Shown piece by piece: positions 1 to 64,000 of a stretch of DNA of 64,000 bases. This DNA is from Corallococcus macrosporus DSM 14697 (lineage in GTDB: Bacteria; Myxococcota; Myxococcia; Myxococcales; Myxococcaceae). The stretch is taken from the NCBI RefSeq assembly GCF_002305895.1, contig NZ_CP022203.1, forward strand, positions 8,156,001 through 8,220,000, read 5' to 3'. The notes beneath the pieces are model-generated. The model saw only the letters and a list, made by a program, of their open reading frames with translations, ran no database searches and was not told the DNA's origin. The position numbers and the translations under genes were made by a program. Positions within the stretch are counted from its first letter, which is position 1. Each line of letters opens with the position of its first letter.

Positions 1-508
1 CGGCCGGGTTCACGTTGGCCACGGCCTCGAAGCAGGCGATGAGACCGGACACCGTCCCGAGCAGCCCGGCGAGCATCGCCGCGTTGCCGAGCATGGCCAG
101 GTAGCCGGTGCGGGCTTCAATCTTCGGCGTCTCGCGGAGGCTGGCCTCGTCGAGCGCGGCCTGGACCTCGTCGTTGCCCTTCGGAACGTTCATCAGGCCG
201 GCCTTGATGACGTTGGTCAGCGGCGTGGACTTCTGGCCGGCCACGTAGTTGATGGCCTTGTCCAGGTCACCGGCGTAGATGTGCTTCTTCAGGCCGCGCA
301 GGAAGGCTTCCTTGTTGATGGAGGCCTTGCCGAAAAGGATGATGCTGCGCTCGACCATGATGGCGAGTGCCACGATGAGGCAGGCGGCAATGGGGTACAT
401 ACCCCACTGGCCGGCCTCCCAGCGCATGGCGACTTCTTCGAAGAAGCCCCGCTGAGGGCCGCCGACATTCGCCAGCACGGTCAGGTTCGTCACAGACGCC
501 AGGTTCAT
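1..508 (-). CDS. MotA/TolQ/ExbB family proton-channel protein (3' part missing)
   Basis: Inner-membrane subunit of a proton-driven motor of the TolQ/ExbB/MotA family, which couples proton flow to work on the envelope. The gene starts at the ATG at 508 and runs off the left edge, so the C-terminal part is missing. A hydrophobic helix around residues 35-50 (WGMYPIAACLIVALAIMVE) is followed by a cytoplasmic stretch. A second membrane region begins with AMLAGLLGTVSGLIACFEA, which contains the LLGTVxGLI signature of the family. In myxobacteria such proteins include the Agl gliding motor and Tol/Exb systems; which one this is cannot be decided without the partner genes beyond the edge. A good promoter lies upstream at 629-657. 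Confidence 0.85.
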   Translation of the reverse strand, partial: MNLASVTNLTVLANVGGPQRGFFEEVAMRWEAGQWGMYPIAACLIVALAIMVERSIILFGKASINKEAFLRGLKKHIYAGDLDKAINYVAGQKSTPLTNVIKAGLMNVPKGNDEVQAALDEASLRETPKIEARTGYLAMLGNAAMLAGLLGTVSGLIACFEAVANVNPA

Positions 509-833
509 CGAGTGTTGCCTCCACAGGCAGCTTGGCCCGCTCCAGCGGACCTTCCAGACCTGACGTCCCCCCGAGCGGACGGTCCACCCGGTTGGGCGGC
601 AGGAATGGATGTTGAAAACGGTGTGCCGACTTTAGGAATGGGCGTCTGGGGTGTCAAGGCAGGCCCAGCGCCGTTAAGTGCTGAAATCTCACAGGAATTT
701 TGCGCTCAGCCCCCTCTTGCCAGGCCGGACTCCAGGCAGCATTGCGGGCATTTTGGGGGGTATTCCCAAGTGCCTCCGGATGTGACACCGCGCTTGCTTC
801 CTGGGTTTCGTCGCGCGTGTTAAGGCCGGAGTC
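509..833. other. Intergenic region between divergent genes
   Basis: A 325-base gap between the start of the TolQ-like gene (minus) and the start of the GspE-N gene (plus). It holds the promoter at 629-657. I see no small gene, hairpin or repeat that stands out. ORFs crossing it on both strands have Arg/Pro/Ser-rich shadow composition. Confidence 0.5.
629..657 (-). promoter_or_regulatory. Sigma-70-type promoter for the TolQ-like gene
   Basis: On the minus strand there is a perfect -35 hexamer TTGACA (657-652), a 17-base spacer and a -10 hexamer TAAAGT (634-629; 4 of 6 consensus bases). Transcription would start near 622, leaving an untranslated leader of about 115 bases before the ATG at 508. 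It is the clearest promoter in this gap. Confidence 0.6.
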
Positions 834-1712
834 ATGGCGAGGAAGCGCATTGGCGAGCTCCTGTTGGAGCAGCGGGCGATCAGCGTCGCCCAGCTCGAGG
901 CGGGGCTCGCGGCTCACCGGAAATCAGGACAGCGGCTGGGGGCCACCCTCATCGCGCAGGGGGCGATCACGGAAGCGACGCTCGCGGGCGCGCTGAGCCA
1001 GGCCCTGGGCATGCAGCGGGTGGACCTCTCCGCCACCACGCCGGAGTGGGCGGCGGTGCACATGCTGCGCGCGCGCTTCTGCGAGCAGCACGACCTGTTC
1101 CCCATCGCGCTGGAGAGCGTGGGCGGCCGCAAGCAGCTCGTGGTGGCGATGAGTGATCCGCTCAACGTGACGGCGGTGGAGGAGATTGAGTTCACCACCG
1201 GCCTCAAGGTCAGCCCGCGCGTGGCGCCGCTGTCCACCGTGCGCGGCGCCATCCTCCGCTACTACCACAAGGTGCCCGTGGCGGCGCCCTCCGCCACCCG
1301 CCCCGTGGCGCCCGCCAGGCCCGCCGCGAAGCCGGTGAAGGCCGCGCCCCCCGCCGCGGCACCTCCGCCCGAGGACGACGAGGAGGTCATCATCGGCGAG
1401 GAGCTGCCGCCCGGCGAGGCGACGCAGCGCACGTCCCTGGCGGAGCTGATCCGCGCGCGTGAGGAGCAGAGCAGGCAGAAGCGCGGACAGGGCGGCGCCG
1501 CGAAGCCCAAGGCCGCCGCGGCGAACGCGGGCGGCGTGCTGGACGACCTGGACTACCTCTTCGGCCAGGCGCGCGAGGACCCTGACCGCATCGAGGAGCT
1601 GGAGCGGAAGTTCTGGGCGCTGATGCGCATCATGGCGCGCAAGGGCCTGCTGACGAACGAGGAGTTCACCCGCGAGCTGGACGACGAGGACAAGGCCAGC
1701 GGGGAGTCGTGA
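834..1712 (+). CDS. GspE N-terminal (MshEN-like) domain protein, no ATPase domain
   Basis: A 292-residue soluble protein whose first 150 residues resemble the N-terminal domain of type II secretion/type IV pilus ATPases. Two MshEN-type half-motifs are visible: [19 protein letters not shown] near residue 4 and [20 protein letters not shown] near residue 34. In MshE this kind of motif binds cyclic di-GMP. A Pro/Ala-rich linker (about 155-190), an acidic patch and a charged helical C-terminus (about 235-292) follow. There is no Walker A or B motif, so it is not a secretion ATPase. A c-di-GMP-responsive adaptor is plausible but inferred. A stand-alone gene; the next gene follows after about 230 bases. 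Confidence 0.75.
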
Positions 1713-1939
1713 GCGCGCGCCGGGCCGGGAAGCGTCCGGCCCATGGCGTGCGCCGCACCTCCTGGAGCGCCGGAAAGCGGTCGCCGCTCCATCGGAGCAA
1801 GTCGCCCCGTGCGCGCGAGGCACCTGCCTGCATGCCCGGCGAGCCCGGGGCCGTGACACTTCAACGGAAACCACTTCGGGGCCTCGCGCGTACTCACCGA
1901 AGCTCCCCGCGCGCGCGGGGACTTCCGGAGACCGCGTCC

Positions 1940-3049
1940 ATGACCACCGCCCCCCCATCCCTGGCCCGCCGGTTCCTTCCGCTGGCCCTCGCGGCGCTGG
2001 CCGCGCTGTCCGCGTGCACCCAGGCCCACGGCGCCGCGCCCGCCTCGCCCGCCCCCACCATCCAGGACAGCCGCCGCTACGAGAAGCCCTCGGACGCCGA
2101 GCTGCGGCGCACGCTGTCCCCGCTGGCCTACGAGGTGACGCAGCAGGGCGCCACGGAGCCCGCCTTCCGCAACCCGCTGTGGAACCACCACGAAGAGGGC
2201 CTCTACGTGGACGTGGTGAGCGGCGAGCCCCTCTTCTCCTCGCGCGACAAGTTCGACTCCGGCACCGGCTGGCCCAGCTTCACGCGCCCCGTGGACGGCG
2301 CCCGCGTCGTCGAGAAGAAGGACACCACGCAGGGCATGGAGCGCGTGGAGGTGCGCTCGAAGGCCGCCGGCTCGCACCTGGGCCACGTCTTCGGGGACGG
2401 GCCCGGGCCCACGAAGCTGCGCTACTGCATCAACTCCGCGGCCCTGCGCTTCGTGTCCGTGAATGACCTGGCCAAGGAAGGCTATGGGGCGTGGCTGCCG
2501 CTCTTCGGCCGCCCTGCCCCGGCCGCCGCGGCGAAGCGGCCGGACGCGTCTCCCTTCACGGAGACGGCGCTGCTGGCGGGCGGGTGCTTCTGGGGCATGG
2601 AGGACCTGCTGCGCAAGATTCCGGGCGTCGTGCGGACAGAGGTCGGCTACACCGGCGGCTCCAGCGCGTTCGCGAAGCCCACGTACCGCGACGTGAGCTC
2701 GGGCAAGACGGGCCACGCCGAGGCCGTGCGCGTGGTGTTCGACCCCACCCGGCTGACGTACGAGACGCTGCTGGAGCAGTGGTTCTTCCGCATGCACGAC
2801 CCGACGACGCTCAACCGCCAGGGCAACGACGTGGGCACGCAGTACCGCTCCGCCATCTTCTACCTGTCCGACGCCCAGAAGCGCGTGGCCGAGGCCGTGA
2901 AGGCGCGGGTGGACGCGTCCAGGAAGTGGCCCCGCCCCGTCGTGACGCAGGTTGTCCCCGCCACTGCCTTCACCCCCGCCGAGGACTATCACCAGGACTA
3001 CCTGGTGAAGAACCCGGGCGGCTACACCTGCCACTACCTGCGCGACTGA
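1940..3049 (+). CDS. msrAB: MsrB-MsrA fusion methionine sulfoxide reductase, lipoprotein
   Basis: A 369-residue bifunctional enzyme that repairs oxidised methionine. I start it at the ATG at 1940 because this opens a lipoprotein signal peptide with lipobox LSAC; the longer frame upstream adds only Arg-rich sequence. The MsrB domain comes first (about 45-190, [11 protein letters not shown] and catalytic Cys in [11 protein letters not shown]). MsrA follows (about 205-365), with catalytic Cys in GCFWGMED plus GYTGG and the NDVGTQYRS and EDYHQDYL motifs. The MsrB part lacks the two CxxC zinc pairs of classical enzymes. MsrB-first is one of the fused orders known in bacteria. Anchoring would place it in the periplasm or outer membrane. 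It ends 9 bases from the convergent kinase gene. Confidence 0.92.
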
Positions 3050-3058
3050 CGCGCGGCC

Positions 3059-4967
<1,909 letters not shown>

Positions 4968-4978
<11 letters not shown>

Positions 4979-6950
4979 GGGAGGTGGCCTTGTCCAGGTC
5001 GAGAATCTGTTGCGCCCCCATGTAGGACTTCGTCTCGTAGCGGGTAATCTTCCCAATCTTCCGGACGATCTCCGCCATGCGCTCCGCCTCGCGGTAGATG
5101 ATGTCCACCGGCTTCCAGGCGAAGTCGTCTTCCTTCAGCTTCCGCTTCAGCAGCTCGGCGTAGCCCATCACCGAGGTGAGCGGCTGGTTCAGCTCGTGCG
5201 CGGCGGTGCCGGCGAGCGCGACGATGACCGCGCTCTTCTCGCTCTCCTCCAGCCGCGTCTCCACGTCGGACAGCTTGCGCTCCAACTGCATGCGCGCGCG
5301 CATGTCCGTGAAGATGCCCACGCTGAACACCTCGCGCCCCCCTTCGTAGACGATGGAGGCCGTCATGTTCACCGGCACCCGCTCACCGGAGCGGTGGACC
5401 AGCTCCTCCCGGATGAGGGACAGCCGGCCCTTGCCGCCGTGCTCGGGGGCGCGAATCATGGCCATCACCCGCTTCGCCACGCCCGGCGGGTAGAGCTGGT
5501 GGACGGTGAAGCTGCCGCCCAGCGCCTCCTGCGCGGTGTAGCCGCACAGCGCCTCCGCGCCCTTGTTGAAGAGGATGATGCGCCCCTTCAGGTCGGCCGC
5601 GATGATGGCGTCCACCGACGAGTCGATGAGCCGCTCCAGGAAGTCCTTCGTCTGGAGCAGCTCCTCCTCCAGCTTCCGCGCGTCCGTGACGTCGCGGAAG
5701 GAGAGGATGGTGGCCGCCTCCTCGTCGCGCAGCGGCGCCGCGGACATGGACAGCGTCAGGCGGCGGCCCGTGCGGGTGCACACCTGCACGTCCGCGCCGG
5801 AGCGGGCCTCGCCGCGCGCGGCGGTGGTCACCAGCTCCATCAGCACGTTCTCATCCACCGGCTGGGTGACCTGGTGCAGGTGGCGGCCGCGCGCGTCCGG
5901 CGCCTCCACGTCCAGCATGGCCGCGCCGGAGGGGTTCAGCGACAGCACGCAGGCCTTGTCGTCCAGGATGGCCACGCCCTCGCTGACGTGCGCGAAGAAG
6001 AGCTGGTACGGCTTGAACGACGCCGCCTGCTCCTCCGCGGCCAGGCGGGCCGTCTTCTCCGCCTCCGTCTGCCCTCGCACCAACTGGAGCACGGACGCGT
6101 TGCGCAGGGCCACCGCGGTGGCGTGCGCCACGGTGGTGAGGAAATCAATCTCCCGCGGCGTGAAGGTGCGCCGCCGGCCCGCGGCGCGCAGCAGCAGCAC
6201 GCCGCGCACCTGCCCGCGGATGGGCAGCGGCAGCGCGGCGATGGCGTGGATGCCCCGCGCGGCCACCGCGCGCCGCTCCACGTCCCCCAGCAGCGGGTGG
6301 GTGGAGGCCTCCTGCATCACCACCGGCTTGCCCGTGCGCATCACCTCCCGAATCTCCGGGTAGCGCGACAGGTCGATGCGCAGATCCTTGAGCGTGGGGT
6401 CGTCGCTGGCTGCGACGATGATGCCTTCGTCCGCGCTGCGCCCGAGCATCACCAGCGTGGCGCGCGCGATGTCCAGCTTCTCCGCCAGCCGCCGGGTGAC
6501 GCCGTGCAGCAGCGCCTCCACGTCGGACGTCTCCGCGTAGTCCGCGGTCAGCTCCAGCAGGAGCGCCAGGTCCTCCTGGCTGCGCGCCTGCTCCTCGCGC
6601 TCCACGTGGCGCTCGGCGGCGCACTGGAGCCGCCAGGCCAGTTCGTGCAGGGCCACCGGTGCGGTGACGACGTCCGCGGGCTTGAGGGACTGGGCGGTGG
6701 CGAAGGCGCCCTCCCCTGGCGCCACCAACACCACCAGGGTGAGGTGCGCGGCCAGGGCGGCGTCGAGCAGGGCCTCACCCGCGGCGAGCCCTCCCGGCGC
6801 GGTGAGGTCCACCAGCGCGAGGGAGGCCTCCTCGAGGCCGTCCACCACCCGCAGCCCCGCACGCGTGGCCGCCGCGGCCAGCAGCTCCCGCGCGGGTGAG
6901 TCCGGGGGCACCAGGGCGATGCCGGATACGAATTCCAACGAGGACGGCAC
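4968..6950 (-). CDS. REC-like/GAF/PAS/PAS/HisKA protein without a catalytic ATPase domain
   Basis: A 660-residue signalling protein. An N-terminal alpha/beta segment (about 1-115) looks like a degenerate receiver (ASLALVDLTAP; the usual KP motif reads TAPVALHEL). A GAF domain (about 130-300) and two PAS domains (about 318-435 and 440-570) follow, then a HisKA helix pair with His in AAHELNQPLTSVMGYAELL. The protein stops about 70 residues after that His, where the ATP-binding domain should begin. It could still dimerise and receive phosphate from the kinase encoded immediately downstream, whose start codon lies inside this gene. Alternatively the ATPase domain was lost and the protein is only a sensor. 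The stop is not at a visible frameshift. Confidence 0.85.
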
Positions 6951-7003
6951 GTGGAGAGTGGGGTCCAGGGCAGAGGGGCCCCCACTCTACACGCCCTGGC
7001 GGC

Positions 7004-8665
7004 TCAGGGGCAGTCCGACTCGAAGGCGCCCTGGTCCGGGCCTGGCCCGCACCACGTCAACCCCAGCGACAGCCCCGCGTTGAGGGCGGGCGAACCCGAC
7101 CCCAGGCGGAAGTCCCCGGTGTCGATATTGACGAAGCCGGGGGCCTTCTCCTGGGAGCGGCCGTCCAGCCCGCTCTGCGAGCGCCACTGCGAGAAGCCCA
7201 TGTCCACGCCGTTGAGGCGGTAGACGGCCGAGCCCGCGTTGCGGAAGTAGAGGTTCGCGTCCACCACCGCCCCCGAGCGCCCGGGGCCGCCGCGCACCGC
7301 CACGCCGCAGCCGGAGAAGACGTTGTTGCGCACGTCCAGGCTGGCGCTGGCCCCGGTGTCGCCGTGGCCGAAGGTGAGGCAGGGCCCGGGCATGTTCCAG
7401 ACGGTGTTGTGGTGCACCTTCACGTTCGACGTGGTGTCCACGCGGATGCCGCTGCCCTCCTCGCCGCCGCCCAGCCCGTCCCGCACCAGGTTGCGGCGGA
7501 CGACGATGTTGGTGGGCGGCGCGCCCTGGCGCACCCCGCCGATGCTGATGGCGCGGCCGTTGTTGTAGAAGACGTTGTCCTCCAGCGTGACGTCCCGGGC
7601 GGACAGGTGCACCACCACGCCCTCGCCGCGCGAGGTGGACGACGACTCGTGGCCCCAGATGATGTTGCCGCGCAGCGTGACGCGGGTGCACGTCTTCACG
7701 TCCACGCCGTTCTCCCGGTTCTCGTGCAGCTCGTTGTCCTCCACCAGGAGGTTGTCGAAGGGCGTGCCGGAGATGGTGGCGCCGCCCTCGGGCCCGATGC
7801 ACTGCACCGCGTCCCCGGAGTTGTGGTGGATGTCATTGCCGCGCACCACCACGTTGCGCGCCGTCGTCTGGACGATGACGCCGTGGCTGTCGTCCCCGTC
7901 GCGGTTGAAGTGGGAGATGGTGTTGCCCTCGATGAGGACGTCGCTGGCCTTCTCGCACACGTTGACACCCGCGCCCGCGGTGCCGTTCTTCACCGTGGAG
8001 TTCCGCAGCACGCCGTGGTGGGAGCCCACGCCGCGGAACAGCACCGCGAAGGAGGCGCTGCCCGCCACGTCGATGGTGAGCCCCTCGATGCTCCAGTACG
8101 CGCCGCGCACGTCCACCAGGGCGGAGCCGCTCCCGGACGGCTTCACCACCGGCTTCGCTCCCGGCGCGGCCCGCAGCGTGAGCAGCTTGTTCGCCGAGCC
8201 GCCCTTCTCCTCCAGCTTGAGGCGCTCGGCGTAGTTGCCCGTCTTCAGGAAGATGGCCTCGCCCGGACGCACCAGCTCCAGCGCGCGCGTCACGGTGCGC
8301 AGCGGCGCCGTCTCCGTGGCGGAGGCGCTGTCGCTGCCGTTGGGCGCCACCCAGAGGACGCGCGTGTACTGGGGCTCGGGCTCCGGCTCGGGTTCGGGTT
8401 CCGGCTGCGGCTCGGGGGGCGGCGGCTCCGGGTTCGGGGAGGGAATGTCGACGATGACGGGCGGCGGCTCCGACGGGTCCGGCGTGTCGTCTTCGTCATC
8501 CGTGGAGGGCGTGCCGGGCACGGACGGGTTGCCCGTCGACGGCGTTTCGCTGGAGCCCGGTGGCGCACCACTTTCCTGGGTGAGCTCCACCTTGCCATTG
8601 CAGGCCAATAAGGACAGCAGGGCAGCGGAGCAGAGGGCCGTGGACCACGGCGAGCGGTTGCGCAT
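7004..8665 (-). CDS. Right-handed beta-helix lipoprotein (NosD/pectate-lyase-like fold)
   Basis: A 553-residue predicted lipoprotein. The ATG at 8665 has a GGAG ribosome site and starts a signal peptide with lipobox LLAC. A Pro/Glu/Ser/Thr-rich linker (about 25-100) containing a run of alternating Glu-Pro holds the domain away from the membrane. From about 105 comes a VAPNGSDSASAT motif typical of DUF1565/polysaccharide-lyase-like folds. Repeated helix coils follow, such as VLIEGNTISHF, VVVRGNDIHHNSGDAV and VTLEDNVFYNNGRA. These proteins bind or cleave polysaccharide; catalytic residues cannot be named here. The gene is monocistronic. Confidence 0.85.
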   Translation of the reverse strand: MRNRSPWSTALCSAALLSLLACNGKVELTQESGAPPGSSETPSTGNPSVPGTPSTDDEDDTPDPSEPPPVIVDIPSPNPEPPPPEPQPEPEPEPEPEPQYTRVLWVAPNGSDSASATETAPLRTVTRALELVRPGEAIFLKTGNYAERLKLEEKGGSANKLLTLRAAPGAKPVVKPSGSGSALVDVRGAYWSIEGLTIDVAGSASFAVLFRGVGSHHGVLRNSTVKNGTAGAGVNVCEKASDVLIEGNTISHFNRDGDDSHGVIVQTTARNVVVRGNDIHHNSGDAVQCIGPEGGATISGTPFDNLLVEDNELHENRENGVDVKTCTRVTLRGNIIWGHESSSTSRGEGVVVHLSARDVTLEDNVFYNNGRAISIGGVRQGAPPTNIVVRRNLVRDGLGGGEEGSGIRVDTTSNVKVHHNTVWNMPGPCLTFGHGDTGASASLDVRNNVFSGCGVAVRGGPGRSGAVVDANLYFRNAGSAVYRLNGVDMGFSQWRSQSGLDGRSQEKAPGFVNIDTGDFRLGSGSPALNAGLSLGLTWCGPGPDQGAFESDCP

Positions 8666-9067
8666 CCTGGCGGACTCCTGGTGTGGGTCGCGGCGCGGGA
8701 GGCGCTCGCGAGGACGGCCGCCAATTCCGGGCCCCGCGCTGTTCATTCCCTCCGGGCGCGGCAACCCCTGCCTGCCGGGACGCAGAGGGAGGAGACAGGA
8801 AACGCGGTTTCGCGGGGTTGGAGTGGATGCTTCGGCTCACCGACAGGTGGGCCTTCGCGGGGAGCTGAAGTGTGATGTGTGCAACGCGCTGGGGGAATTA
8901 TTCCCGGGCTTTTTCACACGGAGCGAAGGGCCGGGCCGGGCGCCCCCGGGCGAGTGGGCGCGCGGCGGGGCGAGACATTCCGGTGTCTCAGGGAGGCAGG
9001 GCGTAGCTTGACGTCGGGAGGAGCGCGCGAGATATGAGCCGCCTTCCACCCGCTGTCAGGAGACACC
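8666..9067. other. Divergent intergenic region with a short inverted repeat
   Basis: A 402-base gap between the beta-helix lipoprotein gene (minus) and queD (plus). The only structure I see is the inverted repeat GAGACA/TGTCTC (8972-8977 and 8984-8989, 6-base loop), about 80 bases upstream of queD. It could be an operator or a small hairpin. No convincing gene or preQ1-type riboswitch is visible. Confidence 0.4.
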
Positions 9068-9430
9068 TTGAACATCTTCAAGGAATTCACCTTCGAGGCC
9101 GCGCACCGGCTTCCCAACGTGCCGCCCGGCCACAAGTGCAGCCGGCTGCACGGCCACAGCTACCGGGTGGAGATCCACGTCAGCGGCCCAGTGGGCGAGC
9201 AGTCCGGGTGGGTGATGGACTTCTCCGACCTCAAGGAGGCCTTCGAGCCCCTGCGGCTGAAGCTGGACCACTACTACCTCAATGAGATTGAGGGCCTGGA
9301 GAACCCCACCAGCGAGAATCTGTCGCGGTGGATCTGGAAGCGCCTGCGTCCGGGCCTGCCCCTGCTCAGCCGGGTGGTGGTCCGTGAGACATGCACCAGT
9401 GGGTGCGTCTATCAGGGTGAGGACGACTGA
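9068..9430 (+). CDS. queD: 6-carboxy-tetrahydropterin synthase QueD
   Basis: Converts dihydroneopterin triphosphate to 6-carboxy-tetrahydropterin, the second step towards preQ0 and queuosine. The 120-residue length is normal. Zinc ligands His13, His28 and His30 (HGHSY) and catalytic Cys24 are present with the E. coli QueD spacing. The LDHYYLN, NPTSENL and RETCTSGC motifs are also there. It starts with TTG at 9068, preceded by AGGAG at good spacing; no ATG is available nearby. The other queuosine genes (queC, queE, queF) are not in the window, but a YhhQ-type precursor transporter is encoded 4 kb away. Confidence 0.93.
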
Positions 9431-9469
9431 GCCGGTCCCTCGCGGGGCTGGCTCCTCGAGGGGACCGCC

Positions 9470-10219
9470 ATGAACGTTCTGATTACCGGAGCCACCGCGG
9501 GGTTCGGGCTGGCCATCGCCCGCCGCTTCATCCAGGACGGCGCGCGGGTCATCGCCTCCGGGCGGCGCACCGAGCGGCTGGAGGCGCTGCGCGCGGAGCT
9601 GGGCGAGCGGGTGCATCCCCTGACGCTCGACATCACGGACCGTGAGGCCGTGGAGCGGGCCATCCGCTCGCTGCCGGCGGACTTCGCGGAGGTGGATGTC
9701 CTGGTCAACAACGCGGGCCTGGCGCTGGGGTTGGACCCGGCGCAGACGGCGCGCGTGGAGGACTGGGACACGATGGTGGACACCAACGTGAAGGGCCTCC
9801 TGTACTGCACGCACGCGGTGCTGCCCGGCATGGTGGCGCGCAACCGGGGCCACATCGTCAACATGGGCTCAGTGGCCGCGGAGTGGCCCTACCCCGGCGG
9901 CAACGTGTACGGCGCCACCAAGGCCTTCGTGCACCAGTTCAGCCTCAACCTCCGCGCGGACCTGCATGGCACCGCCGTGCGCGTGACGGACATCGAGCCC
10001 GGCCTGGTGGGCGGCACGGAGTTCTCCAACGTCCGCTTCAGGGGCGACGACACGCGCGCCGCCTCCGTCTACGCCAACACCCAGGCGCTGACGCCCGAGG
10101 ACATCGCGGACGCGGTGCACTGGGTGGCCACGCGGCCGGCACACGTGAACATCAACGTCATGTCGTTGATGCCGGTGTCGCAGTCCTTCGGGCCCCTGCC
10201 GGTGAAGCGGCAGGGCTGA
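9470..10219 (+). CDS. ydfG: YdfG-type NADP-dependent 3-hydroxy acid/serine dehydrogenase (SDR)
   Basis: A 249-residue classical short-chain dehydrogenase. The TGATAGFG cofactor motif, the Arg-Arg after beta-2 (ASGRRTERL, NADP preference), NNAG, and the catalytic Ser (MGSVAAEW) and YGATK are all visible. Long stretches match E. coli YdfG closely, including the C-terminal half (GTAVRVTDIEPGLVGGTEF). YdfG oxidises L-allo-threonine and reduces malonic semialdehyde and other 3-hydroxy/3-oxo acids. It follows queD by 39 bases on the same strand and may be co-transcribed, but no pathway link is known. Confidence 0.92.
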   Translation: MNVLITGATAGFGLAIARRFIQDGARVIASGRRTERLEALRAELGERVHPLTLDITDREAVERAIRSLPADFAEVDVLVNNAGLALGLDPAQTARVEDWDTMVDTNVKGLLYCTHAVLPGMVARNRGHIVNMGSVAAEWPYPGGNVYGATKAFVHQFSLNLRADLHGTAVRVTDIEPGLVGGTEFSNVRFRGDDTRAASVYANTQALTPEDIADAVHWVATRPAHVNINVMSLMPVSQSFGPLPVKRQG

Positions 10220-10267
10220 GGCGGGAGGACGTCCGGGGTTTCCCACACCCTGGAGGATGTCAGAGGT

Positions 10268-10921
10268 ATGGCGCATGCTCGACACATGAGCGAAGCCATC
10301 CACGGACGAGAAGGGGCGCGACTTGCGAGGCCCCAGGCATGGCCGCATCCTGGGGATATGGGTGACGAGCCACCGCCGGAGCAGATTTACGAAGCGTTGG
10401 AGCGCCTCCCTCTAAATGTCGTCGGGGAAATCATCGACGGTGAGCTGCACGTCAGCCCCCGTCCGGGGACGCTTCACGGCAGGGCTGCCATCCGACTCGG
10501 CCAGCAACTGGCACCGTTCGACCCGGAACTCGGGGCGGAAGGCCCGGGCGGCTGGGTCATCCTCCCCAAGCCGGAGTTGCACCTCGGCTGCAACGTGCTC
10601 GTGCCAGACCTCTCCGGGTGGCGGCGCGAACGCATGCCGGAGATTCCGGACGTGGTCGGCGTGGAACTCGCCCCCGACTGGCTCTGCGAGGTCCTGTCCC
10701 CCTCCACCGCAGCCCTGGACCGCTCGCGGAAGATGACGCACTACGCCCGCGAGGGCGTGAACCATCTGTGGCTCGTGGACCCGCGCATCCAGCTCCTCGA
10801 AATCTACCGGCGTGAGGGCGAGCGCTGGCAGCGACTGGGCGCCCACACCGGCGACGCCACCGTTCATGCCGAACCCTTCGAGGCACAAAAGTTGAATCTC
10901 GGTTCACTTTGGCAGCGCTGA
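10268..10921 (+). CDS. Uma2-family (DUF820) PD-(D/E)XK nuclease-like protein
   Basis: A 217-residue protein of the Uma2/DUF820 family, a restriction-endonuclease fold of mostly unknown function that is common in myxobacteria and cyanobacteria. The core runs from about residue 40: YEALERLPLNVVGEIIDGEL, then LVPDLSGWRRERMPE (Asp of the PD motif), DWLCEVLSPSTAALDRSRK (E-x-lysine strand) and YAREGVNHLWLVDP. The putative catalytic D, E and K residues all appear present. The start is uncertain: the ATG at 10268 has GGAGG 11 bases upstream, while ATGs at 10286 and 10358 are possible. No restriction or toxin partner is adjacent. Confidence 0.82.
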   Translation: MAHARHMSEAIHGREGARLARPQAWPHPGDMGDEPPPEQIYEALERLPLNVVGEIIDGELHVSPRPGTLHGRAAIRLGQQLAPFDPELGAEGPGGWVILPKPELHLGCNVLVPDLSGWRRERMPEIPDVVGVELAPDWLCEVLSPSTAALDRSRKMTHYAREGVNHLWLVDPRIQLLEIYRREGERWQRLGAHTGDATVHAEPFEAQKLNLGSLWQR

Positions 10922-10972
10922 GCCCCGGCCGTGGCGTCCCCAACGCCGCGTGTTGGGATAACCTGCCCTCCC

Positions 10973-11416
10973 ATGAGTCATCCGGAACGACCGCCGCCGT
11001 CCCAGGGGCTCCTCGCCCGCGGCCTGAAGCTGCTGGGCCACCTCACCCATCCGGACACCCGCACCGGCAAGGTGTTCACCCGCGCCGAGCAGGGGCTCAC
11101 CCGCGCCGCCGCCAAGGTGACGGAGAGCCCCACGTACCTGCGCGTGAGCGGCACCCTGATGCGTCAGGGCTTCAACGCCCGCATCCGCCGCAACGGCCTG
11201 GTGGAAGGCGCGCTGCGCACCCTGCGCCTGCCCACCACCTCCGAGGTGGAGAACCTGCGCGACCAGCTCCGCCGGATGAATGACCAGGTGGAGGCGCTCG
11301 GCACCCAGTTGGAGTTGGTGGTGGACCTGCTCCACCGTCAGGAGGCCGCGCCGCAGGAGCCCGAGTCCCCCGAGCCCACGTCCAAGGAGCGCGCGCCCTC
11401 CAAGCGCCGCCGCTGA
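10973..11416 (+). CDS. Small helical protein of the PHA synthase operon (phasin/PhaE-like candidate)
   Basis: A 147-residue basic, helical protein with no signal peptide. A predicted coiled coil lies near residues 82-115 (TTSEVENLRDQLRRMNDQVE) and the tail is Pro/Glu/Lys/Arg-rich. It ends one base before the phaC start codon, so the two are translationally linked. In class III and IV PHA systems a second subunit (PhaE or PhaR) with coiled-coil segments partners PhaC; this protein could play that part or be a phasin. The identification rests on context and general character rather than a recognised motif. Confidence 0.65.
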   Translation: MSHPERPPPSQGLLARGLKLLGHLTHPDTRTGKVFTRAEQGLTRAAAKVTESPTYLRVSGTLMRQGFNARIRRNGLVEGALRTLRLPTTSEVENLRDQLRRMNDQVEALGTQLELVVDLLHRQEAAPQEPESPEPTSKERAPSKRRR

Positions 11417-11417
11417 C

Positions 11418-12542
11418 ATGCCCGCGTCCACGCCCCAGCGTCTTCGCTCCTTCGTCACCGGCCAGGTCGAATTGACTCGCGCCGTCGCGCACGCGCTCAA
11501 GTCGCGGCCCTTCAATCCGTACCCGTACCTCAAGCCCTTCATCGAGAGGGCCTCGGGCGTCCGCGAGTCGCCCATCAGCGCCACGCCGCACACCGTCGTG
11601 TACACGCGCGGCAGCATGCGGCTGCTGCGCTACGCGGCCCCGCGCCGCCGCCACCGCACGCCCATCCTCTTCGTCTATTCGCTCATCAACCGCTGGTACA
11701 TCCTCGACTTCCTGCCGGGGCGCAGCCTCATCGAGCACCTCACCCGCGAGGGCTACGACGTCTACGCCATCGACTGGGGTGTGCCGGGGCAGGACGAGGA
11801 GCGGCTCACCTGGGATGACCTGCTCGGCGGGCTCATCCAGACGGCGGTGCGCTGGACGCTGCGCGTGAGCAAGAGCCGGGACTTGACGCTCTACGGCTAC
11901 TGCATGGGCGGCACCATGGCCCTGGCGTACACGGCCCTGTACCCCGAGGGCGTCCGCAACCTGGTGGCGCAGGCCACGCCGGTGGACTTCAGCAAGGGCG
12001 GCCTCTACACGCTGTGGACCTCCGCCAACCACTTCGACGTGGACTCGCTGGTGGACGCCTACGGCAACGTGCCCACGCCGGTGCTGGAGAGCGGCTTCCT
12101 CATGGCCGCGCCGGTGCAGCGCCTCACCCGCTGGCTGGAGGTGTGCCGCCGCATCGACGACCCGGAGTTCGTCACCACCTTCCTCGCCATGGAGCGCTGG
12201 GGCTCGGACCCCGTGCCCTTCCCGGGCGAGGTGTACCGGCAGTACATCAAGGACTGCTACCAGCAGAACCTCTTCCCCCAGGGCCTCATGGAAGTGGGCG
12301 GCGAGCGCGTGGACCTGGGCCGCATCCAGTGCGCCATCCTCAACGTCATCGCCGAACACGACACCATCGCGCTGCCCGCGATGAGCGAGCCGCTGAACAC
12401 CCTGGTCGGCTCGAAGGACTGTGAGACGCGGCGCTACCCGGTGGGCCACATCGGCCTGTCCGCCTCCAGCAAGGGGGCGACGAAGGTGTGGCCCTCCATT
12501 TCCGCGTGGATTGGCGCGCGCTCGAAGCCGATGGAGCCATGA
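11418..12542 (+). CDS. phaC: Polyhydroxyalkanoate synthase PhaC (class III-like)
   Basis: Polymerises hydroxyacyl-CoA into storage polyester. The 374-residue length is that of class III/IV synthases rather than the roughly 600 residues of class I. The lipase-box variant YGYCMGG supplies the nucleophile Cys; Asp in IAEHD and His in VGHIGL complete the triad. The start is the ATG at 11418, one base after the preceding stop. The last four bases (ATGA) overlap the start of the downstream hydrolase gene. No phaA or phaB is nearby; SDR genes elsewhere in the window are not obvious acetoacetyl-CoA reductases. Confidence 0.9.
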   Translation: MPASTPQRLRSFVTGQVELTRAVAHALKSRPFNPYPYLKPFIERASGVRESPISATPHTVVYTRGSMRLLRYAAPRRRHRTPILFVYSLINRWYILDFLPGRSLIEHLTREGYDVYAIDWGVPGQDEERLTWDDLLGGLIQTAVRWTLRVSKSRDLTLYGYCMGGTMALAYTALYPEGVRNLVAQATPVDFSKGGLYTLWTSANHFDVDSLVDAYGNVPTPVLESGFLMAAPVQRLTRWLEVCRRIDDPEFVTTFLAMERWGSDPVPFPGEVYRQYIKDCYQQNLFPQGLMEVGGERVDLGRIQCAILNVIAEHDTIALPAMSEPLNTLVGSKDCETRRYPVGHIGLSASSKGATKVWPSISAWIGARSKPMEP

Positions 12543-13447
12543 ACGTCTCGTCCGACACCGAAGCCATGGGCGTGCAGGTCCGCGAAGGCAGCATCCACCT
12601 GAGGGACGGCCGGCGGCTCGCCTACGTCGAATCCGGCGACCTGAGCGGCCTGCCCGTGTTCTTCATCCACGGCAACCCGGGCTCGCGCCACATGCGTCAC
12701 CCGGATGACCGGCTCACCCACGCGCTGGGCGTGCGCCTCATCGCGCCGGACCGGCCGGGCTATGGCCTGTCGGACTACCAGCCCGGGCGCACGCTGCTCG
12801 ACTTCCCGGAGGACTTGGAGCAGCTCGCCAACGCGCTGAAGATTGACCGCTTCGCCCTCTTCGGCGTGTCCGCCGGTGGGCCCTACGTGGCCGCGTCCGC
12901 GTGGAAGCTGGGGGAGCGCCTCACCCGCGCGGCGCTCGTCTCCGGCGCGGCGCCCCTGGCCCGTCCGGGCGCCATGGCGGGTGTGAACCGGGACTACCGC
13001 AACGCGTACACCATGGCCGCGTGGCCGGAGTGGGTGCTGCACCCGCTGATGGCCATGCATGACCGGCAGGTGCGCGCCAACCCCGCGCGGGCGCTGGCGG
13101 GCCTGCGCGCCCAGGCGTCGGCGGATGACCGCGCGGTGCTCGCCGACCCGCGCATCGCCGCGCAGGTCCAGGGCTGGCGCTACGAGGCCACGCGCAAGGG
13201 CGTGGCGGGCATGCGCCGCGAGGCCCACATCCTCGCGCAGCCGTGGAACGTCCCCCTGGAGGAGATTCGGACGGAGGTGGACCTCTGGTACTGGGAGGGC
13301 GACAGCATCGTCCCGACGCAGATGGGGCAGTACCTCGCGAACCGCATTCCGCGCGCCGTGCCCCGCTTCTTCCCCGGCGGTGGGCACTTCTCCATCTTCA
13401 CCCACTGGACGGACATCCTCACGCCGCTGGTCCAGCAGGGACGCTGA
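12539..13447 (+). CDS. Alpha/beta hydrolase
   Basis: A 302-residue alpha/beta-fold hydrolase. Oxyanion motif FFIHGNPGSRHM, APDRPGYGLSD, nucleophile Ser in FGVSAGGPY, Asp in YWEGDSIVP and His in GGGHFSIF are all visible. The start codon overlaps the phaC stop (ATGA), so it is translated from the same message. Its substrate is unknown; position suggests a thioesterase or depolymerase-like role in polyester metabolism. The longer upstream frame would overlap phaC and is unlikely. It is followed by the convergent transporter gene, with a hairpin between them. Confidence 0.88.
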   Translation: MNVSSDTEAMGVQVREGSIHLRDGRRLAYVESGDLSGLPVFFIHGNPGSRHMRHPDDRLTHALGVRLIAPDRPGYGLSDYQPGRTLLDFPEDLEQLANALKIDRFALFGVSAGGPYVAASAWKLGERLTRAALVSGAAPLARPGAMAGVNRDYRNAYTMAAWPEWVLHPLMAMHDRQVRANPARALAGLRAQASADDRAVLADPRIAAQVQGWRYEATRKGVAGMRREAHILAQPWNVPLEEIRTEVDLWYWEGDSIVPTQMGQYLANRIPRAVPRFFPGGGHFSIFTHWTDILTPLVQQGR

Positions 13448-13455
13448 GACGAAGC

Positions 13456-13476
13456 CCCGCGCTCAGGCGGCGCGGG
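13456..13476. terminator. GC-rich hairpin between convergent genes
   Basis: Perfect 7-bp inverted repeat CCCGCGC/GCGCGGG with a 7-base loop, straddling the stop codon of the transporter gene at 13463. There is no T-run on either side, so it may act as a weak or Rho-assisted terminator for one or both convergent operons. Confidence 0.4.
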
Positions 13477-14212
13477 ACTGTTCCGCGGGGGTGGCTGGCG
13501 GCGCGGGCGGGGCAAGGGGCTCGCCGTTCTCCCCCAGCACCACGGGGGCGATGCCCAGCTTCCGCTCGACGAAGGCGTGGCCCAGGTAGATGAAGGGCGT
13601 CAGGCCCACCGCGACCAGCAGCTTCACCACGTAGGACGTGTAGATGATGCTGACGATGGTGGAGTTGGGCAGCACGCCCGTCCACGCCACGTACTGCACC
13701 ACCACCGTGTCGATGAGCTGCGACACCAACGTGGAGCCCGTCGCCCGCACCCACAGGAGCCGGTTGCGCGTCAGCCGCTTGAGCCCGTTGAAGATGGCGA
13801 TGTCGCAGAACTGGCCCACCAGGTACGCAATCATGGACGCGACGAGGATGCGCTGGGAGCCGCCGAAGACGTTGTTGAACGCGTTCTCCACCGTGCCCGT
13901 GTAGTCGTTGGCGCGCGTCAGCGGGGCCCACGGCACCTGCACGGCGATGCCAATCACGATGAAGGCGAAGATGGCCATGAAGAAGCCCACCCACGTCACG
14001 AAGCGGGCCGCCTTCTTCCCGTAGAACTCGTTCAGGATGTCGGTGAGGAGGAACGTCACCGGGAAGGGCAGCATGCCAATGGACATCACCGCCACCACCG
14101 GCCCCACCTTCGCCTCGAACAGCTTCACGCCGATGATGTCGCCCACCACCAGCGAGGTGACGAACACCCCCGCCAACACCACGAAGAGCTGAAGCCGTCT
14201 GTCGAGGAGCAT
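13463..14212 (-). CDS. yhhQ: Queuosine precursor transporter (YhhQ/VUT family)
   Basis: An integral membrane protein of 249 residues that imports preQ0/preQ1 in E. coli. Six membrane segments are visible. The family signatures are here: VVGDIIGVKLFE near the start, FLLTDILNEFYGKKAAR, and IAYLVGQFCDIAIFNGLKR with RATGSTLVSQLIDT. The C-terminal tail is Pro/Ala-rich. The start is the ATG at 14212, preceded by AAGGA; the longer frame upstream reads through the previous gene's end. It is the last gene of a minus-strand set with two SDRs and a FolB-cupin protein. The organism also encodes QueD, so it may both salvage and make the precursor, or the transporter may carry a related pterin. Confidence 0.9.
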   Translation of the reverse strand: MLLDRRLQLFVVLAGVFVTSLVVGDIIGVKLFEAKVGPVVAVMSIGMLPFPVTFLLTDILNEFYGKKAARFVTWVGFFMAIFAFIVIGIAVQVPWAPLTRANDYTGTVENAFNNVFGGSQRILVASMIAYLVGQFCDIAIFNGLKRLTRNRLLWVRATGSTLVSQLIDTVVVQYVAWTGVLPNSTIVSIIYTSYVVKLLVAVGLTPFIYLGHAFVERKLGIAPVVLGENGEPLAPPAPPATPAEQSRAA

Positions 14213-14252
14213 CCCGTCGTCCTTGTGAACCGAGGCCGCGTCATACCGCGCC

Positions 14253-15032
14253 TCACTCCCGGAGCAGTAGCCCCCCGTCCAGCACCAGCTCGGAGCCGGA
14301 GAGCCACGACGCGCCCAGCAGGTAGCGCACCGCCCCGGCCACGTCCTCGGGACGCCCGAGCCGGCCGAGCGGATGCAGCGCCCGCAGGCCCGCGAGCTGG
14401 GCCTCCTGCCGCCGCGCGTGCTCGGGCCCCGGCAGCGCCCCTTCACCGGGCGCCAGGCGCACCTCGCGCACCATGTCCGTCTCCACCACGCCCGGCAGCA
14501 CCGCGCTGGCGCGCACGCCCTTCGCCGCCCCGGCCAACGCCAGCACCTTCATCACCTGGAGGAGCCCCGCCTTCGCCGCGCTGTACACCGCGCTGGTGAC
14601 CACGGGCCGCGTGGCCAGCGTGGACGCGATGAACACCTGCGCCCCACCCGGCGCCAGGACCTCCAGCGCCTGCTCGCCCAGCCGCAGCGGCGCGACGAGG
14701 TTGATTTCGAGCTGCGCCCGCAGCGCGTCCTCGCCAATGTGGCCCGGGAGCTGGTGCACCACCTGGCCCGCGCTGTGGACGAAGCCGTCCAGGCCCCCCA
14801 GCATCGTGGCCGCACGGCGCAGCAGGCCCTCGCGGGCCTCCGGCGAGGCCAGGTCGCACGGCAGCGCGAAGGCCTGCCCTGGCCAGGCCGCCATCAGCGA
14901 CTCCAGCACCTCCGCGCGCCGGCCCGACACCACCACCTGCCCGCCCGCGCGAAGCAGGGCCTCCGCCACCGCGCGGCCAATGCCCGTCCCACCACCGGTG
15001 ACGAGCACCTTGCGCGTGCCCACCTCATTCAT
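14253..15032 (-). CDS. Short-chain dehydrogenase/reductase
   Basis: A 259-residue SDR with TGGGTGIGRA cofactor loop, SGRRAE (NADP-type), catalytic Ser in FIAST and VYSAAKAG. The usual NNAG is replaced by HSAGQ. The C-terminus ends in the family's LVLDGG motif. The ATG at 15032 has GGAG upstream. It lies 69 bases downstream of the FolB-cupin gene and 40 bases upstream of the transporter, in one likely transcription unit. The substrate is unknown; a pterin or deazapurine-related role is suggested only by the company it keeps. Confidence 0.87.
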   Translation of the reverse strand: MNEVGTRKVLVTGGGTGIGRAVAEALLRAGGQVVVSGRRAEVLESLMAAWPGQAFALPCDLASPEAREGLLRRAATMLGGLDGFVHSAGQVVHQLPGHIGEDALRAQLEINLVAPLRLGEQALEVLAPGGAQVFIASTLATRPVVTSAVYSAAKAGLLQVMKVLALAGAAKGVRASAVLPGVVETDMVREVRLAPGEGALPGPEHARRQEAQLAGLRALHPLGRLGRPEDVAGAVRYLLGASWLSGSELVLDGGLLLRE

Positions 15033-15101
15033 GAAGGGCGCTCCCTGAAGACCCCCGCCATGGCGCTCCCGTTGGGCACGCCCCCCGGCGCCCTCCCCTC
15101 C

Positions 15102-15941
15102 TCACGGCTGGTGCTCCGCGGGGGAGCCCGGCGCCGCGGGCTCATCCAGCGGGTAATAGGAGTGGCCGGTGACGGGCAACAGCCCCTCCGGCGGCGGCTC
15201 GGTCTCCACCTCGTCCGACGGGATGAAGCCCGGCCTGTCCACGCAGAGCACCGTCTGCTCCGTGGCGGAGGGGTTGTCGTAGCGGTGCAGGAAGCCGCGC
15301 GGCCAGTGGAAGGCCATGCCCCGCGCCACCGGCTTGAACTGGAGGAGCAGCCCCGAGCCCAACACCAGCTCGCTCTCCTCCATCCGCTGGTGCACGTGCG
15401 TGGGGATGCAGCCACCCGGCTTCACCCGCAGCCGGTAGACGCCGTAGCCCGCGCCCTCGTGGATGATGTCCACGCGGCCAAAGCCCTTCTCCTCCCGCGC
15501 GTACACCATCTCCGCGGCGGTGCGGTGAATCTGGAGCGACGGCACCGCCAGCCCCCCCAGCGCCTGCGGCTTCGTCACCCGCACCGTGGCCGCGTGGACC
15601 TGCGCGCGCGGGACGTCGTCGGTGGGCGGCGCCAGCACGTAGCGGCACACCGTCTCCACGGCGGACTCCAGCAGCTCGAAGCGGCACGCCTCCAGGAGGA
15701 AGCGCAGCTCCCCCGCGAGCCGGCCGTAGTTCACCGTGTGCGCCAGCTTGCCGCCCACCGCGGCGGCGCGGGTGTCCAGGAACAGGGCCACGTCCAACCG
15801 CAGCGGCTGGGCCGCGACGCGCTCGCGGTTGAAGATGCCCACGATGCAGTCCACCGTGAGGCCCCGCAGCTCGATGACGTCCAGCGGCTGGCCCTCCGGC
15901 GTCGTGACGACGGGGGGATGGAATGCGTGCTCCGCGCTCAT
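15102..15941 (-). CDS. folB: Dihydroneopterin aldolase (FolB)-cupin fusion
   Basis: A 279-residue two-domain protein. Residues about 18-140 are a FolB/dihydroneopterin aldolase domain, converting dihydroneopterin to 6-hydroxymethyl-dihydropterin for folate. The active-site Glu (FNRER), Tyr (TVNYGRL), Glu (ELLESAVE) and Lys (VRVTKPQAL) line up with known enzymes. Residues about 165-255 form a cupin: GCIPTHVHQRMEESELVL supplies His-x-His and Glu, and FHWPRGFLHRYDN the second His. FolB is normally about 120 residues alone. The start overlaps the stop of the upstream SDR (ATGA). The cupin may be a metal enzyme or a sensor acting on the same pterin; this is inference. Confidence 0.88.
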   Translation of the reverse strand: MSAEHAFHPPVVTTPEGQPLDVIELRGLTVDCIVGIFNRERVAAQPLRLDVALFLDTRAAAVGGKLAHTVNYGRLAGELRFLLEACRFELLESAVETVCRYVLAPPTDDVPRAQVHAATVRVTKPQALGGLAVPSLQIHRTAAEMVYAREEKGFGRVDIIHEGAGYGVYRLRVKPGGCIPTHVHQRMEESELVLGSGLLLQFKPVARGMAFHWPRGFLHRYDNPSATEQTVLCVDRPGFIPSDEVETEPPPEGLLPVTGHSYYPLDEPAAPGSPAEHQP

Positions 15942-16672
15942 AGCTGTGCGCTCCTCCCGCCGTCGACGGCGATGACCTGCCCGGTGATGTACGGCGCCTC
16001 GCGGGCGAGGAAGACGACGGTGCGGGCGACGTCCTCGACGCTGCCCTCGCGCCCCATGGGGATGCGGCGCAGCACCGCGTCGCGGGCCTCGGCGTCGAAG
16101 CTCTCGGGGAAGGCCACCGTGCCGGGCGACACGGCGTTGACCCGGATGTGCGGGGCCAGCTCCACCGCCAGCGCGCGGGTGAGCATGATGAGGCCCGCCT
16201 TGCTCACCGAATAGTGCGCGTAGTGGCTCACCGGCCGCTCCCCGCCGACGTCGGTGAGGTGCACCACCAGCGGGTCCTTGCCGGCGCGCAGCGCGGGGAG
16301 CAGGGCCTGGGTGAGGAAGAAGGGCGCGTCCAGGTTCACCGCCATCATGGCGCGGTACTGGTCGCGGGAGATGTCGGCGAAGTCGGAGCGCTCGTAGAGG
16401 CCGGCGTTGTGGACCACCACGTCCAGCGCGGGCCAGGCCTCACGCACCTGCGCGGCCAGGGACTCCACCGCCTCCGGGCGGCTCAGGTCGGCGGCGTGCA
16501 GGGTGACGCGACGGCCGAGGCCTCGGAGCTCCTCCGCCAGCGCCTCCAGCGGTTCGAGCGAGCGGTTCGCATGGAGCGCCAGGTCATAGCCGGCGCGTCC
16601 GAGCGCCCGGGCCACCGCGCCGCCGATGCGGATGCCAGCCCCGGTGATGAATGCGGTCGCCATGGAGCGCAT
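15938..16672 (-). CDS. Pteridine-reductase/FolM-like SDR
   Basis: A 244-residue SDR. The cofactor loop TGAGIRIGGAVA carries the Arg two residues before the last Gly, seen in pteridine reductase PTR1 and FolM, and HANRS follows beta-2. VHNAG and YSVSKAG supply the catalytic region; the usual catalytic Ser position reads LTDVGGE, where PTR1-type enzymes have Asp. This fits reduction of dihydropterins and agrees with the FolB-cupin gene it overlaps by four bases. Two starts are possible (16672 or 16663) and neither has a strong ribosome site. It heads the four-gene operon that ends with the transporter. Confidence 0.8.
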   Translation of the reverse strand: MRSMATAFITGAGIRIGGAVARALGRAGYDLALHANRSLEPLEALAEELRGLGRRVTLHAADLSRPEAVESLAAQVREAWPALDVVVHNAGLYERSDFADISRDQYRAMMAVNLDAPFFLTQALLPALRAGKDPLVVHLTDVGGERPVSHYAHYSVSKAGLIMLTRALAVELAPHIRVNAVSPGTVAFPESFDAEARDAVLRRIPMGREGSVEDVARTVVFLAREAPYITGQVIAVDGGRSAQL

Positions 16673-16720
16673 TCACTAACAGGCCCAGCGGGGAAAGCCA
16701 CTTCGGACCTGCTGCCGCGA

Positions 16721-16752
16721 GGCGCGCCGGGCTCCCCCGAACCCGGCGCGCC
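16721..16752 (-). terminator. Strong GC-rich hairpin after the secreted-protein gene
   Basis: Perfect 11-bp inverted repeat GGCGCGCCGGG/CCCGGCGCGCC with a 10-base loop, 30 bases beyond the stop of the secreted-protein gene and 50 bases before the SDR start. Its placement fits termination of the upstream minus-strand gene. There is no U-tract. Confidence 0.5.
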
Positions 16753-16781
16753 CGCGGCGCGGTCCCCCAAACCTTCGAACC

Positions 16782-17213
16782 TCAGCGGATGGCGCTGGCG
16801 ACGTGGACGCGGCCCGGCGCGAAGGCCACCCACACCCACTCCTGGACCGGCTCGTAGCGGGCCGGAATCCAGCGCTGCTCGTAGAAGCCCCCGGTGCACC
16901 GGGTCACCCGCGCGCGGCGGTTGCCACGCTCACGGCACACCTCGGGGACCCACACGCGCTCGTAGCGGCCCTGCACCCAGCGATTCACGGTCTGCAGTTC
17001 GTAGCGGCCCCGAGCGTGCCGCGGCGGCAGCGGCGCGGGCCCCGGGTGGCGGCGGGCGTCGACGTGGACACCGAAGTTGCCGCCGCGGTTGTCATGCCGG
17101 TGCTGCTGGGAGAACCGCCCCTTCTCGTTGCTGTCGTCCTTCGCGTGCGCGGCCGTGGAGCCGAGGAGCATCATTCCGAAGGCCAGCACCGCGAAACCCG
17201 TCTTGAGCGCCAT
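16782..17213 (-). CDS. Secreted hypothetical protein
   Basis: A 143-residue protein with a Sec signal peptide (GFAVLAFGMMLLGSTAAHA, cleavage after AHA). The mature part is basic and rich in Arg, His, Trp and Tyr (GRYELQTVNRWVQGRYERVW and WIPARYEPVQEWVWVAF), with two Cys residues. It resembles the many small YXWY-type exported proteins of myxobacteria, but I do not recognise a family. The start is the ATG at 17213, which has a GGAGGAGG ribosome site; the longer frame is not needed. It is divergent from the methyltransferase gene and followed by the hairpin at 16721-16752. Confidence 0.8.
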   Translation of the reverse strand: MALKTGFAVLAFGMMLLGSTAAHAKDDSNEKGRFSQQHRHDNRGGNFGVHVDARRHPGPAPLPPRHARGRYELQTVNRWVQGRYERVWVPEVCRERGNRRARVTRCTGGFYEQRWIPARYEPVQEWVWVAFAPGRVHVASAIR

Positions 17214-17349
17214 TGTCGTCCTCCTCCATCGTCCTGCGTCGTCCTGCTTGAACCTTCTGACGGGGCCCCCCGCGGAACATTCAATGGCCAATACCGGCCG
17301 CATTTTCAGAGGGGAGCGCCGGTGTGGGTGCGGTACACCCGGAGCCACC

Positions 17350-18066
17350 ATGTTCCACCGCAAGGGGCCCACCCTCCGGGAGCTGGCCGCGCAGGCCCTC
17401 ACCTCCGTCGAGCACGGCTACGACCTGCTCGCGCCCAAGTTCGAGTACACGCCCTTCCGCACGCCGGACGCGGTGCTGGAGGCAGCCATCGCCCAGGTGG
17501 GCGCGCCCGGCAGCGTGGGCAGCGCGCTGGACGTGTGCTGCGGCACCGGCGCGGCCATGCGCCTCCTGCGTCCGCTCGCGCGGGAGCGCGTCGTGGGCTT
17601 CGACCTCAGCCAGGGCATGCTCGACGAGGCCCGCCTGCGACTCGCGGAGGCGCCCGGCACCGCGGCCCTGGAGTTCGTCCGGGGTGACGCGCTGGCGCTC
17701 CCCTTCGAAGGCGGGTTCGACGTCGTCACCAGCTTCGGCGCCTTCGGCCACATCCTCGAAGAGGACGAGCCCCGGCTCGTGCGCGGCATCGCCCGCGCGC
17801 TGCGCCCCGGGGGCCGCTTCGTCTTCGTCACCGCGCACCCGCCGTCGAAGCTGCGGCCTGGCTACTGGCTGGCCAAGGGCTTCAACGCGGCCATGCGCGC
17901 GCGCAACGCGCTGTGGAAGCCGCCCTTCGTCATGTACTACCTGACGTTCCTGGTGCCCCGGGCCCGCGCGCTGCTCGAAGCGGAGGGCTTCACCGTGGAG
18001 GTGCGCGACGGCCTCATGCCGGAGCCCTTCACCGTGCTGAGCACCGTCATCGCCACGAAGCGCTGA
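17350..18066 (+). CDS. Class I SAM-dependent methyltransferase
   Basis: A 238-residue methyltransferase. Motif I ALDVCCGTGAAMRLL binds SAM; VGFDLSQGMLDEAR, VRGDALALPF and the DVVTSFGAFGHI region are motifs II-IV of the Methyltransf_11 type. The start is the ATG at 17350, because the longer frame overlaps the divergent secreted-protein gene. The acceptor is unknown and no neighbouring pathway gives a clue. It converges on the Gre-factor gene with 7 bases between the stops. Confidence 0.87.
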   Translation: MFHRKGPTLRELAAQALTSVEHGYDLLAPKFEYTPFRTPDAVLEAAIAQVGAPGSVGSALDVCCGTGAAMRLLRPLARERVVGFDLSQGMLDEARLRLAEAPGTAALEFVRGDALALPFEGGFDVVTSFGAFGHILEEDEPRLVRGIARALRPGGRFVFVTAHPPSKLRPGYWLAKGFNAAMRARNALWKPPFVMYYLTFLVPRARALLEAEGFTVEVRDGLMPEPFTVLSTVIATKR

Positions 18067-18073
18067 GCGCGAC

Positions 18074-18577
18074 TCACGGGGCCGTGTAGTCCACGGACGT
18101 CACCGTGTATTCCACGGCGCCGCGCGGGCGCTCCACCACGACGGACTCGCCCACTTCCTTTCCCAGCAGCGCCCGGGCCAGGGGCGACTCCACGCTCAGC
18201 CGCCCCGCCTTCACGTCGGATTCATCCGGCCCGACGATGCGGTAGCGCGCCAGGCCGCCGTCCTCGTCCTCCAGGGCCACCCACGCGCCGAAGAAGACAC
18301 GGCCCACCTGCGCGGCGTCGGGCTCCACCACGCGCACCTCCTCCAGCACCGCCGCCAGCTCCTGTGCGCGCCGCTCGCGCTCCTTGCGGCGCACGCCCGC
18401 CTCCAGCTCCGTCAGCTCGCCCGCCATGGGGTCCGGCCCCTGCGCCGCCGCCAGCTCCTCCTGGAGCGCCCGGTAGCCCTCTGGCGTGATGTAGCGCTTC
18501 TCACCCGAGGACGCGCGAGGGCGGACGGGCAGCACGCCCTCATCGCCCGAGTCCTCCTTCGTGAATGCCTTCGACAT
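18074..18577 (-). CDS. Divergent GreA/GreB-family transcription factor
   Basis: A 167-residue relative of transcript-cleavage factors. The YITPEGYRALQEEL start of the N-terminal coiled coil is GreB-like, and the C-terminal FKBP-like domain is recognisable (GRVFFGAWVALEDEDG, RYRIVGPDESDVKAGRLSVE, SPLARALLGKEVGESVVVE). The coiled-coil tip is unusual: the conserved tip with acidic residues (GDxSENAEY type) is missing, replaced by a shorter GPDPMAGELTELEAG segment. Without those residues the protein may bind RNA polymerase without stimulating RNA cleavage. A true GreA is presumably encoded elsewhere. Confidence 0.82.
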   Translation of the reverse strand: MSKAFTKEDSGDEGVLPVRPRASSGEKRYITPEGYRALQEELAAAQGPDPMAGELTELEAGVRRKERERRAQELAAVLEEVRVVEPDAAQVGRVFFGAWVALEDEDGGLARYRIVGPDESDVKAGRLSVESPLARALLGKEVGESVVVERPRGAVEYTVTSVDYTAP

Positions 18578-18682
18578 GCCAACCCTCTGTCACGAAGCGG
18601 GCACGACCGCCGGTTCAAGTGTGCGCGCGCGGAGCCGGCCGTTAAGCTGCGCCCCCTTCCATTACCTCGCAAGGGTGAAGCC

Positions 18683-19357
18683 ATGACAGGACGGACGCAG
18701 CTCATCGGCAAGCAGGGCCAGGCACTGGCGGGCTATCTGAGCGAAGCCCCGAAGGGCGACGCGCCCGGAGCGGTGGTGCTCATCCATGAGTACTGGGGGC
18801 TCAACGGGCACACGCGCGACGTGGCGGACCGGCTGGCGCGCGAGGGCTTCACCGTCTTCGCGGTGGACCTCTACGACGGCCGCGTGACGAAGGACGCCAC
18901 CGAGGCCAACGCCATGCTGAAGGCGCTGGACTGGGGCAAGGCCACGGCGGACCTGCGCGCCGCGGTGGAGGCCCTGCGCGCGCGCAAGCCAGGGACCAAG
19001 GTGGCCATCATGGGCTTCTGCATGGGCGGCGCGCTGACGCTGCTGGCCGCCGCGAACGACCCGGGGCTGGACGCCGCCGTGCCCTTCTATGGCATCCCCC
19101 CGGAGGAGGCCGCCGACGTGTCGCGCATCCGCGCGCCCGTGCTGGGACACTTCGCGAAGAATGACGACTGGTGCTCGCCCGCGCGGGTGGATGCGCTGGA
19201 GCAGAAGCTGAAGGGCGGCGGCGTGCCCACGGAGATTCACCGCTACGACGCGCAGCACGCCTTCTTCAATGACACGCGTCCGGAGGTCTACTCGCAGGAC
19301 AACGCCGCGAAGGCGTGGCAGCGCACCGTGGACTTCCTCCACGCGAAGCTCGGCTGA
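18683..19357 (+). CDS. Dienelactone hydrolase family protein
   Basis: A 224-residue alpha/beta hydrolase of the dienelactone hydrolase type. Glu in VVLIHEYWGL, the nucleophile Cys in MGFCMGG, Asp in AKNDDWC and His in AQHAFFND are all in place. The classical enzyme opens dienelactone in chloroaromatic breakdown, but most relatives have other, often unknown, ester substrates. No catabolic genes are adjacent. The start is the ATG at 18683, with AGGG upstream. It is convergent with the lipoprotein gene that follows. Confidence 0.88.
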   Translation: MTGRTQLIGKQGQALAGYLSEAPKGDAPGAVVLIHEYWGLNGHTRDVADRLAREGFTVFAVDLYDGRVTKDATEANAMLKALDWGKATADLRAAVEALRARKPGTKVAIMGFCMGGALTLLAAANDPGLDAAVPFYGIPPEEAADVSRIRAPVLGHFAKNDDWCSPARVDALEQKLKGGGVPTEIHRYDAQHAFFNDTRPEVYSQDNAAKAWQRTVDFLHAKLG

Positions 19358-19382
19358 GCCTCGCGCGGAAGAAGGAGCGCAC

Positions 19383-19883
19383 TCAGTTGCCGCTCTCGGG
19401 CGCCGCGGCGGGAGCCTCCGTCGCCGGCGTCTCCGGCGTGGCGGGGGCCTCGGGCGCCTCAGGCGTGGCGGGCGTCTCCGGCGTGGCGGGCGCATCCGGC
19501 GTGGCGGGCGTCTCCGTCGCGGCGGCGGCGTCCGTGGCCGGCACCACCTGCAGGCGGTAGCCACGCACGCCCGCGGGCAGCACCACCTCCACAAGCGGGT
19601 TCTCCTTCAGCAGCGCCGGCGTCACCTCGAAGGACACCCGGCCGTCCTCGTCCGTGACGTAGGACTCGCGCGAACGGTAGTCCTCACCCCACAGCACCTT
19701 GGCGCCCTTCACGGGCTGGTTGGTGTCCGAGTCCAGGACGACCAGGTCCACCGGCGTGCCCGCCGTGACTGACGAGCCCGCGGGCTGGACGACGTCGCGA
19801 TAGAACGGGCGCTGCACGACGCAGGCGGCCAGCAGGGAGGAGGAGGCGAGGGCAAGGGTCAGCAGTTTGCGGCGAAAGCTCAT
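19383..19883 (-). CDS. Lipoprotein with carboxypeptidase-regulatory-like domain and Pro/Thr/Ala tail
   Basis: A 166-residue lipoprotein. The start is the ATG at 19883, opening a signal peptide with lipobox LLAAC. Residues about 35-110 look like a small beta-sandwich of the Big/carboxypeptidase-regulatory type (TNQPVKGAKVLWGEDYRSRE, DEDGRVSFEV). The last 50 residues are a low-complexity stretch of PATPET/PATPEA-like repeats. No catalytic motif is seen. The gene is isolated and convergent with the dienelactone hydrolase gene. Confidence 0.75.
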   Translation of the reverse strand: MSFRRKLLTLALASSSLLAACVVQRPFYRDVVQPAGSSVTAGTPVDLVVLDSDTNQPVKGAKVLWGEDYRSRESYVTDEDGRVSFEVTPALLKENPLVEVVLPAGVRGYRLQVVPATDAAAATETPATPDAPATPETPATPEAPEAPATPETPATEAPAAAPESGN

Positions 19884-20150
19884 GGAAGATTCCGTACGGG
19901 CAGGGATGGGGGTGCAGCCGGGCGCGGCAGCATAGCCGGAGGCCACCGTCCGCCAAGTCCGGCGCGCATCTTCGGGCCCCCCGCCTCCGGTATCCAGGGA
20001 CTCCGCGAGTATTCCGGAGGGGGAATTCCAGGGCCCGGCAGGTGGCCCGCCCCTCGATGCGGCCAGCGGCCCTTCCGCACACCCGCTGGCGTCACAACCT
20101 CATGAACGTCAGGCACACGTTGATTTGCCCTCCCAGGGAGGTTTCCAGGC

Positions 20151-20675
20151 ATGCCCGAGCACATCATGACGCAGGACCCGGAGAAGGCCCTCGCCGGGCC
20201 CAAGCCGCGCTACGAATACGTCCGCCGGGAGATTCCCGCGGACCTGACGTTCAAGCCCGACAGCATCAACCCCGTCCACAACCGGTTCATCGTGAGCACG
20301 CTGGTGATGGCGCTCACCAGCCTGGCCCTCTTCTTCGCGCCCATGTTCAACGGGCTCCTGGCCGGCGCCTTCGGCGGCTTCCATGCGCGGAGGATGCCGC
20401 GCGCGCTCGCCGCGGCCGCCCTCTCCGCCGTGGCGGTGCCCACCACCCTCGCCTTCCTGCTCTTCATCGGGACGGCGACGCAGAGCCATCTCTTCTACGG
20501 CCTGGGCTTCTGGGGCTACACGGCGCTCTACGTCATCGGCCTCTTCATCGGCGCGGTGACGGGCGCCATCAGCCACCCCTTCTGGACCACCTACCGGGTG
20601 GGCACGCCCGCCTCCGTCAGCGCACCTCGAACCCGAGCGCCAGACGCCGCTCCGCCGAGCCGGCCAGCCAGGTAG
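20151..20675 (+). CDS. Membrane protein of unknown function
   Basis: A 174-residue protein with three or four predicted membrane helices (VSTLVMALTSLALFFAPMF, ALAAAALSAVAVPTTLAFLL, ALYVIGLFIGAVTGAI). A hydrophilic N-terminus contains RYEYVRREIPADLTF. The ATG at 20151 has GGAGG nine bases upstream. I do not recognise a family. Its last 59 bases overlap the convergent DUF4105 gene, so the 20-residue tail may vary between relatives. Confidence 0.7.
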   Translation: MPEHIMTQDPEKALAGPKPRYEYVRREIPADLTFKPDSINPVHNRFIVSTLVMALTSLALFFAPMFNGLLAGAFGGFHARRMPRALAAAALSAVAVPTTLAFLLFIGTATQSHLFYGLGFWGYTALYVIGLFIGAVTGAISHPFWTTYRVGTPASVSAPRTRAPDAAPPSRPAR

Positions 20676-23403
20676 TGGGCGACAGGGCTTCCCAGTGGGG
20701 CGAGGGCGCCACCCACCCCTCCCACCGGACCTGCGCGCGGGGCGTGAGCAGCACACCGAAGGGCCCCGCGCGCCCCAGCCACACCTCGAGCTGGAGCGCC
20801 GCGCCCGCCTCGTGGGTGAGGTGCGTGTCGCCCACGCGCCAGGTGGGCGCGTAGGCCGCCTCCAGCCGCACCGCGTTGGCGCCCGAGCCGAACAGCCCCA
20901 TCCGGTGCGCCAGCGACAGGCGCGGCCCCGCGGCGGGCGTCAGGACGTCCTGGTTCCAATGCACCGCGGCCAGGCCGCCCAGCCCCACCGTGGTGAAGCG
21001 CGAGAAGCGCGCGTCCTCGTCCAGCACCATCAACGCCTCCGCATTCACCGACGCGCGATAGCGCAGCAGGCGCGCGTCGCTCGACGCCACGCGGGCCTCG
21101 GCGCCCCAGCCGAGCGAGTCCCAGACCGAGTCCCGGAACTGCGGCAGCTCGCGCAGCAGCGTGCGGTAGCCCAACAGCGTCAGGTCCGAGGCCACCACCT
21201 TGGGCAGCCCCCAGCGCGGGGCGAGCAGCACCTCGCCGTCGAGCACCCGCAGCTCACTGCTCGACCGGAAGCCATGGAGCCGCGCGTCGCCCAGGGCCTC
21301 GGCCATGCCCGCCGTGCGCAGCCCCACCAGGGGCCGGGCCTCCGCGCCTTCGGGGAAGTCCATCCCCAGGGCCAGCATGACGCGCCCCGCGCCAGACTCT
21401 CGCAGGGCCCCCTGGGCCCAGGCCGTCTCCTCCTCCACCTTGCGGCGCCGGTCCTCGCGCAGGAAGGCCACCGGGTCCACGGCCGCCAGCACGCCGTCGT
21501 TGAGCTCGCCCTGCACGTCGGTGGCCCGGTGGAAGGTGGCCTCGGTGCGCTCGGCCCACACCAGCGTCCGCAGCTCCTCGGGCGTGGGCGGACGGCGCTC
21601 CGCGGAGGCCAGCGCGTCCTTCAGCAGGGTGGCGCGGTCCAGCACCGCGAGCCGCCGCTGGAGCGCGTCCTCGGACTCGAAGATGCGCTGGCGCTCGGCC
21701 GTGCCCGCCTTCGCGGAGCCCGCCACCGGCACCTTCACCGCGAGCAACCGCTCGCGCTCGATTCGCAGGCGCTCGCCGTCGGCCCGGTCCACCGCGGCGC
21801 GCTCCAGCCGCACCGCGTGCGCCACGTAGGCGTGCAGGTGCGCGCGGACCCGGTCGCGGGACGCCGTCTTCGCCGAGTGCATCAGCGCGGCCACCACGCC
21901 GGGCAGGTCGTCATACACCTCCGCGCGGGCCTCCGGCTCCGGCGACTCCAGCCGCGCATGCACGTCCCGCAGACGCGCGAGCTCGTCGGCGCCGACATGT
22001 CCGGCCAGCGCGTCCAGCGCCTCCTCCCGCGCCGCGTGCGCGCGCACCGCGCGGTCCCCCGTGGACTCGAAGGAGTCCGGGATGTGCTCCAGGAGCGGGA
22101 ACGCCTCGCCGCCCGGCCCCTCCACCGTCACCCTGGCCAGTGTGTCCAGCGTGGCGGTGGGCAGCACCCAGAGCGCGCCGGGCGGACGCACCTGCCGCCC
22201 GCCCTCCAGCGCGCCATTGAGCAGGAAGAGGAGCGCGCTCGCGCAGTTGTCCGTGAAGAAGTAGTAGCCCAGGTACCCACGGCGCTCCAGCTCCCACACC
22301 CGCTCCAGCATCCGCGCCTCCTCGCCGCGCTCCAGGCGCAGGCGGAAGCGGCGGATGGAGCGCTGCTCCAGCTCCAGCGCCTCGTGGGACAGGTCGCCCA
22401 TCGTCCCCGTGAGGAACACGGTGTCATAGGCCCCCGTCATGCCCTTCACGACGTAGCCCAGGCCCTTGGACTCCATGCCCGTCAGCGCCACCAACTGCAC
22501 CACCTTCTCGAAGGTGGGGCCTCGCGGCACCTCGCCTTCGCGCCACACCGGGCGCAGCAGCAGGTGGCCGAAGAGGGACTCCGGCTGACGGCCGGTGGAG
22601 GCCACCAGCAACACCTCGAAGTGTGACAGGGACTCCAGCTCCGCCCACGCGTCGAAGGCGGGACAGTCCCCGCGCGGCGGCAGCGTGCCCAGGCCCGACG
22701 CCGCCACCTGCGCCGCCAGCGCGCGGGCCTTGGAGAACTCCTGGCAGCGGACGTGGTCATCCACCGGCAGCGCGTCCGCGCGCAGGGACTCCACGGGGAC
22801 GAACAGCTCCTCCGCGAAGGTCACCAGGTCCAATGAAGCACTGCGCTGGCCCAGGGCGCGGCTGAAGGCGCCGGCGTAGCGGAGGCGGACCTCCTCCTTC
22901 CACACCAGCAGGCGCTCGAAGGGCTTGAGCCAGCCCGACAGCCGGCGCCAGTCCTGCGTGTCGCTCCAGCCCTTCGCGTCGTCCCAGCGCTGCACCACCG
23001 CGTGCACCACCGCGCGGCGGCGCCACAGCCGCTCCGCCTCCGCGTCCGTCAGCCGGGACAGGCGCAGCGTGGCCCGGCGCTCGTCCGACGGGGTGTATCG
23101 GTAGAGATGGAAGCGCGCGCGGCCCTCCGTCCAGTCAGGCCGCTCGGGCGAGCCATCCCCCAGGCCCAGGGGCGCCGCGTCCGGGTGCAGCACCAGCTCC
23201 AAGGGACCACCGGGCGGCTGACGCATCGCCGGAGGCAGGGACGCCAGCCCCGCCTCCACCTCCGTGACGAGGGACGCGTCCGCCGCGGCGGCGCCCCGCA
23301 GCACCACGCCGGACCGCGCGAGCGCCTGGACGCGCGCGGACAAGGTGTCCCCGGCCGCCGCTGGCAGCGCGAGGACGAGCGCCAGCAGGCCCCACGCGCG
23401 CAT
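20617..23403 (-). CDS. DUF4105 (Lnb-type periplasmic domain) protein with C-terminal barrel-like region
   Basis: A 928-residue exported protein starting at the ATG at 23403 with a signal peptide (WGLLALVLALPAAAG). The DUF4105 core is near residues 290-420: His in PESLFGHLLLR and Cys in FFTDNCASALLFLLNGAL match the papain-like His and Cys of the family. From memory, Pfam links DUF4105 to the periplasmic domain of Lnb lipoprotein N-acyltransferases. The C-terminal 250 residues (LGLRTAGMAEALGDAR onward, ending in LALGFEVR) have an alternating pattern suggestive of an outer-membrane barrel. The start overlaps by one base (TGATG) the stop of the lipoprotein gene upstream, so the two are coupled. 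Confidence 0.83.
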   Translation of the reverse strand: MRAWGLLALVLALPAAAGDTLSARVQALARSGVVLRGAAAADASLVTEVEAGLASLPPAMRQPPGGPLELVLHPDAAPLGLGDGSPERPDWTEGRARFHLYRYTPSDERRATLRLSRLTDAEAERLWRRRAVVHAVVQRWDDAKGWSDTQDWRRLSGWLKPFERLLVWKEEVRLRYAGAFSRALGQRSASLDLVTFAEELFVPVESLRADALPVDDHVRCQEFSKARALAAQVAASGLGTLPPRGDCPAFDAWAELESLSHFEVLLVASTGRQPESLFGHLLLRPVWREGEVPRGPTFEKVVQLVALTGMESKGLGYVVKGMTGAYDTVFLTGTMGDLSHEALELEQRSIRRFRLRLERGEEARMLERVWELERRGYLGYYFFTDNCASALLFLLNGALEGGRQVRPPGALWVLPTATLDTLARVTVEGPGGEAFPLLEHIPDSFESTGDRAVRAHAAREEALDALAGHVGADELARLRDVHARLESPEPEARAEVYDDLPGVVAALMHSAKTASRDRVRAHLHAYVAHAVRLERAAVDRADGERLRIERERLLAVKVPVAGSAKAGTAERQRIFESEDALQRRLAVLDRATLLKDALASAERRPPTPEELRTLVWAERTEATFHRATDVQGELNDGVLAAVDPVAFLREDRRRKVEEETAWAQGALRESGAGRVMLALGMDFPEGAEARPLVGLRTAGMAEALGDARLHGFRSSSELRVLDGEVLLAPRWGLPKVVASDLTLLGYRTLLRELPQFRDSVWDSLGWGAEARVASSDARLLRYRASVNAEALMVLDEDARFSRFTTVGLGGLAAVHWNQDVLTPAAGPRLSLAHRMGLFGSGANAVRLEAAYAPTWRVGDTHLTHEAGAALQLEVWLGRAGPFGVLLTPRAQVRWEGWVAPSPHWEALSPTTWLAGSAERRLALGFEVR

Positions 23404-24392
23404 CAGGGCGTCACCGCCGCGGTGCCCTCCTGGGCCGGTGCCGCGAGGAACGCGCGGCGGTCCTCCTCCAGCAGGGGCTCGGCCCGCGCCAGCTCGCCCA
23501 CCCGCTCCAGCCACGCGAGCGCCCGGTCCGGCGTGAGGGTGCGCTCTTCCGCCAGGGCGAGCAGCTCCTTCCGGTTCGCGCGCAGCACGCGTCCGAAGAG
23601 GCCCAGGTGCTCCCGGCGGATGCGCGCCGCCGCGGCCAGGTCCTCCACCGTCGGCCCCGCGCCCAGGGCCAGGTCCTCGCGGAGCTGGTGCGTGCGCGCG
23701 CGCAGGTACACCTGGGCCGCGCGGCCCGCCTCCTTCGGCGACACGCCCCGGCGCCGCTCCGCCGCGGCATACGCCTGCCAGATGATGATGCCGAGCCCCA
23801 CCACCAACGCGGCCACCGTCACCGCGGACGCCACGTTGTTGTTGTTCGTCTGGCTGCTGTTGTCGCTGTGCGAGCGTGAGGCCTCGCCGTCCGCCTTCTC
23901 GGTGCCAGCGGAGCCCTCGCTCGAGCCACCTTCCTCCGAGGTCTCGGAGGCCAGCTCCGAGGACTCGTTGTCGCTCGAGTTGGAGTGGCTCGCGCCTTCC
24001 TCGCTGGAGCCGCTCGACTCCGACTGGCTGGAGTGCTCGCTGGAGCCGCTCGACTCCTCGCTGGAGCCACTCGACTCCGAGTGGGTCGAGCTCTCCTCGC
24101 CCGAGCCGCTCGACTCCGACTGGCTCGAGCCCTCTTCGCTGGACGCGCCCGACTCGGAGCCCTCCGACGAGGCGCCGGACTCAGAGCCCTCCGACGAGGC
24201 GCCGGACTCAGAGCCCTCCGACGAGGCGCCGGACCCGGAGCCCTCCGACGAGGCGCCCGACTCGGAGCCCTCCGAGGCGCTCATGCCCCCTCCCGGCCCC
24301 AGGGCACCGGGCGCCCTGCACCCGGAGACCGTCATCACCACCGCCATGCACAGCGCCCGCTTCACGGACTTCTTCGTCTTCATCAAACGCAT
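23403..24392 (-). CDS. Ser-rich repeat lipoprotein with membrane helix
   Basis: A 329-residue protein. The start (ATG at 24392, alternatively 24383) opens a signal peptide with lipobox TVSGC. Residues about 35-160 are almost wholly Ser, Glu and Gly, with about five copies of a nine-residue unit (EGSESGASS type) followed by looser SSGSSEE repeats. Next come a hydrophobic segment (VASAVTVAALVVGLGIIIWQ) and a helical charged C-terminal domain (about 215-329) with repeated Leu/Ala/Arg. The Ser-rich region would be extended and acidic, like a spacer or a phosphorylated or glycosylated stalk. Its stop overlaps the start of the DUF4105 gene. I do not recognise the C-terminal domain. Confidence 0.75.
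   Translation of the reverse strand: MRLMKTKKSVKRALCMAVVMTVSGCRAPGALGPGGGMSASEGSESGASSEGSGSGASSEGSESGASSEGSESGASSEGSESGASSEEGSSQSESSGSGEESSTHSESSGSSEESSGSSEHSSQSESSGSSEEGASHSNSSDNESSELASETSEEGGSSEGSAGTEKADGEASRSHSDNSSQTNNNNVASAVTVAALVVGLGIIIWQAYAAAERRRGVSPKEAGRAAQVYLRARTHQLREDLALGAGPTVEDLAAAARIRREHLGLFGRVLRANRKELLALAEERTLTPDRALAWLERVGELARAEPLLEEDRRAFLAAPAQEGTAAVTP
24149..24282. repeat. Tandem 27-bp coding repeats (Ser-rich unit)
   Basis: About five tandem 27-base units within the lipoprotein gene, each containing a form of CCCTCCGACGAGGCGCC on the plus strand. Bounds are approximate. The copies are nearly identical, so copy number is likely to vary by slippage. Confidence 0.7.
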
Positions 24393-24612
24393 TCCCAGGT
24401 GTCCATCCGTTCCCCCGCGAGCCGGCCATCGCACGGTGCCTTCCCTCGATTGAAACCCTAGCCAGCGGCGTGCCGGGCGGAAGCATGGTGCGATTCCGGG
24501 CCTTTGAGCACGACACCATGCGGCATACCGCGAAGCCCACGAACCGAAGGTGCGTTACGCGCTACGCGCCCGGTGAGCACCTTCCCAGGGAACGCCCACG
24601 CGGAGTGTGGTC

Positions 24613-24960
24613 ATGACCCTGGGACTCGCGACTCTCGGACTCTTCACGGCGCTGCTCTCCATGGCGGCCATCTTCCCCGTCCACGAGCCGAAGTGGTTCG
24701 GCTTCGGCCTCCTGGCGGCGGCGCTCTGCGCCCTGGGCGGCGCCTTCAGCGGGCCCCACCTGCGCACGGCCATGCCCTGGGGCGTGGGCACGGGGCTCGC
24801 CATCTGGGCGCTGGTGGGCCTGGGCACCGGGGGCATCAGCGCCTGGCTGGGCTGGGCCGCCCTGGGGCTGGGGCTGGCCTTCCTCACGCTGGGCCTGCTC
24901 CATTTCATGCGCAGGGTGGTGTCCCCCAGGCGCCTGCCGCGCTTCCTGCACACCTCATGA
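24613..24960 (+). CDS. Small four-helix membrane protein
   Basis: A 115-residue hydrophobic protein with four predicted membrane helices and a short basic C-terminus (MRRVVSPRRLPRFLHTS). Start at the ATG at 24613 because GGAG lies seven bases upstream; a GTG six bases earlier is less likely. The composition, rich in Gly, Ala and Leu, is seen in many small unknown inner-membrane proteins. No family recognised, and no clear partner. Confidence 0.7.
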   Translation: MTLGLATLGLFTALLSMAAIFPVHEPKWFGFGLLAAALCALGGAFSGPHLRTAMPWGVGTGLAIWALVGLGTGGISAWLGWAALGLGLAFLTLGLLHFMRRVVSPRRLPRFLHTS

Positions 24961-25148
24961 GGTCGGGTCCACTGGCAAAGGCAACCATCCTCGCGGGTTG
25001 GCGCCGAGGCGTCAGGCGAGCGGAAAAGGAGCGGCGCACCGGGCACCCGAAACCTGAGCGCCCGGCGCGCGCTCACAGTTCACCGCGGCGGCCCTCCCCC
25101 CCGGGGGCCGACATGAGAGTGTTCCGCCACTGCCCTATTTCCTGCTAT

Positions 25149-25162
25149 CGGGGAAATCCCCG
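25149..25162. repeat. Short palindrome, possible operator
   Basis: Inverted repeat CGGGGA-aa-TCCCCG, 130 bases upstream of the LuxR-type gene. A candidate regulator site; nothing more can be said from sequence alone. Confidence 0.35.
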
Positions 25163-25178
25163 GGTCATTTAAAACCCA

Positions 25179-25226
25179 GAACGTTTGAAAGCCAAGAAGC
25201 CCCTCTGGGGGCCTTTCTAAACGTTC
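25179..25226. terminator. Nested palindrome: terminator-like hairpin inside a long inverted repeat
   Basis: Outer arms GAACGTTTGAAAGCC (25179-25193) and, read on the other strand, GAACGTTTAGAAAGGCC (25226-25210) match apart from two single-base insertions. Inside lies AAGCCCC-TCT-GGGGGCC followed by TTTCT, shaped like a Rho-independent terminator. It could end transcription from the small membrane-protein gene, or the outer arms could be an operator for the regulator downstream. Confidence 0.55.
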
Positions 25227-25291
25227 AAGACGCAGGTCGCCGGCAGTCAAGGACTGGGCGCAATCCCTGACGGGCGTATACTTCACCCACC

Positions 25292-26419
25292 GTGATTCGT
25301 TTGAATTCCGAGGAGCAAGGCCTGCTGGCGGACCTTGAGGCAATGCTCGTGGAGGCCGAGCCTGGGACAGAATCCCTGCCCCCGGTGCTTGGCGCTCTCC
25401 GAGAGGCATTGCGGGCCGAGCGCGCCGTGGCCTACGGCGTGGACGTGGGCCCGGAGCGCTACCACGCGAGCTACTCCTACTGTGCGGGCTTCCCGTTCCC
25501 CGCCGCGACGGTGCATGCGGCCATCGAGGGCCAGGTGTCCGCCTGGGGTGACCCTTGGGGTTGGTTCAATCCCGCCCGGCCGGAGCCCGCCCAGCGCAAC
25601 CGCGCGCTGCACTTCCGCTCACTGGTGGAGACGGAAGCGGCCCAGCAGTTGCCGCTGCATGACTTGTCGGCCAGCGAGGTGGGGCGCCGGCTGGGCATGA
25701 GCGAGGACTCGCTGGAGAGCACCCGGGAGCGCATCAGCGCCCGCGCCGGCGCGATGTTCCGGCAGCTCGGCGTGGAGAACATGCAGTGGCTTCGCACGCT
25801 CGTCTGTGAGGGGCCGGTGCTGCTCGGCTGGGTGGGCCTGGCCCGCGCGGAGCCCTTCACCGAGCGCGAGCAGCGCCTGCTGCAAGCCTTGACGCCCGCG
25901 CTCCAGCGGCGGCTGACCATGGAGACGCGGCTGCGTGAATCGGGCCTGATGTCCACCGCGCTGCAGGTCGCCATGGAGGCGCTGGGTCGCGCCGCCTGGA
26001 TTGTCAGCTCCAGTGGCCGCGTGGTGCACGCCAACAACGCCGGCAAGGCGCGGCTGGAGCGGCATGACCCGGAGCTGATGGAGGCCCTGCGCCGCGGCGC
26101 CCAGGGCATCCCCTGCTCGGGTCCGCTGACCATGACGCCGCTGGTCACCACGGGCCTGCCCCCGCACTACCTGGCCATCGACACCGGCACCGCGTCCAGC
26201 GCCGCCGCGCGCGTGCAGGCCCTGTCGGCGCGCTGGTCGCTCACCGCGCGCGAGTCCGAGGTGCTGACGCACATCATCCAGGGCGAGACGAACAAGTCCA
26301 TCGCGGGCCGGCTGGGCTGCGCCGAGCGCACGGTGGAGGTCCACGTCACGCACCTGCTGAGCAAGGCGCAGGTGGAGAGCCGCTCGGCGCTCATCGCCCG
26401 GTTCTTCCAGAGCTCGTGA
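25292..26419 (+). CDS. LuxR-family transcriptional regulator
   Basis: A 375-residue regulator. The C-terminal 65 residues are a LuxR/GerE helix-turn-helix (LTARESEVLTHIIQGETNKS, then IAGRLGCAERTVEVHVTHLL). The N-terminal 300 residues are alpha/beta, with a PAS-like segment around residues 225-260 (AAWIVSSSGRVVHANNAGKA). No receiver domain is present. The start is GTG at 25292 without any ribosome site; a TATACT -10 element ends 10 bases before it, so the message may be leaderless. The stop overlaps the start of the phosphoesterase gene (GTGA), linking the two. Confidence 0.88.
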   Translation: MIRLNSEEQGLLADLEAMLVEAEPGTESLPPVLGALREALRAERAVAYGVDVGPERYHASYSYCAGFPFPAATVHAAIEGQVSAWGDPWGWFNPARPEPAQRNRALHFRSLVETEAAQQLPLHDLSASEVGRRLGMSEDSLESTRERISARAGAMFRQLGVENMQWLRTLVCEGPVLLGWVGLARAEPFTEREQRLLQALTPALQRRLTMETRLRESGLMSTALQVAMEALGRAAWIVSSSGRVVHANNAGKARLERHDPELMEALRRGAQGIPCSGPLTMTPLVTTGLPPHYLAIDTGTASSAAARVQALSARWSLTARESEVLTHIIQGETNKSIAGRLGCAERTVEVHVTHLLSKAQVESRSALIARFFQSS

Positions 26420-27588
26420 GCGAGGCCGCGCGCATCATCCAGGCCGCGCTCGCGCGCGCGGCCGAGGCCGCGGCGGGGCCACCGGGCTCCGTCCCGGCGC
26501 AGGACGGTGTCTGGCGGCGGCGCCTCGTCATCGGGGACCCGCAGGCCGACCTGGCCCAGGTCCTGGCCATCCTGGCGCACCACGGACTGCTGGCCGCCGA
26601 CGGCCTGCTTCACTCCGACGTGCAGCTCATCTCCGTGGGAGACCACTTCGACTGGGGCAAGCCTCCCGAGCGGGAGTCCGCCGCCGCCAGCGGGCTGGCG
26701 CTGGTGGCGTGGCTGGCCGCCCACCCGGCGAACCAGGCGGTGATGCTGCTGGGCAACCATGACCTGGGACGCGCGGGGGAGCTGGCCGGCTTCACGGACG
26801 CGCGCTTCGCCGAGGCCCAGGCCGAAGCGGACCGCATCTATCCGGGCGGGGACGCGGACGACGCCGCGGAGCAGGCCTACCTCGCGCGCTGGCCGCAGGT
26901 GCCCTCCGCGGAGCTGGTGGCGCGTGACTTCGGCAACTTCCGCGAGGTGCAGCGTGCCTGGGTGGAGCACCTGCTGCGGGTGCGGCGCTTCCGCGTGGCC
27001 CACGCCGCCGCCTCCGACGTGCTGGTGCTGCACGCGGGCGTCACGCGGGAGGACCTGGACGTGACGCGGCTGCCTGACGCCCACCGCGCGGACGCGTGGC
27101 GGGTGGCGGCGGCGTTGAACGCGGCCCTGGACGCAGCGGTGGCGGCGTGGACGCGGGGCCCGCTGCGCATCCCTGGCTTGCACCACCCGGGCAACGCGGC
27201 CCAGGGCGAGGGCACGGGCGTCTTCTACCAGCGCCCCAGCCTGCTCCCCGAGGACGCGGAGCGGGTGCGCGGCACGCCCCGGCGCCGCTTCGACCCGAGG
27301 CGACTGCCGCCGGGCCTGACGCAGGTGGTGGGCCACACGCGCGACAAGCGAAGCCGCGCCATGCTGGGGCTGTCTCCCACCGGCGCCCGTGACGGCGTGC
27401 TGCGGCACCTCGTCACGGACGGGACGCGCGTGGACTACGCCCACGGCGCGCCGCCTCCACCAACCCCCGGCGCCGCGGTGCTGGTGTTCACCGACGGGGC
27501 CATGCGCGAGTGCCCGGCCCCGGACTACGAGCTCCTCGACCTGGACACCCGCGCGGCGGCTATTGCGCCGAGGCCTGAAGGCCGCTGA
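26416..27588 (+). CDS. Calcineurin-like metallophosphoesterase
   Basis: A 390-residue phosphoesterase. The five metal motifs can be followed: RLVIGDPQADL, SVGDHFDWG, LLGNHDLG, VLHAGVTRE and VVGHTRDKRSR. The usual GDxHG has become GDPQA, so the first-motif His is replaced by Gln, which may alter metal use. The start is GTG, overlapping the regulator stop by four bases, and the two are surely co-translated. Relatives hydrolyse phosphoesters of proteins, nucleotides or sugars; the substrate is unknown. The last 29 bases overlap the convergent thioredoxin-lipoprotein gene. Confidence 0.88.
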   Translation: MSEAARIIQAALARAAEAAAGPPGSVPAQDGVWRRRLVIGDPQADLAQVLAILAHHGLLAADGLLHSDVQLISVGDHFDWGKPPERESAAASGLALVAWLAAHPANQAVMLLGNHDLGRAGELAGFTDARFAEAQAEADRIYPGGDADDAAEQAYLARWPQVPSAELVARDFGNFREVQRAWVEHLLRVRRFRVAHAAASDVLVLHAGVTREDLDVTRLPDAHRADAWRVAAALNAALDAAVAAWTRGPLRIPGLHHPGNAAQGEGTGVFYQRPSLLPEDAERVRGTPRRRFDPRRLPPGLTQVVGHTRDKRSRAMLGLSPTGARDGVLRHLVTDGTRVDYAHGAPPPPTPGAAVLVFTDGAMRECPAPDYELLDLDTRAAAIAPRPEGR

Positions 27589-28924
27589 GCTTCTTCTCCA
27601 GCCCGGCCACCATGCGCGGCGACACCTGCGAGGCGGGCAGCGACTTCGCGAAAGTGATGGCCTCCTCCAGCGTCTTCACCGCGCCCGCCGTGTCCTCGCG
27701 CGCGACGAGGATGTCCGCGCGGCCCGACAGCACCGACAGCCGCCGCGCGCCCTGGACACGCGCCAGCGCCCGGTCACTGGCGGCGAGCGCGTCATCCAGC
27801 CGGCCGACGAGCCGGTACAACGTCGAGAGCCGCGCGGGCGGGTTGTAGTCCTGGGGCAGGTCCTTCTCGCTCTGCTCGATGGCGGGAATCGCCCGGGCGG
27901 GCGTCTGCAGCTTCATGGCCGCCAGCATGCGGTGCGAGTCGAACACCGTCCGCGCCTGGGGGTTGGGCGCCTTCGCGGCCTCCGCCTCCAGGAACGCCAG
28001 CCACTCCTCCGACAGGGCCTTCACGGCCGCCGCGTCCTTCGCCACCTCGCGCGCCTGCACCCGCACCTCGTACAGGCCGGAGCGGTCATCCGCGCTCATC
28101 TCGATGGCCGGGGGCGCCAGGGCCTCGGCCACCCTGGCCTCCAGCCCTTCGCGCAGCGCCGCGCCCGCCGCGTGGTCCTCCGGCAGCGACAGCACGCAGT
28201 ACATGCCCAGCAGGGCGCCGTTGGCCCAGGACAGCGAGCGGGGCGTCCTGGGGAGCTCCTCCAGCGCCTTGCGCGCGCACGCCTCGTGCTGCTTCGCGCC
28301 GTACATCGCCGTCAGCAGCGACTCCACCGCGCGGCCCCGGCGGGACCAGTCCGCGGGCGCCTCGGCCAGGGCCTCCGCGAGCGTCTCCGCGGCCTCGGCG
28401 GAGCGGCCCTCCGCGTAGAGCGCGTCCCCGCGGGCCAGCAGGGCCTCGGCGCCGGTGATGCCGCCCTTGTAGGCGCGCTCCCCGTCCTCGAAGAGCTTCT
28501 CCAACTGCGCCACGGTGGCGCTGCCGGCGAAGCGCAGCAGGGCCTTCTCCTGGCGCGGGTCGATGACGTACAGCGTGGGCCAGAACTCCACCGGGTACTG
28601 CTCCTGGAACGCCGCGTTGGACGTCAGGTCGGTGTTCACCTCCAGCCAGACGAAGCGGTCCGCGTGCCGGGCCAGCGCCGCGTCGGACAGGACGTAGGCC
28701 TTCATCGACCGGCAGGTGTGACACCAGGGCGCCCAGACGTCGACGAAGAGGGGGACGCCCTTCGCCCGCGCCTCGGCGAGCGCGCGGGCGTAGTCATCCT
28801 GGATGAAGGGCAGCGGCGTCTTGGCGTGGGACGCGTCGGCCGCGGGGACGTTCGTGTTCGCGGCGGTGCAGGCGACGGGCCCCGATGACAGGAGCAGGCA
28901 GGCGGCGAGAAGGCGCAGGCGCAT
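27560..28924 (-). CDS. Thioredoxin-domain lipoprotein with helical-repeat C-terminus
   Basis: A 454-residue lipoprotein (lipobox GPVAC). A thioredoxin-like domain (about 40-150) contains FVDVWAPWCHTCRSMKAYVL with active site CHTC, closest to DsbD-gamma/thioredoxin-disulfide reductases, and the cis-Pro loop EFWPTLYV. The rest (about 160-454) is TPR-like helical repeats (GDALYAEGRSAEAAETLAEA, LSTLYRLVGRLDDALAASDR). It would act on periplasmic or surface disulfides, with the repeats holding a partner. It starts at the ATG at 28924 and is divergent from the GTPase gene. Confidence 0.88.
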   Translation of the reverse strand: MRLRLLAACLLLSSGPVACTAANTNVPAADASHAKTPLPFIQDDYARALAEARAKGVPLFVDVWAPWCHTCRSMKAYVLSDAALARHADRFVWLEVNTDLTSNAAFQEQYPVEFWPTLYVIDPRQEKALLRFAGSATVAQLEKLFEDGERAYKGGITGAEALLARGDALYAEGRSAEAAETLAEALAEAPADWSRRGRAVESLLTAMYGAKQHEACARKALEELPRTPRSLSWANGALLGMYCVLSLPEDHAAGAALREGLEARVAEALAPPAIEMSADDRSGLYEVRVQAREVAKDAAAVKALSEEWLAFLEAEAAKAPNPQARTVFDSHRMLAAMKLQTPARAIPAIEQSEKDLPQDYNPPARLSTLYRLVGRLDDALAASDRALARVQGARRLSVLSGRADILVAREDTAGAVKTLEEAITFAKSLPASQVSPRMVAGLEKKLSGLQASAQ

Positions 28925-29031
28925 GGGGGCACCCTAGCGCGCGCAGGCCGCTCTGTCCCCGGCCGACACCTGGCGGGACAAGTGCCTGGGCACGAGGCCT
29001 TTCGCGTGCTGTGGTGCGTGGACTTCTGGTG

Positions 29032-30774
29032 ATGAGAGACCCGTACACCCTGCGCACCTGCCTCGCGTCCGCCCTGGACGCCCTGCCCGCTCCCGAGCGC
29101 TTCCCGGACGCCTCGGACGCCGAGCTCGCGCGCCGTCTGGCCGAGCGCCTGCGCCGCGACCTGCTGCCTCGCCTGGGCTCCGCCGACGCGCCCCTGCTGC
29201 TGGTGGCCATCGCCGGCCCCAACAACGTGGGCAAGTCCACGCTCTTCAACGCGCTGGTGGGCGCGTCGCTGTCTCCCGCGAGGCCGGAGGGCGGGCTCAC
29301 CAAGCAGTGTCTGGCGGCGGCCCATGAGGAGACGTGGACCGGGCCCCTGAAGGACTTCCTGACGCGGCGCTATGACATCGTGCCGGTGGCCTCCGGTGAC
29401 GTGGCGCCGGTGGACCAGTCCGGGCCTCCCGGCCGGCTGTACCTGGCCCTGTCGGACGCGGTGCCCCGCGGGTTGCTCGTCATGGACACGCCGGACTTCG
29501 ACAGCGTGTACCGGGACAACCGCGAGCGCGCGGAGGCGCTGCTCGTCACCGTGGACGTGCTGGTGTTCGTGGTGAGCCGGCAGACGTACCAGAACGCGGC
29601 GCTGGTGGACTTCCTGCGCGCGGCCGTGGGGCATGGGCGGCCGTACCTGCTCGTCTACAACGAGGCCACGCGGGAGGAGGTGGCCCGGGGCCACCTGGAC
29701 AAGCTCGCCGAGGACGTGGGCCACCCCGCACTGGCGCGCTACCTGGCGCCGCACCAGCCCGACGTGGAGGCGGGGCTCAAGCCGCTGGCCACGGAGCCGC
29801 TGGACGGGAAGCCCGCGCTGGCCGCGCTGCTGGGGCAGGCCGAGCACGCGCGCGAGCTGAAGGCCCGGGCGCTGGAGGCGTCGCTCGCGGACGCGCGCGC
29901 GGAGATGGAGGCCGTGTCGCGCGCGGCCACGATGGCGGCCCAGGAGCCCGACCGGCTCCGCAAGCGCCTGCGGCACGAGCTGGACGTGGTGGGCGCGCAC
30001 GCGGCCTTGAAGGCCGTGCCCGCCGACGTGCTGATTGACGCCTTCCGTGACGAGCTGGATGCGCGCAGCCAGTTCCACAAGTGGGTGCGCCTGCCCTTCC
30101 GGGGCCTGGCCACCGCGCTCACCTTCGTCTCGCGCAAGGTGCGCCAGTCCTTCACCGCGCCCGAGGCTCCGGGCACGGACACGCCGAGCCACGCGGTGGA
30201 CGAGACGCTTAAGGACGGGGTGCGGCGGCTGGTGGATGCCTTCGCGCCGGAGGTGGCGGCGTGGCGCGCGGACGCGCAGACGCGGACGAAGCTGGAGGAG
30301 GCGTTCGGCCCGGTGACGCTGACGAAGCTGGAGGAGCCGCTGGGCTTCGAGCCCCTTCACGCGCACGCGGCGGACCGGGCCACGCTGTATGCGTACTGCC
30401 GGGAGCTGGTCGCCGCGGAGCTCCAGGGCGGCATGCGGGAGGAGATTCTCCAGGCGCTGACGACACTGGTGTACTCGGTGCCTTCGGGCGCCGCGGCGGC
30501 GGTGACGGTGGCCACGGGCGGCCTGGGCCACGACGCGGTCGTGTGGGCGGGCACCCTGCTGTCCACGCCCCTGATGGAGCGCTTCGTGGACCTGCTGGGG
30601 GCCCAGGTGCGGGCTCGCGTCACCAGGAAGTGGGCGGATGCCCACGGCGCCACCCTGTCCAAGGCCCTGGAGGCCCGGTACTTCTCCGACGTGCTGAAGC
30701 AGCTCGATGGGCTGGCGAGCGATTGGGGCCACACGGCGGCCCGCTTGGACGAGGCCCGGGCGGGCCTGTCCTGA
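29032..30774 (+). CDS. Dynamin-like/YfjP-type GTPase
   Basis: A 580-residue P-loop GTPase. G1 is GPNNVGKSTLFNAL (near residue 65), G3 is MDTPDFDSVYR (near 150). The G4 position reads YNEATREE rather than NKxD, as in divergent dynamin-superfamily members. The C-terminal half is helical with long charged stretches, and a hydrophobic patch (ALTTLVYSVPSGAAAAVTVA) that may touch membrane. I start it at the ATG at 29032; the ribosome site is weak. A paralogue sits 14 kb away (42847-44544). Membrane remodelling or cell-pole work is possible; the family function is not established. Confidence 0.82.
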   Translation: MRDPYTLRTCLASALDALPAPERFPDASDAELARRLAERLRRDLLPRLGSADAPLLLVAIAGPNNVGKSTLFNALVGASLSPARPEGGLTKQCLAAAHEETWTGPLKDFLTRRYDIVPVASGDVAPVDQSGPPGRLYLALSDAVPRGLLVMDTPDFDSVYRDNRERAEALLVTVDVLVFVVSRQTYQNAALVDFLRAAVGHGRPYLLVYNEATREEVARGHLDKLAEDVGHPALARYLAPHQPDVEAGLKPLATEPLDGKPALAALLGQAEHARELKARALEASLADARAEMEAVSRAATMAAQEPDRLRKRLRHELDVVGAHAALKAVPADVLIDAFRDELDARSQFHKWVRLPFRGLATALTFVSRKVRQSFTAPEAPGTDTPSHAVDETLKDGVRRLVDAFAPEVAAWRADAQTRTKLEEAFGPVTLTKLEEPLGFEPLHAHAADRATLYAYCRELVAAELQGGMREEILQALTTLVYSVPSGAAAAVTVATGGLGHDAVVWAGTLLSTPLMERFVDLLGAQVRARVTRKWADAHGATLSKALEARYFSDVLKQLDGLASDWGHTAARLDEARAGLS

Positions 30775-30895
30775 CGGGCCGTGTGGCCGCGGTGTACTCA
30801 GCGGCGCTGACACCCTGCATCAGTCCGGGTGACGTCTTGGGGGGAGAACGGGCCGCCAGGCTGGCCGTCACTCCGTCCGTGCGCGCCCGGCGGCA

Positions 30896-31987
30896 ATGCG
30901 TCATGCTGCGCGCCTCATGAATGGCTCGGACCCAGCCGGACTGGGCTCGCCACCTCTCGTCCTTTCCTTCCGCCACCTGCTGACCGAGGCCGTCGGCACG
31001 TTCCTGGACGAGGCGCGCATGTCCTGTGAGCAGACGGCGGACGCCATCGGCGAGCTCATCGTCACCCTGTCGCGCTACCGCGAGGAGGGCGCCCCGCTGT
31101 TCCCCATGGCCTTCGTGGGCGACGACCTGGGGCGGATGCTCGAACACCTGGGCGGGCACGACCCGATTGCCATCGGCATTGGCCCCCGCTCACGCGCCAC
31201 CATCCAGCGCGCGCTCAAGCAGTGCGCGCCCCTGGGCCAGGGCCGCTGGTGGGCGCTGTACCTGCTGCGTGTCCCGGAGGGCTTCGCCTACGGCGTCTTC
31301 CGGACGGACCCCTTCCCCCTGGCGGAGTCGCCGCTGGAGCGCCTGCGCCGCGTGGAGGACAAGGGCGTGGGGGTGATTGGCGTGCTTCAGCTCGCCGACA
31401 ACATCCTGGAGCTGCGGTCGGGCGGCGGGTTGTGCCGGCACGTGTACCTGTCTGGCGCGCGGGTGGAGTCAGCCTCTCCGCCGGAGGTGATGGATGAGCT
31501 GGCGGACGCGGTGACGGACGGCGTCTCCACGAACAGCCGCGAGCGCGCACGGGGGTTCTTCCGCCGGGTGCTCTTCGAGGTGATGCAGGGCTCGCATGGC
31601 GCGCTCGTGGCGGTGCTGCCCCGGGAGCGCGCGGGCTCCACGCTGTTCGTGGACGGCATCATCCTGCCTCGACCGCTGGACATCGTGGCGTTGCTGGAGC
31701 GCTACCACGTGGACCCCACGGACAGCGCGGGCACCGCCGTGCGCGCCGCCGCGCAGTTGCTGCGAGGCATGATGGCCACCGACGGCATCACCGTGCTCCG
31801 CGCGGATGGCTGCATCGTGGGCTACAACATCTTCGTGCGGCACCCGGAGACCCTGGCCAGCCAGCCGTCTGTCGTTGGCGGCGCCCGGCGGCGGACCTAC
31901 GACGTGCTGTGCGCGGCCCTGGGCACGGAGCTCACCGCCGCGTTCATCCGCTCCCAGGATGGGGACGTGAGCTGCAAGCGGGGTTAA
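30896..31987 (+). CDS. DAC-like (DisA_N-related) sensor-domain protein
   Basis: A 363-residue soluble protein. The C-terminal 160 residues show the layout of the diadenylate-cyclase (DisA_N) fold: SHGALVAVLP, then ATDGITVLRADGCIVGYN (DGA position), VGGARRRTYDV (GTRHR position) and FIRSQDGDVSC. The catalytic DGA and RHR residues are changed, so it probably binds rather than makes a cyclic dinucleotide. Related families are named probable sensor domains (DACNV and similar) in public databases; that naming is from memory. The start could also be the ATG at 30917; neither has a ribosome site. It follows the GTPase gene by about 120 bases on the same strand. Confidence 0.7.
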   Translation: MRHAARLMNGSDPAGLGSPPLVLSFRHLLTEAVGTFLDEARMSCEQTADAIGELIVTLSRYREEGAPLFPMAFVGDDLGRMLEHLGGHDPIAIGIGPRSRATIQRALKQCAPLGQGRWWALYLLRVPEGFAYGVFRTDPFPLAESPLERLRRVEDKGVGVIGVLQLADNILELRSGGGLCRHVYLSGARVESASPPEVMDELADAVTDGVSTNSRERARGFFRRVLFEVMQGSHGALVAVLPRERAGSTLFVDGIILPRPLDIVALLERYHVDPTDSAGTAVRAAAQLLRGMMATDGITVLRADGCIVGYNIFVRHPETLASQPSVVGGARRRTYDVLCAALGTELTAAFIRSQDGDVSCKRG

Positions 31988-32011
31988 GCTCTCCGGGCCG
32001 AGGAGGTGCTG

Positions 32012-33052
32012 TTGCGAATCGAAACGCTCTCAACGGATGAGCTGCGAGGCGCCAGGCTCGCGGACGTCGTGGCGATGCTGGTCGCTCGGAATCCCGACGC
32101 CTTCAATGCGCGGCTCGCAGGTACCGACGCAGAAGGCTTGGCGGCGCTGCGGCGTGGCTTTGAAGCCGCCTTCGGATGGGCGCCTCCCGCCGAGTTCGAT
32201 GACTGGCTCGCCATCGAGGCAGCCTTGGGCATCGACGCGGGCGAAGAGGACTACTGGGGCGCTGGCGACCGCTCCCTCCTTCTGGACTTCTTCAACCCAG
32301 AGTCCCACCAAGCCACTGAAGCGCTCGCGTCTGGCGCCTTCCTCGCCCAGAACGCGGAGGGACTCCTCGCGGGACTCTTTCCATTGAGCGAGGATGCGTC
32401 GGGGGACCGCGCACTCGCCAGCCTCCTGCCGGACTCCTTGGGACTGCTCCGAGTACACAGCTTTCGCCATGAACGCGGGGACCTCGGCGAAGCGCAGTGC
32501 CTCAAGTCGTTCGTCGTCAACCAATGGAGTTCCGAAGACGCCTCTGAAGCAGGCTCGCCCCCCGGTGATGTCGGACTCGTCCGCTACGAATATCTGATGG
32601 AACTCACCGCCATGCTCGACATGGCGATGGCTACGGAGCGCCAAGCACAACCGTCCCTCGAACTTCCGGACAGTGCGCAGCTCTACCTTCGATCACGCTG
32701 GCTCATGCGGATGGTGTGGGGGCAGCCGTCAGAGCTTCTATCGGAGCTTCTTGCGCAAGCACCTGGACTCTCCGAATGGGATGCGGAGCGCACCTTGTGG
32801 CGTAGGCATCCCGTACTGACGAACTACTGGATGGTGGCCCACTCCTTCCTTGGGAACGACTCAGCGTGCGCAGAGACCGTCGCCGTGGGACTCCAAGCAT
32901 CTGGGCTCCTGACCCGGCGCCTTGCAGAGCACATCCGGCAGTTGCTCGCCGCTCCTGAGGATACCCACCTCGGAAGATTGGAACCCGCGACGTTCAAGGA
33001 GCTTCGGCGCATCACACGTGCCTCGGCCCGGAGTGACCAACTTTCCGTTTGA
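32012..33052 (+). CDS. Hypothetical protein with atypical composition
   Basis: A 346-residue soluble, mostly helical, acidic protein with no motif I recognise. The start is TTG at 32012, chosen because AGGAGG stands five bases before it; a GTG six bases earlier overlaps that site. Codon use is less G/C-heavy in the third position than in neighbours, with many A and T endings. This suggests a more recent arrival or weak expression. It follows the DAC-like gene by 24 bases but shares no visible theme with it, and traA starts about 255 bases downstream. Confidence 0.7.
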   Translation: MRIETLSTDELRGARLADVVAMLVARNPDAFNARLAGTDAEGLAALRRGFEAAFGWAPPAEFDDWLAIEAALGIDAGEEDYWGAGDRSLLLDFFNPESHQATEALASGAFLAQNAEGLLAGLFPLSEDASGDRALASLLPDSLGLLRVHSFRHERGDLGEAQCLKSFVVNQWSSEDASEAGSPPGDVGLVRYEYLMELTAMLDMAMATERQAQPSLELPDSAQLYLRSRWLMRMVWGQPSELLSELLAQAPGLSEWDAERTLWRRHPVLTNYWMVAHSFLGNDSACAETVAVGLQASGLLTRRLAEHIRQLLAAPEDTHLGRLEPATFKELRRITRASARSDQLSV

Positions 33053-33260
33053 GCCCACAGTCCGAAGCGCATTCACCAGGATGCCCCTCGGCGACATCAG
33101 CGCGGCGGAGTACGAGGCGCCGACCGAGGCTTGAACTCGCATCAGAACAGGGACGCAGAGGACCCGCATTTCGAATTAATCCGACTAGCAACGTCCCGCT
33201 GAATCTCCGCCGTTGAACGACCTTCAGAAGACCTGGGACGTCGTAGCGGGAAGCCGCACG

Positions 33261-33289
33261 TTGCGGGAATTGCGGTTGTGGACGATATC
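33261..33289 (+). promoter_or_regulatory. traA: Possible traA promoter
   Basis: TTGCGG (33261-33266), a 17-base spacer and GATATC (33284-33289). The -10 matches only three of six consensus bases, so the call is weak. If right, transcription starts near 33297 and traA translation must begin at or after 33308. Confidence 0.3.
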
Positions 33290-33307
33290 CCTCATTCTAG
33301 AGGGGCT

Positions 33308-35425
33308 TTGAAATCGCCCGTGTCCCGCATCGCGCGTACCGCGCTCACTGTCCTGGCGGTGTGCCTCGCGGCCTCGACCGCCTGGGGCCAGAAGCTGCCC
33401 GATGTCGTCATCCAAGGCCCTCCTATCGCTGATCCCCTCACCGGTGATGGGCAGGGCCTGTGCGTGGCGTCCAATGTATGGACGCGCCCCTTGAATGAAT
33501 TCCCGCAGTCACGCGGGACATACATCGACATCATCAACGGGTACCTTGAGGAACCGGCCAACAGGCAGAGCCGTGTCACCACGGTGCTTCAGACTCCGTT
33601 CGACCTTTCGAACAACCTTAACGACGGTCGCACACTGAGCTACGGCGACTTCGTCAACCAGGTCGTGGAACCGGGCTGCTCCGCAGGTGGCTGCACCTTC
33701 AACGTCATCCAAAATAACAACGGACGCACCACCGCCTTCACGTCCCGGTTCCGAGGATACATCAACATTACCGCGGACTTGGTGGGGCGGCCCATTCACT
33801 TTGGCCTCTATGCGGATGACGGAGTCAGCTTCGTCATCTACGACCGCAGCCAAGCATATCAGGTCATCAACCGACCTCCGCTGATTGGCTTCGCGACATG
33901 GCGTACAACGAACAACGTCACATTCCCCCAGCCGGGCCTCTACGCAGTGGAAATCCTCTACGCCCAAATCGGAGAGCATGCCGCGCTGGAGCTGTCTATG
34001 CGGACAAGCCCCTTCGACGACTTCGAACGCCCAGCGAACGAGCCTGAAGTCGTCAATCTTTTCGACGAGGGCTTCCAACTCCTCCGCCCCGCACAGTTCT
34101 TCCAGACGGAGAACGGCCTCCTCTCAGTCCCAGACCAGCCCGACCGCTGCGAGCAGTGCAACCGCGGCAACGCGAACGCTCCCGGTAATGGAGGCTGTGC
34201 TCCTTCCTTCCGCTGCAACGCGGCGGCGCTCTGCGCCCCCTGCAACTCCTCGTTCTTCTGCGGCGACTCCTGCTCCCCGTGCGGCGAGTCCACGCCTCAC
34301 TGCGCGAACCTCAACGGCCGCACCCAGTGCGTTCAGTGTGTCGAAGATGGCCAGTGCCCCAATGGCCGCTGCGACCTCGAGACCAACACGTGCACCGGTT
34401 GCAACGAGGACACCGACTGCCCCACCGGCGCTTGCGACCTCGAGACGAACACCTGCGTCGAGTGCAACGACGACAGCCAGTGCAGCAACGGCGAGGTCTG
34501 CGCCACCGACCTCCACGAGTGCCGCGAGTGCACGCAGGACTCCCACTGCCCACAGGGCGAGTCCTGCTCCAACAACACGTGCTCGCCGTGCGGCACCAAC
34601 GATTCGTGCGCGGGCAACTCCTGCAACTGCTGTCCCAACGGCACGCAGTGCGCGGCGCTGACGCCCGGCGCCCAGCCAACGTGCGTGGAGTGCACCACCA
34701 GCAGCCAGTGCGCCGAAGGCCAGCAGTGCGACACCACCAACGGCCGCTGCGTGGACAGCGTGCCCTCCTGCAACACGGCCGACAGCTGCGGCCCCGGCTG
34801 CGTGAAGTGCCCCGGCGAGCGCCCCTACTGCCTCGACGGCGAGGTCTGCGTCCAGTGCCGCAACGACCTGGAATGTGGTGACGGCGAGTTCTGCCTCAGC
34901 GGCGAGTGCGCCTCGTGCACCACGGACAAGCACTGCGGCCCTCGCTGTGGCGCCTGCGGCGGCGACACCCCATTCTGCCTCTCCAACGGCACCGTGCAGG
35001 GCAGCACCTGTGTCGGCTGTGTCGACGACTCAGACTGCGGCAGCGGCGTGTGCGACCCCACCACGCGCACCTGTGAGAACAGCGGCGCCTGCGCGGTGAC
35101 GTGCGAGCCGGGCACCGTCTGCAACGGCACCGCCTGCGTCGAATGCTTCGCCGATGCCCACTGCCCCTGCGGTGGCACCTGCGACGTCGCGACGAACTCC
35201 TGCACCACGTCCTGCACCGACAGCGGAGACTGCCTGGGCGTGGAGCACTGCTCCGCGAAAACACTGGAGTGCGAGCGCGGACGCCGCAAGCCGGGCACGG
35301 AGCCCCAGGGCGGCGCCTTCTGCTGCGGCACCACCGCCGAAGCCACGCCCGCCGGAAGCGCTGGCTTCCTGGCCCTCCTCACCGTGGGCTTCGTGCTCCT
35401 CCGCACCCGGCGCACCGCCCGATGA
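33308..35425 (+). CDS. traA: Outer membrane exchange receptor TraA
   Basis: Polymorphic cell-surface receptor that lets myxobacteria recognise kin and fuse outer membranes to swap lipoproteins and lipids. 705 residues from the TTG at 33308 (MKSPVSRIARTALTV; GTG starts at 33278 and 33320 are also possible). A signal peptide is followed by a PA14-like variable domain (about 50-275) containing the lectin-like GRPIHFGLYADDGVSFVIYD strand. A Cys-rich stalk of tandem units (about 280-660) has many CVECNDDSQCSNGEVC-type repeats. The tail FCCGTT, a hydrophobic helix and RTRRTAR form a MYXO-CTERM-like sorting signal. The stop overlaps traB by four bases. The variable domain is visibly less G/C-rich. 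Confidence 0.9.
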   Translation: MKSPVSRIARTALTVLAVCLAASTAWGQKLPDVVIQGPPIADPLTGDGQGLCVASNVWTRPLNEFPQSRGTYIDIINGYLEEPANRQSRVTTVLQTPFDLSNNLNDGRTLSYGDFVNQVVEPGCSAGGCTFNVIQNNNGRTTAFTSRFRGYINITADLVGRPIHFGLYADDGVSFVIYDRSQAYQVINRPPLIGFATWRTTNNVTFPQPGLYAVEILYAQIGEHAALELSMRTSPFDDFERPANEPEVVNLFDEGFQLLRPAQFFQTENGLLSVPDQPDRCEQCNRGNANAPGNGGCAPSFRCNAAALCAPCNSSFFCGDSCSPCGESTPHCANLNGRTQCVQCVEDGQCPNGRCDLETNTCTGCNEDTDCPTGACDLETNTCVECNDDSQCSNGEVCATDLHECRECTQDSHCPQGESCSNNTCSPCGTNDSCAGNSCNCCPNGTQCAALTPGAQPTCVECTTSSQCAEGQQCDTTNGRCVDSVPSCNTADSCGPGCVKCPGERPYCLDGEVCVQCRNDLECGDGEFCLSGECASCTTDKHCGPRCGACGGDTPFCLSNGTVQGSTCVGCVDDSDCGSGVCDPTTRTCENSGACAVTCEPGTVCNGTACVECFADAHCPCGGTCDVATNSCTTSCTDSGDCLGVEHCSAKTLECERGRRKPGTEPQGGAFCCGTTAEATPAGSAGFLALLTVGFVLLRTRRTAR

Positions 35426-37056
35426 AGCCCTCGCACCTGTTCCTCCTCGTGGCGCTGGGGTTGTCCACCGCCGCCACCGCGCAGCCGGATGCGCGCTTCA
35501 ACGTGCAGCTCTTCCGCCCGTCCGGCGCGCCCCAGGATCTGGTGGTGGTGCAGCAGTCGCGTCCGCTGTCGCACCTGTCCGTCTCCGTCGGCCCGTACTT
35601 CAGCTACTCGCTCAACCCCCTGTCGCTGATTCCCGAGGGGGGCGACCTGAGCAAGATCAGCCTGGTCGGCAACCGCCTCCAGTTGGACGTCATGGCCACC
35701 GTCGGCCTCTTCGACTGGGCCGAAGTCGGCGTGGACATGCCGCTCATCCTCGCCCAGGGCGGCGACAACCTGGAGGTCATCGGCACCGAGGGGAGCGTGG
35801 AGAGCTTCGTCTTCGGCGACCTCCGGCTCACCGGCAAGGTGGCCATCCCCGGCCTGCGCCGTCCCGCCGAGGGCAAGGGCTGGGGCGGCGCGGTGACGCT
35901 CAACGTGAGCTTCCCCACCGGCGCCCAGGAGGCCTTCGCCGGGGACGGCGAGCTGACCTGGGCCCCGGGCCTGGTGCTGGACTACCGCTTCGAGAACGGC
36001 ATCCTCCTGGCGCTCAATGGCGGCTTCTGGAAGCGCCCGGACCGCGTCTTCAGCGGCGTGTCCGTGGGCGACATGGCGCCCTTCGGCGTGGGCGCGGAGG
36101 TCCCCATCCTGCGTGGCAGCGGACTCACCGCCGTGGGCATGGTGCATGGCGCGGTGGGCCTGACGAAGCAGCCCGATGAGCCCCGGCAGATTCCCGCGGA
36201 GGCGCTCTTCGGCCTGCGCTGGTACAGCTCCACCGGCCTCAACTTCACGTTCGGCGGTGGCATGGGCTGCGGCTGCTCCATCGCCTCGCCCACGCTGAGC
36301 TTCTTCACGTCCATCCTGTGGATTCCAGCGAAGACACGCGAGTGGGAGGCCCTGGAGCGCTTCAAGGAGCCGCCCCAGCCGCTGCCGCCCCCGCCGCCGC
36401 CCGTCGACCCGGATGGCGACGGCGTCATCGGCGAATCCGACGCGTGCCCCGACGTGCCCGGCCCCGTGGCCAACATGGGCTGCCCGGACACCGACAAGGA
36501 CGGTGACGGCGTCGTCGACCGGCTCGACCGCTGCCCGGACCAGCCCGCGGGCAGCCGCGGCAAGGATGGATGCCCGCTCGCCCGCCGCGACGGCAACCGG
36601 ATTGTCATCCTGGAGCAGCTCAACTTCGCCACCGACCAGGACATCATCCTCTCCGAGTCCTTCCCCATCCTGGAGGAGGTCGCCCGGGTGATGAACGAGA
36701 ACCCGGAAATCGACCGGATGCACGTGGAGGGTCACACCGACTCGCGCGCGACCGATGCGTACAACCTGGACCTGTCGCGCCGCCGCGCCTCCAGCGTCAT
36801 GCGCTTCCTGGTGGAGAGTGGCGTGGCCGCCGAGCGCCTGTGCTCGCAGGGCTTTGGCCGCTCGCGGCCGGTGGCGGACAACGCAACGGAAGAGGGCATG
36901 GCGCTCAACCGCCGCGTCGACTTCACCATCCAGCCGCCCAGCGACGGCCCCCGCCCACCCTGCCCCGAGGACGCGGGCGCGAAGAAGCGCAAGCGCCCCA
37001 TCAAGAAGGCGCCCAAGGCGAAGTCGAAGGCCCCCGCCTCGGCGCCCAAGCCGTAG
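35422..37056 (+). CDS. traB: Outer membrane exchange protein TraB (OmpA family)
   Basis: Required with TraA for outer membrane exchange in Myxococcus. 544 residues from the ATG that overlaps the traA stop (ATGA). A signal peptide (LFLLVALGLSTAATAQ) is followed by a beta-barrel-like region (about 25-310, alternating strands such as LSVSVGPYFSYSLNPLSL). A Pro-rich hinge and two calcium-binding thrombospondin-3-type repeats follow (DPDGDGVIGESDACPD and DTDKDGDGVVDRLDRCPD). Last comes an OmpA peptidoglycan-binding domain (about 395-505; HVEGHTDSRATDAYNLDLSR with Asp and Arg for the peptide stem). The tail is Lys/Pro-rich. It converges on the BIG2 lipoprotein gene. Confidence 0.92.
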   Translation: MKPSHLFLLVALGLSTAATAQPDARFNVQLFRPSGAPQDLVVVQQSRPLSHLSVSVGPYFSYSLNPLSLIPEGGDLSKISLVGNRLQLDVMATVGLFDWAEVGVDMPLILAQGGDNLEVIGTEGSVESFVFGDLRLTGKVAIPGLRRPAEGKGWGGAVTLNVSFPTGAQEAFAGDGELTWAPGLVLDYRFENGILLALNGGFWKRPDRVFSGVSVGDMAPFGVGAEVPILRGSGLTAVGMVHGAVGLTKQPDEPRQIPAEALFGLRWYSSTGLNFTFGGGMGCGCSIASPTLSFFTSILWIPAKTREWEALERFKEPPQPLPPPPPPVDPDGDGVIGESDACPDVPGPVANMGCPDTDKDGDGVVDRLDRCPDQPAGSRGKDGCPLARRDGNRIVILEQLNFATDQDIILSESFPILEEVARVMNENPEIDRMHVEGHTDSRATDAYNLDLSRRRASSVMRFLVESGVAAERLCSQGFGRSRPVADNATEEGMALNRRVDFTIQPPSDGPRPPCPEDAGAKKRKRPIKKAPKAKSKAPASAPKP

Positions 37057-37230
37057 GCCGAGCGCACCAGCACCGACGCCGCGAAGCGACGCAGGCTCCG
37101 CGGCGGCGCACCCAACCCGCGGCACGCTCACAGGCACCGTCGCCACGAGCCGCGCCGGGCACCTCGGCAGCGCGTCATCCTCGCGGCAAAGCACGCGCGG
37201 ACCGCCGCCGCGCCTCAACGCGAACATCCC

Positions 37231-38103
37231 CTACGGAACGACGAACTCCGCCGCTGACCGACGCCGCCCGGCGACCACGGACACCACGGCGCGCCCGGAC
37301 CCCACCGCCGTCACCCGGCCTTCGGGCGACACGGACACCACGGCCGGGTCCGACGTGAAGAACTCCAGCGGCACCGTGTCCAGCACCACGCCGCTGCGAT
37401 TGAACGCTCGCGCCTGGAGCTGCACGGACTGCCCCTTGCGCTGGAAGGCGTGGTGGGTGAGGTTGAGGCCCAGCCGCGCGAAGTCCGCTGGCACCACCTG
37501 CACCGCGATGTACCGGCTGAGGTGCCCCAACGTCGCGCTCAGGACCGTCTTGCCCGGGCGCACCGCCACCAACTGCCCGTCCTCCACGCGCGCCACCGTC
37601 TCATCGGACGTGCGGAACGTGGGCGTGGCGTCCTGCAACGAGGAACCCTGCTCGTTCCTCGCCACCACGCGCAGCTTGATGACCCGCCCCACCTCCAGGA
37701 AGTCCGAGCCCGGGGCACGAACGTCCAACGAGTTGAGGATGGTCAGCTCCAGCGGCAACGCCGCGCGGACCTTGCCCCCCGTCGCGCCGATGGTCGTCTT
37801 CCCCGACTTGCGCACCGTCAGGATGCCTTCCTGGACCTGCGCCACGTCCGGCGCGGAGCTCGTCCACCGCAGCTTCGCGTTGGACATGGGCTTGCCCTCC
37901 GCGTCGAAGACCTCGTACGCCAGCTTCACGGTCTGCCCTGGCGTGCGGAGGTACTTCGTCTCCAGCGGCTCCAGCTTCATGGTGGTGGGCGTGGGCCCGC
38001 AGGCGCTCGAGAGCCCGATGGCGGCGACAAGGAGGAGGCAAAAAGGAATACGCGGCGTCTTCACGGCGTCACGACGGCGGAGATGGGTGGGGGTTCCGTG
38101 CAT
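37231..38103 (-). CDS. BIG2-domain lipoprotein
   Basis: A 290-residue lipoprotein with lipobox LSSAC. Three bacterial Ig-like (BIG2) repeats fill the rest: around residues 42-120 (LRWTSSAPDVAQVQEGILTV), 125-205 (TFRTSDETVARVEDGQLVAV) and 210-290 (EFFTSDPAVVSVSPEGRVTA). Such proteins are surface or periplasmic and often adhesive. The ATG at 38103 has a GGGG stretch upstream; a GTG at 38064 would give a more typical signal peptide length. It converges on traB, but nothing links it to the exchange system. Confidence 0.82.
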   Translation of the reverse strand: MHGTPTHLRRRDAVKTPRIPFCLLLVAAIGLSSACGPTPTTMKLEPLETKYLRTPGQTVKLAYEVFDAEGKPMSNAKLRWTSSAPDVAQVQEGILTVRKSGKTTIGATGGKVRAALPLELTILNSLDVRAPGSDFLEVGRVIKLRVVARNEQGSSLQDATPTFRTSDETVARVEDGQLVAVRPGKTVLSATLGHLSRYIAVQVVPADFARLGLNLTHHAFQRKGQSVQLQARAFNRSGVVLDTVPLEFFTSDPAVVSVSPEGRVTAVGSGRAVVSVVAGRRRSAAEFVVP

Positions 38104-38178
38104 TGTAGCCCCACCCCACTGTCGCGGTGGGAAAAGGGCCCCAGGACGTTCAGGGCCGCACGCCTGCCCCCTCCCGCC

Positions 38179-40095
38179 TCACGCCCTGGCCTGCCACTGC
38201 AAGGCGGGGATGCGGCCCTGGGGCCGAGGCCCGGGCGCCAGCGACAGGGGCGGTACGTAGAGCCCCAACGCTTCACGCCGCCACCAACTGCCCGTGCGGC
38301 GCCGCTCGGCCAGGTCCGTCATCCGGTAGTCGTACAGCACCGCGCGCACCATCCGGGGCGGCCGCTCCGGGAAGGGGTTGTCCGCCAGCAGGCCCAGCAC
38401 GTCCGGCGAGCCCTCCAGCAGCCGCGCCAGGAACGCGACGAACCAGCCCGGAGGCGACCCCAGCGCGGCGAACCACATCTGCCAGTCCAGCCGGGGTTGG
38501 TGGGGGGCCACCTGCCGCGGGGGCCGTGCCGGGTCCCCGACCTTGTAGCGGAAGGCGTATTCCTTCCAATGCTCGCCGTCGTCGGAGCCCTCCACCCGGA
38601 TTTCCGGCCGCTGCACCGTCATCACGCTGAAGAGGCCATAGGGGTTCACCGAACGCAGGGGCCGCGCGCGGGACTCCAGCCACGTCATCATCGAGCCGAC
38701 GCGCTCGGGCTGATGCCGCTGCCACCCGCTGAAGCGACGAAGCACCTCGGACGCGCCCAGCACCAGCAGCGGCGAGGCCACCAGCGCGGACACCCCGGTG
38801 CGCCACCAGGGCCGAGGCCGGGCCGCAGGGCCCTCCTTCAGCGGCAGCGCCCGCCGCAGCGCCGCGTCGTCCAGGAGCCACAGCCCCAACACGCAGGACT
38901 GCACGTTGAAGATTCCATAGTTGCCCGTGGCGAAGATGGCGGCCTGCAAGCCGCTCAGGCTCCAGAAGGCGAACTGCCGCAAGCGGCGGGGTCCAAAGGC
39001 CAGGAACGGAACGACGGTCTCCAGCCACAGCACCCCCGCGGTCGAGGCCCGCTGGAGCCGCCGGGGCAGGTGATGCGCGTACCAGCCCCCCCGCGTGGGC
39101 AGCGGCGCCGTCTCGTAGTAGTGCTCGCAGGCGGACAGCTCGCGCCAGGTGGTGTCCCCCGACTGGAGCTTGCTGAGCCCCGAGCCGAAGTAGAGCCGGA
39201 ACACGAGCAGCCGGAAGAGGAACACATCCAACGCGGAGGGCTCGTCACGGCCCAGCCCGGGCCGGAGCCCGCCAGGGGCGGTGAGCACCGCCAGGAGCCC
39301 CAGCTCCAGCAGCAGCACGTCCCACTGGAACGACAGGAACTCACGCCCCACGGCCACGTAGGACAGGTACAGCGCCCACAGCAGCGACACGCTGGGCCGG
39401 GGCGCCACGTTGAAGAGCAGCGCCAGGGACAGCACCTGCCCCGCGCGGCACCCGCGCACCAGCGCCGCGTCCGACGCGTCCAGCCAGAACAGGGAGGGGA
39501 TGCGCCGCCACCGCGCCAGGGCCGAGGGCTCCTCGCGGCGCTCCGCGGCCAGGCGCTCCGCCACGGGCCGGAGGCCTTGCGTCCCATACAGCCCCCGCAC
39601 CTGACGCCCCAGCGAGGTGAAGGCGATGAGGAACGTGCCGCCCAGCAGCCGCAGGAAACCCCAGCGCACCCACCGGTACTCATGGGGCACCACGGCGCGC
39701 CCGAAGAGCCAGCGGTCCACCCCCGCCGCCCGTCCTCGGTGCCGGGCCACCACCGCGTAGACCCCCTGGGCCAGGTGCAGCACGCCGGGCAACAAGCCCA
39801 GCCGCGCCGCCACCCGCGTCCCCCGGCGAGGTGACGCGGCGAGCGCGCGGAACAGCGCCTCCGCGCCGCGCGACACGCGGCCAGAGGGCTCCACCAACTG
39901 CATGGCCTTGCGCATGTCCACCTTGGGGATGCCCAGCAGCCAGCGGCGCCAGCCCCTGCCCGGCCGGTAGCTGACGCGCCCCTGCGTCCGCCACTGCCAG
40001 CGCGCGGCCCAGCGCCGGCAGAACGCACAATCCCCGTCATAGAGGACCAGGGGCCGGGCCAGCACACCGCGGGTGATTCGCGCCATCGCCATCAT
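38179..40095 (-). CDS. DCC-domain/lipase maturation factor fusion protein
   Basis: A 638-residue membrane protein. The first 110 residues are a DCC (DUF393) thioredoxin-like domain with LVLYDGDCAFCRRW, whose CxxC gives the name. The remainder resembles the lipase maturation factor (LMF1) family: several membrane helices (for example FLSFQWDVLLLELGLLAVL), FGSGLSKLQSGDTTW, AFRYKVGD with PRQVAPHQPRLDWQMWFAAL, which are LMF signatures. LMF1 helps lipases fold in the ER; the bacterial role is unknown. The start is taken at the first ATG (40095); three ATGs follow closely. A disulfide-handling role for the fusion is inference. Confidence 0.85.
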   Translation of the reverse strand: MMAMARITRGVLARPLVLYDGDCAFCRRWAARWQWRTQGRVSYRPGRGWRRWLLGIPKVDMRKAMQLVEPSGRVSRGAEALFRALAASPRRGTRVAARLGLLPGVLHLAQGVYAVVARHRGRAAGVDRWLFGRAVVPHEYRWVRWGFLRLLGGTFLIAFTSLGRQVRGLYGTQGLRPVAERLAAERREEPSALARWRRIPSLFWLDASDAALVRGCRAGQVLSLALLFNVAPRPSVSLLWALYLSYVAVGREFLSFQWDVLLLELGLLAVLTAPGGLRPGLGRDEPSALDVFLFRLLVFRLYFGSGLSKLQSGDTTWRELSACEHYYETAPLPTRGGWYAHHLPRRLQRASTAGVLWLETVVPFLAFGPRRLRQFAFWSLSGLQAAIFATGNYGIFNVQSCVLGLWLLDDAALRRALPLKEGPAARPRPWWRTGVSALVASPLLVLGASEVLRRFSGWQRHQPERVGSMMTWLESRARPLRSVNPYGLFSVMTVQRPEIRVEGSDDGEHWKEYAFRYKVGDPARPPRQVAPHQPRLDWQMWFAALGSPPGWFVAFLARLLEGSPDVLGLLADNPFPERPPRMVRAVLYDYRMTDLAERRRTGSWWRREALGLYVPPLSLAPGPRPQGRIPALQWQARA

Positions 40096-40229
40096 GAGGA
40101 AAGGGTGTGCTGTGTCCGCGGCACCGTCCCACGTCCTCGGGCGCCCGCCATGGAAGCAGCAGGGCATCCGAGCCATGGGCCCCCCTCCCGCCCACGTGAC
40201 ACCTCATGGGGGTGCCTAGCTTTGTCCGC

Positions 40230-40883
40230 ATGAGCGAGCCCAAGGGGAAGGCGAAGCGGACAAGCGAGGTGGTACCCGGCATCCACCATTGGACCCTCTC
40301 CGATGACCGCATCGGCGGCGCGCGCAGTGACGCCTACGCCGTGGTGGACGTGGACGGCGCCGTCGTCCTCATCGACCCGCTGCCCATCGACGAGGCGGCG
40401 CTGCGCGCGCTGGGGAACGTCTCCGCCATCATCCTGACCGCGGGCAATCACCAGCGCTCCGCGTGGCGGCTGCGCAAGGCCTTCAAGGTGCCCGTCTGGG
40501 CCCCCGAAGGCGCCCTGACGCTGGAGGAGCAGCCCGACTTCTTCTACGTGTCGGGGGACACGCTGCCCGCCGGGCTCATCTCCTTCCACACGCCCGGGCC
40601 CACCGAGGCCATGTACACGCTGTGGATGCAGCAACACCCGCGCGGCGTGGCGTTCCTCTCCGACCTGCTCACGCACGAGCCCGGCGAGACGCCGGAGTTC
40701 GTCCCCAGCGAGTACCAGGATGAACCGCTGCGCACCCGGCACAGCGTCCAGCGCATCCTGGACCACCTCCCGGTGGAGACGCTGTGCTTCTCCCATGGGG
40801 AGCCCATCGTCCGCGACGGCGCCAGCGCGTTGCGCCGCGCGCTGGAGGAGGACATGGAGTCTCCCGCCGCGCCCGCGCCGTGA
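40230..40883 (+). CDS. Metallo-beta-lactamase-fold protein lacking key metal ligands
   Basis: A 217-residue protein shaped like a metallo-beta-lactamase hydrolase: VPGIHHWTLSDDRIGGARSD, AVVLIDPLPIDEAALRAL, VAFLSDLL and LCFSHGEPIV. The central HxHxDH motif, however, reads LTAGNHQRSAWRL, so two of its three His and the Asp are missing, and the GHT motif is GPTEA. Catalysis by the usual two-metal mechanism looks impossible. A binding or regulatory role, or a different chemistry, is likely. Start at the ATG at 40230; an ATG at 40206 is an alternative. Confidence 0.75.
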   Translation: MSEPKGKAKRTSEVVPGIHHWTLSDDRIGGARSDAYAVVDVDGAVVLIDPLPIDEAALRALGNVSAIILTAGNHQRSAWRLRKAFKVPVWAPEGALTLEEQPDFFYVSGDTLPAGLISFHTPGPTEAMYTLWMQQHPRGVAFLSDLLTHEPGETPEFVPSEYQDEPLRTRHSVQRILDHLPVETLCFSHGEPIVRDGASALRRALEEDMESPAAPAP

Positions 40884-40954
40884 GCCCAAGGCCGCTGCGT
40901 CAGCGCGGGAGGAGGCCCTGGCGCCGCCCGCCGTACCAGCGCCCTGAACCCGCG

Positions 40955-41761
40955 TCAGCCGAGCGGCCCTTCGCGCACCAGCACCTGGCCCGCCTCCAGG
41001 CCGGGGGGCACCAGGTGCAGCACCTCCCCCGCCTCCGCGCGGTCGAGCAACTCGCTCAGCGCGGGGAGGTCCGTGACGGACACGCGAAGCGAGGGCGCCC
41101 ATGACAGACGGCGCGCCATCGCGTCGCCCAGCCGCGCCGGGTCCGTCAGCTCCGATTCGTAGACGAACGAGCGCTCCCCATACTCATGGCCCCCGGGCAC
41201 CCGCCCCACGAGGCGCAGCGGGCCCAGCCTGGAGTGAACGCGGACACTGGGGTTGTCCCACTGGGCCACGCCCCGCAGCCGCCGCGCGCGCAGCATCCGC
41301 AACGTGAGCAGCTTCACCCACGGCGACGCCCCCGTCCCCGGCAGCACGCTCAACAGGGACACGCCGATGAACAGCCCCGGCGTCACCGAAGGCGCCGCGT
41401 AGTAGGCCGCGCCGATGGCGGGGGCCTCGTCGGCCAGGCCCAGGCGCTCACGCACGGGAGCGGCCAGCATCCGCGCCGGACAACGCAGCAGCCCGATGGC
41501 GCCGGGCAACAGATACAGGTCCGACAGCACCCAGCGCGGCACGCCGATGCCAGCAAAGGCGAGCTGGTTCAGCGTCAGGTACTGCATCGCCAGGTCCGCG
41601 TTCCGCTCGGCGGGCAGGAACGTCATGGGCACCCCCAGCGGCGCCAGGTCCAACGCGCCCGCGTGCTCGCCCGAGCCCAACGCCACCATCGACGCGCCGG
41701 GATGCGCCGCGAGGAAGGCCTCCGCCTGCCGAGACAGCGAGCCCGCGTCACCCATCGGCAT
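40955..41761 (-). CDS. Hypothetical protein coupled to an amidinotransferase
   Basis: A 268-residue protein without signal peptide or obvious membrane helix, rich in Leu, Ala and Arg. I recognise no domain. The start is the ATG at 41761, which overlaps the stop of the amidinotransferase gene by 14 bases and has AGGGA inside that gene; an ATG at 41755 is also possible. Two segments stand out: QYLTLNQLAFAGIGVPRWVL and AAYYAAPSVTPGLFIGVSLL, where hydrophobic strands suggest an alpha/beta core. The tight coupling says it acts with the upstream enzyme. Confidence 0.65.
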   Translation of the reverse strand: MPMGDAGSLSRQAEAFLAAHPGASMVALGSGEHAGALDLAPLGVPMTFLPAERNADLAMQYLTLNQLAFAGIGVPRWVLSDLYLLPGAIGLLRCPARMLAAPVRERLGLADEAPAIGAAYYAAPSVTPGLFIGVSLLSVLPGTGASPWVKLLTLRMLRARRLRGVAQWDNPSVRVHSRLGPLRLVGRVPGGHEYGERSFVYESELTDPARLGDAMARRLSWAPSLRVSVTDLPALSELLDRAEAGEVLHLVPPGLEAGQVLVREGPLG

Positions 41762-42644
41762 CGATGTCCCTGGCGACCGCCGCCAACCGGAACGCCTCTG
41801 GAATCGACAACGTCGCCGCGTCCACCTCCGCGCGCGACACGAGACAGCGTGATGAACCACCGCCCTTCTCACACAGCTCGCGCATGGTGAGCGGCACCAC
41901 GCGCAGGCCCAGCGCCTCCAGCCGCTCCCGCACCTGGGAGGGCACCACCGAGGGCGCCAGCACGTCGCGTCCCACCGGCAGCCCGTTCGTGGCGTAGCCG
42001 CGAATCTCCTCCTCCGTCACGAGGAGCAGCCGGTGCTCGCCGAAGCGCTCGCGCAGGAGCGTGTAGGACTCCGGGGCCATCACGTCCGGGCACACCATCA
42101 GCCGGTCCACCGCGGGCAGCGGGAGCACCGCCATGTTGCCGTGGAAGGCGGGCTCGCGGACCTGCACGCGCAGCACCTCGCCCGGGAAGTAGGGCGCCGC
42201 GGCCTCCAGGCCGTCCCGCGTCGTGCGGCCGCCCCAGAACAGCAGCGTGACGCCGTCGAAGGTGGCCACGTCGCCATGGGCCTCCCAGATGCCCACGCCC
42301 GGGTCCACCACCTCCAGGCCCAGGGCGCGGGCCAGGGGCGCCCAGTGCTCGCGCTCCGTCTGCCGGTGCGCGCTCATCATCCGGGGCAGCAGGAACAGCG
42401 GCGCGGCGCCCGGGCGGGGCACCACCTGCCCACACTCGGCGGCGTAGGGCATCCCCGTCAGGAGCTCGGAGGGAGACGGCAGCGCCACCACCGTGCCCCC
42501 GCGCGCTTCGATGCCCCGCGCCAGCGCCAGCCATTCCCGGCGGGCCTGGAGCGCGTCCACCTGGGGTGCCTCGCGGCTGCGGAAGTTGCTCCGGCCGCGC
42601 AGGGCCCACGTGCGTCCCGGCGGCGACATGAGGAAGAGGTCCAT
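41748..42644 (-). CDS. Amidinotransferase/dimethylargininase-family protein
   Basis: A 298-residue enzyme of the guanidino-group-modifying superfamily (arginine deiminase, DDAH, amidinotransferases). The C-terminal nucleophile Cys sits in EKGGGSSRCLVSR, acidic motif WEAHGDVATFDG and His in PAFHGNMAVLPLP are at the expected places. The N-terminus MDLFLMSPPGRTWALRGRSN fits relatives that begin with a substrate loop. Starts at the ATG at 42644; the longer frame lacks sense. Substrate could be arginine, methylated arginine or glycine/lysine amidino transfer. It overlaps the unknown gene downstream, and the GTPase gene lies divergently upstream. Confidence 0.8.
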   Translation of the reverse strand: MDLFLMSPPGRTWALRGRSNFRSREAPQVDALQARREWLALARGIEARGGTVVALPSPSELLTGMPYAAECGQVVPRPGAAPLFLLPRMMSAHRQTEREHWAPLARALGLEVVDPGVGIWEAHGDVATFDGVTLLFWGGRTTRDGLEAAAPYFPGEVLRVQVREPAFHGNMAVLPLPAVDRLMVCPDVMAPESYTLLRERFGEHRLLLVTEEEIRGYATNGLPVGRDVLAPSVVPSQVRERLEALGLRVVPLTMRELCEKGGGSSRCLVSRAEVDAATLSIPEAFRLAAVARDIDADG

Positions 42645-42846
42645 GGTGAGACTGCTTCTACTCCTCCCAGCACACCGGCTGCCATCCAGCCCGTGCGGCA
42701 GGCCCGGAACGCCTCCAGGCGCCGGACCTGTCCGGTAGGGCACGGGAGCCCCCGCGCGAGCCAGCCGCCGGAAACTGCACGTTGGCACACCCTCCGCGCA
42801 TCTTCTTCGTAGTCACCCGGACGAAGCCGGGACAGGCTCCCCCCAC

Positions 42847-44544
42847 GTGGACGAGACGAGCCTGCCCGAACCCGATGCCCTGCGTTCCCTGCTGAAGACG
42901 GCCCTGGAGCTGCCCGCGCTCCGGCCCCATGCCGCGCGCCTGGAGCGGCTGGTGGACGACTACGCGCGAGGCGTGGCGCGCAAGGACGCGCCGCTGAGCG
43001 TGGCGCTGGTGGGGGCCACCGGCGCGGGCAAGTCCACCCTCCTCAACGCGCTGGCGGGGCAGGCCCTGTCGCGCGAAGGCGTCAACCGGCCCACCAGCAC
43101 GGCTGCCACGGTGTTCGCGCCGGAGGGCACGCCCACGGACGCGCTGGCGGGCTCCGGCGCGCGGGTCATCACCTATGCGCCCGGTCCCCAGGGCCTGTGG
43201 GGCGGACAGGTCTTCATCGACACGCCGGACCTCAACAGCGTGGCCACCACCCACCGCGAGGTGGCCCGCGCGGCGCTGGAGCGCGCGGACGTGGCGCTCG
43301 TCGTCATGCACCGGGGCAGCGTGGCGGAGGCGTCCCAGGTGGAGTTCCTGACGGAGTTCGCCCGCCGGCGCGCGCTCGTCTTCATCCTCAACTTCGCGGA
43401 CGAGCTGTCCCCGGAGTCGCGCGACACGCTCAAGGCCCAGGTGCGCCGCGTGGCCTCCGAGCAGTACGGCCTGGCCCAGGAGGACGTGCCCGTCTTCGCC
43501 ATCAGCGCCCTGGCGGCGAAGGACGGCCGCGACGTGTCCGGTGAGTTCGGCGCCCTGCTCTTCCACCTGCGCGGGCTGGCCACGCAGGCGGTGGCGGCGC
43601 GCGTGCGCAAGACGAACGCGCTGGGCGCGCTCGAAGAAGTCCACACGCGCGTGGAGGCCGCGCTGAAGGAGACGGACGCGCTGCGGTCGCGCACGCGCGC
43701 CGCGCTGGACTCGGGGTTGGAGAAGGCGGCGGAGGGCCTGCGCGCGGACTTCGACGGGCGGCTGCGGCTGGCGCATGGCCACCTGGCGGCGGAGGTGCGG
43801 CGTCAGGCGGGAGGCCGCTTCTGGGGGCCCGCGGCCTGGGGCCTGCGGCTGTCACTGTGGGGCGCCAGCGGACTGGGCGCGGCGGCGCTGGTGGGGCGCA
43901 GCAGCCTGCCCGCGGGGCTGGCGGTGGCGGCGGCCTCCACGGTGGTGGACGTGGTGCGCGGACACACGCGCGCGCGGGCCGCGGAGTCCGCGGTGGTGGA
44001 GCCCTTCGAGGACGACTTCAGCGCCCAGGCCGCGGCGCGCACCGCGCTGGCGGAGGTGCGCAGCGTGGCGCGCTCGAGCGGCCTGGAGCCCGCGCTGCTC
44101 GGCGTCCCGGACGTGGACACGCTCCTGGAAGACGTGCGGATGGCGAGAGCGGGCGCCTGGCGCTACACCGCCACCACCGGCGTGGCGGAGGCGGTGGCCG
44201 GCTGGTGGCGCACCGCGCGCTGGCTGGTGCTGCCGCTCATCAACCTGCCGCTGCTGGCCCTGCTGGGCCACGTGGGCTACCGCGTGGTGCGCGCCTACGT
44301 GGAAGGCCCCCTGCTGCCGTTGGACTACTTCGTCAACGCGGGGGCCCTCTTCATGCTGCTCGCCGGAGCGGGCGCGCTGCTGGCTTCAGCGAGTCTCGCT
44401 GGGGCCGCTCGCCGTGCGGGCACCGCCGGCCGGGCGCGCTTCGTTGAGGCCCTGGCCACCCTGGGCGGGCGGCTGGGAGAGGCCGTCGAGGATGCTCTGC
44501 GCCCCGGGCGGGAGGCCGCGCAGCGCCTGCTGGCGCTCCGGTGA
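42847..44544 (+). CDS. Membrane-anchored dynamin-like GTPase
   Basis: A 565-residue GTPase with G1 VGATGAGKSTLLNAL (near residue 57), G3 FIDTPDLNSVATTHRE (near 124) and a G4-like LNFADE. Two hydrophobic segments at about 335-370 and two more near 455-530 (LVLPLINLPLLALLGHVGYR, ALFMLLAGAGALLASASLAG) place it in the membrane, as in many bacterial dynamins. It starts with GTG at 42847 and has no strong ribosome site. The pattern DTPDxxSV followed by RExA and the spacing to the next motif are shared with the GTPase at 29032-30774, so they are paralogues. Its last 159 bases overlap the convergent peptidase gene. Confidence 0.83.
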   Translation: MDETSLPEPDALRSLLKTALELPALRPHAARLERLVDDYARGVARKDAPLSVALVGATGAGKSTLLNALAGQALSREGVNRPTSTAATVFAPEGTPTDALAGSGARVITYAPGPQGLWGGQVFIDTPDLNSVATTHREVARAALERADVALVVMHRGSVAEASQVEFLTEFARRRALVFILNFADELSPESRDTLKAQVRRVASEQYGLAQEDVPVFAISALAAKDGRDVSGEFGALLFHLRGLATQAVAARVRKTNALGALEEVHTRVEAALKETDALRSRTRAALDSGLEKAAEGLRADFDGRLRLAHGHLAAEVRRQAGGRFWGPAAWGLRLSLWGASGLGAAALVGRSSLPAGLAVAAASTVVDVVRGHTRARAAESAVVEPFEDDFSAQAAARTALAEVRSVARSSGLEPALLGVPDVDTLLEDVRMARAGAWRYTATTGVAEAVAGWWRTARWLVLPLINLPLLALLGHVGYRVVRAYVEGPLLPLDYFVNAGALFMLLAGAGALLASASLAGAARRAGTAGRARFVEALATLGGRLGEAVEDALRPGREAAQRLLALR

Positions 44545-45177
44545 CATGGACACCACCGGCTGGCCCGGGGTGTGGGCGCCGCCGTTGCTGGCCATGAGCG
44601 CCTGCGTGCCGTTGTCCTTGCACAGGGGCGCGGCCACGCGCGTGTCGCGCACCGGGTCCCCGTAGCCGGCGATGCGCGCCGGCACGGACGGGTTGTTCCA
44701 ACCCTTGCCGCCTTCACGCGCCACCTTGAAGTGCAGGTGCGCGCCACAGGCCCAGCCCGTGGAGCCGGAGAAGCCGATGAGCTGGCCCTCCTTCACCACG
44801 TCACCCGGCTTCACCACCACCGCGCTGAAGTGGAGGTACTGCGTCTCCAGTCCGTCCGCGTGGGAGATGACGACGTAGTTGGCATAGGGCGCGAACTTCT
44901 CGTCGCAGCCACCCTTGGTGCTGTCACCACGCGCCAGGCGCACCGTGCCGTCGCGCGCGGCGACGATGGGCGTGCCATCCGGCATGCGGAAATCCCACGC
45001 ATGCGTGTCGTTGTGTTGGTGACTTCCCGTGTCATGTCCCTGGCTCACCGTGTGGATGCGACCACAGGCGAAGGGGACGCCTACTTCAGGCGTTTCGCCC
45101 ACATTCGTGGGAGCAGAGGAAGGAACCGCGGGGGCCGAAGCCAGGAGAGAACCAAGGAGGAGGGCTGAGAGGTTCAT
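44386..45177 (-). CDS. M23-family (LytM) peptidase, exported
   Basis: A 263-residue protein with signal peptide (LSALLLGSLLASAPA). The LytM domain (about 60-170) keeps all zinc ligands: His and Asp in THAWDFRMPDGTPIVAA, and the HxH in CGAHLHFKVA, with YANYVVISHADG between them. These enzymes cut peptidoglycan peptides. Four Cys residues in the domain are unusual for the family. The last 50 residues are low in structure and overlap the GTPase gene on the other strand. Start at the ATG at 45177; no good ribosome site. Confidence 0.88.
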   Translation of the reverse strand: MNLSALLLGSLLASAPAVPSSAPTNVGETPEVGVPFACGRIHTVSQGHDTGSHQHNDTHAWDFRMPDGTPIVAARDGTVRLARGDSTKGGCDEKFAPYANYVVISHADGLETQYLHFSAVVVKPGDVVKEGQLIGFSGSTGWACGAHLHFKVAREGGKGWNNPSVPARIAGYGDPVRDTRVAAPLCKDNGTQALMASNGGAHTPGQPVVSMSPERQQALRGLPPGAQSILDGLSQPPAQGGQGLNEARPAGGARTASGPSETR

Positions 45178-45515
45178 ATCGGGGCGGGGCGGAAACGAGG
45201 GCAAGTGGCGCGGGTATTTCCCTGCGGATTTTCACCGCGCCTGTCTGCTGCACGACGTGGAGGGCTTCGGCACGCCCACCCTCCCGAGGAGATTCATACC
45301 CGAGTCCCAGGCGAACGCCGCGCACACGCCAGTCAGCCCCATGGCCGCCCGGCCGCTGGGGAAGCAGGCCTGGAGCGGACTTCGAGGCGCCACTTCCCTT
45401 TTGGCGGCCTCATGTACGTGCACGGGTGATGACGCACGCCACTGTGGGGTTCACTCGCCCCCGGCCCAACAAAGTGACTGGTCACTCACTAAGTTCGGCA
45501 TTACCCTGCCGTTGA
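45178..45515. other. Divergent intergenic region with TetR-type operator
   Basis: A 338-base gap between the peptidase gene (minus) and the TetR gene (plus). It contains the palindrome at 45473-45486. The rest shows no gene or repeat that I can support. Confidence 0.5.
45473..45486. promoter_or_regulatory. Palindromic operator upstream of the TetR gene
   Basis: AGTGAC-TG-GTCACT, a perfect 6-bp inverted repeat with a 2-base centre, 30 bases upstream of the TetR start. TetR-family regulators commonly bind TGAC-N-GTCA-type palindromes in their own promoters. It is the probable site of autoregulation. Confidence 0.6.
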
Positions 45516-46181
45516 ATGGCCTCGAAGAACACTCCCTCGGACGGGCCGAGCCGCCCTGTCCGCCGCACGCAGCAGGAGCGCCGTGAGACGACGCGCCGCA
45601 AGCTCCTGGACGCCACCATCGAGACGTTGGTGGAGCAGGGCTACGCCCGCCTGACGACGGTGGAGGTGTCGAAGCGCGCGGGCCTGTCCCAGGGTGCGCT
45701 CTTCACCCACTTCGATACGAAGGAGGAGCTGCTCGCCGCGGCGGTGGAGCACCTCTTCCCACGCCTCATCCAGGACTACCTGGCGGGCGTGGGGGCCCGG
45801 CCCTCGGGCAGGGACCGCATCGCGGCGGCGGTGGACATGTTGTGGGCCGCCTTCCAGCGCCCGGAGCTGCAGGCCGCCATCGAGCTGTACGTGGCGGCGC
45901 GCACGGACGCGGAGCTGCGCGTGGCGCTGGCGGCGGTGGACGGGCCGCACCGGGAGAACCTGCACCGCGTGGCGCGCGAGCTGTTCCCCGAGGCCTCCGA
46001 GCACCCGGACTTCGACTCCATCGTGGAGCTGGCACTGGACGCGGTGCAGGGCGCCGCGGTGGGAGGCAGCGCGCGGCCGAACGACCCGGCGCACCGGCGC
46101 ATGCTGGATGCGCTCACGAACTTCATGCGCAACGCCTTCCTTCCCGCCTTGGCGCGGCCTCGCCGCCGCGCCCGCTCCTGA
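45516..46181 (+). CDS. TetR/AcrR family transcriptional regulator
   Basis: A 221-residue regulator. The N-terminal helix-turn-helix is typical (RRKLLDATIETLVEQGYARL, TTVEVSKRAGLSQGALFTHF, then DTKEELL). The C-terminal ligand domain has no recognisable signature. It starts at the ATG at 45516 with no ribosome site. A palindromic operator lies just upstream. The hydroxylase gene follows by 26 bases on the same strand, so the regulator likely controls its own operon in response to a lipid-like ligand; the ligand is inferred. Confidence 0.9.
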   Translation: MASKNTPSDGPSRPVRRTQQERRETTRRKLLDATIETLVEQGYARLTTVEVSKRAGLSQGALFTHFDTKEELLAAAVEHLFPRLIQDYLAGVGARPSGRDRIAAAVDMLWAAFQRPELQAAIELYVAARTDAELRVALAAVDGPHRENLHRVARELFPEASEHPDFDSIVELALDAVQGAAVGGSARPNDPAHRRMLDALTNFMRNAFLPALARPRRRARS

Positions 46182-46207
46182 GCTTCGCCGACACGGAGGG
46201 TCCCACC

Positions 46208-47113
46208 ATGGACGCACCCCACATCCCCGACCTCATCACCCTCGCGATTCCCGTGTTCGCCCTCACGGTGGTCGCCGAGGCGCTCTGGGTGAAGAAGCTG
46301 CGGGACGAGGGCCGTCCCGTGGCGGGCCACACCCTGAAGGACACGGCGGCCAGCCTCTCCATGGGGCTGGGCAACGTGGCCATCAACGTCCTGTGGAAGG
46401 GCGTGGCCTTCGCTGGCTACCTGGCGCTCTACCAGCTCACGCCGCTGCGCATGGGCTTCGGCGTGCTGGCGTGGGTGCTGCTCTTCCTCGCGGACGACCT
46501 CTGCTACTACGCCTTCCACCGCGTCCACCATGAGAGCCGCTTCTTCTGGGCGTCCCACGTGGTGCACCACTCCAGCCAGCACTACAACCTGTCCACGGCG
46601 CTGCGGCAGACGTGGACGCCGCCCACCAGCTTCGTCTTCTGGGCACCGCTGGCGCTGCTCGGGTTCCACCCGGTGATGATTGTCGCGCAGCAGTCCGTCA
46701 GCCTGCTCTACCAGTACTGGATTCACACCGAGGCCATTGGCCGGCTGCCGCGCCCGCTGGAGTGGGTGCTCAACACGCCGTCGCACCACCGCGTGCACCA
46801 CGCGTCCAACCCGCGCTACCTGGACAAGAACTACGCGGGCATCCTCATCATCTGGGACCGGCTCTTCGGCACCTTCGAGCCGGAGGGCGAGAAGCCCGTG
46901 TACGGCCTGACGAAGAACCTGGAGACGTACAACCCCGTGCGCATCGCCTTCCACGAGTTCGCGGCCATCGCGCGTGACGCGGCGAAGCCCGGCTCGCTGA
47001 AGCAGCGCCTGAGCTACGTCTTCCGCAACCCGGCCTGGAAGCCCGAGCCCTCCAAGGTGCCTCAGCCGTCCGGAGCGCAACCGCCGCCCGAGGCGGCCCG
47101 CCCCTCCGTGTGA
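46208..47113 (+). CDS. Sterol desaturase/fatty acid hydroxylase family protein
   Basis: A 301-residue di-iron membrane enzyme. The His clusters are in place: YYAFHRVHHESRFFW, HVVHHSSQHYN and the C-terminal SHHRVHHASN. Four or more membrane helices surround them (LITLAIPVFALTVVAEALW, FGVLAWVLLFLADDL). The start is the ATG at 46208 with GGAGG upstream. Family members hydroxylate or desaturate sterols, carotenoids or fatty acids; myxobacteria make branched and hydroxylated lipids and sterols, so a lipid substrate is likely but not known. It is co-transcribed with the TetR gene. Confidence 0.88.
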   Translation: MDAPHIPDLITLAIPVFALTVVAEALWVKKLRDEGRPVAGHTLKDTAASLSMGLGNVAINVLWKGVAFAGYLALYQLTPLRMGFGVLAWVLLFLADDLCYYAFHRVHHESRFFWASHVVHHSSQHYNLSTALRQTWTPPTSFVFWAPLALLGFHPVMIVAQQSVSLLYQYWIHTEAIGRLPRPLEWVLNTPSHHRVHHASNPRYLDKNYAGILIIWDRLFGTFEPEGEKPVYGLTKNLETYNPVRIAFHEFAAIARDAAKPGSLKQRLSYVFRNPAWKPEPSKVPQPSGAQPPPEAARPSV

Positions 47114-47242
47114 GGTGTTGAGCACCCGGCCGCTCGCGGCCGCGTGGACGCGCATCGACACCGTCGTCCGGCTTCCCACCCGCACACGGAGGCGCTAAGC
47201 CACCCGGCACGTTTCGCGACGCGAGCACTGCCAGGAGGAGCC

Positions 47243-48832
47243 ATGACCGAGCGAGAACTGTGGGAGCGGTACCAGCGTTATCTGTGCGTCGTCCCGGCCT
47301 TGGACTTCACGCTCGATGTCTCGCGCATGCGCTTCCCGGCGGACTACCTGGAGCGGATGCGGCCCCGCGTGGTGGAGGCCTTCGACGCGATGGAGGCCCT
47401 GGAGCAGGGCGCCATCTCCAACCCGGACGAGCAGCGCAAGGTGGGCCACTACTGGCTGCGCGCGCCGGAGCGGGCCCCCGAGCCCGCGCTCCAGAAGGAA
47501 GTCACCGACACGGTGGCCGCCATCCACGCCTTCGCGAAGGACGTGCATGAGGGCAAGGTGAAGCCGCAGAAGGCGCAGCGCTTCACGCACGTGCTGATCG
47601 TGGGCATTGGCGGCTCGGCGCTGGGGCCGCAGCTCGTGGCGGACGCGCTGGGCACGGCCAAGGACCCGATGCAGGTGTCCTTCTTCGACAACACGGACCC
47701 GGACGGCTTCGACCGCGTGCTGGCGCAGCTCGGCGGCCGGCTGGCGGAGACGCTCACGCTGGTCATCAGCAAGTCGGGCGGCACCAAGGAGACGCGAAAC
47801 GGCATGCTGGAGGCCGAGCGCGGCTACTCGGCCCAGGGCCTGGACTTCAGCAAGCACGCCGTGGCCGTCACCGGCGCGGGCAGCGAGCTGGACAGCCACG
47901 CGAAGAAGCAGGGCTGGCTGCGCACCTTCCCCATGTGGGACTGGGTTGGCGGCCGCACGTCGGTGACGTCGGCGGTGGGCCTGCTGCCCGCGCGGCTCCA
48001 GGGGCTGGACATCGACGCGCTGCTGAAGGGCGCGCGCGACATGGACGCGGCGACGCGGGAGCGGGACGCGCTGAAGAACCCGGCCGCGCTGCTGGCGCTC
48101 ATGTGGCACTACGCCGGTGACGGCCGGGGCCACAAGGACATGGTCATCCTGCCGTACAAGGACCGGCTCCTGCTGATGTCGCGCTACCTCCAGCAGCTCG
48201 TCATGGAGTCGCTGGGCAAGGAGACGGACCTGGACGGCCAGGTGGTGAACCAGGGCATCGCCGTCTACGGCAACAAGGGCTCCACGGACCAGCACGCCTA
48301 CGTGCAGCAACTCCGCGAGGGCGTGCTCAACTTCTTCGTCACCTTCATCGAGGTGCTGAAGGACCGCGAGGGCGGCTCGCAAGAGGTGGAGCCCGGCGTC
48401 ACCAGCGGCGACTACCTGCTGGGCTTCCTGCTGGGCACGCGGCGCGCGCTCTACGAGAAGGACCGCGAGTCGCTCACCCTCACCGTGCCGGACGTGAGCG
48501 CGCGCACGCTGGGCGCGCTGATTGCCCTCTACGAGCGCGCCGTGGGCTTCTACGCCACGCTGGTGCACATCAACGCGTACCACCAGCCAGGCGTGGAGGC
48601 GGGCAAGAAGGCCGCGGGTGTGGTGCTGGCGCTCCAGGGCAAGTTGACGGCGCGCCTGCGCGAGGCCCGCGCGGAGGCTCGCACCGCCGAGCAGCTCGCG
48701 GCCGACATCGGCATGCCGGACGAGGTGGAGACGGTGTTCAAGGTGCTCCAGCACCTGGCCGCCAACCCGGACCGCGGCGTCGAGCGCACCCCGGGCGCCA
48801 CGCCGACGCAGGCGCGCTTCCGGGCGAAGTAG
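47243..48832 (+). CDS. pgi: Glucose-6-phosphate isomerase
   Basis: Interconverts glucose-6-phosphate and fructose-6-phosphate. 529 residues, start at the ATG at 47243 with AGGAGGAG directly upstream. Family signatures are clear: [13 protein letters not shown], the sugar-phosphate loop [25 protein letters not shown], catalytic Glu in [24 protein letters not shown] and the C-terminal [13 protein letters not shown]. It is monocistronic, 130 bases after the hydroxylase gene. Confidence 0.95.
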
Positions 48833-49009
48833 ACGTGTCCACGGAGGCCGCGGCCGAAGCCCTCGGCCGTGGCACCGGGCACTGGAGGTCTCCGAGGCGG
48901 CGCCTTCGAGGGACTGTGGCACGTCGCCGTCAGGCCCTCGCGCCCAGGACTCAACGCCCGCGCTCCATGAGTCCCCCGCACCAGGAACAGGCGCTGTAGA
49001 ACCTCCCCC

Positions 49010-49780
49010 ATGGACCTGGAGCTCAGAGGAAAGACGGCCCTCGTCACCGGCAGCAGCCGGGGCATCGGCAAGGCCATCGCGGCGGTGCTGACTCGCGAGG
49101 GCGTGCGGGTGTGCCTCAGCGCTCGCGGCGCGGAGGCCCTGGAGGCCACCGCGTCCGAGCTTCGCGCCGAGGGCGCGGACGTCACCACGGTGGTGACGGA
49201 CGTGGCCACCCAGGCCGGCGCCGTGGAGGCGGTGGACGCGGCGGTGCGCGCGTTCGGGCGGCTGGACCTCCTGGTCAACAACGTGGGCGGCAGCGGCGGC
49301 GCGGGCGCCTTCCACTCCGCCACCGCCGAGCAATGGACGGCCGTGCTGGACCGCAACCTCCTGTCCGCCGTGTGGTGCAGCCAGCGCGCCGTGGAGGCCA
49401 TGCGCCAGCAGGGCGGCGGCTGCATCATCCACATCAACTCCATCTACGGCCGCGAGTACGCCACCAGCGCGCCCTACACCACCGCCAAGGCCGGCATCAC
49501 CGCGCTCACCAAGGAGATGGCGGTGGACCTGGCGCAGTACCGCATCCGCGTCAACGGCGTGGCCCCCGGCTCCATCCTCTTCCCCGGGGGGAGCTGGGAC
49601 AAACGCCAGAAGGCGGACCCGGACAAGGTGGCGAAGCTGGTGCGCGACGAGCTGCCCTGGGGCCGGTTCGGCGCCCCGGAGGAGGTCGCGGACGTGGTGG
49701 CCTTCCTCTGCTCGGAGCGCGCACGCTGGGTGACAGGCGCCACCCTCCCCGTGGACGGGGGCCAGGGCCGTGCCTTCTGA
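49010..49780 (+). CDS. Short-chain dehydrogenase (3-oxoacyl reductase-like)
   Basis: A 256-residue SDR with TGSSRGIGKAIA, SARGAE after beta-2, VNNVGGSG for the NNAG motif, Ser in HINSIYG, and YTTAKAG. The C-terminal LPVDGGQG is normal. The whole fits the FabG-like branch, but no fatty-acid or polyketide genes are near and NADH or NADPH use cannot be told. Starts at the ATG at 49010; a clear operon partner is lacking, though the WGR-like gene follows by about 60 bases. Confidence 0.88.
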   Translation: MDLELRGKTALVTGSSRGIGKAIAAVLTREGVRVCLSARGAEALEATASELRAEGADVTTVVTDVATQAGAVEAVDAAVRAFGRLDLLVNNVGGSGGAGAFHSATAEQWTAVLDRNLLSAVWCSQRAVEAMRQQGGGCIIHINSIYGREYATSAPYTTAKAGITALTKEMAVDLAQYRIRVNGVAPGSILFPGGSWDKRQKADPDKVAKLVRDELPWGRFGAPEEVADVVAFLCSERARWVTGATLPVDGGQGRAF

Positions 49781-49837
49781 GCCGGTTGGCCCCGCGGGTC
49801 CGTGCTATGCAGGGGCCCTCCGCATGAGACTCGACCC

Positions 49838-50350
49838 GTGCTGAAGCTCTACAAGAAGGAAGGCGACCGGCTCCGCTACTGGGAGGCCTGGGTGCATGAC
49901 GGCGCACTCACCGTGCACCAGGGCCTGGTCGGCGAAACCGGCGAGGACCAGCAGCTCCCCCTCCCCCCGGATGAAGACCCGGACATGGTCATCGCCGAGG
50001 CCGCCGGCCCGCTGGTGGACCAGGGCTATGACGAGCCCGAGCCCTCCGCGATGACGACGTTCATCGTCCAGTACACCATCGAGGGCAAGGGCACCGGCCA
50101 CGACGTGGAGAAGCGCGTCGCCGTGGAGGAGCTGCTCACGGACGCGCTCGGGTGGACGGGCAACGGCGAGGTCGAAGGCGGCGAGCTGCAGGAGCAGCAG
50201 CTCCGCGTCTACTGCCGGGTGATGGACGCCGACGCGGCCGTGCGCACCGCCGTGGAGGCGCTGGACGCCGAGGACCTGCTCGAAGGCGCCACCCTGCTCG
50301 TCGGCAAGGACGACGAAGAGCCGCGGGCCGTCTGGCCCACGCAGCCCTGA
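49838..50350 (+). CDS. WGR-like domain protein
   Basis: A 170-residue acidic protein. Residues about 3-40 (LKLYKKEGDRLRYWEAWVHD, then GALTVHQGLVGETGEDQQL) resemble a WGR domain, found in PARPs and in small bacterial proteins. The second half (about 70-165) is an alpha/beta fold (TTFIVQYTIEGKGTGHDVEK, QQLRVYCRVMDADAAVRTAV). I start it at GTG 49838, because the upstream extension is poor. Function unknown. Confidence 0.7.
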   Translation: MLKLYKKEGDRLRYWEAWVHDGALTVHQGLVGETGEDQQLPLPPDEDPDMVIAEAAGPLVDQGYDEPEPSAMTTFIVQYTIEGKGTGHDVEKRVAVEELLTDALGWTGNGEVEGGELQEQQLRVYCRVMDADAAVRTAVEALDAEDLLEGATLLVGKDDEEPRAVWPTQP

Positions 50351-50681
50351 GACACGCGGCTGGCGCGCCCTCCGCGGTGAAGGCGGGATTCTACGACGGG
50401 TGTAGAGAATTCCGCCTTCCGCGCGTGGACAGGACGCCTGCCACGACGCAAAGTGCCGACAAGTTGAAAATGATTAGCAAATTCATATCCATCTCCCGCT
50501 GATTCCCGGTGCGTGTCGAGCGCCAGGAAGCCCAGGAGACGGGTCTTGTCTTGCTGATGTCCGTCACGTCGCGGCTCCCGCGGCGCGGCGGAGCCTTGTC
50601 CGTTCAAACCCGCGGGCGTCCCTGGCGCTGGCGGGAGGGGGGAGTTCCGAAGCCCAGCCATCCACATTGAGGAGAAGGACC
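50351..50681. other. Regulatory gap with AT-rich Fur-like site
   Basis: A 331-base gap upstream of the TonB receptor gene. It holds the AT-rich Fur-box-like site (50466-50484) and, at its end, the AGGAGAAGG ribosome site. I see no small gene in it. Confidence 0.5.
50466..50484 (+). promoter_or_regulatory. Fur-box-like site upstream of the TonB receptor
   Basis: GAAAATGATTAGCAAATTC matches 13 of 19 positions of the Fur box consensus GATAATGATAATCATTATC. It lies about 200 bases upstream of the receptor start and overlaps a TTGAAA element (50464-50469) that could be a -35. The very AT-rich island stands out from the surroundings. Confidence 0.55.
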
Positions 50682-52766
50682 TTGCGCGCCGTTCATCGTG
50701 AAGACGTTTCCCCCCGCACCACTCGTGGCCCTCGGCTGTCCGTGAGCTGGAAGTGGATGGGTCCGGCCCTGCTGCTGACCATGACGCCCGCCTGGGCGCA
50801 GGACGCGGCCACGCCGCCGCCTCCGCCGGATTCGGCGGCCGCCGAGCACCAGGCCGAGCTGGAGTCCAACGTCTTCCAGATGGCCCCGGTGGTGGTGACG
50901 GCGACGCGCACCGAGCAGGACGTCACCTCCGCCCCCGCCTCCGTCACCGTGGTGACGCAGGAGGACCTGAAGCGGGCTCCCGTGGGTGACTTGACGGACG
51001 CCATCCGCCTGGCGCCCGGCATCAGCCTGACGGCCGGCAGCCAGGGCCGCCGCGGCATCAGCATCCGCGGCATGGATTCGAGCTACACGCTCATCCTCGT
51101 CGACGGCAAGCGCGTGAACTCGCTGGAGGCGGTGTTCCGCCACAACGACTTCGACATCGGCCTCATCCCCACGGAGGGCATCGAGCGCATCGAGGTCGTC
51201 CGCGGCGCCATGTCCTCGCTCTACGGCTCCGAGGCGCTGGGCGGAGTCATCAACATCATCACCAAGCCGATTGCCCCCAAGTGGACGGGCGGCATCGACG
51301 TGAAGGCGCAGACGCCCACCGTGGGCGCCAACGGCGAGGAGCTCCGCTCCAGCGTCTTCCTCAGCGGTCCGCTCATCCAGGACACGCTGTCCATGAAGAT
51401 GACCGGCGGCTTCAACCACCGCCAGGCGTGGAACGGCGCGCGCGACCCGGGCTCGCCCGTGCTCAACGCGGACGGTGCGCCAGTGACGCGGGAAGACGGC
51501 AGCGTCGTCAACTACGGCGACCTGGCCACGCTGGAAGGCCGCAACGACCACAACGGCCGGCTGTCGCTGAACTGGACGCCCACCGCGCAGCAGACCATCA
51601 CCGCCGAGTACGGCCGCGCGTACCAGAACCGCATCGGCGAGTACTACATTGGCGGCTCCTACGGTGACGCGGACGCGGTGGTCCACCGCAACGACGCGGT
51701 GCTGGGCCACAAGGGCAAGTGGGACTGGGGCAACTCCGAGGTCCGAGGCTACTGGGAAGGATTGGAGAGCGGCGTCGACGGCCTCACCCAGGACAACATC
51801 GTGGCGGAGGCGAACGCCACCGCGTACCTGGGCATCAACACGCTGACGGTGGGCGGCGAGGCGCGGTGGATTGACCTCAAGTCGGACGAGTTCACCAGCG
51901 GCGCCGCCAGCGTGCACCAGCAGGCCCTCTACGCGCAGGACGAGCTGGCGCTGATGGACAAGCTGACGCTGCTGCTGGGCGCGCGCTTGGACAACCACGA
52001 GAACTTCGGCCTCCACCTCACGCCGCGCGCGTACGTCGTCTACTCGCCCATCAACCCGCTCACGCTGAAGGCGGGTGTGGGCACGGGCTTCAAGGCGCCC
52101 ACGCTGCGTCAGATGAGCACCGAGTCCCTGGTGACGAGCTGCCGTGGCCGCTGCGGCATCATCGGCAACCCGGACCTGGCCCCGGAGAAGAGCACCAACT
52201 TCGAGGTGTCCGCCAACTGGACCCAGTCCTCGTGGTCGCTGACGGCGACGGTGTTCCAGAACAACATCCGCAACCTCATCGACACGCCGCGTGGCACGGG
52301 CGTGGAGCCGGTGGGCACCGACCCGGAGACGGGCCTGCCCCTGTACGTGCCCCGCAACGTCAACCGCGCGCGGCTGCGCGGCGTCGAGGCGACGGCGAGC
52401 AAGGCCTTCGGCAACGTGGTGCGCCTGAGCGCGAACTACACCTTCCTGGAGAGCCGGGACCTGGAGAACGACGTGCAGCTCGCCTACCGGCCCAAGCACA
52501 CCCTCAACGGCCAGATTGACGTGACGCCGGTGGACAAGCTGAAGGCCTTCGTGCGCGGCCAGTACATTGGCCCGCAGCTCAGCGGCACGGAAGAGGTGGA
52601 GGCGTATGCCCTCTTCGACGCGGGCGCCAGCTACGACATCAGCAAGAACTTTGGCGTGAACGCGGGCGTGCTCAACATCGCCAACACCCGCACCGAGGAC
52701 GAGGAAGGATACGTGTTCCAGGAGCGCGGCCGCACCCTCTACGCCGGTGTGAACGCGCGCTTCTAA
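50682..52766 (+). CDS. TonB-dependent outer membrane receptor (CirA-like)
   Basis: A 694-residue ferric-siderophore-type receptor. The start is TTG at 50682, directly behind AGGAGAAGG. The signal peptide ends near AWAQ. A TonB-box-like region (APVVVTATRTEQD) precedes the plug, whose ISIRGMDSSYTLILVDGKRV and VFRHNDFDIGLIPTEGIERI stretches match E. coli CirA very closely. The C-terminal barrel ends in a terminal Phe (YAGVNARF), as needed for BamA. CirA takes up catecholates such as dihydroxybenzoylserine. A Fur-box-like site upstream supports iron control. A terminator hairpin follows. Confidence 0.9.
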   Translation: MRAVHREDVSPRTTRGPRLSVSWKWMGPALLLTMTPAWAQDAATPPPPPDSAAAEHQAELESNVFQMAPVVVTATRTEQDVTSAPASVTVVTQEDLKRAPVGDLTDAIRLAPGISLTAGSQGRRGISIRGMDSSYTLILVDGKRVNSLEAVFRHNDFDIGLIPTEGIERIEVVRGAMSSLYGSEALGGVINIITKPIAPKWTGGIDVKAQTPTVGANGEELRSSVFLSGPLIQDTLSMKMTGGFNHRQAWNGARDPGSPVLNADGAPVTREDGSVVNYGDLATLEGRNDHNGRLSLNWTPTAQQTITAEYGRAYQNRIGEYYIGGSYGDADAVVHRNDAVLGHKGKWDWGNSEVRGYWEGLESGVDGLTQDNIVAEANATAYLGINTLTVGGEARWIDLKSDEFTSGAASVHQQALYAQDELALMDKLTLLLGARLDNHENFGLHLTPRAYVVYSPINPLTLKAGVGTGFKAPTLRQMSTESLVTSCRGRCGIIGNPDLAPEKSTNFEVSANWTQSSWSLTATVFQNNIRNLIDTPRGTGVEPVGTDPETGLPLYVPRNVNRARLRGVEATASKAFGNVVRLSANYTFLESRDLENDVQLAYRPKHTLNGQIDVTPVDKLKAFVRGQYIGPQLSGTEEVEAYALFDAGASYDISKNFGVNAGVLNIANTRTEDEEGYVFQERGRTLYAGVNARF

Positions 52767-52792
52767 GGCGTCGCTTCATCCGAGCAACATTC

Positions 52793-52845
52793 GAGGCCGT
52801 GCGTGTCCCTCTTCACGAAGGGCTCGCACGGCCTCTTCGCGTTTT
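52793..52845 (+). terminator. Rho-independent terminator of the TonB receptor gene
   Basis: Stem GAGGCCGTGCG (52793-52803) pairs perfectly with CGCACGGCCTC (52825-52835), with a CCCTCTTC/GAAGGG inner stem in the loop, followed by TTCGCGTTTT. It is the best terminator in the window, 27 bases beyond the receptor stop. Confidence 0.8.
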
Positions 52846-52902
52846 AGAGGCCCCGAGCCTGCATGGGGCGTGAGCACGAGTTCCAGGTGCCCCAAAGCCC
52901 CC

Positions 52903-53223
52903 TCAGGTCTCGAAATAGGGCTGAAGAAGGGTGCCGTCCGGAAGCCGTTCGAGGCAAACCCGCTCAGAGGACCCTATGAGTGGGCCGCAGCCGAAGCCCT
53001 GCCGGCAGTCCGCATCGGTGGTGCAAACACGCTCACAAGAGCGAAGCACTCTTTCGCCAAGATTGGCCTCCATGCACTGCAGAGGCGCTTCGCAGGTACC
53101 GAAGAGCCCACACTCGTAATGGAGCCCGTATTCGCGCGAGTAGTACGGCCCCCCGCCTTGGCGTTGACAAGCCGCGCTCATGAGCGCGGCGAAGACCCCA
53201 ACAGCAACAAACCAGCGCTTCAT
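52903..53223 (-). CDS. Small Cys-rich lipoprotein
   Basis: A 106-residue lipoprotein (signal MKRWFVAVGVFAALMSAAC). The mature part has eight Cys, with units like ECGLFGTCEAPLQCME and CTTDADCRQGFGC, similar to the repeats in myxobacterial surface proteins and in TraA's stalk. GAGG precedes the ATG at 53223. Third-position G/C is lower than in neighbours. Likely secreted and disulfide-bonded; function unknown. Confidence 0.8.
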   Translation of the reverse strand: MKRWFVAVGVFAALMSAACQRQGGGPYYSREYGLHYECGLFGTCEAPLQCMEANLGERVLRSCERVCTTDADCRQGFGCGPLIGSSERVCLERLPDGTLLQPYFET

Positions 53224-53349
53224 GCCCAGTACCTCATTCCAAGGGGGCCGCCGATGTTCAGCCCCAACCCAGCGCTCGGCCTGCGGACTCGACCATCACT
53301 CGCGCTCCGTGAACTCGCTGCACCGGCAGGACAACCGGACCCCACAGAG

Positions 53350-53895
53350 TTAGCGATCCTCTCCGAAGGGGACGACCATCCCTATCTGCATGCTCTCGTA
53401 GGGGTCGCCGGACGGAATGAGCCCGCCAATCGAGCAGCGTCCCATCATCGGAGGAGACATCGCGAAGGCGCAGTCGCCGAACTCGTTCGTCCCTAGGAAT
53501 CGGACGGGCGCGAGCGGCGGCAACGGCGCTTGCTTGTCGTCCATCGGGAAGACGGGCTCTACACCGCCATCGGCAAACAACCGGACCGTCCGGTCGGGCT
53601 CGCAGGCGAAGAGCGCCTGTGTTCTTGTGCAGTCACAGGCTCGCTCGCGACCACACACGTCCATCATCTCGCCACAGCGCACCAAACCGCTCCGCGAGCT
53701 GCCACCGGGCCCCCACCACCGTTCATCGTACAAGCACGCTCCCACATCGAGCGCGACGACGTCCTCACTGCATTGACGACCGTCCGGCAATTCAACGCGA
53801 GTAAAGGTCGTCGATTCCACGGGGCGCAGAACGGTCGCGACACAGCCACCAACGAGCCCCAGGATGATGGTTGCTCCGATGTATCGGCCGTTCAT
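53350..53895 (-). CDS. Cys-containing lipoprotein of unknown function
   Basis: A 181-residue lipoprotein (lipobox LVGGC). The mature region has about nine Cys and motifs such as VRCGEMMDVCGRERACDC, again a disulfide-rich fold that I cannot assign. GGAGG lies upstream of both possible starts (ATG 53895, GTG 53901). Base use is less G/C-rich than in the cyd genes. It precedes the smaller lipoprotein gene by 126 bases on the same strand. Confidence 0.75.
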   Translation of the reverse strand: MNGRYIGATIILGLVGGCVATVLRPVESTTFTRVELPDGRQCSEDVVALDVGACLYDERWWGPGGSSRSGLVRCGEMMDVCGRERACDCTRTQALFACEPDRTVRLFADGGVEPVFPMDDKQAPLPPLAPVRFLGTNEFGDCAFAMSPPMMGRCSIGGLIPSGDPYESMQIGMVVPFGEDR

Positions 53896-53969
53896 GGACA
53901 CCGCGCCTCCGGTTCAACAGGATGCCCGTAACCGATGACGCGGTGCACTCAAATCGCAACTCGGCTCAA

Positions 53970-55022
53970 TCACGTTCTCCGGTCGGTCGCGGTATTCGCC
54001 ACGTCGAAGATGGGTCCATGTCCAGGCGACGGCACGGGCCGGAAGACGCGGAACAGCAGCACCAGCGAGGGCACCACGACGGCCGTGCCCACGCCCAGCG
54101 CCACCAGGAGCAACCGCTGCGCGCCAGGGCTCGCCGCCGCGCCTTGCAGCGTGACGTCTGGCACAACCAGGTACGGCTGCTGCGCAGCCGCCCACCCCAG
54201 CACGATGAGCCCCGCCTGCACGGCCGCGGCGACGCGTGCCCATTGGAAGCGGCGCGTCCACAGGAGCGCGAAGGCCGCCACCGCCGCCACCGCCGTGCCC
54301 GCATGCAGAGCCAGAGCGAAGGGCGAACGCAACAGTCCCTCCCACACGCGCGGCGCGCCGTCCCGGGCCAGCAGCAACACCGCCAGCGCCGAAACGAACA
54401 CCGCCACGCCCGCCCCCATCGCCCGGCGACGGAAGTCCTCGCGCAGCTCGGACGCGGGGGCCTCGTGCGTAAGGTACACCGCCGCCAGGAAGGCGAAGAG
54501 ACACAGCGCCAGCACGCCCACCGCCCACGAGAAGGGCGTGAGCCACGAGGAGAAGAAGCCGCTCACCACCACCCGGCCCTCCACGCGGATGGTGCCGCCC
54601 ACCACCGCGCCCACGCACATGCCCAGCAACACCGGCGCGATGACACTGGCCCCGCTGAAGACGAGCCCCCACTGCCGCTGCACCGCGTCCCCGCGCGTGT
54701 CGTACGCCCGGAAGGTGAAGGCCGCGCCCCGGAACACGATGCCCAGCAGCAGCAACGTCAGCGGGACGTGCAGCGCCACGCTCAGCACCGCGAAGGCACG
54801 CGGGAAGCCGGCGAACAGCAGCACCACCCCGACGATGAGCCAGATGTGATTCACCTCCCACACCGGGCCGATGGCGCGAGCGATGAGCGCGCGCTGCTCC
54901 GCCTTGCGCGGCCCGAAGGCGAGCAAATCCCACACACCTCCGCCAAAGTCCGCGCCGCCAAAGAGGGCATAGAGGACGAAGGTCCCCGCCACCGCGAAGC
55001 CCAGAATCGCGTCAATGGACAT
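53970..55022 (-). CDS. cydB: Cytochrome bd oxidase subunit II
   Basis: Subunit II of cytochrome bd, which reduces oxygen with quinol at low oxygen. 350 residues, start at ATG 55022. The N-terminal helix has VLYALFGGADFGGGVWDLLA, the family's GGxDFGxGxW motif, then PVWEVNHIWLIV and the FRGAAFTFRAYD segment. About nine membrane helices follow. It overlaps the end of a small duplicated-junction ORF (55012-55185) and was probably once directly coupled to cydA. The last 15 residues (DVANTATDRRT) are hydrophilic. Confidence 0.93.
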   Translation of the reverse strand: MSIDAILGFAVAGTFVLYALFGGADFGGGVWDLLAFGPRKAEQRALIARAIGPVWEVNHIWLIVGVVLLFAGFPRAFAVLSVALHVPLTLLLLGIVFRGAAFTFRAYDTRGDAVQRQWGLVFSGASVIAPVLLGMCVGAVVGGTIRVEGRVVVSGFFSSWLTPFSWAVGVLALCLFAFLAAVYLTHEAPASELREDFRRRAMGAGVAVFVSALAVLLLARDGAPRVWEGLLRSPFALALHAGTAVAAVAAFALLWTRRFQWARVAAAVQAGLIVLGWAAAQQPYLVVPDVTLQGAAASPGAQRLLLVALGVGTAVVVPSLVLLFRVFRPVPSPGHGPIFDVANTATDRRT

Positions 55023-55185
55023 GGGTCACTCCTGTCCGCGCTCCGCCCTGCGAGAGCGGCAGCGCTCCCGCCGCCGTGATGCTCCGCACCGCTTCAGTGG
55101 GCATGGGCCGCCCCTCCAGTGCGCCACCTTCCCGGCGGGGCAGCGTCCCCGTCACCGTGAAGCTCCGCATCGCGTCAGTGGACAT
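55012..55185 (-). CDS. Small ORF in the cydA-cydB junction (duplicated junction)
   Basis: A possible 57-residue product between cydA and cydB, made of two copies of the gene junction. ATG at 55185 overlaps the cydA stop; GGGAGG and GTGAG precede it. The two halves (MSTDAMRSFTVTGTLPRR and MPTEAVRSITAAGALPLS) are diverged copies of each other and both resemble cydB's start MSIDAILGF. It ends THVH-stop like cydA's AHVH-stop. It has no membrane helix, unlike CydX. It may be translated only as a relay to keep cydB coupled. Confidence 0.4.
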   Translation of the reverse strand: MSTDAMRSFTVTGTLPRREGGALEGRPMPTEAVRSITAAGALPLSQGGARTGVTHVH

Positions 55186-55187
55186 GG
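55020..55187 (-). repeat. Tandem 81/82-bp duplication of the cydA-cydB junction
   Basis: Three copies of a CCCATG(T/C)CCA(C/T)TGA(C/A)GC-type junction with initiation codons at 55185, 55104 and 55022, spaced 81 and 82 bases. Each copy is preceded by a purine-rich ribosome site (GGGAGGTGAGG, GGAGGGG, AGGAGTGA). The extra base in the second unit shifts its frame so the small ORF ends at cydB's start. Confidence 0.75.
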
Positions 55188-56518
55188 GCCTCACCTCCCA
55201 GCAGACCGCTGTCGCGCGCCGGCAGCGTGCCCGCCACCTGCCGCACCAGCAGGAGCACCACCGTCACGCCGAGGAACACGTACACGGCGGTGAAGGTCCA
55301 AAAGGGCGCGGCCAGATGCGGCACCGGCGTCACCGCGTCCGCCGTGCGCATCACCCCGCGCAGAATCCACGGCTGCCTCCCCCACTCCGTGACGAGCCAG
55401 CCCGCCTCCATGGCCACCACACCCAGCGGGCCCGACAGCAGCCACGCCCACATCAGCTTCCGCCCATGGGGCCATGCCTTCTTCCGCCACCGCCACACCA
55501 GCGTCACCAGCGCCAGCAGCGCCATGGCGCTCCCGGTGCCCACCATGAGCTGGAAGGCCACGTGGACCTTCGCCACCGGCGGCCACTCGTCGCGAGGGAA
55601 GGCGTTGAGCCCCTTCACCTCCGCGTCCGGGTCCGCGAAGGCCAGAATCGACAGACCCTTGGGGATGTCCACCGCGTAGGGCACCTCGCCCGTCTCCACA
55701 TCGGGCAGCCCACCCAGCCGCAGCGGCGCGCCGCGCTCCGTCTCGAACTGGCCCTCCATCGCGGCCAGCTTCACCGGCTGCGCCTTCGCCACGTGCTTGG
55801 CGGACAAGTCCCCCACCACCGGCTGGAGCAGCGCGGTGACACACGCCAGCGGCAGCGCCACCGACAGCGCCTTGCGATGGAAGGCCGCGCCCGGATGGCG
55901 CAGCAGCACGAAGGCGTGGATGCCCGCCATGGCGAAGGCGCTCGCCTGGTAGCAGGAGAGCAGCACGTGCGCCGTCTGGTACTGCCAGCCCGGACTGAAC
56001 ATGGCCACCAGCGGCGCCACGTCCATGGGCCCGGACGCCGACGGCGTGAAGCCCGACGGGTGGTTCATGAACGTGTTCACCAGCGTGACGAAGAAGGCGC
56101 TCGCCGCGCCGCTTATCGCCACCATCACGCCGGAGAACAGGTGCAGCCCCGGCGACACCCGCTCCCGCCCGTACAGGTAGATGCCCAGGAAGATGGCCTC
56201 GGTGAAGAAGGCCACGCCCTCCAGGCTGAAGGGCAGCCCAATCACCTCGCCGTACTGCCCCATGAACTCCGGCCACAGCAGGCCCAGCTCGAAGGACAGC
56301 ACCGTCCCGCTCACCGCGCCCACCGCGAAGAGGATGGCCGTCCCCTTCGCCAGCTTCTGACTCAGCTTCTGGTAGTCCGCGTCACCGGTGCGCCGGTGCT
56401 TCCAGTCACTGAGCACCATGAGGACGGGGAGCGCCACCCCCGCCGCCGCGAAGACGATGTGGAACGCGAGCGACAAGCCCATTTGAGCCCGCGCATAGAG
56501 CAGGTCCGTCATGGGCAT
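55175..56518 (-). CDS. cydA: Cytochrome bd oxidase subunit I
   Basis: Subunit I with the hemes of cytochrome bd. 447 residues. The N-terminal His is in SLAFHIVFAAAG, and GQYGEVIGLPFSLEGVAFF contains the conserved Glu of the proton path. The heme ligand Met (in helix with VAFQLMVGTG) and the short Q loop (AMEGQFETERGA) mark the family. Nine membrane helices are visible. Start at 56518 (ATG 56512 is possible). A promoter lies just upstream at 56537-56565. The C-terminus GGEAHVH overlaps the small ORF start. Confidence 0.93.
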   Translation of the reverse strand: MPMTDLLYARAQMGLSLAFHIVFAAAGVALPVLMVLSDWKHRRTGDADYQKLSQKLAKGTAILFAVGAVSGTVLSFELGLLWPEFMGQYGEVIGLPFSLEGVAFFTEAIFLGIYLYGRERVSPGLHLFSGVMVAISGAASAFFVTLVNTFMNHPSGFTPSASGPMDVAPLVAMFSPGWQYQTAHVLLSCYQASAFAMAGIHAFVLLRHPGAAFHRKALSVALPLACVTALLQPVVGDLSAKHVAKAQPVKLAAMEGQFETERGAPLRLGGLPDVETGEVPYAVDIPKGLSILAFADPDAEVKGLNAFPRDEWPPVAKVHVAFQLMVGTGSAMALLALVTLVWRWRKKAWPHGRKLMWAWLLSGPLGVVAMEAGWLVTEWGRQPWILRGVMRTADAVTPVPHLAAPFWTFTAVYVFLGVTVVLLLVRQVAGTLPARDSGLLGGEAHVH

Positions 56519-56536
56519 CAGAATGGTTTATGTCTG

Positions 56537-56565
56537 ATTTTGTCGCAATTACGTGTTCTTATCAA
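56537..56565 (-). promoter_or_regulatory. Candidate cydAB promoter
   Basis: On the minus strand TTGATA (56565-56560), a 17-base spacer and CAAAAT (56542-56537), in the AT-rich gap of about 30 bases between the DUF3618-like gene and cydA and overlapping the former's end. TTGAT is also an FNR-like half site; a second half is not seen. Independent transcription of cydAB is likely. Confidence 0.45.
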
Positions 56566-57067
56566 TCCTCACAGAGGAAGGCGGCGCCTTTCGCGCGGGA
56601 ACCAGCGTCACCACCGCGTTTCGTGCGACAGCGGTGGCCAGCGCGCTGGCGAAGATGAGCACGAGCTTGCGTCCCAGCTCCGCGCCCAGCGGGCGCTGCT
56701 CCGCGGTGGAGGCCACGCGGTCCGGGTGTTCCCAGGCGCGCGCCAGGGCCTTGCGGCGCTTGCGGCGCAGAATCTCGTCCCGGTGGCGCGCGCGGTACAC
56801 GGCATACGCGACGCCCAGGCCCACCACCGTCAGCAGCGCGGCGCCAGCGGTCATCAGCTCGTTGCGGTGCTGCATGGCGTGGTAGCGCACGTCGAGCGCG
56901 CGCTCACGCCGCCGGTCCAGCTCCGCCAGCGTCAGCAGCAGCTCGTCGCGGATGCGGTCCGCGGTCTCCTCTACCTGTTTGCGGTCCCCCATGCCCCGGG
57001 TGATGCGGTGGTCCTCGTGCCGCTCGATTGCCGAGGGCACGCCTTCTTCGCGGCCGTTGCCGTTCAT
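56549..57067 (-). CDS. DUF3618-like membrane-associated protein
   Basis: A 172-residue protein with an N-terminal amphipathic helix (QVEETADRIRDELLLTLAEL) typical of DUF3618, a membrane helix (LMTAGAALLTVVGLGVAYAV), a basic stretch (ILRRKRRKALARAWEH) and a second hydrophobic helix near residues 130-155. Such proteins often follow holin-X proteins, as here, where the start overlaps the holin stop by four bases (ATGA). It may help manage the envelope; no activity is known. Confidence 0.75.
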   Translation of the reverse strand: MNGNGREEGVPSAIERHEDHRITRGMGDRKQVEETADRIRDELLLTLAELDRRRERALDVRYHAMQHRNELMTAGAALLTVVGLGVAYAVYRARHRDEILRRKRRKALARAWEHPDRVASTAEQRPLGAELGRKLVLIFASALATAVARNAVVTLVPARKAPPSSVRIDKNT

Positions 57068-57516
57068 TGCAGCGTCTCCCGCGTGAGGTGGTAGTCCGTC
57101 TTCAAGCGCTCCTGCGTGTGCGGCAGGGGCTTCTTGGGCACGCGCTTGCTGCCCAGGAAGAGCAGGCCGCCGGCGATGGCCAGCAGCACCACGCCCACCA
57201 CCAGCACCCCCACCGCCTGCCCCAGGGGCAGGGCCAGTCCCAACGCGACGAAGAGGACGGCCAGCGCGGTGAGCGCCAGCACCGCGCCCGCTCCCAGGAG
57301 GATGCCCGCGGTGCGCGCGGCCTTCAGCTCCTCACGCAGCTCCTTCTTGGCGTGCATCACCTCGGCGCGCACCAACAGGCGCGTCTCCGCCAGGGCGTGC
57401 CGGATGAGCTCCGCCGTGGAAAGCGTCTCCAGTTGACTTCGCTCCAGGCGTTCCGATTCGAGGTCCACGACGTGCGCCTCCTGCGATGACTTCGCGGACC
57501 ACACGTGCGCTCCCAT
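57064..57516 (-). CDS. Phage holin family (holin-X) protein
   Basis: A 150-residue membrane protein: soluble helix (STAELIRHALAETRLLVRAE, then VMHAKKELREELKAARTAG), followed by a two-helix hairpin (GILLGAGAVLALTALAVLFV and QAVGVLVVGVVLLAIAGGLL). This is the layout of the Actinobacterial-type Holin-X family, usually chromosomal and not phage-linked. Starts at ATG 57516. It overlaps the next gene by four bases. No lysin gene is near, so it is not a lysis cassette. Confidence 0.82.
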   Translation of the reverse strand: MGAHVWSAKSSQEAHVVDLESERLERSQLETLSTAELIRHALAETRLLVRAEVMHAKKELREELKAARTAGILLGAGAVLALTALAVLFVALGLALPLGQAVGVLVVGVVLLAIAGGLLFLGSKRVPKKPLPHTQERLKTDYHLTRETLQ

Positions 57517-57631
57517 GCCTGCCTGGCATCCTTGCGGCCCGCTCCTTCGCACAAGGTGGGCAGGACGCTCCCTCCAGTGAAGCCCCGGGGGAATGCACGC
57601 CTGCGGCTGCCCGCCTGCCCTGCCCTCGCGT

Positions 57632-58660
57632 TCAGCGGCGGCGGCGGTGCGCCAGGGCGGTGGCCAGCGTCTCGCGGACCTGGTGGGCGCGGAAGAGGCG
57701 GTCCGCCGTGTCCATCAGGTTCTCGGAGTACAACACCTGCTTGCGCAGCCGGGCGGGGATGGCGCGCGTGCCCAGGTGGGCGCCCAGCAGCGCGCCCGTC
57801 AGCGCGGCGGCCACGTCCGCCTCGCCGCCACAGCGCAGCGTGAGGGCCACCGCCTCCCGGAAGTCGTGCGGCACCTTGAGGATGGCGTACAGCGACGTCA
57901 GCAGCACCGGCACCACGTGCGGCGGCAGCCCGTCCACGCCCTTCAGCTCACTGGGGGGCACGCCCACCTTGCGGAGCTGCGACAGCGCGCGCGCGGTGTC
58001 CCACGTCAGCAGGCGCGGCAGGTGACGCACCTCCTCCGCCAGGCCCTTGTCGTGCACGGCCGCCGACAGCGCCAGCTCCTCGCAGAAGGCCGCGGGCGTC
58101 AGCGGCTCCTCTTCCATGCCCAGCGCCGCCGCCTGCGCGAAGGCCGCCGCGGCCGCCGCGCACACCGGGTCCTTGTGGGTGATGACGGTGAGCACCCCGG
58201 CGTCATGCGGCAGGCGCGCGCGGTGGCCGCTCTCCAGGAGGCCCACCACCAGCGCGCGGCTGAGCACCGAGTGGCACCGCGTGCCCAGCGACGCGCCCGC
58301 GCTCATCCACGGCACGCCACCCGCCAGCCGCTGCAGCGCGTCCGCCAGGCTCTTGGGCGGCTGGAGGATGATGCCCTCCTGCCACAGCCACGCCAGGTGC
58401 GCCGCCGCGCTGCGGCCCTCCACCTTGCCCTCGCGGATGACGCTCTCCGCCGCCGCGAGCAGCAGCTGCGTGTCGTCGCTGAACTGGCCCTTGGCGAACT
58501 TGCCGCGCGGGCGGGGCGCGAAGTCCTCGGCGAGGCCGGGCAGCCGCGCGAGGCTCGCCGGTGGAATGCCGCGCAGCGGGAAGCCGAGCGCATCACCGAT
58601 GGCGAGCCCCACGAACGCCGCATGGAACCTGTCCTGGCGCTCGGCGGGAGTCAGCGGCAT
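57632..58660 (-). CDS. ADP-ribosylglycohydrolase family protein
   Basis: A 342-residue enzyme of the DraG/ARH family, which removes ADP-ribose from proteins or hydrolyses related N-glycosides. Metal motifs: AFVGLAIGDALGFPLRG, FSDDTQLLLA (the TDDT position) and LRCGGEADVAAALTGALLGA, where the usual GGDTDT reads GGEAD. So one Asp-metal ligand is replaced by Glu. No ADP-ribosyltransferase lies nearby. Monocistronic. Confidence 0.87.
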   Translation of the reverse strand: MPLTPAERQDRFHAAFVGLAIGDALGFPLRGIPPASLARLPGLAEDFAPRPRGKFAKGQFSDDTQLLLAAAESVIREGKVEGRSAAAHLAWLWQEGIILQPPKSLADALQRLAGGVPWMSAGASLGTRCHSVLSRALVVGLLESGHRARLPHDAGVLTVITHKDPVCAAAAAAFAQAAALGMEEEPLTPAAFCEELALSAAVHDKGLAEEVRHLPRLLTWDTARALSQLRKVGVPPSELKGVDGLPPHVVPVLLTSLYAILKVPHDFREAVALTLRCGGEADVAAALTGALLGAHLGTRAIPARLRKQVLYSENLMDTADRLFRAHQVRETLATALAHRRRR

Positions 58661-59017
58661 GGGGTCGTGGAGATTAACCGAGGCTCAGGCCAGAACGGCC
58701 AGCGAGAAAGGAGAGAAACCCGTGAAACATCCGCGAGCCGGTGCGGGAAGAATCATGCCGGGGCTTGACGAGCGCGATACAGCCGTCCTCGAAACTCCGC
58801 TCGGATTCTTCACCGTCCACCCTCCATCCCTCGCGCCCCGTGGATCGCAGCGCGGGGTGGGGTGACTACCGCAACCAACACGCGCGCGGCAAGCCTCGGC
58901 GGGTGCACGCATTCGCGCACCTGTACACGTGTCCAACTCTCGAAGCTTCGCGCATGGCGCACGAGGGACGCGCAGGTGGCACCAGCGCGCGGGTGTCAGC
59001 ACACGCGCGCCGTCACT
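58661..59017. other. Intergenic region, little structure
   Basis: A 357-base gap between the end of the NO-operon's last gene and the ADP-ribosylglycohydrolase gene. A spaced inverted repeat GAAGAATC/GATTCTTC near 58750 and 58810 is the only structure seen and is too loose to name. No supported gene. Confidence 0.4.
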
Positions 59018-59278
59018 TCATGCGTCATCACGGCCCAGGTTGACGACGGCCTGCAACCGCGCCATCACCGCTTGCGCGCCCTGGTGGAGCCGCGTGCCAT
59101 CCCAGAGCGCGGGCGTGGTGTGCCCACCCAGCCGGCGCCAGTCCGCTTCAGCCTCGTCGAAGGCCACGTTGCGGAAGCGCACGCGGTCCTCCAACGCGAA
59201 GTCGACGATGTAGCACCGGACCTGCGCGGAAGGTGCATCCACGATGCGATGAAACAGCTCCAGCGTGCCGGACATCAT
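59018..59278 (-). CDS. Small glutaredoxin-fold-like protein without CxxC
   Basis: An 86-residue protein. MMSGTLELFHRIVDAPSAQV, RVRFRNVAFDEAEADWRRLG and GGHTTPALWDGTRLHQGAQA follow the beta-alpha-beta layout of glutaredoxins, including a cis-Pro-like TTP. However, the active-site CxxC is missing, with DAPSAQVRC in its place, leaving a single Cys. The start overlaps the regulator's stop (ATGATG). Being last in the NO-stress operon suggests a stress role. Confidence 0.6.
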   Translation of the reverse strand: MMSGTLELFHRIVDAPSAQVRCYIVDFALEDRVRFRNVAFDEAEADWRRLGGHTTPALWDGTRLHQGAQAVMARLQAVVNLGRDDA

Positions 59279-59721
59279 GGCGCCGGCGCGGAGAGGAAGT
59301 AGTCCGACAGGTTCGGACGCGAGCGCTTGAGCAGGTCCGCCAGCGTGTACCGGTCCAGCACCGCGAGGAACGCCTCACGCGCCTCGTCCAGCACGCCCTT
59401 GAGCCCACAGGCGGGAGCGATGGGGCACGCGTTGCGCTCCCGGTCGAAGCACTCCACCAGGTGGAAGTCCGGCTCCGCGGCGCGCAGCACGCTGCCCACC
59501 TGGATGTCCGCGGGCGGGCGCGCCAGCACCACGCCGCCGGAGCGGCCCGCTCGTGCATCCACCACCCCCTGCCCCGCCAGCGTCTGCACCACGCGCACCA
59601 GGTGGTGCTTGGAGATGCCGTAGGCATCCGCCATCTCCTGGGTGGAGACCGGGCGCCCGGTGCGTGTGGCCAGGTAGAGCAGCACCCGCAGCGAGTAGTC
59701 GGCATGGAGGGTGAGATGCAC
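59275..59721 (-). CDS. nsrR: Rrf2-family regulator, NsrR-like (Fe-S)
   Basis: A 148-residue Rrf2 regulator. The winged helix is clear (TQEMADAYGISKHHLVRVVQ). Three Cys, at residues 91, 99 and 105 in ECFDRERNACPIAPACGLKG, match the C-x5-7-C-x5-C cluster of NsrR, which senses nitric oxide through an Fe-S cluster. The start is GTG at 59721, one base after the reductase stop; the longer frame overlaps that gene. A near-consensus NsrR box precedes the operon. IscR is the main alternative, but its Cys spacing differs. Confidence 0.85.
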   Translation of the reverse strand: MHLTLHADYSLRVLLYLATRTGRPVSTQEMADAYGISKHHLVRVVQTLAGQGVVDARAGRSGGVVLARPPADIQVGSVLRAAEPDFHLVECFDRERNACPIAPACGLKGVLDEAREAFLAVLDRYTLADLLKRSRPNLSDYFLSAPAP

Positions 59722-59722
59722 G

Positions 59723-60721
59723 TCAGCGGGCTCCGGCGTCGGTGGTGCGCTGCGCCAGGGGGGCGCTCGGCAGGAAGGCATCCACGTGGAGGTCCTTCAG
59801 CGAGAGCCCGGCGAGGAACAGCTTCTTCCGGAGGGATAGCACCAACGGCCCGTCTCCGCAGAGCCACGCGCGCCAGCCCACGGGCCTGGGGCACTCCGCG
59901 CGAATGAGCACATCGAGCGCGCCCTCCGCCACATCCCGGCTGCCGCCCTCCAGCACGCCCGGCCGATAGCGAAGCTGAGGATGGCGCTCCGCCAGGGAGC
60001 GAAGGGCGTCGGTGAGGTAGAGCCCCTCGGGCGTCCGCGCGCCGTGGAAGAGCCAGATGGGCCCGGTGTGGCCCGCCTCCAGCGCGTCCCTGATGATGCC
60101 ATACAGTGGCGCCAGGCCGGTGCCCGTCCCCGCCAGCAGCAGGGGCTGCTCGGGCCGGCCGGGGACGTAGAAGCAGCTTCCCGCCGGCCCCTGGACCTGG
60201 AGCCTGTCTCCCGGCCGGGCGTCACGCGCCAGCCAGCCGCTCATCGCCCCTTCCGGATGGAGTCGCACATGCAGCTCCAGTGCGTCCTCGTGAGGCAGGC
60301 TGGCCAGCGAGTAGCTGCGCGTCAGCCCGTCCTCCCGCACCAGGGAGATGTATTGCCCCGCGCGGTACGCCACGGGGCGGTCCGTCACCAGCCGCACGCG
60401 AAGGACGCTGGCGGACAACGCGTCCAGCGACTGGATGCGCGCGGGGACGCGCAGGGCCTCCGCGTCGGTGACCTCCAGCGCCGCGCCCTCCGGGAGCCGG
60501 CAGGCACAGGCGAGGAAGTACCCCTGCGCCCGGAGCGTGTCCTTCAACCCCGCCTGCGCGGCCTCCGGAACCGTCCCCGCCACGGCCCGCATCAGGCAGG
60601 ACTGGCAGGCCCCCGCGCGGCACGCATGCGGAACGGACACGCCCTGGCGCAGCAGCGCGTCCAACACGCTCTCTCCGAACGACAGCGGATACCAATCCGA
60701 CGCGTGCTTCACCTTGGCCAT
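59723..60721 (-). CDS. 2Fe-2S ferredoxin-FAD/NAD(P)H reductase
   Basis: A 332-residue fusion. The ferredoxin domain (about 1-95) has CRAGACQSCLMRAVAG with a fourth Cys near residue 73. The FAD-binding (RSYSLASLP) and NAD-binding (LLLAGTGTGLAPL, AWLCGDGPLVL) domains complete an electron-transfer chain from NAD(P)H. Such reductases feed oxygenases or globins; here it lies directly downstream of the truncated globin gene and upstream of the NsrR-like gene. It should reduce the globin for NO dioxygenation, replacing the single-chain flavohemoglobin. GGGAG lies before the ATG at 60721. Confidence 0.88.
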   Translation of the reverse strand: MAKVKHASDWYPLSFGESVLDALLRQGVSVPHACRAGACQSCLMRAVAGTVPEAAQAGLKDTLRAQGYFLACACRLPEGAALEVTDAEALRVPARIQSLDALSASVLRVRLVTDRPVAYRAGQYISLVREDGLTRSYSLASLPHEDALELHVRLHPEGAMSGWLARDARPGDRLQVQGPAGSCFYVPGRPEQPLLLAGTGTGLAPLYGIIRDALEAGHTGPIWLFHGARTPEGLYLTDALRSLAERHPQLRYRPGVLEGGSRDVAEGALDVLIRAECPRPVGWRAWLCGDGPLVLSLRKKLFLAGLSLKDLHVDAFLPSAPLAQRTTDAGAR

Positions 60722-60736
60722 GGCGAGCTCCCGGGT

Positions 60737-61117
60737 TCAGCGGTTGAGGACGTCCGCGCGAGCGCTCTCCGCGATGGCCAGCACCTTCGCCACCAGCGGC
60801 GCGGGCACACCCAATTCCTCCAGCGTCCCCTTCAGGTGGCCCGCCACCGCGTCGAAGTGCGAGTCATCCAGCCCGCGCCGCACCAGGTGCGCGTGGCCGG
60901 CGCGCATGTCCCTGCCGGAGTAGTGGACCGGCCCCCCCGTCACCATCGTCAGGAACGCCTTCTGCTTCGCCGCCTGGCGCTCCATGTCCACGTCCTCGAA
61001 GAAGTGGCTGATGTGCTCGTCCGACAGCACCCTCCGGTAGAAGACCTCCACCGCCGCCGCCATCGCCGGCTCGCCGCCCAACTGCTCGAAGACACTCTTC
61101 TCCGCCGCGTTGCTCAT
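60737..61117 (-). CDS. Truncated hemoglobin (group I)
   Basis: A 126-residue 2-on-2 globin. B10 Tyr lies in VEVFYRRVLSDEHISHFFED and the proximal His in RDMRAGHAHLVRRG. TrHbN enzymes oxidise nitric oxide to nitrate. The ATG at 61117 has AGGAG eight bases upstream. It is the first gene of the operon, 33 bases downstream of the NsrR box, so NO should induce it. Confidence 0.92.
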   Translation of the reverse strand: MSNAAEKSVFEQLGGEPAMAAAVEVFYRRVLSDEHISHFFEDVDMERQAAKQKAFLTMVTGGPVHYSGRDMRAGHAHLVRRGLDDSHFDAVAGHLKGTLEELGVPAPLVAKVLAIAESARADVLNR

Positions 61118-61427
61118 GGTGCTCGCTCCTCTCGCCCGGCATGGGCCTTAAGATGCATTCTAAATGCACTTTAAAGCCCGCGCCGTCAAACACAACGTCA
61201 CCAGCAGTGAAGCTACTGGATGCAACGCCATGGCCTGACGCCTGTCTCGTCAGCTCCGAGGTGGGGATGGGAGGTGAGAGGAGAAACCCGCCCTGGAGGC
61301 GCAGCCCTGGGGGCGCCGTCACGGGGACTGAAGCGGACACCGGCTCCACGGGAGGGGAGCCCGGGGGTCACGCCAGCCGCCCGGAGCGCGAGGCGCCCCT
61401 GGGCGGTGAAACGTGCTCGCGCGGGGA
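61118..61427. other. Intergenic region between the NO operon and atpC
   Basis: A 310-base gap. It contains the NsrR box (61150-61172) and a TTGACG element at 61189-61184 on the minus strand that could be the operon's -35. The half nearer atpC shows nothing I can name. Confidence 0.5.
61150..61172 (-). promoter_or_regulatory. NsrR box
   Basis: AAGATGCATTC and, on the other strand, AAAGTGCATTTA form an inverted repeat around a central base, very close to the known NsrR site AAGATGCATTTAAAATGCAT-type. It sits 33 bases before the globin start. With an NsrR-like gene in the operon, this points to NO-relieved autorepression. Confidence 0.75.
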
Positions 61428-61838
61428 CTACGCGCGCGCGGTGTTGGCGGCGCCGATGCGCGCGGCCTCACGGCGCACCGTGGCCTGCTCCAGCTCGAAG
61501 CGCGCGTCCTCGGAGGACAGGCCCTTCAGGCGCTCCTGCGCCTCGGTCATGCGGCGGCGGGCGCCTTCCACGTCGATGCCCGTGACGGGCTCGGCCGCGT
61601 CGGCGAGCACCAGCACCTTGTCGTTGCCCACTTCGACGAAGCCACCCGCGACGAAGTAGGACTCGCGCCGGCCGCCCTCAATCAGGGTCAACGCGCCCGG
61701 CTCCATCAGCGACAGGAACGGGGTGTGCCCCGGGCGCACGCCGAACAGGCCCCGGCCGCCAGGAACAATCGCCTCGTCGGCCTGCACCGACAGGATGCGC
61801 TTCTCGGGGGTGACAATCTCCACAGTCAGCTTGGCCAT
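61428..61838 (-). CDS. atpC: ATP synthase epsilon subunit
   Basis: F1 epsilon chain, 136 residues. MAKLTVEIVTPEKRILSVQA and VRPGHTPFLSLMEPGALTL are typical, and the C-terminal helices (ARRRMTEAQERLKGLSSEDA) are complete. The ATG at 61838 has GAGGAG upstream. An unrelated secreted-protein gene separates it from atpD, so the usual atpDC overlap is broken. Confidence 0.93.
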   Translation of the reverse strand: MAKLTVEIVTPEKRILSVQADEAIVPGGRGLFGVRPGHTPFLSLMEPGALTLIEGGRRESYFVAGGFVEVGNDKVLVLADAAEPVTGIDVEGARRRMTEAQERLKGLSSEDARFELEQATVRREAARIGAANTARA

Positions 61839-61859
61839 GAGGCTCCTCGCACAACCCAA

Positions 61860-62423
61860 TCAGAACGTGAGCTTGCGGGTGGTTCCACCCACTGGCTCCA
61901 ACTCCACCACCCCGGCGTCCGTCAGCCGGGGCCCCTTGCCCGGGATGCCGAGCGTGCCCTCCAGCCACTTGAAGTGGTGGGTGAGCTGGCGCACCTCGGA
62001 GAGCTGCCGCGTGTTGAGCCATTCGGTCAGCCGCTTCTCCTGAAGCCGCTGGCCATCCCGCCCGTACTGCGCCGCCACCACCACGCGCGCCCAGGCCGGA
62101 GGCCCCTTGGGCTTCTTCGCCTTCGACTTCTTCTTCGGCCGCGGCGCCGGCTTGCCCTTCTCCACCAGTGGCCACACCACCCAGACGCGCTCGCCGTCGT
62201 TGGAGACGAAGTAGAAGTCGTCCACCGTGCCCAGGCACTGCGCCAGCGACCACACCGGGCCGCTCTCCTGCGTCACCTCCAGCCGGCACTGGTCCTGCCC
62301 CGCCTCCACCATGCGGACGCTGTAGAGCCCGTTGGCGCTCACCCGAGCCCGTCCCCGGCGCTCCTCCGCAAGGGCGGAGGAGGACAGGCACATCAGGACC
62401 AGGGCGAGCGCGGCACGGCGCAT
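61860..62423 (-). CDS. Secreted hypothetical protein between atpD and atpC
   Basis: A 187-residue exported protein (signal LALVLMCLSSSALA). The mature part has WSLAQCLGTVDDFYFVSNDG, a beta-rich look, and a Lys/Pro-rich stretch (KGKPAPRPKKKSKAKKPKG). Two Cys could form a disulfide. I do not recognise the family. It lies on the same strand as the atp genes, 36 bases from atpD's stop and 21 bases from atpC's start, so it is probably co-transcribed. Confidence 0.75.
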   Translation of the reverse strand: MRRAALALVLMCLSSSALAEERRGRARVSANGLYSVRMVEAGQDQCRLEVTQESGPVWSLAQCLGTVDDFYFVSNDGERVWVVWPLVEKGKPAPRPKKKSKAKKPKGPPAWARVVVAAQYGRDGQRLQEKRLTEWLNTRQLSEVRQLTHHFKWLEGTLGIPGKGPRLTDAGVVELEPVGGTTRKLTF

Positions 62424-62459
62424 GGTGACCTCGGCGAGAGAAGGAGCGTCCAGCCTACC

Positions 62460-64000
<1,541 letters not shown>

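Follow-up and report, generated by a model that had tools for sequence, protein, structure and literature searches.

TraA and TraB underlie kin recognition and the swapping of outer-membrane material in social soil bacteria, and TraA is among the best-understood bacterial kin-recognition (greenbeard) receptors. It has been described as a receptor that is fluid on the cell surface and clusters with its own kind between cells, and whose variable domain (VD) gives specificity; TraB is required without setting specificity, and exchange of outer membrane content ensues (PMC3820747, PMC6626042, PMC6372800). Two alleles count as compatible when their VDs are at least 90% identical, differ by no indel and agree in residue 205 (PMC6372800), a rule that is a heuristic built on few tested pairs. 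Among the recognition groups defined so far (A-J), groups B-F show no indels relative to one another, group A has five relative to B-F, and groups G-J belong to other genera and carry several (PMC13184517). The closest described systems are that of Myxococcus xanthus DK1622 (MXAN_6895 and the downstream traB), a group A strain whose VD accordingly bears the five indels, and that of M. fulvus HW-1, which belongs to group F, has P205 (PMC13184517) and whose genome gives a 93.5% alignment to that of DSM 14697 (PMC5629066). The system is already known, its genes are covered by NCBI models of the same names, and the locus described here leaves knowledge of the system unchanged. In addition, the 2019 survey includes M. 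macrosporus alleles (prefix Mxm; PMC6372800).

The window, i.e., the whole 64,000-nucleotide stretch of DSM 14697 that was analyzed, contains a gene pair which agrees with the DK1622 system in domain order, gene overlap, the SCNCCP motif, the MYXO-CTERM tag and the TraB antigen peptides; all features given below lie on the + strand. The traA gene (33278-35425, 715 aa from a GTG at 33278, or 705 aa from the alternative TTG at 33308) encodes the outer membrane exchange receptor and matches the exchanger_TraA model NF033759 over its full length (1163.1 bits against a cut-off of 750, profile positions 1-666 of 666), an alignment that spans both the PA14-like and the Cys-rich parts. The N-terminal subfamily model TIGR04566 is matched with 320.6 bits (cut-off 80). 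A putative signal peptide (MKSPVSRIARTALTVLAVCLAASTAWG, 33308-33388, with limits set by inspection of the sequence) is followed by the VD and by a Cys-rich region (34148-35272, limits also by inspection) in which eight stretches match the TIGR04201 repeat. After residue 275 there are 73 cysteines, versus the 71 published for DK1622 after its PA14 domain. Within this region, the SCNCCP motif of repeat C5 (34619-34636), reported as invariant and part of an essential repeat (PMC6372800), is kept in all 55 alleles compared. The protein ends in a MYXO-CTERM sorting tag composed of FCCG, a transmembrane helix and an Arg-rich tail (35312-35413), the last 48 residues scoring 21.2 bits with TIGR03901, just over the cut-off of 20.

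The stop codon of traA and the start codon of traB (35422-37056, 544 aa) overlap by four bases as ATGA, and an overlapping NTGA junction is found in each of the 54 alleles in which it is readable (50 ATG, 3 GTG and 1 TTG starts). TraB matches its own model, NF033763, with 1027.5 bits (cut-off 700), and carries an OmpA-family peptidoglycan-binding domain (36625-36912; PF00691, 1.3e-18), preceded by a possible thrombospondin type 3 repeat (36481-36546; PF02412 at 2.1e-4, which is below the cut-off of that model). Two published antigen peptides of DK1622 TraB occur letter for letter in the DSM 14697 protein, and gene order and neighbors around traAB are conserved among relatives. The curated family-specific models, the architecture, the operon overlap and the conserved neighborhood support the assignment of the pair as TraA-TraB. 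This is what the preliminary description had proposed from a signal peptide, a PA14-like domain, Cys-rich repeats, a MYXO-CTERM-like tail and an overlapping OmpA-family gene, all of which are present, the signal peptide by inspection.

Since close relatives carry a similar paralog with the same domain order (PMC3325183), the gene could in principle be such a paralog (MXAN_4924 type, annotated without a function) and not TraA proper. However, those paralogs are about 500 aa long, cover the NF033759 profile only up to position 350 and score 400-464 bits, below the cut-off, whereas the DSM 14697 protein has 715 aa, scores 1163 bits, is followed directly 3' by traB and is encoded by the single traA copy of the genome. 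Given the full-length TraA match and the adjacent traB, the paralog identity was rejected, and we consider its chance to be close to nil.

The position of residues in published work bears on the start codon. The landmarks reported for DK1622 TraA are D183, D184, P227 and E237 (PMC3325183), and in L023, an allele whose VD resembles that of DK1622, they fall at 173, 174, 217 and 227 when counted from the homolog of the TTG, exactly 10 lower in every case, so that published numbering begins at the homolog of GTG 33278. The numbering of these four residues, and that of residue 205 in HW-1, therefore fits a start at GTG 33278, 10 codons upstream of TTG 33308. In the cell, either candidate may be used, and the TTG from which the gene had been read in the preliminary description is a possible start.

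The VD (33470-34093, residues 55-262 from the TTG) is the recognition domain and the most variable part of the alignment. By sequence, no PA14 domain was detected in it in Pfam, even at an E-value of 10, nor among PDB sequences. An AlphaFold2 model of TraA residues 30-285 (pLDDT 85.6, pTM 0.87) matches PA14 carbohydrate-binding domains with Z up to 14.7 (Foldseek E 1.7e-6), as well as yeast flocculins and epithelial adhesins (Flo5/Flo1, Epa) with Z about 12, all matches lying at Z about 11-15. The PA14 fold of the VD is thus shown in the predicted model and is visible by structure only. The likeness to the yeast Flo1/Flo5 and bacterial PA14 adhesin domains is one of fold (Z 12-15), at an identity of 10-15%, and TraA has been published as a homotypic binder, not as a demonstrated lectin.

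For residue 205, the A/P column of the motif GF(A/P)TWRTT was taken as the A/P205 switch, as in four Myxococcus alleles without VD indels it falls at exactly 205 when counted from the GTG homolog. In DSM 14697 this column is an Ala codon at 33893-33895 (HW-1 numbering 205; residue 206 from the GTG and 196 from the TTG), located in a loop of the model that precedes a strand. According to published work, the A/P205 difference alters a loop (PMC6372800). Another candidate column, that of GLY(A/P)VE (residue 213 from the TTG), was rejected, as it corresponds to P227 of DK1622. The second particularity of the domain is a one-residue insertion (NGRTT versus DA-FT; codon 33725-33727, the exact codon depending on the alignment), placed in or beside a low-confidence loop of the model, 105-110. 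The insertion column is gapped in 53 of the 54 other alleles, the extra residue being shared with one distant Hyalangium allele only.

The VD was compared with 54 other distinct alleles of the family, sampled as one genome per species, a set made up of alleles other than the named A-J and those of conspecific strains. All 54 fail the compatibility rule against the DSM 14697 VD. The nearest VD is that of M. xanthus AM003 (L003), at 78.7% identity, with one gap and with Pro instead of Ala at residue 205. M. vastator AM301 (L002), although it has the nearest C-terminal part (89.6%), reaches only 68.6% in the VD, also with one indel. Alleles that look like group A, a tentative assignment, are 53-54% identical to the DSM 14697 VD with 17 gap columns. 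HW-1, for which the comparison relies on its published description, has the same operon but differs in having P205 versus Ala and in belonging to the set without indels versus one extra residue in DSM 14697. With respect to VD identity, indels and residue 205, the TraA of DSM 14697 is predicted to form its own recognition group, which gives backing, as a prediction, to the earlier suggestion that it may do so.

It could be argued that traAB is genuine but that its VD falls in an already defined group carried by another strain. Groups B-F consist of Myxococcus alleles, and with a sampling of one genome per species, a near-identical VD might exist in other strains of M. macrosporus or M. xanthus. 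However, the DSM 14697 VD is one residue longer than the Myxococcus alleles without indels, and B-F have no indels among them; HW-1, of group F, has Pro at the switch position; group A is set apart by its five indels and G-J, from other genera, by several. Because of this distribution of indels and genera, membership in groups A-J is unlikely, and we regard a VD of an already defined group as quite improbable. A more far-reaching reading, to which we assign a probability of roughly 0.6, places the TraA type of DSM 14697 outside A-J and the strain in social isolation from HW-1, with which it is nearly conspecific, because of an old VD that was retained or passed between species as the remainder of traAB tracked the species tree. 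DSM 14697 and HW-1 are a closely related, clean and testable pair, between which membrane exchange is predicted to fail.

The history of the domain is reflected in its composition and in its divergence. The GC content at third codon positions (GC3) reaches 0.945 in traB and 0.902 in the Cys-rich part but falls to 0.740 in the VD, for which a value of 0.930 would be expected with matched amino acids. Within the window, 3% of the 208-codon stretches of genes have a GC3 that low, a figure obtained with a mechanically picked gene set that leaves out most of traA. The lower GC3 noted in the preliminary description was thus recovered (0.74 versus 0.90), but its use there as a sign of a fast-changing or swapped segment did not hold for a recent swap in DSM 14697: 54 of the 55 alleles have a lower GC3 in the VD than in their Cys-rich part, the drop ranging from 0.01 to 0.25, and the low GC3 is therefore a standing property of the domain. 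For the persistence of the drop across genera, no explanation was found.

At the level of divergence, Ks relative to M. vastator and M. xanthus AM003 is about 1.1 in the VD and 0.37-0.39 in the Cys-rich part (0.37 for M. vastator), and DNA identity is 70-84% over about 33400-34200 and roughly 85-96% in the flanks. The VD tree rejects a clade of DSM 14697 with M. vastator (p-AU 0.003). The tree of the rest of TraA groups these two, with a modest support of 81. In these columns the VD grouping is rejected in turn (p-AU 0.019), by a topology test that was chosen after the VD tree was known but run on columns other than those of the VD. The same conflict between trees, together with the Ks against M. 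vastator of 1.1 in the VD and 0.37 in the Cys-rich part, would also be produced if the VD had been imported recently from another lineage, displacing the resident one. Nevertheless, no donor-like allele was sampled, the closest VD being at most 78.7% identical, the low GC3, being shared by nearly all alleles, does not single out an imported segment, and the same tree pattern is expected from old alleles retained for a long time. A recent import is therefore a possibility that we find unlikely, although a less remote one than a VD of an already defined group. The tree conflict and the raised Ks support an old VD allele, for which both exchange and long retention fit the sequence data. Horizontal transfer of VDs was inferred already in the 2019 survey (PMC6372800), and the DSM 14697 allele illustrates a divergence of the VD only, attributed in the field to selection and exchange.

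Taken at the level of function, the locus is very probably a complete and ordinary M. macrosporus traAB operon, working as TraAB of M. xanthus does, with a VD that most likely recognizes itself and near-identical alleles only; we infer the mechanism by homology with M. xanthus and the recognition group by the published sequence rule. The signal peptide would direct the secretion of TraA and the MYXO-CTERM tag its sorting to the cell surface, where the Cys-rich stalk would present the PA14-fold VD for binding to an identical TraA on a neighboring cell. TraB, located in the outer membrane and equipped with a wall-binding domain of the OmpA family, would assist in the formation of the TraA adhesin, and the outer membranes would then swap lipids and proteins. 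Partner choice would be set by the sequence of the VD, in which the DSM 14697 allele appears to stand apart from the experimentally defined groups.

Some observations concern the surroundings of the operon and the genomes compared. Short TraA paralogs (L075-L086) are present in 12 relatives and absent from the genomes of DSM 14697 and M. vastator (G074). A clean empty site for the paralog was not found in DSM 14697, the DNA around the copy of one relative (G077) matching scattered places only. Directly upstream of traA, and in DSM 14697 only, there is an open reading frame at 32006-33052 (+, 348 aa, GC3 0.72), whose product has no family match and whose homologs, at 41-53% identity, are scattered across six other genomes. 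It was considered as a member of the traAB system and rejected, as it is missing at that place in close relatives. The same spacer contains a glycosyltransferase-like gene in AM003 and M. vastator, with an additional endonuclease-like frame in M. vastator (both identified by eye), and is empty in two further relatives (G077 and G076). It looks like a variable insertion site. Finally, a Myxococcus traAB locus with Myxococcus flanks is found on BNCN01000005.1 (L004), a contig in a public record under the name Comamonas sp. KCTC 72670, where at least this contig, and perhaps the whole assembly, is mislabeled.
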